NCBI GenBank assembly: GCA_030650495.1
Contig: JAUSEB010000447.1
Location: 1-41,967 of the forward strand
Origin: Armatimonadota bacterium
GTDB taxonomy: Bacteria > Armatimonadota > UBA5829 > JAUSEB01
Direction: 5' to 3'
DNA: 41,967 nucleotides
Below the pieces are notes generated by a model. It ran no database searches. It was not told the DNA's origin and saw only the letters and a list, made by a program, of their open reading frames with translations. Shown piece by piece: positions 1 to 41,967 of the stretch. Both the position numbers and the translations under genes were made by a program. The first letter of the stretch is position 1, and every line of letters begins with the position of its first letter.

Positions 1-266
1 GGCTCCGGCATCTGGTCGTACAGCCTTCTCAATACGGGAGCCATCTTTATCGAACAACGCCCTGCCACTATCATCAAATCCGCCTGGCGGGGAGACGCGC
101 GAAACACCTCCGCGCCGAATCGCGCCAAATCGAATCGTGACGCCGCCGTGGACATCATCTCGATGGCGCAGCAAGCCAACCCATACATAAGGGGCCACAG
201 AGAATACTTCTGGGCCCACCTTAATGCGCTGTCGAGATTCGTAAACGCCACTCCGGGCACAATCAT
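1..266 (-). CDS. nuoB: NADH-quinone oxidoreductase subunit B, N-terminal part
   Basis: This is the complex I subunit that carries iron-sulfur cluster N2, at the junction of the peripheral arm and the membrane. About 88 codons are visible before the window edge. The translation shows [10 protein letters not shown] (the two adjacent cluster cysteines, residues 32-33), then [14 protein letters not shown] and [16 protein letters not shown], all hallmarks of NuoB. The remaining cluster cysteines lie outside the window. The ATG at 266 is preceded by AGGAGAG with an 8-base gap, so the start is firm. After AGR the usual x-T-V-T-x-K is replaced by CSIK, a small deviation that adds a cysteine. No nuoA lies directly upstream, so the visible operon begins with nuoB. 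Confidence 0.9.
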
Positions 267-297
267 GTAACGCTCTCCTGATATGGTGATTGGTGAT

Positions 298-375
298 TAG
301 TGGCTAGTATATTACTAGCCACTAGCCACTAACTCCTAACTCCTAACTTCTAACTTCTAACTTCTAACTTCTAAT
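298..375. repeat. Heptamer tandem array with fold-back
   Basis: Units GTGGCTA, TAGCCAC, TAACTCC and TAACTTC follow one another at a 7-bp period. The first part is a perfect 12-bp inverted repeat (298-309 with 313-324, loop TAT). The array sits between nuoB and the fumarase stop codon. Confidence 0.85.
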
Positions 376-402
376 TACCCCTTCCCCTTATCTATGTTGC
401 GC

Positions 403-1833
403 TTAATTCCCTACTTTTGTTATATGTTCTGAATTTCCCGCGACGCCTCCGTTTGACGGATACGTTAGATGAATCGGCTCTAAAACCTTCTTCAGTTCAT
501 CTTCGGGAAGGTCCAGCCGCTGGCGGGCAACCTCCAGCAGGCCCTTGCCCGTCTTTATTGACTCTTTGGCTATTTCCGCCGCTTTAACATACCCGATTTT
601 TGGCGAAAGCGCGGTTACCAGCGCAACGCTTTTTTCAGCGTATTCTTTGCATTTAGCTTCATTCGCGGTAATTCCTCTCACGCACTTTTGGCTAAACACT
701 TTCGCGGCGTTTCCGAGGATTTCCACGGATTGCAGCAGGTTGTGAGCGATCACAGGCATCATCACGTTAAGTTCGAGCTGTCCCGCCTGGGTAGCCATTG
801 CGATTGCCAGGTCATTTCCCACAACCTGGAAACACACCATGGACACCATTTCCGCAATGGAAGGGTTGACTTTCCCCGGCATTATCGACGACCCCGGCTG
901 CACGGCGGGCAGATTGATCTCCGCAAGACCGGTCCTTGGGCCGGAGCTGAGCAGGCGCAGATCGCCGCTTATTCTAATTAGTTCAAGAGCTACTCCTCTG
1001 AGAGCCGAGGAGACCCGCGCGAAGTCCGCCATGCTTTGGGTTACTTCAAATAGATTCTCTGCCGGTTTGAGCGGCAAACCCGTCAACTCCCGCAATCTCC
1101 GTACGACGCGCTCTCGATATTCAGGATGGCTGTTTATCCCCGTGCCGACGGCGGTCGCGCCGATGTTCAGCCTATGCAAGTAGCGCGCCGACTCACTGAT
1201 CGATTCGATGCCGTGTAAGACCGCTTCGGCGTAACCGCTGAACTCCTGTCCCAGCCTTATCGGAACCGCATCTTGCAAATGGGTTCTGCCGGATTTGACG
1301 ATTTTATCGAACTCCACGGATTTGGCGCGGAGGTCTTCTTCCAGACGCATCAGCTTTGGAACTAACAGATCGTGAATTAGCGTAAGGGCGGCGATTCGCA
1401 TCACCGTCGGGAATACATCGTTGGTTGATTGCGATGCGTTTACGTCATCATTTGGGTGAATAGCGCCGTAATCGCCGCGCGGCCGTCCAAGCAACTCCAA
1501 GGCGCGGTTTGCGATCACCTCGTTCGCGTTCATATTGAACGATGTTCCCGCGCCCGCCTGAAACACATCGACCACGAACTGGTCATTCCACTTGCCCTCG
1601 GCGACTTCCTTCGCGGCCTCCGCGATGCTCTCGCCTACCCGCATCGGCAAAACGCCTAAAGACATATTTGTCTCAGCGGCGGCCAGCTTGACCAGCCCGA
1701 TAGCCCGTATCATTTGCCGGTGGGGTTTTATTCCACTTATTGGAAAGTTCTCTATAGCCCTCTGGGTTTGTGATCCGTAATATGCTTCATCCGGAACCTC
1801 CATCTCACCCAGGGCGTCACGTTCAATTCTCAT
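403..1833 (-). CDS. fumC: Class II fumarase (fumarate hydratase; aspartase-like features)
   Basis: Interconverts fumarate and malate in the TCA cycle, acting as a cytosolic homotetramer. At 476 aa it has the normal family length. The signature GSSIMPGKVNP is at 314-324, the catalytic SGRTHLQDA loop at 181-189, and HPNDDVNASQSTND at 126-139. The MPG (not MPA) loop and the C-terminal ALSPKIGYVKAAEIAK favour fumarase. However, AYYGSQTQRAIENFPIS, GNDLAIAM and AGQLELNVM are close to aspartate ammonia-lyase, so AspA activity cannot be excluded. The start is supported by AGGAG upstream of the ATG at 1833. It is transcribed away from the MocA gene at 2026. Confidence 0.88.
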   Translation of the reverse strand: MRIERDALGEMEVPDEAYYGSQTQRAIENFPISGIKPHRQMIRAIGLVKLAAAETNMSLGVLPMRVGESIAEAAKEVAEGKWNDQFVVDVFQAGAGTSFNMNANEVIANRALELLGRPRGDYGAIHPNDDVNASQSTNDVFPTVMRIAALTLIHDLLVPKLMRLEEDLRAKSVEFDKIVKSGRTHLQDAVPIRLGQEFSGYAEAVLHGIESISESARYLHRLNIGATAVGTGINSHPEYRERVVRRLRELTGLPLKPAENLFEVTQSMADFARVSSALRGVALELIRISGDLRLLSSGPRTGLAEINLPAVQPGSSIMPGKVNPSIAEMVSMVCFQVVGNDLAIAMATQAGQLELNVMMPVIAHNLLQSVEILGNAAKVFSQKCVRGITANEAKCKEYAEKSVALVTALSPKIGYVKAAEIAKESIKTGKGLLEVARQRLDLPEDELKKVLEPIHLTYPSNGGVAGNSEHITKVGN

Positions 1834-1935
1834 AGTCTTTCTCCTATTTACGCTTCAGAACCTTTATACCCGGCAAGCAAGCAATCTGAACCGTATGGGG
1901 GAGGTTGAGGGTTGGGGGAGGGAATTCCAAAAGCT

Positions 1936-1968
1936 GTCAGCTGTCAGCTGACAGCTGACGGTCAGTTC
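1936..1968. repeat. Palindromic GCTGTCA/GCTGACA heptamer array
   Basis: Heptamers of GCTGTCA and GCTGACA type form a perfect 24-bp palindrome at 1936-1959. It lies in the divergent spacer between fumC and the MocA gene, one base upstream of the predicted -35 element. Confidence 0.8.
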
Positions 1969-1997
1969 TTGACCATATACAACACACGGGCTATTCT
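1969..1997 (+). promoter_or_regulatory. Sigma70-type promoter
   Basis: TTGACC (1969-1974), a 17-bp spacer and TATTCT (1992-1997). The predicted transcription start near 2004 leaves a short leader with GGAGG before the MocA gene. Confidence 0.6.
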
Positions 1998-2025
1998 ATC
2001 TCTAGTTAAGTGATGGAGGCGATTG

Positions 2026-3045
2026 ATGAATACATATCGTGTCGTGCAGGTAGGCTGCGGGGCAATGGCTCACAAGTGGGTTGATATAGCCAATGAAAGG
2101 CCCGATTTAGAGATGATCGGGCTAGTTGACTTAAATCACGCGACAGCGGAGAAGTGCGCCGAGTCCCACAAATTACCGCTTTCCATCGTCTTCGATACTC
2201 TTGAAGAAGCTCTATCGAAAGCCAAGCCCGACATCGTTTTCGACATCACGATTCCATCAGCCCATTATGACGTTACACTGAAAGCCCTCGCCGCCGGATG
2301 TCACGTCTTTGGCGAAAAGCCGATGGCCGACACGATGGACCGCGCTAGGGAGATGGTTACCGCCGCAAAAGCTTCTGGTAAAATTTACGCCGTGATGCAG
2401 AACCGCCGTTATCTTCCTTATCAAAGGTCACTCCGCGCGTTTCTGGAATCAGGTGGAATTGGCGACATTTCGACAGTCAACGCTGATTTCTACATCGGCG
2501 CGCATTTCGGCGGATTTCGAGATCTCATGGAAAGCCCGCTTGTTTTGGATATGGCGATTCACACTTTCGATCAGGCCAGGCAGATCAGCGGGGCTGACCC
2601 TGTCGCGGTCTACTGCCACGAGCATAATCCGAAAGGCTCATGGTATCGGGGCAACGCCTCCGCGACCTGCATATTCGAGATGACGGATGGGATTGTCTTC
2701 AACTATCGCGGGTCGTGGTGTTCGGAAGGATTAATTACTTCCTGGGAAAGTGAATGGAGGGTACAGGGGTCAAAAGGCAGCGCCAAATGGGACGGAGTAA
2801 ACAATCTGGAGGCGGAAGTAATTTCGGTCGCTGAGGGTTTTATGCGTAAACACGAATCGGTGGAGATACCAGAAATCGCTATGCCTCTTACCGGCCATGA
2901 CGGCTGCGTGGACGCGATGATGACGGCGTTACACGAAGGCCACGATCCCGAAACCGTCTGCATGGAGAATATCAAGAGCCTGGCGATGGTTCACTCCGCC
3001 ATAGAAAGCGCGAGGACAAAGGAGCGGGTGGAAATTTCGATTTAG
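2026..3045 (+). CDS. Gfo/Idh/MocA family oxidoreductase
   Basis: NAD(P)-dependent dehydrogenase of the glucose-fructose oxidoreductase / inositol dehydrogenase family. The Rossmann start is VVQVGCGAMAHKW. The family motif GEKPMA, whose lysine contacts substrate and cofactor, is near residue 105, and the C-terminal half has DMAIHTFDQ with the likely catalytic histidine. At 339 aa it is normal length. I prefer the ATG at 2026 over an in-frame TTG three bases earlier because GGAGG (2015-2019) is then 6 bases away. The substrate is not predictable. It stands alone under its own promoter, convergent with the PEP-CTERM gene 14 bp downstream. Confidence 0.85.
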   Translation: MNTYRVVQVGCGAMAHKWVDIANERPDLEMIGLVDLNHATAEKCAESHKLPLSIVFDTLEEALSKAKPDIVFDITIPSAHYDVTLKALAAGCHVFGEKPMADTMDRAREMVTAAKASGKIYAVMQNRRYLPYQRSLRAFLESGGIGDISTVNADFYIGAHFGGFRDLMESPLVLDMAIHTFDQARQISGADPVAVYCHEHNPKGSWYRGNASATCIFEMTDGIVFNYRGSWCSEGLITSWESEWRVQGSKGSAKWDGVNNLEAEVISVAEGFMRKHESVEIPEIAMPLTGHDGCVDAMMTALHEGHDPETVCMENIKSLAMVHSAIESARTKERVEISI

Positions 3046-3059
3046 CGGGGTCGGAGTCC

Positions 3060-3686
3060 TCACGAGATTGAGTGTCGATATCTAAAACCACACAGTCCGC
3101 AGATTCCAACAAGAAGGGGCACAAATGATGCCGGCTCGGGAACTGGTTCAGCGCCTTCAATGGTGGTGGTAATTGTCCAATTATAGATGTGTGGATAAGT
3201 TGCGCCATAGTCAACTGAATGCGATGCCGAGTCTATTGTGAGCCCGATACGCTCAATTGTGTATCCTTTAAAATCTACGAAGTCGGGATTCTGCTGCTGT
3301 CCGGCCAATTCATTCAGTGGTATCCAGTAACCAATGTCGGAAGCCCAGAGCCTTACATCATCGGGACGGCCATCACTAAGTTGGCTAACGAATGAGCTGT
3401 ATTCCGGATCATCTAAGTCCGACGAGTCCCAAAACGTCCGTCCGATGTTGCTGAATATGTCAATGCCGCCATTCGCTGAAAAAGTGCTGGTGTCTGGCCC
3501 GTTGAATAAGAAAGTCCGTGGCGACACAAACCTCTGTCCGACAGCTAGGCTGATAATCCAATCACCCTCTCCCGATGCATTAAATGTTTGACTCATGGTA
3601 TACGACCCTATCACACCTGCGGACGCTACACTTGCTAGTTGAACCGCTACAAGCAGGCAAATAAGAAACAGCAGGTAATTCTTCAT
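3060..3686 (-). CDS. PEP-CTERM sorting domain protein
   Basis: Secreted protein of 208 aa. It starts with a signal peptide (MKNYLLFLICLLVAVQLASV, cleavage likely after VASA). It ends with the canonical sorting signal: VPEPAS, a hydrophobic stretch (FVPLLVGICGLCGF), then basic RYRH. Such tails are known to be processed by an exosortase, giving export and surface or exopolysaccharide association. The middle is beta-rich with no domain I recognise. I chose the ATG at 3686, preceded by AAAGGA, rather than the longer reading starting 42 bases upstream, because only then is the signal peptide at the N-terminus. No exosortase gene lies in the window. Confidence 0.8.
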   Translation of the reverse strand: MKNYLLFLICLLVAVQLASVASAGVIGSYTMSQTFNASGEGDWIISLAVGQRFVSPRTFLFNGPDTSTFSANGGIDIFSNIGRTFWDSSDLDDPEYSSFVSQLSDGRPDDVRLWASDIGYWIPLNELAGQQQNPDFVDFKGYTIERIGLTIDSASHSVDYGATYPHIYNWTITTTIEGAEPVPEPASFVPLLVGICGLCGFRYRHSIS

Positions 3687-3769
3687 TGTTTTCCTTTCCC
3701 TCCCTTGAATCGCTATGTTGTCCACCACAACCCGCTCCCGCCAAGGGAGAGGGGATTCCTTGCCCCATT

Positions 3770-3797
3770 ACCCATCACCCAATACCCAACACCCGTT
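3770..3797. repeat. ACCCATC-type heptamer array
   Basis: Four consecutive units: ACCCATC, ACCCAAT, ACCCAAC, ACCCGTT. The last unit overlaps the stop codon of the M20 peptidase (complement of 3796-3798). Confidence 0.75.
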
Positions 3798-5100
3798 ACT
3801 CCACCCCACACCAGTCCATTATGAACAGCGTAAGCGCCTGGGCTGCTTTAATGATGTCGGGGATTTCAATCTGCTCTTGAGCGGAATGCGCGAATGCCAA
3901 ATCGCCTGGGCCGAACACGATGGTCGGTATGTTTCCGCGATGGTAGAACAGGCGGGCATCGGTAGAGGCTACCAGCCCCGTCGGCTCACTTGGGGGTCTC
4001 ACCTGGTCGGCTGCAACGCAGAGCGCCTGCACGGCGGGATGGTCCACCTGCGTCTCGAAAGCGTCGTTGTGCAGCCTTGAGAAGTCGAGCGAGTAATGGT
4101 CCTTTGTCCATCCATCGGCGCCTTGCTCCACGGCATAACGCAGTTCCTCCGCGATCTGAGCAAGCCGCTTATTGGGCAGGAACGCCACTCCGCCTTCTAT
4201 AACACAGTCACCTGCTACAGTGGCCGGCCATTCCCCGCCGCTGATGGTTCCCAAATTAACGCATACCGGACTTGGGTCATCCGAGAACAGTGGGTGGCCC
4301 AGTGATTCTTGTCTCAATTTCGTCTCGTAATCGCGCAGGACATTAATAAGACCCATCATCTCGAATACGGCATTTACGCCATCCCAATACTTGCCCATGT
4401 GGACGGATTTGCCTTCGATTTTCAGCTTGTACCATAAGGCTCCTCGATTAGCGGGACAAACCAATAACGTGGTAGGCTCTAAGATGACCGCAGCGTCCGC
4501 CGTGTAGCCCTGCCTTAATAGCGACAGCGAACCGTTTCCTCCCGGCTCCTCTTCGATCACTATCTGAGCGTTGAGGTCTCCTTTTAGCCGCACGCCTAGT
4601 TCCTGCAATGCGCGCAGGGCCAGCAAAATGGTGACAATCTGCCCTTTGGCGTCGCATGCCCCACGGCCATATACCGTGGCGCCTTCCCGCCGGGGGACGA
4701 AAATCTCTTCCGGGCCGGGCACAACGTCGCTGTGCGAGTTCAATATGAGGCTGCGCCCGCCGCCGGTTCCCGGTATCTGGACGATAACATTGTTGCGCCC
4801 TTCGTAGCTAGTATGTCCAACCACGTTTGTGTAGTCCTGGTCATTAACAATGTCCTCATCGATTGGAGCGTATTGAGGCCGGAGTCCGCCCAAAATAGAG
4901 AGATAATCGAATAAGAATGACTGTATCTCTTGTTCGGTTTCAACAAGACTGTGATACCGTATCAATTCACAGAGCAGGCGGGCGGTGTTGTCTTCCTGCC
5001 CTTTCAAAAACCGTTTGACTTTATCTACTAACAAACCCCAATGTCCTTTCCATTTTCCATGGCGCTTGTAAGAGTTCAGGATTGGTGAGTACCTCGTCAT
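3796..5100 (-). CDS. M20 family metallopeptidase (ArgE/DapE/ACY1-like)
   Basis: Zinc-dependent deacylase or exopeptidase. Metal-site motifs are NSHSDVVPG (His123), GRGACDAKG (Asp150), EEEPGGNG (catalytic Glu184 and ligand Glu185), LEPT, and a C-terminal AFAHSAQE histidine; numbering is from the ATG at 5100. Between them lies the dimerisation domain typical of M20. The substrate is undetermined: acetylornithine, succinyl-diaminopimelate and N-acyl amino acids are all possible. The ATG at 5100 lies inside a palindromic repeat and has no ribosome-binding site. A TTG at 5034 preceded by AAAGGA would give a 412-aa protein of more usual length and may be the true start. No arginine or lysine biosynthesis genes are adjacent. 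Confidence 0.82.
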   Translation of the reverse strand: MTRYSPILNSYKRHGKWKGHWGLLVDKVKRFLKGQEDNTARLLCELIRYHSLVETEQEIQSFLFDYLSILGGLRPQYAPIDEDIVNDQDYTNVVGHTSYEGRNNVIVQIPGTGGGRSLILNSHSDVVPGPEEIFVPRREGATVYGRGACDAKGQIVTILLALRALQELGVRLKGDLNAQIVIEEEPGGNGSLSLLRQGYTADAAVILEPTTLLVCPANRGALWYKLKIEGKSVHMGKYWDGVNAVFEMMGLINVLRDYETKLRQESLGHPLFSDDPSPVCVNLGTISGGEWPATVAGDCVIEGGVAFLPNKRLAQIAEELRYAVEQGADGWTKDHYSLDFSRLHNDAFETQVDHPAVQALCVAADQVRPPSEPTGLVASTDARLFYHRGNIPTIVFGPGDLAFAHSAQEQIEIPDIIKAAQALTLFIMDWCGVE

Positions 5101-5162
5101 GCTGAACTTGATTCAGCATCTATTCTACGAAAGGATAGACCCTGAATCGAGTTCAGGGTGAC
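5096..5162. repeat. Interspersed palindromic repeat (CTGAACT..TTCAG type)
   Basis: Two imperfect inverted half-sites, each itself a small hairpin (GCTGAACTTGATTCAGC and CCTGAATCGAGTTCAGG), bounded by GTCA...TGAC. This pattern matches palindromes I know as dispersed extragenic repeats in many bacteria. Its left edge contributes the ATG of the longest M20 reading frame. Confidence 0.7.
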
Positions 5163-5211
5163 GTGTATTCCTCATCAAGAGTGAACTGTTACCAGCGCTT
5201 ACATATTATTA

Positions 5212-5952
5212 CTAATGCGCCATGTGCGAAAAAGCCTCCGTCTTTGCTAAAATTATAGCAAGCAGCCAAATCGCAATGAATCCGGTGGTCAGATAAACCA
5301 CTATTGATGTTCTCTCATGTTCGCTCCATTCCGTGATCAACGCGAACCCTACTACGTAGAGGAAACTTCCCCCGGCGTGGGCGAGGAGTATCCCAAGCCA
5401 TATATTTGAAAACCCGGTTGTGGCGATTAAACCGATGAACGCCCCAAGCCCCGTCGTGAGTTCTATCAACACGGTTGTGATAAGCGCTGACTTTTTGCTG
5501 AAACCCGCAAGTCTCGCCACGGAAGTCAGCGCAAGCCCTTCGGGAATCTTGTGGTATGAAACGGCGAAGAGAATCAACACTCCAAGCATCGGAATGGACG
5601 ATTCGGCTCCGATAGCAATTGCGAGTCCGTCCATCGTGCTGTGGATACCCAAAGCGATCATTAGCAGAATGCCGAGCCGCAGATAGCCAGTTCGCTGATC
5701 GATAGCCGAAGCCGCGCACGCCGGACAGATAAAGGACACGTACTTGCCGATAAAATAAAATACAAGGACGCCTGCCGCAACGGATGTAAGCGCGTACGTC
5801 CAACCAGCAAGCTCGATTGCTTCCGGCATTATGTGCATGAGTGTTACGGAAAGCAACGCTCCCGCCGCAAAGCTTACCAAGGCGCAAAGCGTTCGGTGAT
5901 TTGTCCCTTTGCCGATCATTCCCAGCAGGCCGCCCAATACGGCCGCCAGCAC
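5212..5952 (-). CDS. ZIP family divalent metal transporter
   Basis: Inner-membrane importer for Zn2+ or related ions. The two metal-site helices show HSTMDGLAIAIG and YHKIPEGLAL, matching the HSxxDG and HxxPEG signatures of TM4 and TM5. About eight hydrophobic segments fit the family. The first conventional start is a GTG at 5952, which leaves TM1 too short. Extending 13 codons upstream completes a full first helix. An ATA at 5991 lies 7 bases after a strong GGAGG, so translation may start at a non-standard AUA. It lies downstream of the heavy-metal ATPase on the same strand, and the pair may handle the same metals in opposite directions. Confidence 0.85.
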   Translation of the reverse strand: MLAAVLGGLLGMIGKGTNHRTLCALVSFAAGALLSVTLMHIMPEAIELAGWTYALTSVAAGVLVFYFIGKYVSFICPACAASAIDQRTGYLRLGILLMIALGIHSTMDGLAIAIGAESSIPMLGVLILFAVSYHKIPEGLALTSVARLAGFSKKSALITTVLIELTTGLGAFIGLIATTGFSNIWLGILLAHAGGSFLYVVGFALITEWSEHERTSIVVYLTTGFIAIWLLAIILAKTEAFSHMAH

Positions 5953-6034
5953 CGCGATACCGGCGCGAACAAAAATTAACTCAGTGGCTATGGCTGATCC
6001 TCCATCTATCGAAAACGTGTCCCTAAGTATAGCA

Positions 6035-6067
6035 TTCTAACTTCTAACTTCTAACTCCTAACTCCTC
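6035..6067. repeat. TTCTAAC heptamer array
   Basis: Tandem TTCTAAC/TCCTAAC units fill most of the gap between the ZIP gene and the stop codon of the P-type ATPase, ending 2 bp from that stop. Confidence 0.8.
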
Positions 6068-6069
6068 CC

Positions 6070-8415
6070 TCACTCCACCGTCCTCAGCAGCCGCATGCCG
6101 TTTGCGATTACAACCAGCGCGCTTGCCTCGTGGCCGATCACTCCTCCGGCCAGTGTCAGACGCCCCAACAGCGTCGTCACGACAAGCGTTATGACCACAA
6201 TGACCGCAAATGCCACATTCTGCTTTATCACCCGCAGTGAATTGCGGCTGAGTTTCATACTATAGGGGAGTTTCGATAAATCATCCGCCATTAAAGTAAT
6301 ATCCGCCGTCTCCAGCGCGGCGTGCGACCCGGCTCCTCCCATGGCGATTCCAACGCTCGCCGCCGCAAGGGCGGGAGCGTCGTTCATCCCGTCACCGACC
6401 ATAGCGACCCTGCCATGCTTCTTCACCAATTCCTTTATGGCGGCCACTTTCTCTTCGGGAAGCAATTCCGCGCGCACTTCGTCTATTCCCAGGTCACGCG
6501 CCACAATCCGCGCGGTTATGTAGTTATCGCCGGTAAGCATCATGGTCCTGTGAATGCCGTTTAAGCGCAGTTTCCGCAAAGCCTCCGCGCTCGTTTCCTT
6601 CACCGTATCCGCCGCGGCTATGATCCCCATCAACTCATCTTCTATGCCGACGAACATCAGCGTCTTTCCGTTTCGAAGGGCCGACTGCGCCTCCTCGGTT
6701 TCGGGCGGTTTCAGCCCTATGTCGTCAAGCAAGCGTTGATTGCCGATATAGTAAAGCCGGCCGTTCACAACCGCTCGCGCGCCTTTTCCCGGCATAGCTT
6801 CGAAATAAGTTACCGCCCCCGGAGAAACTCCTATCGCCGCCGCGCGCGCCAGTATAGCCTCCGCCAGAGGGTGTTCAGATCTGCTCTCGATAGTCGAGGC
6901 TATTGACAGAATTTCATCCTCTGAGTAGTTGTTCAGAGGGATAACGTCCGTGACTTGCGGCTTTCCGCTGGTCAACGTGCCTGTCTTATCGAATGCGATG
7001 ACGCCTATCCGCCCCATCTCTTCTAAATACGCGCCGCCTTTTATCAAAATCCCATGTTTCGCCGCGTTCCCGATGGCCGCGACTATTGCGACAGGTGTGG
7101 AAATCACGAGGGCGCACGGGCAGGATACTACTAACAGAATGAGCGCTTTGCGGAACCAAGGTGTGAACTCCAGGCCTAAGACCAGTGGAATGATTGCCAG
7201 CGCCACAGCGCCCGCGATCACTAAAGGCGTGTAAATCCGCCCAAATCGCTCGCTGAACCGCTGTGACGGAGCCTTTTGGGCTTGCGCGTCCTCGATAAGA
7301 TGGATGATCTTGGAGAGGGTGTTGTCCTGCGCGAGACTCGTTACCCGAACCTCGAAAGAGCCTCGCTGATTGATTGACCCCGCGAATACTGTATCGCCGA
7401 TCCCTTTTTCAACGGGTATTGACTCACCTGTTATCGCCGATTGGTCGACCGCCGAGCTTCCGGTAACGATCTGCCCGTCAACCGCGATCCGATCACCGGG
7501 TTTCACCACAACGACCTCATCCACGCGGATGTCTTCGATCGGCGTTCGCTGCTCGGCTCCATTTCGCTTCACAAGGGCGTCATGGGGGAATAGATCGACC
7601 AGGCTCCTGATTGACCGCCTGGTCTTGTCCACGGTGTACCACTCGAGCGTTCCCCCAAGCGAGTAGAGGAAAAGAACCATTGCGCCTTCCATCCAGTCGC
7701 CAAGGGCCACGGCTCCAATGGCCGCCGCCGTCATTAGGAAATTCGTATCCAGCGTGAAAGAACGGACGCTGTAGAATCCGCTTCTGGCGGCATGAAAGCC
7801 TCCGGCAAGCAAAGCAGCGGCGTATATCGGGTTGAAAACAACGGAAGGAGCGTCGAATCGGGAAAGCAGAAATCCAAGCGCAAGGAAAAGACCGGATAGC
7901 GCCGTCAGGAATACCCGCCGGTTCTTCCACAGCGGGGCGGCCTCCGCGCCGCGAGCGATTCCCGGTATGACCGTGTCTCTTTCGGCAACGTCATAGCCCA
8001 ACTTGCGAGTGCGGCGGACGATGTCGTCGTGTAAAACAGCTCCGGTGGTATATTCTATGTTCAGGATGGATGTCGCATAGTTCACGGAAGCCCAGATGAC
8101 GCCGGCCATCCTCGACAACGCCTTTTCCACCTTTATCGCGCAGTCTGGGCAATCCAGTCCTTCAAGGGTCAGGACTTCGTGAGTGTACCGGCGGACGATC
8201 TCCACGCCGATCTGTTTCGCCCGTTCCTCCACGCGTTGTATGGAAGTGGAGCCTGCGTCAAAGGTCACGACGAGCGAAGATGACTCCTCATCTATCTCGA
8301 CCGAATGCATTCCCTCCATCCCAAGCAGGGCTTCCTTCAGCCGTTCGACGCATCGCTCGCAGCCTTCATAATATTCCGGCAGCACGACCGGTATATCTAG
8401 TGTTTTTGTTTCCAA
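6070..8415 (-). CDS. Heavy-metal P1B-type ATPase (Zn/Cd/Pb exporter type)
   Basis: Exports soft divalent cations across the inner membrane with ATP. Two N-terminal metal-binding domains have CxxC pairs at C19/C22 and C89/C92. Next come TGES (329-332), the ion-site SCPCALVIS with CPC at 432-434, the phosphorylation site DKTGT (476-480), a HPLAEA motif, and the hinge GDGMNDAP. CPC with a downstream KGGAYLE fits the ZntA/CadA group. At 781 aa it is full length. The start is a TTG with GGAAG just upstream. A possible promoter (TTGGTA, 17 bp, TATGAT; 8456 to 8428) contains the dyad ATATAG-N8-CTATAT, which could be a metal-regulator site. The implied leader is very short, so I hold this lightly. 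Confidence 0.92.
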   Translation of the reverse strand: METKTLDIPVVLPEYYEGCERCVERLKEALLGMEGMHSVEIDEESSSLVVTFDAGSTSIQRVEERAKQIGVEIVRRYTHEVLTLEGLDCPDCAIKVEKALSRMAGVIWASVNYATSILNIEYTTGAVLHDDIVRRTRKLGYDVAERDTVIPGIARGAEAAPLWKNRRVFLTALSGLFLALGFLLSRFDAPSVVFNPIYAAALLAGGFHAARSGFYSVRSFTLDTNFLMTAAAIGAVALGDWMEGAMVLFLYSLGGTLEWYTVDKTRRSIRSLVDLFPHDALVKRNGAEQRTPIEDIRVDEVVVVKPGDRIAVDGQIVTGSSAVDQSAITGESIPVEKGIGDTVFAGSINQRGSFEVRVTSLAQDNTLSKIIHLIEDAQAQKAPSQRFSERFGRIYTPLVIAGAVALAIIPLVLGLEFTPWFRKALILLVVSCPCALVISTPVAIVAAIGNAAKHGILIKGGAYLEEMGRIGVIAFDKTGTLTSGKPQVTDVIPLNNYSEDEILSIASTIESRSEHPLAEAILARAAAIGVSPGAVTYFEAMPGKGARAVVNGRLYYIGNQRLLDDIGLKPPETEEAQSALRNGKTLMFVGIEDELMGIIAAADTVKETSAEALRKLRLNGIHRTMMLTGDNYITARIVARDLGIDEVRAELLPEEKVAAIKELVKKHGRVAMVGDGMNDAPALAAASVGIAMGGAGSHAALETADITLMADDLSKLPYSMKLSRNSLRVIKQNVAFAVIVVITLVVTTLLGRLTLAGGVIGHEASALVVIANGMRLLRTVE

Positions 8416-8480
8416 ATGTCTTCCGTCATCATATAGCGCTGACCCTATATTACCAAATATGGCGCCGGAAGCCTAGCGGG

Positions 8481-8515
8481 TTGTCAGTTGTCGGTTGAGG
8501 GTTGAGGGTTGAGGG
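8481..8515. repeat. TTGAGGG heptamer array
   Basis: Five exact-period units: TTGTCAG, TTGTCGG, and TTGAGGG three times. Confidence 0.85.
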
Positions 8516-8654
8516 AAGGGAATCCTATCCTTCGGCTTGTTCTTTGAAGCCGAAGCCTGAACCGTTGTTTCGGATTTGAGTGGAGCGAAGCGGAATGGAA
8601 ATCCCGAAACAAGCCACGGATGTAATGTTGAAGGAGATCGTGTTGTAGGCAATA

Positions 8655-8675
8655 CCTTCAACCTTCAACCTTCAA
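8655..8675. repeat. CCTTCAA heptamer array
   Basis: Three identical CCTTCAA units, roughly the reverse complement of the TTGAGGG array 140 bp upstream (TTGAAGG against TTGAGGG). Confidence 0.8.
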
Positions 8676-8712
8676 CTATCCCTCGACTCCCTAAAATTCC
8701 CTAAATACTTTG

Positions 8713-8741
8713 TTGACACCTGGTAATTACACCTGTAAAAT
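8713..8741 (+). promoter_or_regulatory. Near-consensus sigma70 promoter
   Basis: Perfect TTGACA (8713-8718), a 17-bp spacer and TAAAAT (8736-8741). It is placed to drive the DUF2905-queA-HTH operon. This is the best promoter match in the window. Confidence 0.8.
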
Positions 8742-8786
8742 GTCGTGTAGAAGTTTCCGCTGGAAAACTTGGACTGGCGGGGCGCG

Positions 8787-9005
8787 ATGGGCAAGACTAT
8801 CGCTATATTTGGGATCATTATTCTGGTCTTTGGCCTGTTGGTTATGCTGTTCGAGCGCCTGGGAGCGCACAAAGGACTGTTGCCGGGCGATATCCTGATC
8901 CGGCGTGGGAACTGGACCATTTACTTTCCAATAGTCACGTCCATCGTTCTCAGTATAGTCCTTACGCTCATAGTGATGGCGGTCTCTCGCTTCAGCAGGA
9001 GATAG
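8787..9005 (+). CDS. DUF2905 family small membrane protein
   Basis: A 72-aa protein with two transmembrane helices (about residues 2-20 and 45-66) separated by the family-typical loop LLPGDILIRRGNW. DUF2905 proteins are known as small inner-membrane proteins of unknown function, often next to queA or ruvABC, and here queA follows 14 bp downstream in the same operon. I start it at the ATG at 8787. A TTG at 8769 would add six residues (MDWRGA) that do not look conserved. No further function can be read from the sequence. Confidence 0.8.
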   Translation: MGKTIAIFGIIILVFGLLVMLFERLGAHKGLLPGDILIRRGNWTIYFPIVTSIVLSIVLTLIVMAVSRFSRR

Positions 9006-9019
9006 GCGCAAAGGACTTT

Positions 9020-10033
9020 ATGCGGCTTTCCGACTTTGAATACCATTTGCCGGAGGAACTGATCGCGCAGGAGCCGATCAAGGATCGCGACAGCTCCCGG
9101 CTTTTGGTAGTTCAAAGAAAAACCGGGGAGCTGCGGCATCGACGTTTCACCGACATAGTAGAGCTTGTTCAACCCGGAGACTTGCTGGTTCTGAACGATA
9201 CAAGAGTGACCGCCGCGCGGCTAAGAGGCAAAAAACGCACGGGCGGGAAAGTCGAAGCTCTGCTGCTCTGCAAATTGAGCGGCAATCGCTACGAAGCGAT
9301 GGTCAAACCGGGCCGCCGGGTAGATGTCGGCTCGGAGATAATCTTCGGCGACGGAGAGCTTTCCGCCGATGTTGTGGAGAGAACAGCCGCCGGCGGCAGG
9401 ATTCTGGAATTTGCCTCCGGCTCTGACTGCGAGAGCATAATAAGCCAGTTAGGGGAGGTCCCACTACCCCCTTACATATTTCGGTCGTTATCCGACCAGG
9501 AGCGGTATCAAACGGTTTACTCGCGACATGGAGGCTCCGCCGCCGCTCCGACAGCCGGCCTGCACTTTACGCCGGCGCTCCTTGACAAGATCAGACGAAA
9601 GGGAGTTCAGACGACATTCGTCACCCTGCATGTGGGGATCAGCACATTCCGGCCAGTAAGATGCGAGAATGTTCTTGACCACGAGATGCATTCCGAGGTC
9701 TTGAGCGTGAGCGCCGAAAGCGCCGAGGCGGTCAACTCATGTAAAGGGCGTGTCGTCACAGTCGGAACAACCACCGCGAGGGCGCTTGAAGCGGCGGCGG
9801 TGGATAAGGGAAAAGTTGCCCCAATGCGGGGCGCGACCGACCTGTTTATAACGCCGGGGTACGAGTTCAAGATCGTGGACGCGCTGTTGACGAACTTCCA
9901 TATACCCAAGTCTACGCTATTGATTTTGGTGAGCGCGCTTGCGGGCAGGGATCTGATTTTGAAGGCTTACGCCGAGGCGGTGAGGGAACGATACCGGTTT
10001 CTCAGCTTCGGAGACGCAATGTTTATCGACTAA
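9020..10033 (+). CDS. queA: S-adenosylmethionine:tRNA ribosyltransferase-isomerase
   Basis: Transfers and isomerises the ribosyl group of AdoMet onto preQ1 in tRNA to give epoxyqueuosine at the wobble base of GUN anticodons. At 337 aa it is full length, with diagnostic blocks at the start (LPEELIAQEPIKDRDSSRLL), the middle (AAPTAGLHFTPALL, HVGISTFRPV) and the end (TNFHIPKSTLLILVSALAG). The start ATG follows the DUF2905 gene by 14 bp, so the two are probably co-transcribed from the promoter at 8713. No tgt, queG or other queuosine gene is in the window. Confidence 0.95.
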   Translation: MRLSDFEYHLPEELIAQEPIKDRDSSRLLVVQRKTGELRHRRFTDIVELVQPGDLLVLNDTRVTAARLRGKKRTGGKVEALLLCKLSGNRYEAMVKPGRRVDVGSEIIFGDGELSADVVERTAAGGRILEFASGSDCESIISQLGEVPLPPYIFRSLSDQERYQTVYSRHGGSAAAPTAGLHFTPALLDKIRRKGVQTTFVTLHVGISTFRPVRCENVLDHEMHSEVLSVSAESAEAVNSCKGRVVTVGTTTARALEAAAVDKGKVAPMRGATDLFITPGYEFKIVDALLTNFHIPKSTLLILVSALAGRDLILKAYAEAVRERYRFLSFGDAMFID

Positions 10034-10051
10034 TTATCAGGAGGCGCACGT

Positions 10052-10882
10052 ATGAGCACATTGGAAAGCAAGTTGGAGGCCTGGCTGAAGTTCGTAGCCA
10101 AACAGGAAGAGGCTATCAAGGCGGGTTCGCCCACTGAACAGCCCGAACCGCAAGCAGAGCAGACACCTGCTCCCGCGGCTCCGGCAGCCTACACTCCGGC
10201 CTCATCGCCCACGCTTGCTCCGACACCTACGGTGACGACGACGATCATCGACCGTCGACCGGCGCAGCCACTTGTGCCTGAGCCGGAAATACCGGAGATG
10301 GAGGACTTCCTGCCGATCTTGCGGCGACGGGTCGCCCCGCCGCCAATACCCGAGATGGTAAAGCCACAGGTTGACGAAAAGCCTATGCCGCAGGTAGCTC
10401 AAACAGCGGCTCCGGCCCCGCCTGCTCCCGTGATCTCGCGACCGAGCGTGCCGGAGGCTACTTTGTTCGCTCCGCCCGTGATTAGACCGATAACGGCCCC
10501 GGTCGCTGTTCCGCCCCGGCCAAGGGTTCAGAACAAGCCCATAGAGCCTCCGGCCCAATTGCAGACCGAGAGCGCGCAGGAGATGTGGGACCGCCTGCCA
10601 AAACACGTCCAACTGCTGGTCGGTATGCATCCCAACGATGTTACCCAGCGCTCGTACAAGCGGTTCAAAGAATCCCGCGACGAGTTGATTCAGCGGCTGC
10701 TCGACCCGCCGTTGACACTCGAGGACACGGCTAGAATTCTGAACGTGTGCCCCACAACCGTGCGGCGATACACCAACAGGGACTCACTCAAGCATTTCAG
10801 AACCGCCGGTAACCAGCGCAGGTTCAAGCTTTCCGACGTGCTGGCGTTCATGGAGTCTGAGGCGGCCAAAAAAGCGGAATAG
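10052..10882 (+). CDS. Proline-rich protein with C-terminal MerR/excisionase-like HTH
   Basis: A 276-aa protein. Residues about 1-25 form a short helix. Residues about 30-175 are a low-complexity Pro/Ala/Val/Glu linker, probably disordered. The C-terminal 75 residues hold a helix-turn-helix with wing (LTLEDTARILNVCPTTVRRY ... GNQRRFKLSDVLAFM), similar to the MerR/excisionase helix-turn-helix used for DNA binding. The ATG follows an AGGAGG site, 18 bp after queA, so it is the last gene of that operon. A DNA-binding head on a long flexible arm could tether another protein to DNA. The function is unknown to me. Confidence 0.75.
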   Translation: MSTLESKLEAWLKFVAKQEEAIKAGSPTEQPEPQAEQTPAPAAPAAYTPASSPTLAPTPTVTTTIIDRRPAQPLVPEPEIPEMEDFLPILRRRVAPPPIPEMVKPQVDEKPMPQVAQTAAPAPPAPVISRPSVPEATLFAPPVIRPITAPVAVPPRPRVQNKPIEPPAQLQTESAQEMWDRLPKHVQLLVGMHPNDVTQRSYKRFKESRDELIQRLLDPPLTLEDTARILNVCPTTVRRYTNRDSLKHFRTAGNQRRFKLSDVLAFMESEAAKKAE

Positions 10883-10883
10883 A

Positions 10884-10945
10884 GTGGCTAGTGGCTAGTA
10901 TCTAGTGGTTAGTGGCTAGTAAACTAGCCACTAACCACTAATCAC
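10884..10945. repeat. GTGGCTA heptamer array with perfect 18-bp fold-back
   Basis: Five GTGGCTA-type units (10884-10918) turn round into three TAGCCAC-type units (10925-10945). TAGTGGTTAGTGGCTAGT (10903-10920) pairs perfectly with 10923-10940 around a 2-base loop. The array begins two bases after the HTH gene's stop codon and could act as its transcript-end hairpin. Confidence 0.9.
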
Positions 10946-10992
10946 TCTATTAGTTATGTTAACATATTAGCAAGGCTTGGTTACACGCCGAG

Positions 10993-12147
10993 ATGCGAAT
11001 AGGCGTTTTCTCTGAGAGCTACGAACCCATAATCAACGGCGTCACCGTATGCGCGCAGACGCTCAGGGACGAGCTATGCAATCAGGGGCACGAAGTTTTC
11101 ATCTTCGCCCCCGGGTATCGTGGCTTTGAAGACCCTTACGCTCATGTGTTCCGATTTCCATCATGGACCGCGCCGATAGCCCCTGACTACCCACTCCCGA
11201 TTCCATTTGCGCCCTCGATTAAGAAATCGTTCAGAGGGCTTGGCCTGGACATAGTCCATACCCAGACGCCGTTTTTACTGGGCATGATTGGGGCAAGATG
11301 GGCCAGGCAGTTGGGAATACCCGTTGTCTCCACGAACCATACGCATTACGCGGAATACACCCATTACGCGCCGTTTCTGCCACAGTCCCTGGCGAAAAAG
11401 ACGCTAATCGCGCACTTGCGCCGCTACTATAATGGCTGCGACGCCGTTGTGGCTCCATCGCAGCCGACCCGTGAGATTCTTCTGAGCTATGGCGTGCGGA
11501 GCCGGATTGAAGTGATAACCAGCGGCGTGAACAACGGCGAGGTTGTGGTCAAATCGAACGGTTTCCGTGAGCGCATAGGAGTCCCGCCGGATTCCCAGGC
11601 GCTGCTTTATGTTGGGCGGCTGGCGAAAGAAAAGAACCTGATGATGCTTCTTTCAGCGTTTCAGTTGATAGCCAAAGAAACGCCAAATGCGCAATTGGTT
11701 CTGGTCGGGGCCGGACCTTATGAGGACGAGATAAAGGCGCGGGCGGAGCGGCTTGGAGTGAAAGATAGATTGATATTTGTCGGCTCGTTGCCTCGGGCTG
11801 AATTGCCGTCTGTATATGCGTCTGCTGATGTGTTCGTCTGGCCGTCGGTCACGGAAACCCAGGGGCTGGCTGTCTGCGAAGCGCTTTCAGCCGGGCTGCC
11901 GTGCGTTGCGGTAAAGGCGGGTGGCACGCCGGAGTGTCTTGTGGATGGTGTTGACAGCTTCCTGACCGATAATAACTATGAATCGTTTGCGGGCGCGACA
12001 CTTAGATTGCTAAAGGACGAGGATTTGCGGAGTAAAATGGCCTCGGACGCGCTAAGAAACTCGTTGCGTTTCTCAACTTCGGAGATGGCGGCGAATTTCC
12101 TGGAGTTCTACAGCTCAGTGATAAGCGAATATAAAGGGGAGAGATAG
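10993..12147 (+). CDS. GT4 family glycosyltransferase
   Basis: Retaining GT-B glycosyltransferase of 384 aa. The N-terminal domain opens with MRIGVFSESYEPIINGVTV, the usual donor/acceptor loop of diacylglycerol glucosyl- and mannosyl-transferases. It also shows DIVHTQTPF and the STNHTHYAEY loop. The C-terminal domain has LLYVGRLAKEKN, LVGAGPYEDE and the E-x7-E motif in ETQGLAVCEALSAG. This pattern resembles enzymes that glycosylate diacylglycerol or phosphatidylinositol at the membrane. The neighbouring DedA gene starts 4 bp after its stop and is probably translated from the same transcript. No strong ribosome-binding site precedes the ATG. Confidence 0.87.
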   Translation: MRIGVFSESYEPIINGVTVCAQTLRDELCNQGHEVFIFAPGYRGFEDPYAHVFRFPSWTAPIAPDYPLPIPFAPSIKKSFRGLGLDIVHTQTPFLLGMIGARWARQLGIPVVSTNHTHYAEYTHYAPFLPQSLAKKTLIAHLRRYYNGCDAVVAPSQPTREILLSYGVRSRIEVITSGVNNGEVVVKSNGFRERIGVPPDSQALLYVGRLAKEKNLMMLLSAFQLIAKETPNAQLVLVGAGPYEDEIKARAERLGVKDRLIFVGSLPRAELPSVYASADVFVWPSVTETQGLAVCEALSAGLPCVAVKAGGTPECLVDGVDSFLTDNNYESFAGATLRLLKDEDLRSKMASDALRNSLRFSTSEMAANFLEFYSSVISEYKGER

Positions 12148-12151
12148 CGAT

Positions 12152-12832
12152 TTGGAACATATTCTTGTTGTTCTGACCAAGTGGATGACCGATGTGTTCG
12201 GCTCGATGGGCTACTTAGGCATCATCCTGTTTATGGGAATCGAAAGCGCGTGCATACCGCTGCCGAGCGAGGTCATCATGCCGGTTTCGGGCTATCTCGT
12301 CTCAACCGGCAAGTTCAATATATGGTGGACGGGAGTATCGGGCGCGCTGGGCTGCGTGTGGGGGTCGGTCGCCGCCTACTACGCCGGTCTTTACGGCGGC
12401 AGGCCGTTTATTGAAAAATACGGGAAGTATGTTCTAATCCGAAAGCGCGACATCGACCGGGCCGACCGCTGGTACTCCAAATACGGCGTCGCCGTCATAT
12501 TCTTCAGCCGGTTGCTTCCGGTTGTGCGGACGTTTATATCATTCCCCGCCGGGATGCACAAGGTCAATATGTTTAAGTTCGTCATATACACCTTCCTGGG
12601 GTCTTTTCCGTGGTGCCTCGCTCTCGCTTACGCAGGCAAAGTAATGGGCGATAATGGGAAAGAGATTGGGCAGATACGCAAGGCGGTCAGCGGGTATTTC
12701 CATGGGGCGGATGTGGTAATTGGCGTTGTTTTGGTCGTGATGTTCGCGCTATGGCTTCGACATCATTTAAGGCCGGATGAGGAAGATACAAAGATAGCCG
12801 CCGGTGAGGTTGAAGAGCCACAGAAGGTGTGA
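12152..12832 (+). CDS. DedA family membrane protein (SNARE-associated/VTT domain)
   Basis: Polytopic inner-membrane protein of 226 aa. Family signatures are FMGIESACIPLPSEVIMPVSGYL near the N-terminus, the GS.AAYYAG.Y.GR stretch, and FFSRLLPVVRTFISFPAGMHKVN, where the arginines of F.R..P..R are functionally important. Relatives act in lipid-carrier scrambling and membrane homeostasis; UPTA/PopT-type undecaprenyl-phosphate translocases belong here. The start is TTG with GGGGAGAG upstream. It is paired with the glycosyltransferase, which suggests glycolipid or lipid-carrier metabolism, although that is inference. A strong terminator follows. Confidence 0.87.
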   Translation: MEHILVVLTKWMTDVFGSMGYLGIILFMGIESACIPLPSEVIMPVSGYLVSTGKFNIWWTGVSGALGCVWGSVAAYYAGLYGGRPFIEKYGKYVLIRKRDIDRADRWYSKYGVAVIFFSRLLPVVRTFISFPAGMHKVNMFKFVIYTFLGSFPWCLALAYAGKVMGDNGKEIGQIRKAVSGYFHGADVVIGVVLVVMFALWLRHHLRPDEEDTKIAAGEVEEPQKV

Positions 12833-12881
12833 TTTGATGGGAATGCTACGGCGAGCGTTCCTTACAGCAGCGCTAAGGTGT

Positions 12882-12911
12882 AGGGAACGGACGCTGTTCC
12901 GTTCCCTTTTT
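12882..12911 (+). terminator. Rho-independent terminator
   Basis: AGGGAACGGA pairs perfectly with TCCGTTCCCT around a 6-base loop, followed by a run of Ts. It ends the glycosyltransferase-DedA transcript. The convergent gene ends at 12918. Confidence 0.9.
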
Positions 12912-12917
12912 CTGATT

Positions 12918-13868
12918 TTAAGATTCGGATGTTGTCTCGCCTCTGGGCCTGCGGGACCGTCTGCTTCGTGGCCGCCGCCAGGATACACCTAAACCACCCA
13001 TATCATCGCCACCGCTGGGCTGAGGCTGTTCGCGCTGCTCCGGCTGCGCTGTTTCGACAACCGGACTCGGCGCCTCCGGCTGGTCAGGCTTCCGGTATCT
13101 TGGCCGTCTTCGTTTGGGCTGTTCCGCCGCTTCCGGCGCGGGGGTAGCAACATGCGGCTCCGGCGCTATGGCTTCAGCAGGCGCTTGGGAACCATCACCC
13201 TCATAATCTCTGCGCCGCCTGCTGCGTCCGCCGCGTCTTCTGCGGGATGAAGGATGATCTTCCCCACCTTCTGGTTTTGCCTCACCTACCGCGACCGGCT
13301 CGACCGAAGGTTCCGGTAAAGGCTGCGCTGGAGCCTCCTGGACCGTGGTTTCACCCTCACCCTCTCTTTGACCGCCCCGGTATCTACGTCCACCGCGCCG
13401 CCGTCTTGGCGCTCCGTGTTGTTCCTCTGTTGGCGCGGCTTGCTCCAAAACAGGCGCCTCCACAACAGGGGGAGTTTCTTCGGCTGCGGGTTCAGGCGCT
13501 GGTTGCTCTTGCCTTCTGGCTCCACGTCCGCCTCTGCGTATTCTGTCGTTTTCTCGTAAAGCCGCCTCTTCAACGGCCGGCTCTTCCCTTGCGGCAATTA
13601 CTTCGCCTTCATCCGTCCGCTCTTCGGCGTTTGGCTCGGCGGCAACCTTCCTGCGCCCGCCCTCTCTTCGGGCTTTGCGGCGCGTCTCGCGCGTGCCCAA
13701 AATCCCTTCCCAGCGGTCGGGTTCTTTCTCAATCTCTATGGTGTAATCCTCGCCGGCGTACATCTTAGCGCAGCGTATAGCCATATCCTGGGCGTCAGCT
13801 TTGCTCTCGCATACAATTGCGGCTTCTTCGATGCCGATGGCGTCGTAAATGACAACTGAATAACGCAT
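12918..13868 (-). CDS. Low-complexity Arg/Gly/Pro/Glu-rich protein with small N-terminal domain
   Basis: A 316-aa protein I do not recognise as a named family. Residues 1 to about 55 look like a small alpha/beta fold (MRYSVVIYDAIGIEEAAIVC). The remainder is disordered, alternating acidic Pro/Glu/Ala stretches with basic blocks such as RRGGRGARR, RRRRGGRRYRGG, RRRRGGRSRRRR and RRPRSRRSRRPRG. These RGG-like patches resemble RNA-binding tails of RNase E, ribosome-associated or RNA-chaperone proteins. The unusual composition also produces long open frames on the other strand, which I treat as artefacts. A role in RNA binding or condensation is inference only. Confidence 0.65.
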   Translation of the reverse strand: MRYSVVIYDAIGIEEAAIVCESKADAQDMAIRCAKMYAGEDYTIEIEKEPDRWEGILGTRETRRKARREGGRRKVAAEPNAEERTDEGEVIAAREEPAVEEAALRENDRIRRGGRGARRQEQPAPEPAAEETPPVVEAPVLEQAAPTEEQHGAPRRRRGGRRYRGGQREGEGETTVQEAPAQPLPEPSVEPVAVGEAKPEGGEDHPSSRRRRGGRSRRRRDYEGDGSQAPAEAIAPEPHVATPAPEAAEQPKRRRPRYRKPDQPEAPSPVVETAQPEQREQPQPSGGDDMGGLGVSWRRPRSRRSRRPRGETTSES

Positions 13869-14005
13869 ATTGGAGTTTCCCGAGACTCATATCCTTTCCT
13901 GGCCGGCGCGATTGATTGGACCGACCATACAATTCTATCACATTTTTCTCTTACGCCCTAATCAAAGGCTTCTTTAATCACGAAAGGTCTGGCTTAGGGA
14001 AGGAA

Positions 14006-14033
14006 GCTGTCAGCTGACAGCTGACAGCTGAAA
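14006..14033. repeat. GCTGACA heptamer array
   Basis: GCTGTCA, GCTGACA, GCTGACA, GCTGAAA in exact period. It includes an 18-bp perfect palindrome and lies 36 bp beyond the stop codon of the WYL-type regulator. Confidence 0.8.
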
Positions 14034-14069
14034 CCAACCGACAACTTTCTCCTTTTCATCAATTACCGA

Positions 14070-14720
14070 TCATTCCCCATCAAGCTGTGCTTTTTGAACG
14101 CTTTCCAACTCGATTTCGATTTGTTTGTCAGCGTCGATTGTTTTGCCAATTAGTCTCCATCCCCGCGCGCTCCATTGTACCGCCTCCGGTTTCAGAATGA
14201 CTTTTTCAATGCGCCCGTCAGCGTCCTTTACGTCCAACTTCAAGGGCAGTTTGCCAAGAATCGCGTGGGTCAGAAGCTCTTGAAGATCGGAGTAAAGTGT
14301 AACGTCAGGCATGTCCGGCGGCGCATATCGCAGGTTCCAAATTGCCGCGCAAAGCTCTGAGAGGGATTTCGGTAATGCGGCCAGCGCATTTTGCAATGCT
14401 GACCGGACTTGAGCCGCGCCCGCGGGCGCGGGCGGGCGGGATAGAAGAACCCCTGCCGCTATAACAAGCAGCGCTGCGTCACGAGGCGCGAGCTTAAGAT
14501 CGGCTTTGGTGAAGTCCGGCTTTAATGTAAAACCGCCGCCAGGACCCGGCTCACCGTGGATAGGTATTCCGCTCCGTCTAAGTGTCCTGATGTCGGAATA
14601 GACCGTCGTGTCCGGGATGTCCAGCATCTCGGCCAGCTCTTCCGAGCCAACTCTGCCACCCAACGCAAGCTTGGCGACTATTAAAGCAAGGCGTTCCCGC
14701 TTTTTCACTCGAATCCCCAA
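14070..14720 (-). CDS. YafY/DeoR-type HTH transcriptional regulator with WYL-like C-terminus
   Basis: A 216-aa regulator. The N-terminal winged helix-turn-helix reads RLALIVAKLALGGRVGSEELA then TVYSDIRTLRRSGIPIHG and the glycine-rich wing GPGGGFTLKP, typical of YafY-family proteins. The C-terminal part includes a WYL-like strand (VILKPEAVQWSARGWRLIGK) without the WYL tripeptide. WYL domains are known to sense ligands, often nucleic acids. The longest frame starts at TTG (14720); a GTG at 14708 is equally plausible. Its target is unknown, and the alcohol dehydrogenase 270 bp away has its own promoter facing the other way. Confidence 0.75.
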   Translation of the reverse strand: MGIRVKKRERLALIVAKLALGGRVGSEELAEMLDIPDTTVYSDIRTLRRSGIPIHGEPGPGGGFTLKPDFTKADLKLAPRDAALLVIAAGVLLSRPPAPAGAAQVRSALQNALAALPKSLSELCAAIWNLRYAPPDMPDVTLYSDLQELLTHAILGKLPLKLDVKDADGRIEKVILKPEAVQWSARGWRLIGKTIDADKQIEIELESVQKAQLDGE

Positions 14721-14814
14721 TAAGAGAATTTCAGCAGGCTGTCTGCTATGGAGGGATTTCCGTGCGGGAGCCGGTTTTCCCTTCTTGGGGTGTATGTCAT
14801 TTCTGGGGAGCGTT

Positions 14815-14885
14815 GTAGGGGTGAAGCATCTGCCCCACGACTTCGTATACTATATCAGATACAAACGCAGATGCTTCACCCCTAC
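14815..14885. mobile_element. 71-bp terminal-inverted-repeat element, copy A
   Basis: Starts GTAGGGGTGAAGCATCTGC and ends with its exact reverse complement. Copy B at 32293-32363 is the same length, about 86 percent identical, and inverted. The one difference inside the terminal repeats is a compensatory T-A to C-G change. It has no coding capacity. Confidence 0.8.
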
Positions 14886-14927
14886 GGGTTCACGACGATT
14901 TCCCCACATTTGACACGCACCCCCTTC

Positions 14928-14956
14928 TTGCCGGTATTAGACGCAAGGGATATAAT
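14928..14956 (+). promoter_or_regulatory. Sigma70-type promoter of the alcohol dehydrogenase
   Basis: TTGCCG (14928-14933), a 17-bp spacer and a perfect TATAAT (14951-14956). The predicted start near 14963 gives a leader of about 29 bases with AAGGTG before the ATG. Confidence 0.7.
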
Positions 14957-14991
14957 ACCTCGACGCAAATAGATATTGCCAAGGTGAAAAG

Positions 14992-16053
14992 ATGAAAGCA
15001 ATCGTCCTTAGAAGCAAAGAAGATTTAATCGTAGAAGACGTTCCCAAGCCGTCGCCGGGGTGCGGGGAAGTTCTGGTTAAGGTCACTGACTGCGGGATTT
15101 GCGGCAGCGATCTTAGATACCTGCACGGTGAAAACCCGTGGTCGCAGCACACGCTGGGCGAGAAGCGCGAGAACCCCAATAATATAATTCCCGGTCATGA
15201 GATCGCGGGCGTTATATCGGAAGCCGGGGATGGTGTGGATTCACAACTTATCGGCAAGCGCGTGGGCGTTATGTGCTTCTCTGTGGATGAGACCTGCCCC
15301 TGGTGCCGCCGGAATATGCGTCATTTGTGCGTGAACACAACGCATTTGGGCCACGGCGCCGGCCAGGGCGACCGGCAATATTATTATGGTGGTATGGCTG
15401 AATACGTTCCCGTCCGGGCGGATCACTGCTACCCGCTTCCCGATTCGGTCACCAACGAGCAGGCCGCGATGCTGGACCCGTTTTGCGTGGGCATTCACGC
15501 CGTCAGCCAGGACGCCGGACCGGGCAAGTCAATTGTGATAATTGGCTCAGGGACAGTCGGGCTGTGCGCCATAATATGCGCCAGGGCTTTGGGAGCGACG
15601 CAAATTCTCGCCGCCGACATCGATGACAACCATCTCAAAGCCGCCCTGAAAGTAGGGGCTGATCGAACAGTCAACGTGGACAAAGAAGATTTGGCTATGG
15701 CTGTCAAAGACTTCACCTCCGGCCTTGGCGCGTGGCTGGTCGCCGATTCGGTCGGAATGCCGCTTGCGGAAACGCTGCCGCTGGTAATTCGTGGCGGAAA
15801 GCTGTCACTGCTGGCGGTCAAAGAGCGTGAGGAGACAATATCCACCCTGCTTCTGGCCGGAGAGCGCAAGGTTATGACCTCCGCCAATTTCGATTATCCG
15901 GAATTCACGCAAGGGCTGGAGATGCTTGCGTCGGGCCGAGTCAAGGTGGATGATTTGATTACCCACAGGTTTCCGATAGAGCAGGGCGTCGAGGCGTTTA
16001 GAGTGGCCGAATCGAAAGAAGGCGGAGCGATAAAGGTTCTAATCAAACCATAG
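14992..16053 (+). CDS. Zinc-dependent medium-chain alcohol/polyol dehydrogenase
   Basis: NAD(P)-dependent oxidation of an alcohol or polyol. The catalytic zinc site is CGICGSD (Cys37) and GHE (His69, Glu70). The nucleotide-binding loop is VIIGSGTVGLCA near 180. The structural-zinc lobe keeps Cys102, Cys105 and Cys113 with canonical spacing, but Asp99 occupies the place of the first cysteine. Length (353 aa) is normal for the threonine/sorbitol dehydrogenase group. The start ATG has AAGGTG 5 bases upstream and its own promoter. The substrate is unclear; the many sugar-oxidising genes nearby make a polyol reasonable. Confidence 0.87.
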   Translation: MKAIVLRSKEDLIVEDVPKPSPGCGEVLVKVTDCGICGSDLRYLHGENPWSQHTLGEKRENPNNIIPGHEIAGVISEAGDGVDSQLIGKRVGVMCFSVDETCPWCRRNMRHLCVNTTHLGHGAGQGDRQYYYGGMAEYVPVRADHCYPLPDSVTNEQAAMLDPFCVGIHAVSQDAGPGKSIVIIGSGTVGLCAIICARALGATQILAADIDDNHLKAALKVGADRTVNVDKEDLAMAVKDFTSGLGAWLVADSVGMPLAETLPLVIRGGKLSLLAVKEREETISTLLLAGERKVMTSANFDYPEFTQGLEMLASGRVKVDDLITHRFPIEQGVEAFRVAESKEGGAIKVLIKP

Positions 16054-16260
16054 GTTTTGCGTCCCGATTTATCGGGACGGCATCGGCAGCAGGCTACCGA
16101 TGCAACAAAACAATGAGCTATCAGTTTACGCACGAAAATGCTCCTAAATAGCGTTGTCCACTAACTGTGAACAAGATTTAACTGAAATACCCCAGAAATA
16201 TACCGCCAGTACCGATGTCAAAACGCCTTTTTCAGGTACATGTACATGGGAGAGAAAAAA

Positions 16261-16288
16261 GTTGAGGGTTTAGGGTTTAGAGTTGAGA
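16261..16288. repeat. GTTTAGG heptamer array
   Basis: GTTGAGG, GTTTAGG, GTTTAGA, GTTGAGA in exact 7-bp period. Confidence 0.75.
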
Positions 16289-16307
16289 GAAGGGAAGACC
16301 TCCCGAT

Positions 16308-16416
16308 TTAGAAGTTAGAAGTTAGAAGTTAGAAGGGGGGGATTACTCCCTCTCCTTTTACAGGAGGGCTGGGGTGGGGTTTTATTCTAACTCCTAACTT
16401 CTAGCTTCTAACTTCT
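16308..16416. repeat. Inverted pair of TTAGAAG / TTCTAAC heptamer arrays
   Basis: Four TTAGAAG units (16308-16335) face TTCTAAC-type units (16385-16416). They enclose a CCCTCTCC...AGGAGGG hairpin, so the whole stretch can fold back on itself. Confidence 0.8.
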
Positions 16417-16483
16417 GACCCATCACCCATTCGGGCGGGCGAAAGCTCGCCCGATTTGTTGTACGGACTTAGAAAGGAGTCTT

Positions 16484-16879
16484 ATGCTTAATCCAAAACA
16501 GAGGCAGGCGGTACGGTTGCTTTTCGAGGCGCCGGAGGAGAAGGTCGCGGAAATGCTTGGGGTCAAGCTCGATACGCTGAGGCGCTGGAAGGGCAAGAGG
16601 GAGTTCATTGACGCAATGCAACTTGCGGCAACGGAGACCCGGCAATCGGCCACAAGGATTTTATCCAATGCGTTGGCCCATGCGGCGGAGAGGATTCACG
16701 AGATGGTTGCTATCGGTGCAGATACCCAGCCGTTGAAACCCGACGCGAAGGTTATGGTTGATATGCTCAAAGCGAGCGGCATGCTTGAAGCGGTGTTGAA
16801 CGACACCGGAGAAAGCGAGAGCCTGGCGAGCATATTGGCTCAATTGGCGCAAGAGGAGGACGAGCCTGATAGTGATTAG
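16484..16879 (+). CDS. Phage terminase small subunit (Mu-like head cassette)
   Basis: The small terminase subunit recognises phage DNA and recruits the large subunit. This 131-aa protein has an N-terminal helix-turn-helix (KVAEMLGVKLDTLRRWKGKREF, about residues 19-40), a helical middle and an acidic C-terminus (EEDEPDSD), as is usual for small terminases. Its ATG follows AAAGGAG. It overlaps the large subunit gene by 8 bp, so the two are translationally coupled. The identification rests mainly on that position and architecture. Confidence 0.75.
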   Translation: MLNPKQRQAVRLLFEAPEEKVAEMLGVKLDTLRRWKGKREFIDAMQLAATETRQSATRILSNALAHAAERIHEMVAIGADTQPLKPDAKVMVDMLKASGMLEAVLNDTGESESLASILAQLAQEEDEPDSD

Positions 16880-18185
16880 CTCGAAAAAGCGGCTAAAGCT
16901 GGCTAAGCGTCTGTTCGGATGGGAACCTCACCCGACGCAGCAACAGTGGCTGCTTGATGAGCATAAAGTCAAAGTGGCGTCGTGTGGTCGCAGGTGGGGC
17001 AAGACCGAGGCGCAGGCCGTGGACGCGGCGACGTTTGCCATTTGCAATCCGGGATCGAAGCAGATGATTGTCTCGCCGACCTACGACCAGTCCAGGCTGA
17101 TATTCGACACGGTTGAGCGATTGCTTCTGTCCACAAATTTGACTCGTAATAAGACTAAATGCGTGCGAACGCCATATCCAAGAATCCAAATCTGTAATAG
17201 TTCAATTATGGCGAGAACAGCTGATGAGGACGGCCGCAATTTGCGCGGACACTCCGCCGACCGTGTCATTGTTGACGAGGCCGCTTATGTGAGAGACGCG
17301 GTGATCGAGGAGGTTATTTCCCCAATGCTTGCGGATAGAAATGGGCAGTTGATTATGATCTCAACGCCGTTTGGCAAGAACCATTTCTACCGCGCATTTT
17401 CGCTTGGCCAGGGGGAGTCGAACCGCCATGCCGCGTTCAGGTTTCCGTCGTGGGAAAACCCGCACATCAGCAGGGATTACATCGAAGAACAGAGAGAATC
17501 GCTCAGCCGGAGGCAGTTCAGCGTGGAGTATGAGGCGGAGTTTTTGGACGATCAGAATTCTGTGTTCACGTGGCTGGATATCCAGTCAGCCGTCTGCGCC
17601 AGGCCGGTCGAGGGAATGCGAGAAGGCGCGTGGCGGGTCGCCGGGCTGGATTGGGCAAGATACGCGGACTACACGGCGGTTGTGATTGTGGACACATCAC
17701 AGTCGCCCCATGCGGTTATTGCCATTGACCGGTTCAACCAGCTTTCCTGGCAGGCGCAGGTGGAGCGCGTGGCGGAGCTTTTGCAGAAACATAAGGTTAA
17801 TGCCGTTTTGGCGGACCAGACCTCCATCGGCGATCCGCTTATCGAGCAGCTAAGGGAGGCGGTTTGGCAGAAGCGTGGTTTGAACGTGGATGTGCAGGGG
17901 TTGATGTTCACGAACACGAGCAAACGGGAGATCATAGACAATCTTGTCGTGAAGCTGGCGCATAGGGATTTGACTATTCCAAACGACGAGCAGTTGATCC
18001 GCGAGCTGCAATTCTTTGAATACGAGCTGACCGCCGCCGGGAACGTTCGCATGAATGCCCGAAGCGGATACACTGATGACCTGGTTGTGGCTCTTGCCCT
18101 TGCGGCTTCCGCTGCGCGGCAGTCCCCGTCGGAGGATAACCGGCTTTTGACCAGCGGCAACCGGAGAACGGGGGCCGGGTGGTAA
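16872..18185 (+). CDS. Phage terminase large subunit (ATPase-nuclease)
   Basis: DNA-packaging motor of 437 aa. The ATPase domain has Walker A CGRRWGKTEA (about 38-47) and Walker B VIVDEAAY (about 137-144), followed by the coupling motif STPFGKNHFY. The C-terminal RNase H-like nuclease shows AGLDWARYADYTAV (first aspartate), LADQTSIGD, and SGYTDDLVVALALA with the terminal aspartates. All key residues are present, so it appears intact. It starts at a GTG overlapping the terS end. Mu gp28-type terminases have this arrangement before a DUF935 portal, as here. Confidence 0.9.
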   Translation: MISSKKRLKLAKRLFGWEPHPTQQQWLLDEHKVKVASCGRRWGKTEAQAVDAATFAICNPGSKQMIVSPTYDQSRLIFDTVERLLLSTNLTRNKTKCVRTPYPRIQICNSSIMARTADEDGRNLRGHSADRVIVDEAAYVRDAVIEEVISPMLADRNGQLIMISTPFGKNHFYRAFSLGQGESNRHAAFRFPSWENPHISRDYIEEQRESLSRRQFSVEYEAEFLDDQNSVFTWLDIQSAVCARPVEGMREGAWRVAGLDWARYADYTAVVIVDTSQSPHAVIAIDRFNQLSWQAQVERVAELLQKHKVNAVLADQTSIGDPLIEQLREAVWQKRGLNVDVQGLMFTNTSKREIIDNLVVKLAHRDLTIPNDEQLIRELQFFEYELTAAGNVRMNARSGYTDDLVVALALAASAARQSPSEDNRLLTSGNRRTGAGW

Positions 18186-18389
18186 GCAAAGAGGTATCGG
18201 ACATGGATGTCCGATGGAATTTGGCCCCGGACATGGATATCCGGGGCTATCAAGTAACATCATTTTCGAGGTCTGGGAATTTGTCCCAGGCCATTTTTAT
18301 TATTCGGAAAAGCGGCGTCGAGCCGCCGCACTCCAAAGCTGTCGGCTGAAAGCTGACAGCTGACTGCTAACAAAAAAGGAGCGATGCAA
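18186..18389. other. Hairpin-rich spacer inside the phage cassette
   Basis: Contains a palindrome around CGGACATGGATGTCCG (18196-18215) and a related one around CCGGACATGGATATCCGG (18224-18247). A CTGGGA/TCCCAG hairpin (18273-18289) follows with a nearby T-run that may terminate terL transcripts, then a GCGGC/GCCGC hairpin. A GCTGTCG/GCTGACA heptamer array (18338-18365) ends it. The portal's AAGGAG follows. Confidence 0.65.
18338..18365. repeat. GCTGACA-type heptamer array
   Basis: GCTGTCG, GCTGAAA, GCTGACA, GCTGACT: the same family as at 1936 and 14006, here inside the phage cassette just upstream of the portal gene. Confidence 0.75.
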
Positions 18390-19607
18390 ATGATTCTTGA
18401 GAAGGTTCGCCGGGCGGCGATGTTCGCCCGGAACCGGGGTCGGCCTGAGACCCGTGAGACGCTGGCGGCGCGGAGTTCGGCGCTATCGTCGCTGTCGAGC
18501 ATGGGGCCGTATAACCCGGATGAGCTGATTACGCGCAAAGGCTACGCCGTGTATGACCAAATGCAGACCGACGCTCAGGTCGCGGCGTGCCTGAACGTGA
18601 AGAAGTTCGCCGTGCTGTCGCGGGGGTGGGCGGTCCATCCTGTTTCGGACTCGCCGGAGGACATTGAGGCGGCTGATTTCATTCGTTTTTGCCTGACCGA
18701 TATGCGCGGGTCGGTACTCGATGCGCTCTACAAATCGCTGGACGCGGTCGCCAAAGGGTTCTCTATCTGCGAGATAAACTACAAGGTTATTGACTATGGT
18801 CCCCATGCGGGCAAGATCGGCCTGGCGTCCATCAAGGCTAAGGACCCTTCGACCCTCGGCTTCCAAGTAGATGAGTATCTGAACGTCACGGGGATTACGC
18901 AGCAGTGGTTGGCGGACTCATCAGGGGCGCTGCCGCCGGACAAGTTCGTGGTCTACGCCTACATGCCTAAGTATGAAAGCCCTTATGGCCAGTCGGATTT
19001 GCGCGCGGCCTACAAGCACTGGTGGAGCAAAGACGCGATTTTGCGTTTCTACAATACTTACCTTGAGAAGTTCGGCTCGCCGACGGCCAAAGGCACGTAT
19101 CGCAAAGGAACCACCAAGCAGCAGCAGGACGACTTGCTGCGGGTTTTGGACAAAATCCAGCAAGAGACGGCGATAGTCCTTCCAGAGGATGTGACGGTCG
19201 AATTGCTCGAAGCGCAGCGCGGGGGCGAGGCCGGTTATCTGAACGCGCTTGAGTATCACGACAAGCAGATAGCAAAGGCGATAATCGGCCAGACACTGGC
19301 CGTGGACGAGGGGCCGAGGACGGGTTCTTACGCCCAGGCGAAGGTCCACATGGAAGTCATGCGGTTCCATCTTGAGAAGCTCAAGCGGGATTTGGAGGAG
19401 TCGGTCGTTGGGGAGCAAATTATCCGCAGGTTGATTGACTACAACTTCCAGCATGGCCGCTGTCCGAGGTTCAGTCTTGGGCCGTTGGAGGATAGGGATT
19501 TGGAATCGCTTGGCTCTCTGGTGTCGCAGATGATTGACGGCAAAGTGGTGGCCCCGAACGAGACGTGGATACGCGAGTATTTGGGCCTGCCCGGGGATGA
19601 GCGATGA
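18390..19607 (+). CDS. Phage portal protein, DUF935 (Mu gp29-like)
   Basis: Forms the dodecameric ring at one capsid vertex through which DNA enters and to which a tail normally attaches. The 405-aa protein matches the DUF935 pattern. Features are RGWAVHPVSDSPEDIEAADF near 75, a central SPYGQSDLRAAYKHWWSKDAI, the FGSPTAKGTY stretch, and GQTLAVDEGPRTGSYAQAKVH near 300. I start it at the ATG at 18390, which sits 8 bases after AAGGAG; an ATG at 18384 is too close. The last codons (GDER, stop) are written in the heptamer array at 19596, which may have changed its C-terminus. Confidence 0.87.
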   Translation: MILEKVRRAAMFARNRGRPETRETLAARSSALSSLSSMGPYNPDELITRKGYAVYDQMQTDAQVAACLNVKKFAVLSRGWAVHPVSDSPEDIEAADFIRFCLTDMRGSVLDALYKSLDAVAKGFSICEINYKVIDYGPHAGKIGLASIKAKDPSTLGFQVDEYLNVTGITQQWLADSSGALPPDKFVVYAYMPKYESPYGQSDLRAAYKHWWSKDAILRFYNTYLEKFGSPTAKGTYRKGTTKQQQDDLLRVLDKIQQETAIVLPEDVTVELLEAQRGGEAGYLNALEYHDKQIAKAIIGQTLAVDEGPRTGSYAQAKVHMEVMRFHLEKLKRDLEESVVGEQIIRRLIDYNFQHGRCPRFSLGPLEDRDLESLGSLVSQMIDGKVVAPNETWIREYLGLPGDER

Positions 19608-19637
19608 GCGATGAGCGATGAGTAACGAGTGATGAGT
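19596..19637. repeat. GATGAGC heptamer array overlapping the portal 3' end
   Basis: GATGAGC three times, then GATGAGT, AACGAGT, GATGAGT. The first units encode the portal's last residues and its stop codon. Confidence 0.85.
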
Positions 19638-19776
19638 GGGGAACGCCCGAAACAGAACTATGCGATTTCAAATCGCGGATTCTCTTTCGGGCGCGATGAC
19701 ATATCGCCCCGATCGGAGATGAGTGATGAGGCCCCGGACATGGATCTCCGGGGCCATCAAATCGGAGGAGGCATGG
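19638..19776. other. Structured spacer before the protease gene
   Basis: CGCCCGAAA pairs with TTTCGGGCG around an inner GCGATTT/AAATCGC stem (about 19643-19698), giving a nested hairpin. At 19731-19754 lies a third copy of the CGGACATGGAT-centred palindrome (GCCCCGGACATGGATCTCC..). Confidence 0.65.
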
Positions 19777-20637
19777 ATGAAGCAAATGCAAGTTTCAGAC
19801 ACGGCGGATGGCGTGGTGGAGCGGGACGCGCTGCTTTTCCGCGCGGGGTCATATCCTGACAAGGACATAGAAATCACGGAAGACGACCTCGACCGGATGG
19901 TCGAGAGCTTTACTCCCGCGCCGATCAAGGTGGAGCACACGGACACTCCGCTTCGATTTGGGATCGTGGCGAAGATATGGCGCGTCGGCAAGGAGTTGTT
20001 CGGCAAGCTGGCTTTCAATCCGCTTGCGTGGGCTTTGGCCCGTGAGTGCGGCGCGACCAAGCTGTCGGTGGCGGTTCGCAGGGACAAATCAGGCTTGCAG
20101 GAAGTCAGCCTGGTGCGCTCGCCGAGGATAGCGGACGCCGCCGTTTTCAGCGGCGAAGCGGAGTATTTCGCGGGAGCGGACCTGGATCAAGAAACGACAC
20201 AAGAGGGAGGTGAGACGATGGACAAACAGACACAGCCGGAAGTTAAGGAAGGAGAACAAACGGCGGAATTCGCGTCGGAGCGGGTAGCGGCGTTGCAAAA
20301 AGAACTGCGGGCAAAGGACGTGGACGCGAAGATCGAGTCGCTGAAGCGGCAGGGTAAGCTTGCGCCCGCGGCTGAAGCTTTCGCTCGTTCGCTGCTTATG
20401 GCCGAAGACGGGCAAGTGGTCACATTCGCCGACCCAGCCACAGGAACGGAGACCAGCGAGGCGGTTGCGAAGACTTTCGAGTCATTCCTGGAGGCGCAGC
20501 CGAAAGTCATCGAATTTTCGGAGTTGACGCCGGGCGGCGGCCAAGAACGCCGGACCGAGTTCTCCACCGAGGAGGAGCGGCTATTCGGCAAACTCGGCGT
20601 CAGCGCCGAGACTGTTACAAAACACAAAAGTAGATAA
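19777..20637 (+). CDS. Mu gpI-like head maturation protease/scaffold
   Basis: A 286-aa protein in the position of the Mu I gene: an N-terminal protease that trims capsid proteins and a C-terminal scaffold region. Residues about 1-140 (DTADGVVERDALLFRAG, IEITEDDLDRMVESF, PIKVEHTDT, GATKLSVAVRRDKSGLQEVSLVRSPRI) match the prohead-protease pattern. The part from about 150 is charged and helical (RVAALQKELRAKDVDAKIESLKRQGK), like a scaffold. The ATG at 19777 follows GGAGGAGG by 5 bases. A strong internal start at 20218 would make the scaffold separately. Confidence 0.78.
   Translation: MKQMQVSDTADGVVERDALLFRAGSYPDKDIEITEDDLDRMVESFTPAPIKVEHTDTPLRFGIVAKIWRVGKELFGKLAFNPLAWALARECGATKLSVAVRRDKSGLQEVSLVRSPRIADAAVFSGEAEYFAGADLDQETTQEGGETMDKQTQPEVKEGEQTAEFASERVAALQKELRAKDVDAKIESLKRQGKLAPAAEAFARSLLMAEDGQVVTFADPATGTETSEAVAKTFESFLEAQPKVIEFSELTPGGGQERRTEFSTEEERLFGKLGVSAETVTKHKSR
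20218..20637 (+). CDS. Nested scaffold protein from internal start (Mu Z-like)
   Basis: In-frame internal ATG (MDKQTQPEVKEGEQ) preceded by GGGAGG with a 7-base gap, as good a ribosome-binding site as any in the cassette. It would make a 139-aa helical scaffold identical to the C-terminal half of the protease. Mu Z within I and lambda Nu3 within C are known precedents. Expression is inferred from the ribosome-binding site alone. Confidence 0.5.
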   Translation: MDKQTQPEVKEGEQTAEFASERVAALQKELRAKDVDAKIESLKRQGKLAPAAEAFARSLLMAEDGQVVTFADPATGTETSEAVAKTFESFLEAQPKVIEFSELTPGGGQERRTEFSTEEERLFGKLGVSAETVTKHKSR

Positions 20638-20648
20638 AGGAGCGGAAA

Positions 20649-21065
20649 ATGACGGCAACTACAACAGCAAGAGAAGCAAAACGCAAGGATGGAGAGTTGA
20701 TCTCCTACAAAATGAGCAATGTCCTAATTCCCAAGGGCGCGCTCGTAAATATCAACGCCGCCGGTTATGCGACGAATGCGACCGACGCATCGGGCGAGAC
20801 ATTCGCCGGTGTGGCCTATGAGACCGTGGACAACGCGGACGGTTCCGCTGGAGACAAAGAGATTCGTGTCCTGACCGGCGGCAGCTTCGTATTCGTGGAC
20901 GGCGGTGGAAATGGCGCCATTACGGATGTCGGCGTTCAGTTCAATATCGTGGACAACCAGACGGTCACCGACGCCGCGACCACGAACAACGTCAAAGCAG
21001 GTGTGTGCGTGGAGTCCATTGACGCCAACGCCGCGCGAATTCGCATCGATCGATTTGCTAGTTAA
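20649..21065 (+). CDS. DUF2190 family protein, probable capsid decoration protein
   Basis: A 138-aa protein rich in Gly, Ala, Val and Asp with beta-strand character (NVLIPKGALVNINAAGYATN, GETFAGVAYETVDNADGSAG, VRVLTGG-type strands). It has the pattern of DUF2190 proteins encoded between protease/scaffold and major capsid genes in many phages. Such proteins are thought to stabilise the outside of the head. It starts 11 bp after the protease gene with AAAGGAG, so the two are co-translated. Function is inferred from family and gene order. Confidence 0.75.
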   Translation: MTATTTAREAKRKDGELISYKMSNVLIPKGALVNINAAGYATNATDASGETFAGVAYETVDNADGSAGDKEIRVLTGGSFVFVDGGGNGAITDVGVQFNIVDNQTVTDAATTNNVKAGVCVESIDANAARIRIDRFAS

Positions 21066-21242
21066 TGGAAAGTGTTAAGCACGAAATCACGAAAATTCAG
21101 AAAGCACGAAAAGAGATGGGAAGTGGCTAGTATTTCACTAGCCACCAGTCATCAGCCACTAATCACCTCGTTTTCTTTTCGTGTTTTCTCCCTTTCGTGC
21201 TTTCGTGATTCAAAAACATCACAGATTAAGGAGAATGAAAAA
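21066..21242. repeat. Composite fold-back of CACGAAA and GTGGCTA heptamers
   Basis: CACGAAA-type repeats on the left (about 21077-21112) face TTTCGTG-type repeats on the right (about 21178-21210). At the centre GTGGCTAGT pairs with ACTAGCCAC (21123-21145, loop ATTTC). The whole spacer can fold into one imperfect stem, and an AAGGAG for the capsid gene follows. Confidence 0.75.
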
Positions 21243-22166
21243 ATGCCGCTTGTGAAATCAGATATACCGAACCTGCTTGAAGCGGGATTGAAGGCTGTAT
21301 TCTTTGAGGAATATGACCGGGTTTTGTCCGACTGGGAGAGGATTGCAACCGTGGTTCCCTCCACAGCCGACACCGAAGACTACGCATGGCTCGGCAGCGC
21401 GCCCGCGATGAGAGAGTTTAAGGATGAGCGACTGCCGTCCGGCCTTCTTGAGCACGGTTATTCCATCAAGAACAAAACCTGGGAGTCGTCAATCGCAGTA
21501 GATCGCGCCGCCCTGGAAGACGAGCGATATGGGCAGATCAAGCTCCGAATTCAGAGCCTTGGCCGGGAAGCCAGACGACATCAGGATGAGATGATCTTCA
21601 CTCTGATTAAGAATGGCTTCAGCACAACCTGCTATGACGGCCAGAGCTTCTTCGACACCGACCATTCCGAGGGCGATAGCGGGACACAGTCCAACAAGGG
21701 CACGTCTGCCCTTTCAGCGACATCCCTGCAGTCGGCAATTTCGGCAATGGCGAAGTTCAAAGACGACAAAGGCAAGCCGATTGGGATAATCCCTGACCTG
21801 CTCGTTGTGCCGCCGGATCTTCAGTGGACGGCCATGGAGCTTTTGAACTCTGCGTACTATCCTGATCTGGTCAGCCAGACCGGCGGGACAGGCGGAACCC
21901 AGAAGCTGGCGGCGAATGTGCTCAAGGGTAGGCTCGACCTGCTTGTCTCGCCTTACCTGACCGACAGCAACGACTGGTTCATGCTTTGCACGAAAGGCCC
22001 CGTCAAGCCCATCATATTCCAGTCCCGTGTGCCGGTTGAGTTCGCCGCGTTGGAAGGCAATTCCGAGAACGGCTTTATGCGCGATCAGTACCTCTACGGC
22101 GTTCGCGCGAGATACAATGTGGGCTTCGGCCTCTGGCAGATGGCCTACGGAAGCCAGGCGAGTTAG
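21243..22166 (+). CDS. Major capsid protein, Mu gpT-like
   Basis: The main shell subunit, 307 aa, close to the Mu T protein length. Landmarks are an N-terminal helix (VFFEEYDRVLSDWERIATVVPSTADTEDYAWLGS), LEHGYSIKNKTWESSIAVDRAALEDERYGQI, FDTDHSEGDSGTQSN, and the C-terminal ALEGNSENGFMRDQYLYGVRARYNVGFG, all typical of the Mu-like head subunit family. The frame is open for 57 codons further upstream, but that part is the repeat element. The ATG at 21243 has AAGGAG 9 bases upstream, so I take it as the start. It appears intact. Confidence 0.88.
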   Translation: MPLVKSDIPNLLEAGLKAVFFEEYDRVLSDWERIATVVPSTADTEDYAWLGSAPAMREFKDERLPSGLLEHGYSIKNKTWESSIAVDRAALEDERYGQIKLRIQSLGREARRHQDEMIFTLIKNGFSTTCYDGQSFFDTDHSEGDSGTQSNKGTSALSATSLQSAISAMAKFKDDKGKPIGIIPDLLVVPPDLQWTAMELLNSAYYPDLVSQTGGTGGTQKLAANVLKGRLDLLVSPYLTDSNDWFMLCTKGPVKPIIFQSRVPVEFAALEGNSENGFMRDQYLYGVRARYNVGFGLWQMAYGSQAS

Positions 22167-22210
22167 TTTGGGATTCGGAAATCCCCACCCAGTATGGTGA
22201 ACCCCCGGTA

Positions 22211-22261
22211 GTCCCCCCTTCGTAAGGGGGACGGTTTACTCCCCTCCTTACGAAGGAGGGG
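22211..22261. repeat. Pair of CCCCCTT/AAGGGGG palindromes (REP-like)
   Basis: Hairpins at 22211-22232 (GTCCCCCC..GGGGGAC) and 22241-22261 (CCCCTCCTT-acg-AAGGAGGGG, perfect). Degenerate relatives occur near 3732-3765 and 16341-16365. These resemble dispersed G/C-run palindromes known in many genomes. Confidence 0.7.
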
Positions 22262-22331
22262 TTGGGGGAGGTTTTCGGGCGTCCTGATAATAATCGGGGC
22301 GCCCGGTTTGTCTTTGAGAGGAGAACTCGAT

Positions 22332-22505
22332 ATGGCTGTTGTGAGAACGCAAAGGCCTGATGGGGTCTTTACTGATTTGCAGATGGATGAATATGGACGG
22401 CTCAAGGTGGATTTCGCGATCAAAGCCGGGGTTGCGTCGCCGTCCGTCGGACATGACTTCAAATGCGCGGAAACCGGCGATCTACTTGTAGCGGTGGAGG
22501 GCTGA
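22332..22505 (+). CDS. Small phage protein sharing its N-terminus with the next gene
   Basis: A 57-aa protein (MAVVRTQRPDGVFTDLQMDE...). Its first 26 or so residues align with the start of the next gene (MTILRAQKPDGTIGDVQMDA), in the pattern R-Q-PDG-D-QMD-GRL-V. This suggests a duplicated N-terminal attachment module with or without cargo. The ATG follows GAGAGGAG, and a GGCG hairpin precedes it. The function is unknown; its position after the capsid gene suggests a particle component. Confidence 0.6.
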   Translation: MAVVRTQRPDGVFTDLQMDEYGRLKVDFAIKAGVASPSVGHDFKCAETGDLLVAVEG

Positions 22506-22508
22506 GAG

Positions 22509-23549
22509 ATGACAATTCTGAGAGCGCAGAAACCTGATGGAACAATCGGTGATGTTCAGATGGACGCTGAAGGGCGTCTATTGGTGAATGACGGACTGAG
22601 CGTTCCTCAAGGAATACTCGACTATCCGCACTGCGGGACGCCAAAGACATACTGGAGTGAAACCGGAGCGGAGAAGGCGATACTCTATCTCGGCGCCGGA
22701 AATAGCGGCGTTGTGCGGACATTATGGTTTACGGCCGATATGGGAAATCCGGGCGGCTGCGATTGGACCCAATTGGCCGCGGATAACGCTCGCCTGAAAA
22801 TCTGGACTGGGTTGGGGACGCTGGCTGACCCTGAGGCTTTGCCGGAGGCGGCGCCGGATGTGGATATTCCCTTGGCAACTATCCTCGGCGGGCATTATGA
22901 CCCGGTTGGGCCGACTGGATTGGCTACGCGGTTATTCGACGCCGCCGGTCTTGCTGATCCCGGCGGCCTGCAGTATTCGTACATGCTGCAATTAAATGTG
23001 CCGATTCCATTTGAGAACGGCGTTTTGGCGCAGATCACTTCAACCGACACTTATGGATTCCATTTGCCGGGTTATCGCTGGGCGGCTTATGAACTGGGAG
23101 CTTTGCCGAGTTGGCGATATAAAGATTGGCGGCTTAGGTCAGCGAGTTTTTCAGGGGCGGCAACAACAGGCCAACAAAAGACACTTATGAGTGTGGCTGA
23201 TGGGCCGGGGATGATTTGCGGACTGTGGGTCTCGGCCAGCAATAGCGGTGGCAATCTCGTGTTCGCCGAAGGCAATTGGCAATTCAAGACGGATGGGTCT
23301 GAAACCGTCAACTGGGAAACTTCCGGTATGGAGGATATATTCGGCGCGGAATTCTATGGATTTGCGCCTGGGGTTAAGGCGACGCCTTATTGGGGTTTGA
23401 CCTACAAGGCGAGCGCCGCTTATGAAGCGTATCGCATTTTCACCCGCGATCCGATCATCTGGAGCGACGGGATTGTCGGATTGTGGCAGGCTCCGGCGTT
23501 CGGCGGAACGTTGACGCTTGATACGCTGTATCTGTATTACGCGCCATAA
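22509..23549 (+). CDS. Probable virion protein with DUF2961/GH172-like jelly-roll fold
   Basis: A 346-aa protein between the capsid and connector genes. Residues 1-30 repeat the N-terminus of the preceding small protein. From about 155 the pattern resembles DUF2961 (glycoside hydrolase 172): LNVPIPFENGVLAQI (163-176), AEGNWQFKTDG (253-263), and SGMEDIFGAEFYG (272-284) in place of the family's GTEDYFG...G. DUF2961 proteins are double jelly-rolls that assemble into trimers, a fold shared with viral capsid proteins. It could be a head fibre, decoration or glycan-binding spike. Assignment is by motif pattern only and is distant. Confidence 0.55.
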   Translation: MTILRAQKPDGTIGDVQMDAEGRLLVNDGLSVPQGILDYPHCGTPKTYWSETGAEKAILYLGAGNSGVVRTLWFTADMGNPGGCDWTQLAADNARLKIWTGLGTLADPEALPEAAPDVDIPLATILGGHYDPVGPTGLATRLFDAAGLADPGGLQYSYMLQLNVPIPFENGVLAQITSTDTYGFHLPGYRWAAYELGALPSWRYKDWRLRSASFSGAATTGQQKTLMSVADGPGMICGLWVSASNSGGNLVFAEGNWQFKTDGSETVNWETSGMEDIFGAEFYGFAPGVKATPYWGLTYKASAAYEAYRIFTRDPIIWSDGIVGLWQAPAFGGTLTLDTLYLYYAP

Positions 23550-23559
23550 GGAGGCGATT

Positions 23560-23991
23560 GTGGCTATAACAATAGTTAAGGCGGATGTAAAACGCAAGCT
23601 AATGATCCCGTCATCAGACACGTCTTATGACACTTCGATAGACAGCCTGATTTCGGAGACGCAGCCTGCGCTTGAATACGGGATTGAGCCGTCGTATTTG
23701 GCGGATACGGGAAACGCGGGACTTCAGGCGACCCTGAAGCTTGGGATTCTGGAAGTCATCAGCGGAGAGTTCCTGGAACAACTGTTCCGGGAAGCAGGCT
23801 CTACTGAGGAGTTCTCCATAGCCGGACTAACGTTCGGAGAGCGAAACCAGCGTGGCGCGGATCTGATACAGCAGGGATCAGAGCGGCTGGCGCCGTACGC
23901 CAAAACCCAGGCGGAGGCGGCGGTCGAAACCCAGATCGCGAGCACGACTCTTGACTCCGACCGGACTCTCGCCGACTGCTCGACTTGGTAA
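23560..23991 (+). CDS. Phage head-tail connector-like protein
   Basis: A 143-aa mostly helical protein (ITIVKADVKRKLMIPSSDTS, then SLISETQPALEYGI, LKLGILEVISGEFLEQLFRE, GADLIQQGSERLAPYAK). Size, helical pattern and position just after the head genes fit gp6-like or Mu gp36-like head-completion proteins, which form a ring under the portal. It starts at a GTG with AAGGAGG 5 bases upstream. The longer frame from 23518 overlaps the previous gene without a ribosome site and I reject it. Confidence 0.6.
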   Translation: MAITIVKADVKRKLMIPSSDTSYDTSIDSLISETQPALEYGIEPSYLADTGNAGLQATLKLGILEVISGEFLEQLFREAGSTEEFSIAGLTFGERNQRGADLIQQGSERLAPYAKTQAEAAVETQIASTTLDSDRTLADCSTW

Positions 23992-24005
23992 GGAGGCTGC
24001 TGGAA

Positions 24006-24308
24006 ATGCTGTTAAAGAAACGATTCGACGAGAAACTGGCGGCTTTTGGGGAGGACTATTTGCTCAACGGCACAACTCCCTACAAAGGATTCTTCCAGCA
24101 GCTCGACAGTGGTCGAATGAGCATTTACCTCGACGACACTGAGCGCGCTATGCTGACTAGACCGGCGTTGTTCTTAGCCACTTCAGCCGATGCCGTCATA
24201 GCCCAGGGTAACACGATTGCTCGTGACGGCAGGACATACTCGGTCTTGAAAATGTCCATCCAGAGAGTCGCGGGCGCCGCTGTCGCTAAGATTGTAATTC
24301 TTGCATGA
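24006..24308 (+). CDS. Head-tail adaptor/joining-like protein
   Basis: A 100-aa protein. The C-terminal half (RPALFLATSADAVIAQGNTI, ARDGRTYSVLKMSIQRVAGA) resembles the beta-barrel of lambda FII-like head-tail joining proteins, with a G-x-T-I-x-R-x-G-R-T-Y strand. The ATG at 24006 has AGGAGG 9 bases upstream, directly after the connector's stop. In ordinary phages such a protein is followed by tail completion and tail tube genes, but here lysis-type membrane genes follow instead. Confidence 0.6.
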   Translation: MLLKKRFDEKLAAFGEDYLLNGTTPYKGFFQQLDSGRMSIYLDDTERAMLTRPALFLATSADAVIAQGNTIARDGRTYSVLKMSIQRVAGAAVAKIVILA

Positions 24309-24329
24309 CGGATTGCTGGAGGCTCGGAT

Positions 24330-24575
24330 ATGAAGCGACATGACGTGGAGGCGCAAGACGGTCCAGTGATAGCTAAACTGGCGGCGATAGAAACCAAGCT
24401 GGAAACGGCGCTCGCCGAACTATCCATTATCCGCGAGCAAGTGCCTGCAAAGATCGTCGAGCACACTGAACGGATAACGGTCTTGGAACGCGGACTGCGA
24501 GGCATGCAATGGGTGGCCGGCGTGTTCGCCGTCGCGATAATCGGAGCCTTTATCGGCCACATATTCGGGAGGTAA
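24330..24575 (+). CDS. XhlA-like coiled-coil protein with C-terminal membrane anchor
   Basis: An 81-aa protein: a coiled coil (AKLAAIETKLETALAELSII, then VEHTERITVLERGLRGMQW) followed by one transmembrane helix (VAGVFAVAIIGAFIGHIFG). This is the layout of XhlA/holin-accessory proteins that act with holins in phage lysis. The ATG has GGAGG upstream. It lies in a run of three small genes with almost no spacing. Confidence 0.6.
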   Translation: MKRHDVEAQDGPVIAKLAAIETKLETALAELSIIREQVPAKIVEHTERITVLERGLRGMQWVAGVFAVAIIGAFIGHIFGR

Positions 24576-24580
24576 TAGAC

Positions 24581-24778
24581 ATGAGTTGGTTGAGTAAATG
24601 GTGGCGCGGCGGCGGTCGGGAGGTCGTCAGGGACGGCCTTCTCCAAGCCGCCGATGAGCGTTTGAAGAAAGAGATAGTGAAGAAGCTCCGGCTTCTTCTC
24701 GCGACTCTGGACAAACTGGATATTTCGGGAGTCAGAGGCAAACTGACTGAGATAATCGAATACGTGGAGGCCCAATAG
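24581..24778 (+). CDS. Small amphipathic helical protein of the phage cassette
   Basis: A 65-aa protein with a Trp-rich N-terminus (MSWLSKWWRGGGREVV) and a basic amphipathic helix (ADERLKKEIVKKLRLLLATL). I do not recognise it. The ATG follows GGGAGG, and its stop codon immediately precedes the next start. The Trp/Lys-rich N-terminus could bind membranes, which would suit a lysis cassette, but this is inference. Confidence 0.55.
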   Translation: MSWLSKWWRGGGREVVRDGLLQAADERLKKEIVKKLRLLLATLDKLDISGVRGKLTEIIEYVEAQ

Positions 24779-25051
24779 ATGAACGATCTATTCACATGGG
24801 AATCGCTGCTGACACTGGCTGGGGCTGGAGCGGCAACGCGCTACATAGTCGCGCTGGCGCGTGAGGTCTTTCAGATTCGCGGACGAGCAAGCCATTTGGC
24901 CGCGTTTATGGTCGCGGAGATCGTCACCATCGGCGCCGGTCTTGCCACCGGAGCGCAGTCAGCGACCGAGATCACACTACTCGCCCTAAACGGCTTCCTC
25001 GTGGCGGGATTTGCGATTGGGCTGAATGAGAACCTGAAAGCGCAGGGGTAG
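24779..25051 (+). CDS. Holin-like small membrane protein
   Basis: A 90-aa protein with about three hydrophobic segments (residues about 10-27, 39-58 and 64-84), including HLAAFMVAEIVTIGAGLATG and EITLLALNGFLVAGFAIGLNE. Size, topology and position after the XhlA-like protein suggest a holin. It abuts the previous stop with no spacing. No endolysin gene follows, and the next coding region is an unrelated toxin-antitoxin pair, so this is the last gene of the cassette. Confidence 0.6.
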   Translation: MNDLFTWESLLTLAGAGAATRYIVALAREVFQIRGRASHLAAFMVAEIVTIGAGLATGAQSATEITLLALNGFLVAGFAIGLNENLKAQG

Positions 25052-25071
25052 TTATGCTTTTGCTAACTAAT

Positions 25072-25102
25072 ACAAGGGTAAGTTTTTCTAACTTACCCTT
25101 GT
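25072..25102. repeat. Perfect 13-bp inverted repeat
   Basis: ACAAGGGTAAGTT pairs with AACTTACCCTTGT around TTTCT, 20 bp after the last phage gene. It could be a transcript-end hairpin, although no T-run follows. Confidence 0.8.
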
Positions 25103-25249
25103 ACAGTAACGGCAGAATCCGTGGTGAATGAAGGTTGACGCTTAGTTGTCAGAATATGGAACAAGTAGGCGGGGAATGGCGTCAATCAGGAGCAGGTAAA
25201 TATACCTGATTTCGCCGTCGAAAATAGACAGAGGAATCGGCGTTTGATA

Positions 25250-25298
25250 AACTAACCATGTACTGACTCCGGTAACCGGAGTCAGTACATGGTTAGTT
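25250..25298. repeat. 49-bp near-perfect palindrome (24-bp arms)
   Basis: Two 24-bp arms, exact reverse complements, are separated by a single A. The outer ends are AACTAACCATG and CATGGTTAGTT, and the centre is CCGGTAACCGG. It lies about 50 bp upstream of the Panacea antitoxin gene. Confidence 0.9.
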
Positions 25299-25349
25299 GG
25301 GTAAATCTACCCTAGTTCTTTTGATGAGACACTGAAAGAGGTGAGGGAC

Positions 25350-25787
25350 ATGCTGAAAGCCAAAGATGTTGCGGAATACTTCTTAGCTGCTGTAGATGAT
25401 AATGCTGGCGAAGGAATAACGAACCTAAAACTGCAAAAACTTGTCTATTATGCCCAGGGCGTCTATCTTGCGGCTTATGGGGAACTACTGTTCTCGGAGC
25501 CTATTGAGGCTTGGGCGCACGGTCCGGTCGTGCCATCTCTGTACCATGATTACAAGAAATATGGAACCCGCGCGATTCCCCGGCCAACTCAATTAGACCT
25601 CAGCAGATTCAGTGCCGAAGTGCAGCAAGTGCTCGATGAAGTTTACAATGTGTTTGGTCAATTTTCTGCGTGGAAATTGCGCAACATGACACACGAGGAA
25701 TCGCCCTGGAAGGATACGCCGCCGAATTGTGTCATATCCGAGGAGTCACTACTCAAGTATTTCAAGAAGATAGTCCGCCATGGTTAA
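25350..25787 (+). CDS. Panacea (SocA-like, DUF4065) antitoxin
   Basis: A 145-aa protein with the Panacea-domain pattern: AKDVAEYFL, then ITNLKLQKLVYYAQGVYLA, EPIEAWAHGPVVPSLYHDYKKYG, and a C-terminal SAWKLRNMTHEESPWKDT. Panacea antitoxins are known to neutralise very different toxins, and SocA is the founding example. I use the ATG at 25350, 8 bases after AGAGG; a GTG at 25341 is too close to that site. The next gene overlaps it by 8 bp, the usual antitoxin-toxin coupling. Confidence 0.85.
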   Translation: MLKAKDVAEYFLAAVDDNAGEGITNLKLQKLVYYAQGVYLAAYGELLFSEPIEAWAHGPVVPSLYHDYKKYGTRAIPRPTQLDLSRFSAEVQQVLDEVYNVFGQFSAWKLRNMTHEESPWKDTPPNCVISEESLLKYFKKIVRHG

Positions 25788-26193
25788 GATTAACCCATCT
25801 GCGGTGAAGGCTAACAAGGGGCAAAGGGTGCAGCCCACGGAGCATGGTGCGGCTATCAACTACAAGAAGTCGCCGCCCGTTTTCTCGCTTTCTCAGGTGA
25901 GAAAAAGCCATTGCATCACAAATTGCGAGCAGCGGGAAAAATCCGATTTTGCTGAAATGCTCAGAAAGCTGAGTCAGTGCATATGGCACGATTTAGAAAA
26001 CTCCAATTATCATGGCATTGGTTGCGAACGAATTAAGCGGCTAAAGGTAAAACGCCCTGAAGATCTCTCCGACGATACAATATTTATTGCCTTCCGCTTT
26101 TCGGGCATGAAGCCTATGGTAGGGCATAGAGAGAATGATGTTTTCCACATTCTTTGGTTCGACCGAGAATTCAATGTCTATGATCATGGCTAA
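25780..26193 (+). CDS. Putative toxin partner of the Panacea antitoxin
   Basis: A 137-aa protein of no domain I can name. It has a basic, probably flexible N-terminus, then a folded part with LRKLSQCIWHDL, DDTIFIAFRFSGMKPMVGHR and a terminal FHILWFDREFNVYDHG. It starts inside the antitoxin gene (8-bp overlap, different frame) and has no ribosome site of its own, so it depends on coupling. Position makes it the toxin. The conserved-looking F-H-I-L-W-F-D ending may help find relatives. Confidence 0.6.
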   Translation: MVKINPSAVKANKGQRVQPTEHGAAINYKKSPPVFSLSQVRKSHCITNCEQREKSDFAEMLRKLSQCIWHDLENSNYHGIGCERIKRLKVKRPEDLSDDTIFIAFRFSGMKPMVGHRENDVFHILWFDREFNVYDHG

Positions 26194-26218
26194 TCCAATC
26201 AACCAAGATTAGCTTAAC

Positions 26219-27367
26219 CTACGCCACCTTACGCGCCTCGAACTTCGGCCTGTAGTCGGCGCATTTGTATGATTTGGAGTCCTCTTTTGGAGTCTCCGCT
26301 TCGGATAAATATACGTATTCTTCCGTGACGCCGCAGCGTTGATACATCTGGTCGTATTTGCCACAGTCCAGGCAGCGGCGCAGCACACTCCAGCATACGC
26401 CGCATTTCAGGCTTCCGATCAGTTCTATCCTGCCGCAGAGCGGGCAGTGGACATAGACTTCCTTAAAACCGTGGTCGCTCTTCTGCAAGGCTATCCGCAC
26501 CATTTGGCCATATTTGTCCAAACTGGTCGCAAGTCCCGTGAGTGTACTCAGCAGATGGTTCATCTGGACCGCCGACAGGTAGTCCACCAGCCTCTCATCG
26601 AGCAGATCGTTCATCATCGTCGCGGCGCGCTCCATCGAATTGAGGTGGAGATCGGCGGTTTTCGCTTTGAAGGGTTTTTTGCGCTCCGCTTGCTTCCTCG
26701 TGTGCCGGAGTATCTCCTCGGTCACGTTCAGCGGAACTCTTAGAAACGCCTCTTTCTTCTCAGGAACATCGGATATCGCCTGCAGTAATTTGTTGGTTTC
26801 GTCTATCGAAAGCCCTTCGGCCTTGATTTTCTGCACGATGCGGATTTGTATGCCAAGGTCGCCGTTCAAACCGCGCAGAATCCGCGCATGTCCTTCCGTA
26901 AATGACCCATCGCCGGATCCGTCTCTTGCTATAAGCTCCTTCTGGATCGACTCAGGGAGGTCAAGCAATTCCAGAAATCTCCTTACCGTACTCTCGCTCA
27001 CTCCAAGTGTGCGGCAGCACTTCTCCCAACTCATGAAACTCAGTAGATCGCGGATGGCTTTAGCTTTCTCGATAGGATTGAGGTCTTCCCGCTGGAAGTT
27101 CTCCAATAGCGCGTCGGTTTTGGCGTCTTCGTCGCTCAATTCCTTTACGATGGCCGGAATTTGCTTGAGCCCGGCCAAAATACACGCCCTGTAACGGCGC
27201 TCGCCCATGACTATCTCATATTTACCGTTATTGGGGCGCACGACGATAGGTTCAAGCACTCCGCGTTCACTTATGGATTGGGCCAGTTCTTTTAAGCTAT
27301 CCTCGTAGAAAGTCTTGCGGGGCTGTCCCGTGGTTGCTACTATACAATCCAGATCGAGCAGTTGCAT
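26219..27367 (-). CDS. ParB-family protein with C-terminal zinc-ribbon-like domain
   Basis: A 382-aa DNA-binding protein. The N-terminal ParB/Srx CTP-binding domain has the GERRYRA box at 55-61 and LLENFQREDLNPIEKA. The helix-turn-helix domain follows (LSFMSWEKCCRTLGVSESTVRRFLELLDL). The tail has cysteine pairs CPLC (308/311), CGVC (322/325) and CLDC (332/335), plus Cys345 and Cys369, which look zinc-binding. ParB normally ends in a dimerisation helix, so this tail is unusual. The ATG has AAGGAG upstream. No parA is adjacent and none is in the window. A Noc-like or plasmid/phage-derived role is possible. Confidence 0.82.
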   Translation of the reverse strand: MQLLDLDCIVATTGQPRKTFYEDSLKELAQSISERGVLEPIVVRPNNGKYEIVMGERRYRACILAGLKQIPAIVKELSDEDAKTDALLENFQREDLNPIEKAKAIRDLLSFMSWEKCCRTLGVSESTVRRFLELLDLPESIQKELIARDGSGDGSFTEGHARILRGLNGDLGIQIRIVQKIKAEGLSIDETNKLLQAISDVPEKKEAFLRVPLNVTEEILRHTRKQAERKKPFKAKTADLHLNSMERAATMMNDLLDERLVDYLSAVQMNHLLSTLTGLATSLDKYGQMVRIALQKSDHGFKEVYVHCPLCGRIELIGSLKCGVCWSVLRRCLDCGKYDQMYQRCGVTEEYVYLSEAETPKEDSKSYKCADYRPKFEARKVA

Positions 27368-27490
27368 CCGGTTCTCCTTAATGCGATTGGCGATTGCGAC
27401 TCACCTACCCTTATTATTGCCATAGTTTTTACCATGATTGAGGCTTTAGCGGGTTTGTTTTGGAAAACCGGTAATAGCGCTGGGGAGGGT

Positions 27491-27548
27491 GTCGGTTGTC
27501 GGTTGTCAGTTTGGACCTCCCCCAACCCCCATCACCTATCACCTATCT
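27491..27548. repeat. GTCGGTT and CCTATCA heptamer arrays
   Basis: GTCGGTT, GTCGGTT, GTCAGTT (27491-27511), then CCCATCA, CCTATCA, CCTATCT (27528-27548). The second array runs into the stop codon of the beta-lactamase-fold gene. Confidence 0.75.
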
Positions 27549-28431
27549 AAGGACGGCGTGTTGTCGTCACATGCAGCCTTTTCCCGTCCGTGGTGATTGT
27601 TACAGCGCCGTCCCGGTCGGTTCGGAGGATTCGGGCGCTGGAGTCGGTCAGCCTTTGTAGAGTTTCAAATGCGGGATGGCCGAACTGGTTTGACCGCCCG
27701 ACGCTGATGACGGCGATACTGGGTTTTACAGCCTTGAGCCATGGTTCGGTTGTGGCCTGGGCGCTGCCATGATGTCCGACCTTCAATACGGTCGAGCGTA
27801 CCCTGCCGCAATTCTTAAGCATATCATCTTCAGCCTCATGCTCGGCGTCGCCGGTAAATAAGAATGACGCAGAGCCGTAGGTCATGCGTAGAACGACCGA
27901 TCTGTTATTCAGATCAGGCATTTCCTCGTCTCCGGGGTGGAGGACGTCGATCTTCACTCCATCGGGGAACGATATTTTCTGGCCTCGGCGCGCCAAACGG
28001 TAGCGAATCGACTTTTGTTTTATCAGTCGAAGCGTCCGCTCATAGCTCTCTGACGCATGCGGGGCGCCGGAATCTAATACAGCCCGCGCGTTGACATTCT
28101 TCAAGACTCCATACATGCCCCCAATATGATCTTGATGCGGGTGGGTCATCACTACGAGATCGAGAGTTCTGATTCCATTTCTTCGCAAAAACGGCGCGAC
28201 GACGCGCGAGCCGACATCGTAATTCCCTGCTCCACCGGCGTCTATCAAGACCGTCTTCCCACTGGGGGTGCGTATCACAGCGCAATCACCCTGGTGGACA
28301 TCCAGAAATGTGATTGTAAGAACCGGCTGCCTCGGCCAAAAGGCCCACACCCAGATGAGGATGGCGGCTATCACCGCGGCAAGCAGAAACCGTCTTGTTT
28401 TAAGTCTATCCGTGAACTCTTCGTGAGACAT
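27547..28431 (-). CDS. ComEC C-terminal-type MBL-fold hydrolase (separate gene)
   Basis: A 294-aa protein with one N-terminal transmembrane helix (FLLAAVIAAILIWVWAFW) and a metallo-beta-lactamase domain: TFLDVHQGDCAVIRTPSGKT, the metal motif THPHQDHIGG, FTGDAEHEAE, and VGHHGSAQAT. This is the nuclease-like C-terminal domain of ComEC/Rec2, thought to degrade the non-transported DNA strand during natural transformation. In most bacteria it is fused to the channel. Here it is a separate frame whose ATG overlaps the end of the channel gene by 26 bp, so it is likely translated by re-initiation. Confidence 0.87.
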   Translation of the reverse strand: MSHEEFTDRLKTRRFLLAAVIAAILIWVWAFWPRQPVLTITFLDVHQGDCAVIRTPSGKTVLIDAGGAGNYDVGSRVVAPFLRRNGIRTLDLVVMTHPHQDHIGGMYGVLKNVNARAVLDSGAPHASESYERTLRLIKQKSIRYRLARRGQKISFPDGVKIDVLHPGDEEMPDLNNRSVVLRMTYGSASFLFTGDAEHEAEDDMLKNCGRVRSTVLKVGHHGSAQATTEPWLKAVKPSIAVISVGRSNQFGHPAFETLQRLTDSSARILRTDRDGAVTITTDGKRLHVTTTRRP

Positions 28432-29989
28432 AGGAGATAGCGGTCCCCATAATCAAATAATAACCGGCAATACCGGCGGCGCCGAATGAGCGCAGGGGCA
28501 AAAAGCCCCATGTTGCCGAGCCGAAGAAGCTGACGGTTGCCAGTAGATAGCTAATCAAAATCGTTCCAATTGACGCGATTGCCTGTCCGGCAAATGGAAT
28601 GACGGCCAAGACCGGCGAGAACAGGCTGATGACGAAAATCGCGGGTATGAATAGAACCACGGCCGCGTTTGTAGGAATCGAGACCAGAGAGACATAGTTG
28701 AAATAGTGAGCGCCGATTGGCATGGTTCCCAAAGTTGCAGCTGTCGTTACGAGCAATCCACCCATGAGGCATTTGCCCGTCCAGGCGACCGCGGTGGCAG
28801 ACGAAAAGCGTTTGGGAGGCGGTTCGTCCGCCGATACTTTTGCGGCAAGTCTTTCCAGTATGGGAAGCATCAGTATGATGGAGAGCGTCGCGGCAAAGGA
28901 GAGTTGGAAGCCTACGTCAAAGAGATCGGTCGGTTTTATTGCAAGTATCACAAGCGCGGCGGCGAAAAGGACATTCAGCGGGTCGGAGATTCGCCGCAGA
29001 ATATATGCTCCCGCCAAAAACACCGCCATTATTGTGGCCCGTATTATAGATGGCTTGGGTCCGACGACCAGCATATAAAGCAGAAGCGCTGGAATCGCGG
29101 CGGCGTAGGCCCATCGCCTCTGAACCGGAATGCGGCGAAAAAGCAATAACACGGTAACCATGATAACGGCGCAGTTGAAACCGGACGCCGCCAATAAGTG
29201 CAGGGTTCCGGTGCGGGAGAAATTGGCGAATATCTCGTCGGGCAGCGTAGAGTAAGTTCCCAAGGCCATTCCGATGGCTACTCCGGCCTGCGGCTCAGGC
29301 ATCAGCTTCTTTATAGACTCCGATATAGACTCGCGCACGCGAGACGCCAGCGTGACGGCCGGGTTTGCCAAACCTGAGTCGAGGACTCTGACTTCATTAG
29401 GAGCGCCCGCGAACATCGTGGCGTATACCCGCTGTCGCGCTAGATACTTACGGTAGGAAAACATGCCGGGGTTTGTCGGCTCGAAAGGCGCCGTAAGCCG
29501 CCCGCGTAAGAGAATCTTATCTCCATATTGCGGAAGCGCCTTGCGCATGCGCTCGGATGGCGCGTAGACAAAAATCTGCAAGCTGCCGGTCGTTTGCTCC
29601 CATTTTCCATGACGCCCAACCCGGTTTACGTCGACAATTAACCTGGCGCCTTTTCGGGTCATCTCCGGGTCGGCCTTGACTACGCCCACAACTGCGACGC
29701 TGCCTGCGCCGATATATTGGGAAACGTCATCCGGGCGGACTTGCGTATAGAGGCCATATCGCGCGGCGCCAAGGCAAAACGTCGCAGCTAATATGAGCGC
29801 GGTGATTCCCATTTGGCGTTCTTTCCAGACGCTCATCAGAGCAAGCGCCGCCGCTCCGCAGGCGACCGCCAACGCCGCCGGAAGCCCGGCGTATTCCGCC
29901 GCCAGAATGCCGAGAGCAAGAGCCACCGCCGGAGGTCCCAGCGGGCGTTTTAAGGGAGACAGGTTTGTCGGGAATTGCGCTTCCGCCAT
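28406..29989 (-). CDS. comEC: ComEC/Rec2 DNA-uptake channel, N-terminal and competence domains
   Basis: Inner-membrane channel for single-stranded DNA uptake in natural competence. The 527-aa protein has N-terminal helices, an OB-like DUF4131 region (about 90-205; PTNPGMFSYRKYLARQRVYA), then the Competence domain with GTLHLLAASGFNCAVI, VGPKPSIIRATIMAVF and LFDVGFQLSFAATLSI. The usual SGLH is SGFN here. It stops before the beta-lactamase-like domain, which is encoded by the next overlapping gene in another frame. Either the gene has split or a frameshift joins them. A possible promoter is at 30048-30019. Confidence 0.88.
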   Translation of the reverse strand: MAEAQFPTNLSPLKRPLGPPAVALALGILAAEYAGLPAALAVACGAAALALMSVWKERQMGITALILAATFCLGAARYGLYTQVRPDDVSQYIGAGSVAVVGVVKADPEMTRKGARLIVDVNRVGRHGKWEQTTGSLQIFVYAPSERMRKALPQYGDKILLRGRLTAPFEPTNPGMFSYRKYLARQRVYATMFAGAPNEVRVLDSGLANPAVTLASRVRESISESIKKLMPEPQAGVAIGMALGTYSTLPDEIFANFSRTGTLHLLAASGFNCAVIMVTVLLLFRRIPVQRRWAYAAAIPALLLYMLVVGPKPSIIRATIMAVFLAGAYILRRISDPLNVLFAAALVILAIKPTDLFDVGFQLSFAATLSIILMLPILERLAAKVSADEPPPKRFSSATAVAWTGKCLMGGLLVTTAATLGTMPIGAHYFNYVSLVSIPTNAAVVLFIPAIFVISLFSPVLAVIPFAGQAIASIGTILISYLLATVSFFGSATWGFLPLRSFGAAGIAGYYLIMGTAISYVSRRVHG

Positions 29990-30018
29990 AGTAGTCTCGA
30001 AACTGATCAGTAGTCATT

Positions 30019-30048
30019 AACATACCCGGCGGATAACGATCTTGTCAA
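30019..30048 (-). promoter_or_regulatory. Possible promoter of the comEC pair
   Basis: On the minus strand TTGACA (30048-30043), an 18-bp spacer and TATGTT (30024-30019). The predicted start lies about 20 bases upstream of the comEC ATG. Confidence 0.45.
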
Positions 30049-30119
30049 TTCCGACGTTACACGAAGGGTGTGCGTCACGTTATTTGTTTCGGCGGTAATT
30101 CCCTTGGAGTAGTCATGGA

Positions 30120-32189
30120 CTAGAACTGGCTATAGTCATATATCACTGTCCAAGTCCGCGAGCCTGCCGGAACAATGCCGCTTCCGGCGCAAGGGGCATC
30201 GGTCCATGATTTGGTGTAGCCGAGAGGGTCCATCGTCTGTGTGCCGGGCAGAACACCGCCCGCGTAAGGGTCGTTGAAACTGCTGATCCTTGGACTTATA
30301 GAAATGCCGGCGCCCGGATCCTCGAATATGTACTTAACCGGATACGCGCCGTCCCGGCTAAAGGTAATGTATCTATTCTCGCCTGCCAATCCAGTCAAGG
30401 CGTCATTTGCCCCTTCAAATTCCAGTGTTGTGCCCTGCACAGTGGGCGTATAACCCGGATCTAGAATTGTCTTTACCCCCAGTTTGGGATTTTCCAGCTT
30501 TGTTGGAGAGATGATCGACTTGATGCCCCTTGGAAATGGCTCCGACGCGGCGAGATCCACCTCAGCTTCTTCAGCGGTCCTGCGGACTTTGCTTCCCAGC
30601 GCGGCGCCGATGAAATCAAACCGCACATCACTGCCGGAGTCGACCTTTCCCCAGGTTTTTATCCTGTCGGAGTCTCGGTAAATCACAAAGTACTCGGAGA
30701 CCCGCCTAAGATTGTTCCAAGCCCCAGGTTCATAGCTGGACAGCAGGTAGTTCTTCTTCAGAAGCTTTGTCTGAACGGGTCCCGCTCCAATGAGGACATA
30801 TCTGCTTGCGGACCCGCCATTGGTCCGCAGCAGCACACAATTCGTTCCTTTGCGGAGTGATATTATGGGAATGTTCCAGGTGGACCATCCCTCGGTGGGC
30901 AGCGAGTCTGAGGAGACACTCGTTTGGCCGGAGCCCCCGTATCTGGCGGAAGCGGGGAAGAATGTGGCAATCAGAGACCATGATGGTCCGGGACTTACCA
31001 CCTGGTGAATGTAGAGCTTCATCTGAATATATTCATCCGTCCTCACGCTAACAGCGTCATTCCAATTGAAAATAATGCCGACAATGCTTTCTGATGAGCC
31101 GTCCCATCCACATCTGACCGCATTCGCTATATTTGGTGTTCCCGTCCCGAAATCGGATGATTCAGCCGTGCTGTCCCACCCAACCATTTGACCAGTCTTC
31201 CCAATTATCTGAATGGCCGGATACTTGTCGCCAACGGGTCTAAACGGGTAAAGTATGTGCCTGTGCATGAAGACCAACTGCTCAGTGTTTTTGTTCAATA
31301 AAAGCGGGAAAGCGTCTCCTCCCGATGTCCCGGACATAGCCGTTTGCTCGTCCTTAAAATAACAGACTTTATCAAGTAACGTGATACATGATGAAGCTCC
31401 CGCAAGCTCCGGGTTAGGATTGTCCTGGTACACTCCCTTATACTGATTATATGCTGTTGTATATGGCTCCCAGTCAATGCAATGCGCGCACTGGCCTTCT
31501 ACTACCGTCTGGCTGTCCATCGCCCAGGTCGTGGCGCCGAAGCCGGACTCGACGAGAACTCCAACACGACCGTTCGTAATATGGGTATACTCGCCCGTAT
31601 TATCATGCAGATCCGTGAACGGGTATTTTTCCACCCTGATTCCCTGTCCCGTTGTCCGGCTTTTCGAGATAATGTCGCGCAGGTGGAGTCCGTCCACCGT
31701 GTCAGCGTCAAGACCTTTTGTGTGGCCGGTCTTTAATACCTCGTTTGGGAGCTTACTGTCGAGATCTAAAGGCAGGATTGTTGATGGAGTCGGCAAGACT
31801 GATACTTTGAACCCGCCTGCTCTCTCGGCGTTCATAGCGTATGGGACTGAGGTCAATTTGGCGCGAGGCATGAGCGTCTGCCCGCCGATTTCGATCTGCA
31901 GCCAATATTGCTTGTCGAACGGCAAATTTATAGGCGCCGCATTGCCAAGGATGACATTGATCCAGCCGCCGATTACGTTTACTGAAATATCCTCCGACCA
32001 CAACTGAGAGCCGCCTGTCTCGGTGTCGAATATCCGGAAGGTGGTGGAATGAATCCCATCCGGAACCGGTTGGCCGGAAGCATTTAGAAGCTGTCCCTGG
32101 TAGCTCAACGTGGCGGGAGTTGAAAGACTCGCCGAAACCGGCGCGAGTGTGATCAAGAAAATTATAATAGGAGCCGCAACTCGGATCAT
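30120..32189 (-). CDS. Large secreted protein with N-terminal tail-fibre/adhesin-like module
   Basis: A 689-aa exported protein. It starts with a signal peptide (MIRVAAPIIIFLITLAPVSA), followed by a module seen in many surface proteins: LSYQGQLLNASGQPVPDG, TFRIFDTETGGSQLWSE, a WLQIEIGGQ strand and LTSVPYAMNAERAGG. The rest is beta-rich with several cysteines (CAHC, SSC, KVC) and no fold I can name. I chose the ATG at 32189 because GGAGG precedes it by 10 bases; a TTG 27 bases upstream adds nothing like a signal peptide. It is probably a surface or extracellular structural or binding protein. Confidence 0.7.
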   Translation of the reverse strand: MIRVAAPIIIFLITLAPVSASLSTPATLSYQGQLLNASGQPVPDGIHSTTFRIFDTETGGSQLWSEDISVNVIGGWINVILGNAAPINLPFDKQYWLQIEIGGQTLMPRAKLTSVPYAMNAERAGGFKVSVLPTPSTILPLDLDSKLPNEVLKTGHTKGLDADTVDGLHLRDIISKSRTTGQGIRVEKYPFTDLHDNTGEYTHITNGRVGVLVESGFGATTWAMDSQTVVEGQCAHCIDWEPYTTAYNQYKGVYQDNPNPELAGASSCITLLDKVCYFKDEQTAMSGTSGGDAFPLLLNKNTEQLVFMHRHILYPFRPVGDKYPAIQIIGKTGQMVGWDSTAESSDFGTGTPNIANAVRCGWDGSSESIVGIIFNWNDAVSVRTDEYIQMKLYIHQVVSPGPSWSLIATFFPASARYGGSGQTSVSSDSLPTEGWSTWNIPIISLRKGTNCVLLRTNGGSASRYVLIGAGPVQTKLLKKNYLLSSYEPGAWNNLRRVSEYFVIYRDSDRIKTWGKVDSGSDVRFDFIGAALGSKVRRTAEEAEVDLAASEPFPRGIKSIISPTKLENPKLGVKTILDPGYTPTVQGTTLEFEGANDALTGLAGENRYITFSRDGAYPVKYIFEDPGAGISISPRISSFNDPYAGGVLPGTQTMDPLGYTKSWTDAPCAGSGIVPAGSRTWTVIYDYSQF

Positions 32190-32292
32190 CAGCGCTGTCC
32201 CTCCGCTTACTCTCAAATAAGTAGTTCTATCTTCGTAAATACCATAATGCTAAGTTAAACGTCAATGAAATTATGGCAGGATTCTCACAGTT

Positions 32293-32363
32293 GTAGGGGC
32301 GAAGCATCTGCATCTGTATCTGACCAAGTGTGCGGAGTCGTGGGGCAGATGCTTCGCCCCTAC
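32293..32363. mobile_element. 71-bp terminal-inverted-repeat element, copy B
   Basis: Inverted relative to copy A at 14815. Terminal repeats are GTAGGGGCGAAGCATCTGC and its complement. It lies in the divergent spacer between the two large secreted-protein genes. Confidence 0.8.
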
Positions 32364-32455
32364 TTCAGTTGACAACTAAAGCCTATATGTTACGATACCA
32401 ATAATGGATGAGTAATTGCGCTTGAGCCGGGAAACAAGCCGGAACTGAGGTTACT

Positions 32456-34624
32456 TTGGATTCGCCAGTACATGATACGGTAAAACCTTTTACTGCTGTT
32501 CTTAAAATAATAGCAGTATTATTCATCCTGCTTCTTTCCTTCCGCGTTTACGCTGAAACGTACGTCTCCGGACGTTACTCGATCAACTCCGGCGGAGGAT
32601 CCGCCGCCTCACAGTCTTACAAGGTGAATGGGTCAATAGGCCAAACCTTCGCATCCTTCGCCAGCGATACCGGCTATATGCATTATATAGGATTATGGTC
32701 GTCAGAAGCGCCGGGAATAGAGGCTCAGACCATATCCGACCTCAAGTTACTTCCTGACGGCGTTCTGGCTGGTGTTGTCGGAAAGGTTGCCACAAGTTCG
32801 CAGATAAGTCATGAGGATTTTTTCTATATAGAGGACCCAAATAGGCAAAGTGGAATACGCGTAAGCGTACCGGGTGAGCCATTAGCTGGTTTGATTGAGG
32901 GCAGTGTGGTGAACGTCTTTGGCGTGATGGACACGACCGGCGCTGGAGAAAGACAACTGGTCGGGCTGTTGACGTCCGCGGTATCGACGGTGTCCCCTCT
33001 TGATCCGGTGGCGATGAACAATGCGGCCGTAGGAGGGTCTGACTGGTTTTATAACCCCGTGACCGGAGCCGGCCAAAAGGGAGTGGCGGGAGCTTCCGGA
33101 GAGAATAACATCGGCCTTCTTGTCCGAACTACCGGCAAGGTCATCCGCGCCGGTCCAAATTGGTTCCTGATCGATGACGGCTCGATAGCCGACGGCCTCG
33201 ACGATCCCAGCCGGGGCGTTAGGGTTGAGGTCCCGGCAGGGGTCAGTTTGGCGCCTAGAAACTGCTATGTAGTGGTAACGGGCCTGAGTTCGTGCTATAA
33301 GACTGGCCCCAACCTCTACCGTCTCATACTTGCCCGGCGGCAGGAAGACATAACCGTGATTCCGGACGCGGATTTGAAAACAATAGGCCAGGCGAAATCC
33401 GTTCAGGAAGGCGTCGCAGTGACACTTAAGAATAAAAAGGTCACGGCAGTCTTTCCCGGCTGTTTCTATATGGAAGAGACTGATCGCTCATCGGGCATAC
33501 GGGTTATCTCAAGTGAAGAGGTGAACGAAAATGATATTGTGACTGTGACCGGCGCGATGCGAACAACGGTTGGTGAACGAGAGATATTTGCAGCGGACGT
33601 GTCGGCCTCGCCACAGCCAAACGGGATTGCTCCAGTTGGCCTGCCTACACGTAACTTAGGCGGAGGGACTTATTGGTATCAGCCGGGAGTTCGCGGCGCA
33701 AGGGGAGTTAACAACATCGGACTTCTCGCGCGCGTCTGCGGCCGCGTGACGGCGATCTACCCCGACCGGTTTTACATCGATGACGGCTCAAGAAAGACCG
33801 CCGATGACGGACATGTGGGAGTAAAGGTGGTCACGCCCGATATTGTGGTCCCCCTGGGTTTGTATCTGGACGCTTATGTGTCCGTTGTAGGAGTAAGCAG
33901 TTGCTATAGACTTCTGGACGGGTCTCTGGAATCCATGATCCGAACCAGGCGCACATCGGATATGATTGTGCTCAGGGTCGTTTATCTTCCAATTCCAATC
34001 AACAATTTGCGACTGCAACCCGACAATCTCTCCCTGACGCTCTCAGACGGTATAGTAACCGCCGTTTTCAACGGGTTCTTCTATCTGGAGTCACAAAACA
34101 GGGCAACCGGCATCAGAATAACAAGCCCAACGCCGGTTTCTGAAGGCGACTCTCCCGTGATTCGCGGAACGCTTACCACAATTGACGGCGAACGAGTCAT
34201 TATCGCAACCTCGGTGGACGAAGGTTCCCATGGCAATGATATTCCCAAGCCTATAGGATTCCTTGCGAGAAATGTCGGTGGCGCTGATTTCGGCGAAATT
34301 ATTCCAGGCGTCGAAGGAGGCCGGGGGGCTAATAATATCGGGCTGTTGGCTTGCTTCTTAGGTAAGGTGGCGCAGATCGACCCGGATGGGAATTACCTGT
34401 ACCTAAACGATGGTTCGCGAATCAAGGACGGGACTCAAACCGAAATAACTCCGGGCGTTTTCGAAGACAACCTCGGAATCAAAACTGTCTGCGACCCCTC
34501 TGATTACCTGCAAGGCGATTACCTGATGATAACCGGCGTTAATTCCTGTTTCAAAGACAACCAAGGGAAGCTCCGCAGGCAGATTTTAGTAAAATCCGGC
34601 GGGATTCAGAAGATAGAGATGTAG
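32456..34624 (+). CDS. Secreted protein with three tandem OB-like repeat modules
   Basis: A 722-aa exported protein. A hydrophobic signal (about 15-33, ending VYA) precedes a segment ETYVSGRYSINSGGGSAASQ, with GSIGQTF, typical of cell-surface protein N-termini. Three modules of about 200 residues follow (about 93-301, 305-505, 515-722). Each has an FY-[IML]-E-x4-R-x-[ST]-GIR strand (123, 337, 542), NNIGLL (217, 419, 626), an FYIDDGS-like strand, and VTG..SC[YF] near its end. The strand pattern suggests two OB-like barrels per module. I associate such proteins with Armatimonadota. The start is TTG with GAGG upstream. Function is unknown; ligand binding outside the cell is a guess. Confidence 0.72.
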   Translation: MDSPVHDTVKPFTAVLKIIAVLFILLLSFRVYAETYVSGRYSINSGGGSAASQSYKVNGSIGQTFASFASDTGYMHYIGLWSSEAPGIEAQTISDLKLLPDGVLAGVVGKVATSSQISHEDFFYIEDPNRQSGIRVSVPGEPLAGLIEGSVVNVFGVMDTTGAGERQLVGLLTSAVSTVSPLDPVAMNNAAVGGSDWFYNPVTGAGQKGVAGASGENNIGLLVRTTGKVIRAGPNWFLIDDGSIADGLDDPSRGVRVEVPAGVSLAPRNCYVVVTGLSSCYKTGPNLYRLILARRQEDITVIPDADLKTIGQAKSVQEGVAVTLKNKKVTAVFPGCFYMEETDRSSGIRVISSEEVNENDIVTVTGAMRTTVGEREIFAADVSASPQPNGIAPVGLPTRNLGGGTYWYQPGVRGARGVNNIGLLARVCGRVTAIYPDRFYIDDGSRKTADDGHVGVKVVTPDIVVPLGLYLDAYVSVVGVSSCYRLLDGSLESMIRTRRTSDMIVLRVVYLPIPINNLRLQPDNLSLTLSDGIVTAVFNGFFYLESQNRATGIRITSPTPVSEGDSPVIRGTLTTIDGERVIIATSVDEGSHGNDIPKPIGFLARNVGGADFGEIIPGVEGGRGANNIGLLACFLGKVAQIDPDGNYLYLNDGSRIKDGTQTEITPGVFEDNLGIKTVCDPSDYLQGDYLMITGVNSCFKDNQGKLRRQILVKSGGIQKIEM

Positions 34625-34642
34625 CGGCGCCGCACTATCACA

Positions 34643-35668
34643 TCATCGCGGCAGCGCAATCGCCTGCCCCTTCGCCGCTGATTCATAGGACGCGAATACC
34701 AGGCGCATGGTTTTTAGATTATCCTCGCCTGATGTCTCCGCCGGTTCCCCAGTTCTAAGAGAGCGCAGCAGGTCAGCGTTGCAGGGGACTGCGCTGGAAT
34801 GTACGACGTCATAGGCGGGGTCGGCCCAAGGATAGCGCGGCGGAACATGCCGCGAAACGATGGTTTCGGCGCCCTTGGTCGCCCTTATCCAAAAATCGGG
34901 GCATAACTCTACCGAGCCGTTTTCGCACTCTACGCGGACGTAAGTCTCCGGGAATCGTTCGTGCTCTAATCTGCTGGCATAGCTCATCTCGCAAGTGACG
35001 GTCACGCCGTCGCCCATTTCCATCATGACGGTCGCTACGTCTTCTCCCTTTATCTCCGGGTTCACGCGGGAGGTCTGGCAGTAAAGGCGGCTTGCGTCGC
35101 CAAATAGGTAACGAGCGGTGTCGAGAATGTGGCTCCCAATATCGGTCAAGATGAACTGGTCGAGGTCCTTCAGGAATGGTTGATTCGCAAAAACCGGAAA
35201 GCTGTTGGCGTATAGAATATGTCCCCGGAACGGCTTGCCAATATTGCTCTTGTTCATCGCTTTCTTTAACTGGCGGATCGGATATTGCCAGCGCCAATTC
35301 TCATGAATCATAAACGGCACACCCGCCTCACGGCAAGCTGAGACCATAGCCTCGGCGATCGCGAGGTCTGGGGCCATGGGTTTCTGACAGATCACGGGAA
35401 TCTTGTGCTTTGCGGCCAGATGGACAAATTGGCTGTGCGTATCGACGCCGGTTATTATGTCAATAAAGTCTAGCTCCTCGTTCGCCAGCATCTTTTCAGC
35501 GTCATCATACACCGCCGGAACCCCGAATTGCCGGGCGAGCGCATCCGCTTTTGACCGGGTTCTATTGTAAAGAGCCACAAGTTCGACTCCCTCAAGTTCT
35601 CGCCATGCGGCTATCTGATACGGCGCCCAAAACCCACAGCCCAAGACGGCGAAACGTAGATTTGACAT
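34643..35668 (-). CDS. Gfo/Idh/MocA family oxidoreductase (sugar-acid cluster)
   Basis: NAD(P)-dependent dehydrogenase of 341 aa. The Rossmann loop is FAVLGCGFWAPYQIAAW, the cofactor motif is CQKPMAPDLA with the key Lys-Pro, and DIGSHILDTARYLFG carries the likely catalytic aspartate/histidine. A run of HENWRWQYP is characteristic of a subgroup acting on sugar derivatives. The ATG at 35668 starts 2 bases after the stop of the amidohydrolase gene; a GTG at 35674 would overlap it. It is the last gene of a tightly packed operon. It is only distantly similar to the family member at 2026. Confidence 0.85.
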   Translation of the reverse strand: MSNLRFAVLGCGFWAPYQIAAWRELEGVELVALYNRTRSKADALARQFGVPAVYDDAEKMLANEELDFIDIITGVDTHSQFVHLAAKHKIPVICQKPMAPDLAIAEAMVSACREAGVPFMIHENWRWQYPIRQLKKAMNKSNIGKPFRGHILYANSFPVFANQPFLKDLDQFILTDIGSHILDTARYLFGDASRLYCQTSRVNPEIKGEDVATVMMEMGDGVTVTCEMSYASRLEHERFPETYVRVECENGSVELCPDFWIRATKGAETIVSRHVPPRYPWADPAYDVVHSSAVPCNADLLRSLRTGEPAETSGEDNLKTMRLVFASYESAAKGQAIALPR

Positions 35669-35670
35669 AG

Positions 35671-36420
35671 TCACTTACCTACCTTCAACCCAAAGACAGT
35701 CATCGCGGTCTTTCCCAGCGCCCAGGACAATTCATCCTCCGTCAGCCCGATGCTTCTATATTTAGCCAGCTCGGTAGCCGCATTATCGGCATGGTCTGAC
35801 CCCAGCATCACGCGATTCGCTCCAAATTCCCGCACCCAGTTACGTATGGCGAACCCGCCGACCCAGCTTGGCTCCAAATACACATTCGGACAATCAGCGG
35901 CAAGCAGCGTCGCCTCAGTAGAAAGTATCATAGCCCCCGCGTGAGCCAAAACGATTTTCAGATTCGGATGCTCCACCGCAATCGGTCGCAATAGCGACGG
36001 CGCGGCCCACGGGATGCCCGCGCCGCTGTGGACCATTACCGGAACGCCTAATGTTTCCGCGACTTCAAACACACGGCGGCCGTGCTTCCCGCCGGGATTT
36101 ACTGCATGCCCGAACGGGTGGAGTTTGAGAGCCACAAAACCCAGTTCTTCAATACATCGCCTGGATTCTGTCTCATACTCATCGCCCGGAAGATGGGGAT
36201 TTGGGCACGCTATTCCATAAAAACGCCCTGGGTAACGCCGGACGAGATCGGCGACCGTATCATGGTGGCGCCGCAGGCCGGCCAAATCGTGAACCGTCGG
36301 CGGCTGGACGAGCGTAATATCTATGCCATTCGTCTCCTGGCTTTCGATCAGCTCGGATTCGGGAAAATCGACATCGAATACTTCGTCATATCCCAAATGG
36401 GCGTGGGCGTCGATAATCAA
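35671..36420 (-). CDS. Amidohydrolase-2 type metal-dependent hydrolase (TIM barrel)
   Basis: A 249-aa TIM-barrel hydrolase of the PF04909 kind. It opens with the metal-binding IIDAHAHLG. Later strands show LKLHPFG, VMVHSGAG, IVLAHAGA and LGSDHAD, giving the histidine and aspartate ligands in the expected order. Relatives hydrolyse lactones or decarboxylate aromatic or sugar-derived acids. The start is a TTG overlapping the upstream stop by 4 bases, with GGAGG 7 bases before it. Tight coupling with the dehydrogenases on both sides makes a lactonase-like step plausible. Confidence 0.82.
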   Translation of the reverse strand: MIIDAHAHLGYDEVFDVDFPESELIESQETNGIDITLVQPPTVHDLAGLRRHHDTVADLVRRYPGRFYGIACPNPHLPGDEYETESRRCIEELGFVALKLHPFGHAVNPGGKHGRRVFEVAETLGVPVMVHSGAGIPWAAPSLLRPIAVEHPNLKIVLAHAGAMILSTEATLLAADCPNVYLEPSWVGGFAIRNWVREFGANRVMLGSDHADNAATELAKYRSIGLTEDELSWALGKTAMTVFGLKVGK

Positions 36421-37262
36421 TGCTTTTCCTCCGGGTGGATCATCTCATGAATAACTTCGCGAATCTTCTCAGACTCAAAGACCTTGCGCCAGTCGGGCCG
36501 GTAGACCATCTCATTGCCCCATCGTATTGCAACTTTCGCCGCGTCTGAAAACGGCGAGCCGATTGCGCCGAACGCGATAGCGAGGGCAATTTGGGAATGG
36601 CCCATCATAAACGATTCCGCCGCCTCTCTGGGCACACCGGCCTTCACCGCTTCTTCCATCGCGTCTCTCATAAGACAAGCGGCGGACGCGGCGACTACTT
36701 CGGCCATCGCCGGTTCCAAGACCGCCATTTGCTCGACCGTTATCCGGTGAGCCTTGACCACCGGCGCGAACATCTTGCAACATAGCTCGTTAGCCTTCTC
36801 AAAAGCCTCTTCCGATCCTGTCATCAACGCGATAACGATGTCCTGCGAAGCGGTTATTCCGCCGAAAAAGTCCTTTCGGGCTTCTGGGGTCGCCTGTTCG
36901 CCAAAGAGCGGAGGGTGGCATGGGTGGCAAACCACGTAGTTCAGGTCCTCTCGGACCTCCAACTCATGCACGGCGGCAGCCGCAGGATCGAGGAGAATGA
37001 CCGCTGCTCCGGCGCGCGCCAATGGAACAAGCTCCCGGCTGACGGCTCCAATCAGCGCGTCAGGAACAGCCAGTACAATAATACCGGCCTGCGCCGCCGC
37101 CTGCTCGGAAGGCGTGACCGCCAATCCCTTTTCTTTCAATCTTTCAATACCCGCCTCAGACTTCTCACTGAAGATCAGCTCGTAATCTTCTTTAAGCAGG
37201 TTATTGACGATCCGGCTTCCCATCTTGCCGCCTGCTCCGATAATCGCTACACGTTCAGCCAT
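36417..37262 (-). CDS. NAD-binding dehydrogenase with PGDH_C-type C-terminus
   Basis: A 281-aa oxidoreductase. The N-terminal Rossmann domain reads VAIIGAGGKMGSRIVNNLL, with IIVLAVPDALIGAVSREL. The conserved block YVVCHPCHPPLFGEQATPEARKDFFGG and the helical C-terminal domain (HRITVEQMAVLEPAMAEVVAA) match proteins annotated as phosphogluconate-dehydrogenase C-terminal-domain proteins. As I recall, D-apionate oxidoisomerase belongs to that group, so a branched or other sugar acid is a reasonable substrate. It overlaps the amidohydrolase gene by 4 bp. The operon's likely first gene, the sugar isomerase, lies beyond a MITE. Confidence 0.8.
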   Translation of the reverse strand: MAERVAIIGAGGKMGSRIVNNLLKEDYELIFSEKSEAGIERLKEKGLAVTPSEQAAAQAGIIVLAVPDALIGAVSRELVPLARAGAAVILLDPAAAAVHELEVREDLNYVVCHPCHPPLFGEQATPEARKDFFGGITASQDIVIALMTGSEEAFEKANELCCKMFAPVVKAHRITVEQMAVLEPAMAEVVAASAACLMRDAMEEAVKAGVPREAAESFMMGHSQIALAIAFGAIGSPFSDAAKVAIRWGNEMVYRPDWRKVFESEKIREVIHEMIHPEEKH

Positions 37263-37303
37263 TCAATTCTCCTGTCTATATAGTATGCTTCGGGACACGC
37301 TTT

Positions 37304-37423
37304 GGGAGTGTTCAAAAACCGTAGCCTAGCCCCTTGTGGGCGTCATATTGCAGTCAACCTGAGCGTGAATTGACGGGCATAAAGCCCTAGGCTACAGATA
37401 TATAGGACTTTTTGAACACTCCC
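37304..37423. mobile_element. MITE-like element with 15-bp TIRs and 5-bp target duplication
   Basis: A 120-bp element starting GGGAGTGTTCAAAAA and ending with its exact reverse complement. It is flanked on both sides by the direct repeat GCTTT (37299-37303 and 37424-37428). An inner inverted repeat (GTAGCCTAG / CTAGGCTAC) adds structure. It has no coding capacity. Confidence 0.88.
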
Positions 37424-37444
37424 GCTTTTCGTCCCGAAGCTTTC

Positions 37445-38257
37445 TCACTCCAGTATCAACATCCGCAGATATTCAACGCTTCTCTTCGCCCAAGAGTCCT
37501 CTTTGGCGATGGTCGCTTCCAGCGCGTCCTCCGGCGGCGTCCAAAGCTCTAATATCGCATTTGGATCGCGTCCGGCTTGCCGCAATTTGCCAAGAAGCCA
37601 GGGCACGTCCAGTCTTCCCTCGCCCGCCGGTCTCCCTTCAACGGCAAAGCCCATCTGATGTCCGGCTCTTTGGACGCAGAAATCCTTGATATGAAGGTTT
37701 ACAACCCAAGGAGCCAGCGTTTCCACGACGACCTTCGGACCTTCGAGCGCGCCGAATGAGTTCACGGTATCGAGACAAATACCCACGTTCGGGCTTTCCG
37801 CGCGCTCGACTATCCTTGCCAGCGTAGCCGCCGTAAACCGGTCGTGGTTTTCGATTGCCAAGCACACCCCGGCCCGCTCGTAATCCGGCAGGACTTCTTT
37901 CAGCAGCGCCGGGATTTCATCCGCCGCGGGTTTGTGTTCGGCGGTGTCGATCACCACCCGCACTATTGGCGATTCGAGCCGCTCCGCCAGATTCAAATAA
38001 GTCAACAAATGCTCTTGCTGAATGCCGCGAGTTCCGACTTCGACGCTTACATCCAGTTCCCGCGCCCGTTGCCGAAACGCTTCCATCTCGCCTGTTGAGA
38101 GTTGGTCGAGAGGCAAATTGTCGCAAAATTGCGCTACTCTAACCCCCAGGCAATTGGCCTTTTTGAGTAGGGCAATTGCTCCCATCGGGCGTTCAGGTGG
38201 AGAGCCGGGAACGCCGACCGCCCATGTGAAAGTATACGAGCTAACACCGAGTCGCAT
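37445..38257 (-). CDS. Sugar phosphate isomerase/epimerase family protein
   Basis: A 270-aa xylose-isomerase-like TIM barrel. Landmarks are MRLGVSSYTFTWAVG, the metal-binding glutamate in CLAIENHDRFT, NVGICLDTVNSFG, VNLHIKDFCV and AILELWTPPED, all typical of the AP endonuclease 2 / sugar isomerase superfamily (PF01261). I start at the ATG at 38257 (AGGA 8 bases upstream) rather than 28 codons earlier, where the sequence is not conserved-looking. It faces the same way as the dehydrogenase/amidohydrolase operon and was probably its first gene before the 120-bp element entered between them. Confidence 0.82.
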   Translation of the reverse strand: MRLGVSSYTFTWAVGVPGSPPERPMGAIALLKKANCLGVRVAQFCDNLPLDQLSTGEMEAFRQRARELDVSVEVGTRGIQQEHLLTYLNLAERLESPIVRVVIDTAEHKPAADEIPALLKEVLPDYERAGVCLAIENHDRFTAATLARIVERAESPNVGICLDTVNSFGALEGPKVVVETLAPWVVNLHIKDFCVQRAGHQMGFAVEGRPAGEGRLDVPWLLGKLRQAGRDPNAILELWTPPEDALEATIAKEDSWAKRSVEYLRMLILE

Positions 38258-38370
38258 AAGTGGTTTCCTGCCGAGCTGGACTTGGGTAACACCAGAGTAG
38301 TAACACAGTCTAAAATACCCGCCAGCAGGGGCGTTTGTCAATTAGGGTAACAGTTAGAGTTAGGTATACC

Positions 38371-38451
38371 GTCATTCCGACCGAAGTGGAGGAATCTGCT
38401 TTTTCTTAATTCAACCATAAAAGCAGATTTCTCGACTTCGCTCGAAATGAC
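38371..38451. repeat. Interspersed palindromic repeat (GTCATTCCGA..CGAAATGAC type)
   Basis: An 81-bp imperfect inverted repeat. GAGGAATCTGCTTTT pairs with AAAAGCAGATTTCTC, with outer GTCATTC/AATGAC ends and an inner GAAGTGG/GACTTCG pair. This type is known as a dispersed repeat in many bacterial groups. It ends 19 bp upstream of the citrate synthase start. Confidence 0.8.
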
Positions 38452-38470
38452 ATTATCGGAGAGGATTATT

Positions 38471-39619
38471 ATGACCGGCAAATTTATCACCGAAAGCAGT
38501 TTCGCGGAAGGTTTGGAGGACGTTATAGCGGCTTCATCCGAAATTACGTTCATAGACGGTTTGACGGGCATACTCGCCTATCGTGGCTATCGGATAGAAG
38601 AATTGGCTCAAAACGCAACATTCGAGGAAGTCACTTATTTACTTTGGAACGAGCGGCTCCCCAACAAAGCTGAGTATGACGATCTGAACCGCCAACTTGC
38701 GGAGTCCCATGCATTGACTCCTCAAGTCATACAGCACATCAGAAACCTGCCTAAAACCATGCACCCTATGGACGCGCTGCGCACGGCGGTGTCCGTTATG
38801 GCGCACTACGATCCCGACGTTCAAGACAATTCACCCGAATCAAACCGCCGCAAGGCGATTCGCCTCGTCGCGCAGACGCCTTCGGTCGTAGCGGCTTTCG
38901 ATCGTATCCGCAACGGCAAGGAGCCTATTCCCGCCAAACCCGGACTCCGCGTCGCGGCCAATTTCCTCTATATGCTAACCGGCAAAGAACCCGATCCCAT
39001 CAGCGAGAAGGCTTTGGAGGTATATTTGGTACTGCTTGCCGATCATGAGTTCAACGCATCCACATTCGCGGCCCGCGTAACAGCAGCCACGTTGTCGGAT
39101 ATGCACTCAGCAGTGGTCAGCGGAATCGGCGCATTGAAGGGCCCATTGCACGGCGGCGCAAACGAGAAAACGATGGAGCTTCTTCTCCTGATCGGCGACC
39201 CGGACGAGGCAAAAGAGTATGTCGAAGGTATGTTGGAACGCAAAGAGAAGATCATGGGAATCGGCCATCGCGTCTACAAGGTCAGGGACCCGCGCACCGC
39301 TGAGCTAAAGAAGATGTCCAAGGCTATGTGCGACGTGATTGGCCGGCCTGAGCTTTACGAGATGTCGGAGATCATAGAACAGACCGTTTGGGACGCGAAG
39401 AGGCTCCCGGCGAACGTCGATTTCTACTCCGCCACGGTCCTCTACGCGCTTGGTCTGAACATAGACACCTTCACCCCGCTTTTCGCGGTAAGCCGGATGT
39501 CAGGCTGGACGGCGCACGTTATGGAGCAGCACGCAAATAACCGCATCATCCGTCCTCGCGCCGAATATCGCGGGCCTGAGCCGGGAAGCAGGCATTACAC
39601 TCCTATGAATGAACGGTAG
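38471..39619 (+). CDS. gltA: Citrate synthase
   Basis: Condenses acetyl-CoA and oxaloacetate at the entry of the TCA cycle. The 382-aa protein is of the short type found in Gram-positives and many others. The catalytic set is present: GPLHGGAN (His), GIGHRVYKVRDPR (His and substrate arginine), and ANVDFYS (Asp). MSGWTAHVMEQ and the C-terminal RPRAEYRG complete the active site. The 2-methylcitrate synthases are close relatives, but no prp genes are nearby. I use the ATG at 38471 with GAGG 6 bases upstream; the longer frame begins inside a palindromic repeat. Confidence 0.93.
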   Translation: MTGKFITESSFAEGLEDVIAASSEITFIDGLTGILAYRGYRIEELAQNATFEEVTYLLWNERLPNKAEYDDLNRQLAESHALTPQVIQHIRNLPKTMHPMDALRTAVSVMAHYDPDVQDNSPESNRRKAIRLVAQTPSVVAAFDRIRNGKEPIPAKPGLRVAANFLYMLTGKEPDPISEKALEVYLVLLADHEFNASTFAARVTAATLSDMHSAVVSGIGALKGPLHGGANEKTMELLLLIGDPDEAKEYVEGMLERKEKIMGIGHRVYKVRDPRTAELKKMSKAMCDVIGRPELYEMSEIIEQTVWDAKRLPANVDFYSATVLYALGLNIDTFTPLFAVSRMSGWTAHVMEQHANNRIIRPRAEYRGPEPGSRHYTPMNER

Positions 39620-39638
39620 GAAGAAACGGGGAATCATA

Positions 39639-39647
39639 TGGTATAAT
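39639..39647 (+). promoter_or_regulatory. Extended -10 promoter of the MntA/HepT pair
   Basis: TGGTATAAT, an extended -10 with perfect TATAAT at 39642-39647. No good -35 is visible, which is normal for this type. The transcript would start near 39654. Confidence 0.55.
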
Positions 39648-39672
39648 ATGCCGGTCAAGAGTGAGAATTCAA

Positions 39673-39963
39673 ATGGACATACTAAAACTCGTAGAAAGCA
39701 AGCGAAATGAAATCCTCAGAATAGCGGCTGCGCATCACGCCCACAACGTGCGCATATTCGGCTCCATCGCGCGCGGCGACGCGGACGAGATCAGCGATGT
39801 GGATTTCCTTGTCGAATTCGAACCAGGGACCAGCTTATTGGACCATGGGGCCATGATTGCGGAGTTGGAAGACTTGCTCGGACGTAAGGTGGATGTGGCC
39901 CCGGAAAAAACCCTCAAGGAGCGCATCAAACACAGGGTATTGTCGGAGGCCATACCGCTGTGA
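39673..39963 (+). CDS. MntA-type nucleotidyltransferase antitoxin
   Basis: A 96-aa minimal nucleotidyltransferase. The active-site pattern GSIARGDADEISDVDFLVEF holds the GS and the two metal-binding aspartates. MntA proteins of MNT-HEPN pairs are known to AMPylate and so silence the HepT RNase. The ATG at 39673 fits the predicted transcript start near 39654; a GTG at 39661 is the alternative. Its end overlaps the HepT start by 4 bases. Confidence 0.85.
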   Translation: MDILKLVESKRNEILRIAAAHHAHNVRIFGSIARGDADEISDVDFLVEFEPGTSLLDHGAMIAELEDLLGRKVDVAPEKTLKERIKHRVLSEAIPL

Positions 39964-40289
39964 GAGATGATAGTGCAAGGCTTTTCGACATTCTGGAGGC
40001 TATCGAGAAGGTCGAACGCTACACAGGAATAGAAAGAGAGGTATTTGAGCGTGATGAGTTGATCCAGACATGGATGGTCTACAATCTGCAGATCATTGGA
40101 GAAGCTGTATCGCGTCTATCAGATGAGTTCTGCGGCAGCCATCCGGACATCCCTTGGCGCGCCATCTCTTCTATGAGAAATGTCATTGCGCATGCATATT
40201 TTCGGGTTGATCTCGACGAGGTGTGGGCTGTTATCAAGAGAGATCTGCCTGGCCTTAAGTTAAAAATACAGGCTATCTTAAAAGTCTGA
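39960..40289 (+). CDS. HepT-type HEPN RNase toxin (DUF86)
   Basis: A 109-aa all-helical HEPN-domain protein. The RNase motif R-x4-H-x-Y is present as MRNVIAHAYF near residue 73, so it is probably active. Such toxins cleave tRNA or other RNA and are silenced by the nucleotidyltransferase encoded just upstream. The GTG start overlaps the antitoxin stop (GTGA), as expected for coupled translation. The gene converges on the sulfatase-fold gene, with a TCGGCAG hairpin between them. Confidence 0.87.
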   Translation: MRDDSARLFDILEAIEKVERYTGIEREVFERDELIQTWMVYNLQIIGEAVSRLSDEFCGSHPDIPWRAISSMRNVIAHAYFRVDLDEVWAVIKRDLPGLKLKIQAILKV

Positions 40290-40304
40290 CTTACGTTGCA
40301 GCGC

Positions 40305-40322
40305 TCGGCAGTTCTCTGCCGA
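40305..40322. terminator. Hairpin between convergent genes
   Basis: TCGGCAG-TTCT-CTGCCGA, a perfect 7-bp stem midway between hepT and the sulfatase-fold gene. No T-run is present, so the terminator assignment is tentative. Confidence 0.4.
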
Positions 40323-40335
40323 CATCGCTCTGAAT

Positions 40336-41658
40336 TCAACCTGCAAATCCCTTTTCCGGCCTGCTGCGCCAGGTCCAGTCTCCCGCCCACGGTATGTGGA
40401 ATTCCCACAACATCCGGTGCAGCTTTTTGGCGATAGCGGGTTCAGCGGACAGAAGATTGTTGCGCTCCTCAGGGTCATTCAGCAAATTATAAAGCTCGTT
40501 TTCCCGCTCGCCTCGGTTGTCTATGAACTTCCACTCAAGAGTCCGCACGGCTTCCCGATACTGCAGCGCGCCTAAGAACGCCGCCTCATGAACTTCCGCG
40601 ACTTCTCCCCGGATTAGAGGATTGAGGTCAACGCCGTCGCAATCGCTGAATTCCAGCCCCAGCCTTTTCATGAGAGTCGGCGCAAGATCAGTGTTCTGAA
40701 CCAGCGCGTCGATCCTTCGGCCTTTGAGGCTGCCTTGGGGGTCTCTTATCATATAAACAAAATGGCAAAGCTCCTCATACAGCGGCACAAAATGTTTTCT
40801 TACCGTTCCATGCTCGCCGAACGGCTCTCCGTGATCGGAAATCAACAATACGATTGTGTCGTCCCAAAGCCCCAGGCGCTCCATGGCCGCCCGCAGCTTG
40901 CCGAACTCATTATCGACCTGCGTCACGCAACCCGCGTATTGCGCCCGGATGTGGCGAAGCTCCTCCGGGGTCAATCGATCCGCCCATAATGCCGGCATAG
41001 GAATCTCCTTGCCCGTATAACCGGGATCATACATATCGCAATACGGCGCAGGCGGGTCCCACGGCTCGTGCGGATCGAAATAGTCGAGCCACAGGAAGAA
41101 CGGATTATCGTTATCTGCATGTGTTTCCAGCCATTTGGTCGCGTCCCTGGTGATGATGTCCGGTGAACAAATCCCCTCGCGCTCCATCATCTCCATGCGA
41201 TTACTGGCGCTGCTCGTGTAGCACCTAACTTCTACTTCACATGAGTCCGGCGTGAAATAGACGTTATCCAGGCTGACCTTTCGATCCGGGTTTATTGGAG
41301 CGTGACACTTACCAGTGGGGTAATGGTGGAATTCGGCAAAATCGCGGTCCATTTTGGCTTCGCGCTTGAACGGCGAATCGCTGAACGCGCAGGTGTGATA
41401 CCCGGCTTCATTCAGCTTGGGAAGAAACGTCACATCGGTATCCCTTAAAGGCTCCCAAGTCCGGTTTGGAAACGTATAATTGCCGGTCACCATAGCCGTG
41501 CGGGACGGAATAGTAATGGGATATTCCGCGATGGCGTTTCCAAAAAACACCGACTCCGCCGCGAAAGCGTCGAAATTCGGCGTCTTGATATACGGATGGC
41601 CGTTAAAAGCCAGATAATCGTACCGAAGGCTGTCGAACATTACTACCAGAACGTTCAT
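40336..41658 (-). CDS. Sulfatase-fold hydrolase with threonine nucleophile
   Basis: A 440-aa alkaline-phosphatase-superfamily enzyme annotated by similarity as sulfatase. The N-terminal metal site is MFDSLRYDYL and the C-terminal one is ISDHGEPFGEHG. YFDPHEPWDPP and QNTDLAPTLM are typical of the family. The active-site pentapeptide is TIPSR (in ITIPSRTAMVTG), where sulfatases have C-x-P-S-R and convert the Cys to formylglycine. Threonine cannot be converted, so phosphodiester or another ester substrate is more likely than a sulfate ester. No signal peptide is visible, suggesting a cytoplasmic enzyme. The HicB-like gene lies 13 bp upstream on the same strand. Confidence 0.82.
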   Translation of the reverse strand: MNVLVVMFDSLRYDYLAFNGHPYIKTPNFDAFAAESVFFGNAIAEYPITIPSRTAMVTGNYTFPNRTWEPLRDTDVTFLPKLNEAGYHTCAFSDSPFKREAKMDRDFAEFHHYPTGKCHAPINPDRKVSLDNVYFTPDSCEVEVRCYTSSASNRMEMMEREGICSPDIITRDATKWLETHADNDNPFFLWLDYFDPHEPWDPPAPYCDMYDPGYTGKEIPMPALWADRLTPEELRHIRAQYAGCVTQVDNEFGKLRAAMERLGLWDDTIVLLISDHGEPFGEHGTVRKHFVPLYEELCHFVYMIRDPQGSLKGRRIDALVQNTDLAPTLMKRLGLEFSDCDGVDLNPLIRGEVAEVHEAAFLGALQYREAVRTLEWKFIDNRGERENELYNLLNDPEERNNLLSAEPAIAKKLHRMLWEFHIPWAGDWTWRSRPEKGFAG

Positions 41659-41671
41659 GATATTGCTTCAG

Positions 41672-41836
41672 TTAGTCCTCTCCGAAAGTCTCAATGTGGA
41701 AACGAATGGCTGATTTGACATCCGCAAGGGTTTCCTCGTAAGTGTCACCCTGGCCGACAACAACTCCCTTCATACCCAAAGGATAAGCTACGTACCCATC
41801 AGAATGTTTCTCAATAACGATTTTGAATTGTTTCAT
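41672..41836 (-). CDS. HicB-like small protein
   Basis: A 54-aa protein (MKQFKIVIEKHSDGYVAYP, then LGMKGVVVGQGDTYEETLAD, ending HIETFGED). The pattern F-x-V-x-I-E-x8-A-x-P then G-x-G-x-T-x-x-E-A-like helix is that of the HicB partial RNase H fold (UPF0150). The ATG has GGAGGG 5 bases upstream and a good promoter. HicB normally pairs with the toxin HicA; no HicA frame is present between the promoter and this gene, so it is a solitary copy or serves another role. Confidence 0.78.
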   Translation of the reverse strand: MKQFKIVIEKHSDGYVAYPLGMKGVVVGQGDTYEETLADVKSAIRFHIETFGED

Positions 41837-41883
41837 AAAGCCCCTCCATATGCTAAGCCTATCTTAACACTTGAGACGGCTGT

Positions 41884-41912
41884 ATTATACGGCGTTTGGG
41901 CGTTACAATCAA
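41884..41912 (-). promoter_or_regulatory. Sigma70-type promoter of the HicB-like gene
   Basis: On the minus strand TTGATT (41912-41907), a 17-bp spacer and a perfect TATAAT (41889-41884). The predicted start is about 40 bases before the ATG. Confidence 0.7.
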
Positions 41913-41967
41913 CGCTTGTGGTATCCTTAGCAGAATATCTTCAGGAGCATCGTTTGTTAGTTGTTTT

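Follow-up and report, generated by a model that had tools for sequence, protein, structure and literature searches.

To our knowledge, gene transfer agents (GTAs) are known from few lineages, and the known ones are tailed. Capsid-forming phage-inducible chromosomal islands (cf-PICIs) encode their own heads and packaging functions and have no tail; they are mobile, bear an integrase and depend on a helper. The adaptor and the stopper of a phage head normally receive a tail. The parts of a GTA can be encoded apart, as the tail genes of Brachyspira and the spikes, fibres and lysis genes of RcGTA lie outside the main clusters (PMC6209664). RcGTA also has sugar-binding head spikes, and its DNA needs comEC and comF in the recipient (PMC6209664). 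In the literature that we searched, mostly open-access papers, neither searches for GTAs together with Armatimonadota nor searches for Armatimonadetes prophages yielded a description of such a system.

We analysed a stretch of 41,967 nucleotides (the window), which is an entire contig (G000:C245) of a 3.59-Mb assembly in 464 contigs. The nearest named relatives were Armatimonadota MAGs, and a gpT 87% identical to that of the window was found in JAUSGG010000227.1. At positions 16484-25051, the window carries on a single strand a block of packaging and head genes followed by three small genes (Table 1). Every frame of the block is open, and the gene order and coordinates given by the first-pass annotation proved correct. 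We consider it most probable (roughly 0.7) that these genes form a phage head module which has been domesticated (a viriform), is vertically inherited, is the host's own and acts like a gene transfer agent.

Table 1. Features of the head gene block and its 3' neighbours, with positions in the window.
Feature	Position	Strand	Basis or remark
terS, small terminase subunit (DNA recognition)	16484..16879	+	PHROG 7344, E 4e-10; homologue 5' of terL in relatives
terL, packaging ATPase/nuclease	16872..18185	+	PHROG 2, E 2e-47; PF03237
Mu/DUF935-type portal	18384..19607	+	PF06074, E 1e-74
Head maturation protease/scaffold	19723..20637	+	PHROG 976, E 3e-14
Capsid cement/decoration protein	20649..21065	+	PHROG 1731, E 2e-22; PF09956 below cut-off
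gpT-type major capsid protein	21243..22166	+	PF10124, E 4e-80; start set by homologues
57-aa ORF, missed by the first-pass annotation	22332..22505	+	resembles N terminus of next protein; homologue in G001
Variable slot protein, here DUF2961 (GH172-type) homologue	22509..23549	+	PF11175, E 6e-12
Probable head-tail adaptor (connector)	23563..23991	+	mainly position; no family match of its own
Stopper (lambda gpFII / SPP1 gp16 type)	24006..24308	+	structure model and Foldseek
Small protein with C-terminal membrane segment	24330..24575	+	PHROG 1193 (hemolysin), E 0.014; conserved in 11 loci
Small conserved protein, no evident membrane segment	24581..24778	+	49% identical homologue in G001
Small membrane protein	24779..25051	+	hydrophobic sequence; 69% identical homologue in G001
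Panacea/SocA-type antitoxin	25341..25787	+	PF13274, E 2e-23; membership in block uncertain
Putative Panacea toxin partner	25780..26193	+	overlapping gene pair, no family match; membership uncertain
ParB-like protein	26219..27367	-	PF02195, PF17762; membership uncertain

The block is preceded by genes for an HTH/WYL-like regulator and an alcohol dehydrogenase and followed by the Panacea-type pair, ParB, MBL, ComEC and metabolic genes. Housekeeping genes lie on both sides, and the contig runs 17 kb further past the block through such genes, so that the missing tail is not due to an assembly break. Family searches recognised no integrase, transposase, tail or endolysin gene in the window, in agreement with the earlier claim for tail and integration genes, and no att-like direct repeats flanking the block were found when these were sought. 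A Mu-like prophage has modules for the tail, for integration or transposition and for replication linked to its head genes, and the window contained none of these. Neither an assembly break or a tail elsewhere in the same element, nor relatives in which the block is the left half of a Mu-like phage, the two outcomes that the first-pass annotation had named as contradicting its view, was encountered. The block is not a prophage nor half of one.

Degenerate repeats or palindromes lie between cassette genes at 16308-16416, 18193-18253, 19730-19760 and 22200-22273, where phage operons pack tightly instead, and the space that separates the antitoxin gene from the last small gene holds, at 25250-25298, a perfect inverted repeat (24-bp arms, 1-bp centre). 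The ParB-like gene was found beside the cassette in G000 (the window's genome) and G001 (L025), which cover both sampled genera of the family, and was 81-82% identical. A different ParB (about 39%) lies near the cassette in G005 (L026 7760-8500); these ParB-like genes may encode a regulator or may only share the position. The last small gene of G001 is followed by a pair (L025 3160-3818) that is HicB/HicA-like by eye and had no Pfam match at 0.01; toxin-antitoxin modules adjoining the head genes are possibly exchangeable, being Panacea-type in the window and HicB/HicA-like in G001. ComEC and MBL lie two to three genes 3' of the block in the window. The approximately 18 kb beyond ParB in G001 contained no window gene past ParB, so that synteny does not support a link to competence.

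The gpT ORF was called from 21072, whereas homologues open at 21243, and the first 57 residues of the call are intergenic sequence. The gpT profile matched solved gpT-domain capsid structures. The adaptor is conserved in 33 loci and gave weak matches to PF05135 and PF24829 in one relative each, while a search of the PDB with its profile found no chain. The model of the stopper (pLDDT 96) matched several phage stopper/neck chains in Foldseek (probability 0.97-1.0, E 0.009-0.05) and resembled those of T1, R4C, SPP1 and lambda, a likeness which suggests that the ancestor was a tailed phage, probably siphophage-like.

By the Nei-Gojobori method, the dN/dS values of usable pairs of related genomes mostly fell in the range 0.02-0.13 for five genes (terL, portal, protease, cement and gpT), and terL copies located at unlinked sites were among them. 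The adaptor had about 0.08-0.13, and the stopper and the small proteins were looser (mostly 0.1-0.3). Because dS was near or above 1 in several pairs, single values are rough; pairs with dS of 0.35-0.8 agreed with the others. The Walker A lysine, the Walker B glutamate and the RNase H-like acidic residues of TerL were conserved, essentially invariant, in 31 homologues, which confirmed the earlier claim of an intact terminase, and H72 and S115 of the protease were essentially invariant in 33 homologues. These rates and catalytic residues indicate that the head genes are under strong purifying selection, which keeps the head and packaging genes functional. Internal stops were found in gpT of G010 (G010:C26, L037) and in gpT and portal of G027 (G027:C2, L029), possibly as real losses or as sequencing errors; broken frames in some genomes imply that the module can be lost.

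Among 101 relatives, 45 had the gpT gene, nearly always once. Over the phylum, it was present in 119 of the 291 Armatimonadota genomes sampled (63 of 156 genera), again nearly always in one copy. Within the window's class, 25 of the 28 sampled genomes contained the head set as one chromosomal copy. The distribution of terL and portal was largely that of gpT, both genes being essentially single in relatives; the portal was also single in the window's own genome, and each relative genome had one main copy of terL. A second terL, 63-74% identical, was observed in G001 away from the main cassette (G001:C139:973-2328, L236).

When the window's proteins were used as the reference, the identity of gpT was correlated across 33 genomes with that of the housekeeping enzyme QueA, whose gene also lies in the window (Spearman 0.91). 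It was likewise correlated with the identity of terL (0.84) and of the portal (0.89). Within the order, gpT was somewhat more conserved than QueA. The gpT clades largely track host families, and several species pairs have common flanks (e.g. L043/L118). The single copies in the class and the correlation of gpT with QueA show a host-chromosomal, vertically inherited set of genes, as in a GTA. A separate gpT clade with distant portal and cement genes was seen in Phycisphaerae (L122, L124-L130, L132), which could be another conserved chromosomal head system.

The head genes are dispersed in many relatives. In families f5, f8 and f16, terL, often together with the portal gene, lies amid unrelated genes at another chromosomal place than the capsid genes. 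The genes for gpT and terL are on separate contigs in G068 (C3 and C6, respectively) and G026 (C4 and C2, respectively), and they are 27-79 kb apart in G038, G064 and G074. In four genomes of genus g3, terL and portal are separated by a gene for an aquaporin (the member tested matched PF00230 with 4e-57), and only protease, cement and gpT are together at the locus in a Fimbriimonadales group (L090-L102). With no integration or replication genes in the window and with terL and portal unlinked from gpT in several families, the set gives no indication of self-propagation and is not a travelling unit. The single-copy vertical inheritance, the purifying selection and this dispersal all strongly support the earlier proposal of a GTA-like or domesticated particle that is not an ordinary prophage.

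The three small proteins that end the block had been described as membrane or lysis-type, which did not hold for the middle one, as it lacks an obvious membrane segment. The first is possibly XhlA/holin-like and the third is a possible holin, both assignments being tentative. The claim that endolysin genes are missing was true of the window and untrue of same-order and same-class relatives, in which cell-wall hydrolase genes come right after the stopper/holin-like genes (Amidase_3 in f2, M15 in f5 and G007, and M23 in f3). No hydrolase was recognised after the head genes in the window and G001, and the window has only the putative holin-like genes. Small membrane proteins and cell-wall hydrolases are the recurring neighbours of the head genes, which suggests a release by lysis.

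A variable slot lies between the capsid and adaptor genes. The 57-aa ORF is a possible short decoration protein. Comparison of the protein encoded after it with GH172/DUF2961 enzymes (PMC8605356) showed that it retains the pair of catalytic Glu, at a spacing of 21 residues, and the Asp that follows, whereas the two substrate-contacting Trp are not conserved and the slot protein carries a short N-terminal segment common to other slot proteins. AlphaFold prediction from the single sequence gave a pLDDT of 34 and was not used; phmmer against the PDB returned nothing, and no relative was found among 50,697 phage records. The slot protein of G001 (1005 aa) has only the first ~23-30 residues in common with the DUF2961 protein, the rest being unrelated, that of G037 (L039 970-3300) has a CBM96 and an alpha/beta-hydrolase domain, and short proteins fill the slot in other relatives. 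A short common N terminus joined to exchangeable, often carbohydrate-related bodies would fit a protein of the head surface. The protein hyp30 (30120-32216) resembles the G001 slot protein only weakly (24%; E 1e-4, calculated for one comparison).

We searched 22 bearer genomes for five tail families, namely tape measure (PF10145), sheath (PF04984), hub (PF13550), Dit (PF05709) and tail tube (PF06199). The positive controls were detected, and the five families had no match in 17-22 of the 22 bearers and none in the window's genome. Matches above the cut-off were restricted to G002, G004, G010 and G014, while G001 had one match below it; tape measure and sheath mostly adjoin each other in those genomes, which points to separate prophage-type loci. 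No recurrent long gene other than those described was seen beside the head genes at the loci that we read. Tail genes for DNA delivery, as a GTA has them, were thus not found for the five families tested, and families outside these may exist.

The strongest rival is a conventional tailed GTA whose tail genes are located elsewhere on the chromosome and have diverged beyond what the searched families can match. The adaptor and stopper are kept and normally receive a tail, so that a diverged tail elsewhere is possible, and the head genes are themselves dispersed. Precedents for parts encoded off the main clusters are the tail genes in Brachyspira and, in RcGTA, the genes for spikes, fibres and lysis (PMC6209664). 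The five families left unmatched while the controls worked, and the lack of a recurrent long gene, weigh against it, and we regard such a tailed agent as a serious possibility with the odds somewhat against it. The borrowing of parts from a helper, also raised by the first-pass annotation, could still apply to a tail, although in most bearers no tail gene from the five families was recognised.

If the block is a domesticated head module, TerS and TerL would fill portal-bearing gpT capsids with DNA, which would probably be host DNA because genes so dispersed cannot travel together as a single genome. Maturation of the head would fall to the protease, the adaptor and stopper would seal the DNA inside, and the holin-like proteins, with cell-wall hydrolases that are encoded beside the head genes in relatives and not in the window, would release the particles by lysis. 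More tentatively, a sugar-active slot protein on the particle surface might bind or trim the surface glycan of sister cells, and the DNA might enter through an unrecognised or borrowed tail, or by competence uptake without injection. By analogy with RcGTA, whose DNA requires comEC and comF in the recipient, entry by competence is thinkable for a tailless particle. On this reading, the system most likely works like a GTA with a stripped-down particle. A more specific version, in which the agent is tailless, stopper-sealed DNA heads bind sister cells by the exchangeable sugar-active protein, the DNA is taken up by competence, and the system was already present in the ancestor of much of the phylum before it became scattered or reduced, seems doubtful to us.

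A phage head could also have become a DNA-free or cargo-holding compartment similar to an encapsulin. The Fimbriimonadales locus of protease, cement and gpT only also fits a plain compartment, and counts against a domesticated DNA-packaging head. The lack of a tail likewise agrees with a compartment. However, the class keeps terS, the nuclease residues of terL, the portal, the adaptor and the stopper, the strongly constrained terL and portal are needless for a compartment, and wall hydrolases adjoin the head genes in relatives; we therefore find a compartment improbable.

A phage satellite with its own heads and a helper's tails, like the cf-PICIs, had been proposed as well and would account for a head-only content with connectors; true prophage-type loci co-reside in G002, G004, G010 and G014. 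The block is nevertheless without integrase or flanking att-like repeats, its genes follow the host lineage, and one copy across the class, a divergence that tracks QueA and unlinked loci are hardly possible for a mobile satellite. Most bearers, including the window's genome, have no recognisable phage tail, and the probability of a satellite is very low.

The viral contigs in which the portal had an identity of 54% or more were tailless head fragments of 4-8 kb that match the host element in kind, and IMG/VR lists such fragments as viral genomes (L022, L023, L143, L147 and L246). L144, L034 and L249 resemble genuine loci of phages or prophages, sharing gpT at 46-64% and having a different or distant terL and portal; the downstream genes of L144 and L034, which were read as contrasts, were mostly unrecognised. 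The gpT of L144, an apparent phage contig, falls inside the class clade, which implies that capsids were exchanged with phages at least once. No complete phage carrying the full head set was found. A prophage in decay, or an ordinary Mu-like phage of which the block is the left half, would explain the phage-type genes, the intergenic repeats and the few broken frames in relatives, but is the least credible reading given the strong purifying selection, the conserved catalytic residues, the lack of a following tail in every chromosomal relative of the class that we read and the tailless nature of those viral contigs.

If this reading is right, the head module would be one more case of domestication, independent of the others and from another type of phage, that selection maintains across a deep and mostly uncultured phylum. 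It would allow three questions to be tested, namely whether gene exchange is what such particles are kept for, whether they need a tail and whether a DNA-packaging machine can still be built from scattered gene sets. It also calls for caution with virus catalogues, in which fragments of a host element have been entered as viral contigs.

Among the known systems, encapsulins have an HK97-fold shell without motor or portal, whereas terL, portal, adaptor and stopper are present here and constrained. The cf-PICIs are alike in having their own heads and packaging without a tail, but the integrase, att sites, mobility and helper dependence of those islands were not seen here, where the pattern is single-copy and vertical. 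Mu-like siphophages likewise have a gpT-domain capsid, a DUF935-family portal (32-33% identity between the window portal and those of Bacillus/Geobacillus phages) and a lambda/SPP1-type stopper; they are complete, with tail and lysis genes, while the Armatimonadota keep the head alone, with its genes scattered in many relatives. Compared with GTAs as characterized in PMC6209664, the block agrees in inheritance, constraint and non-propagation and differs in the tail as tested. It also differs from GTAs in its gpT capsid and DUF935-type portal, in having no recognised tail genes and in belonging to a phylum for which the literature searched describes no GTA. The likeness to agents of the RcGTA type extends to head and packaging genes that are encoded by the host, passed on vertically and held under purifying selection, the absence of integration and replication genes and the encoding of some parts off the main cluster. 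It may also include genes of the holin/endolysin type, which are putative holin-like genes in the window and wall hydrolase genes in relatives, and the sugar-binding head spikes of RcGTA are an analogue for the slot protein. These bacteria probably make their own DNA-filled, GTA-like shells.
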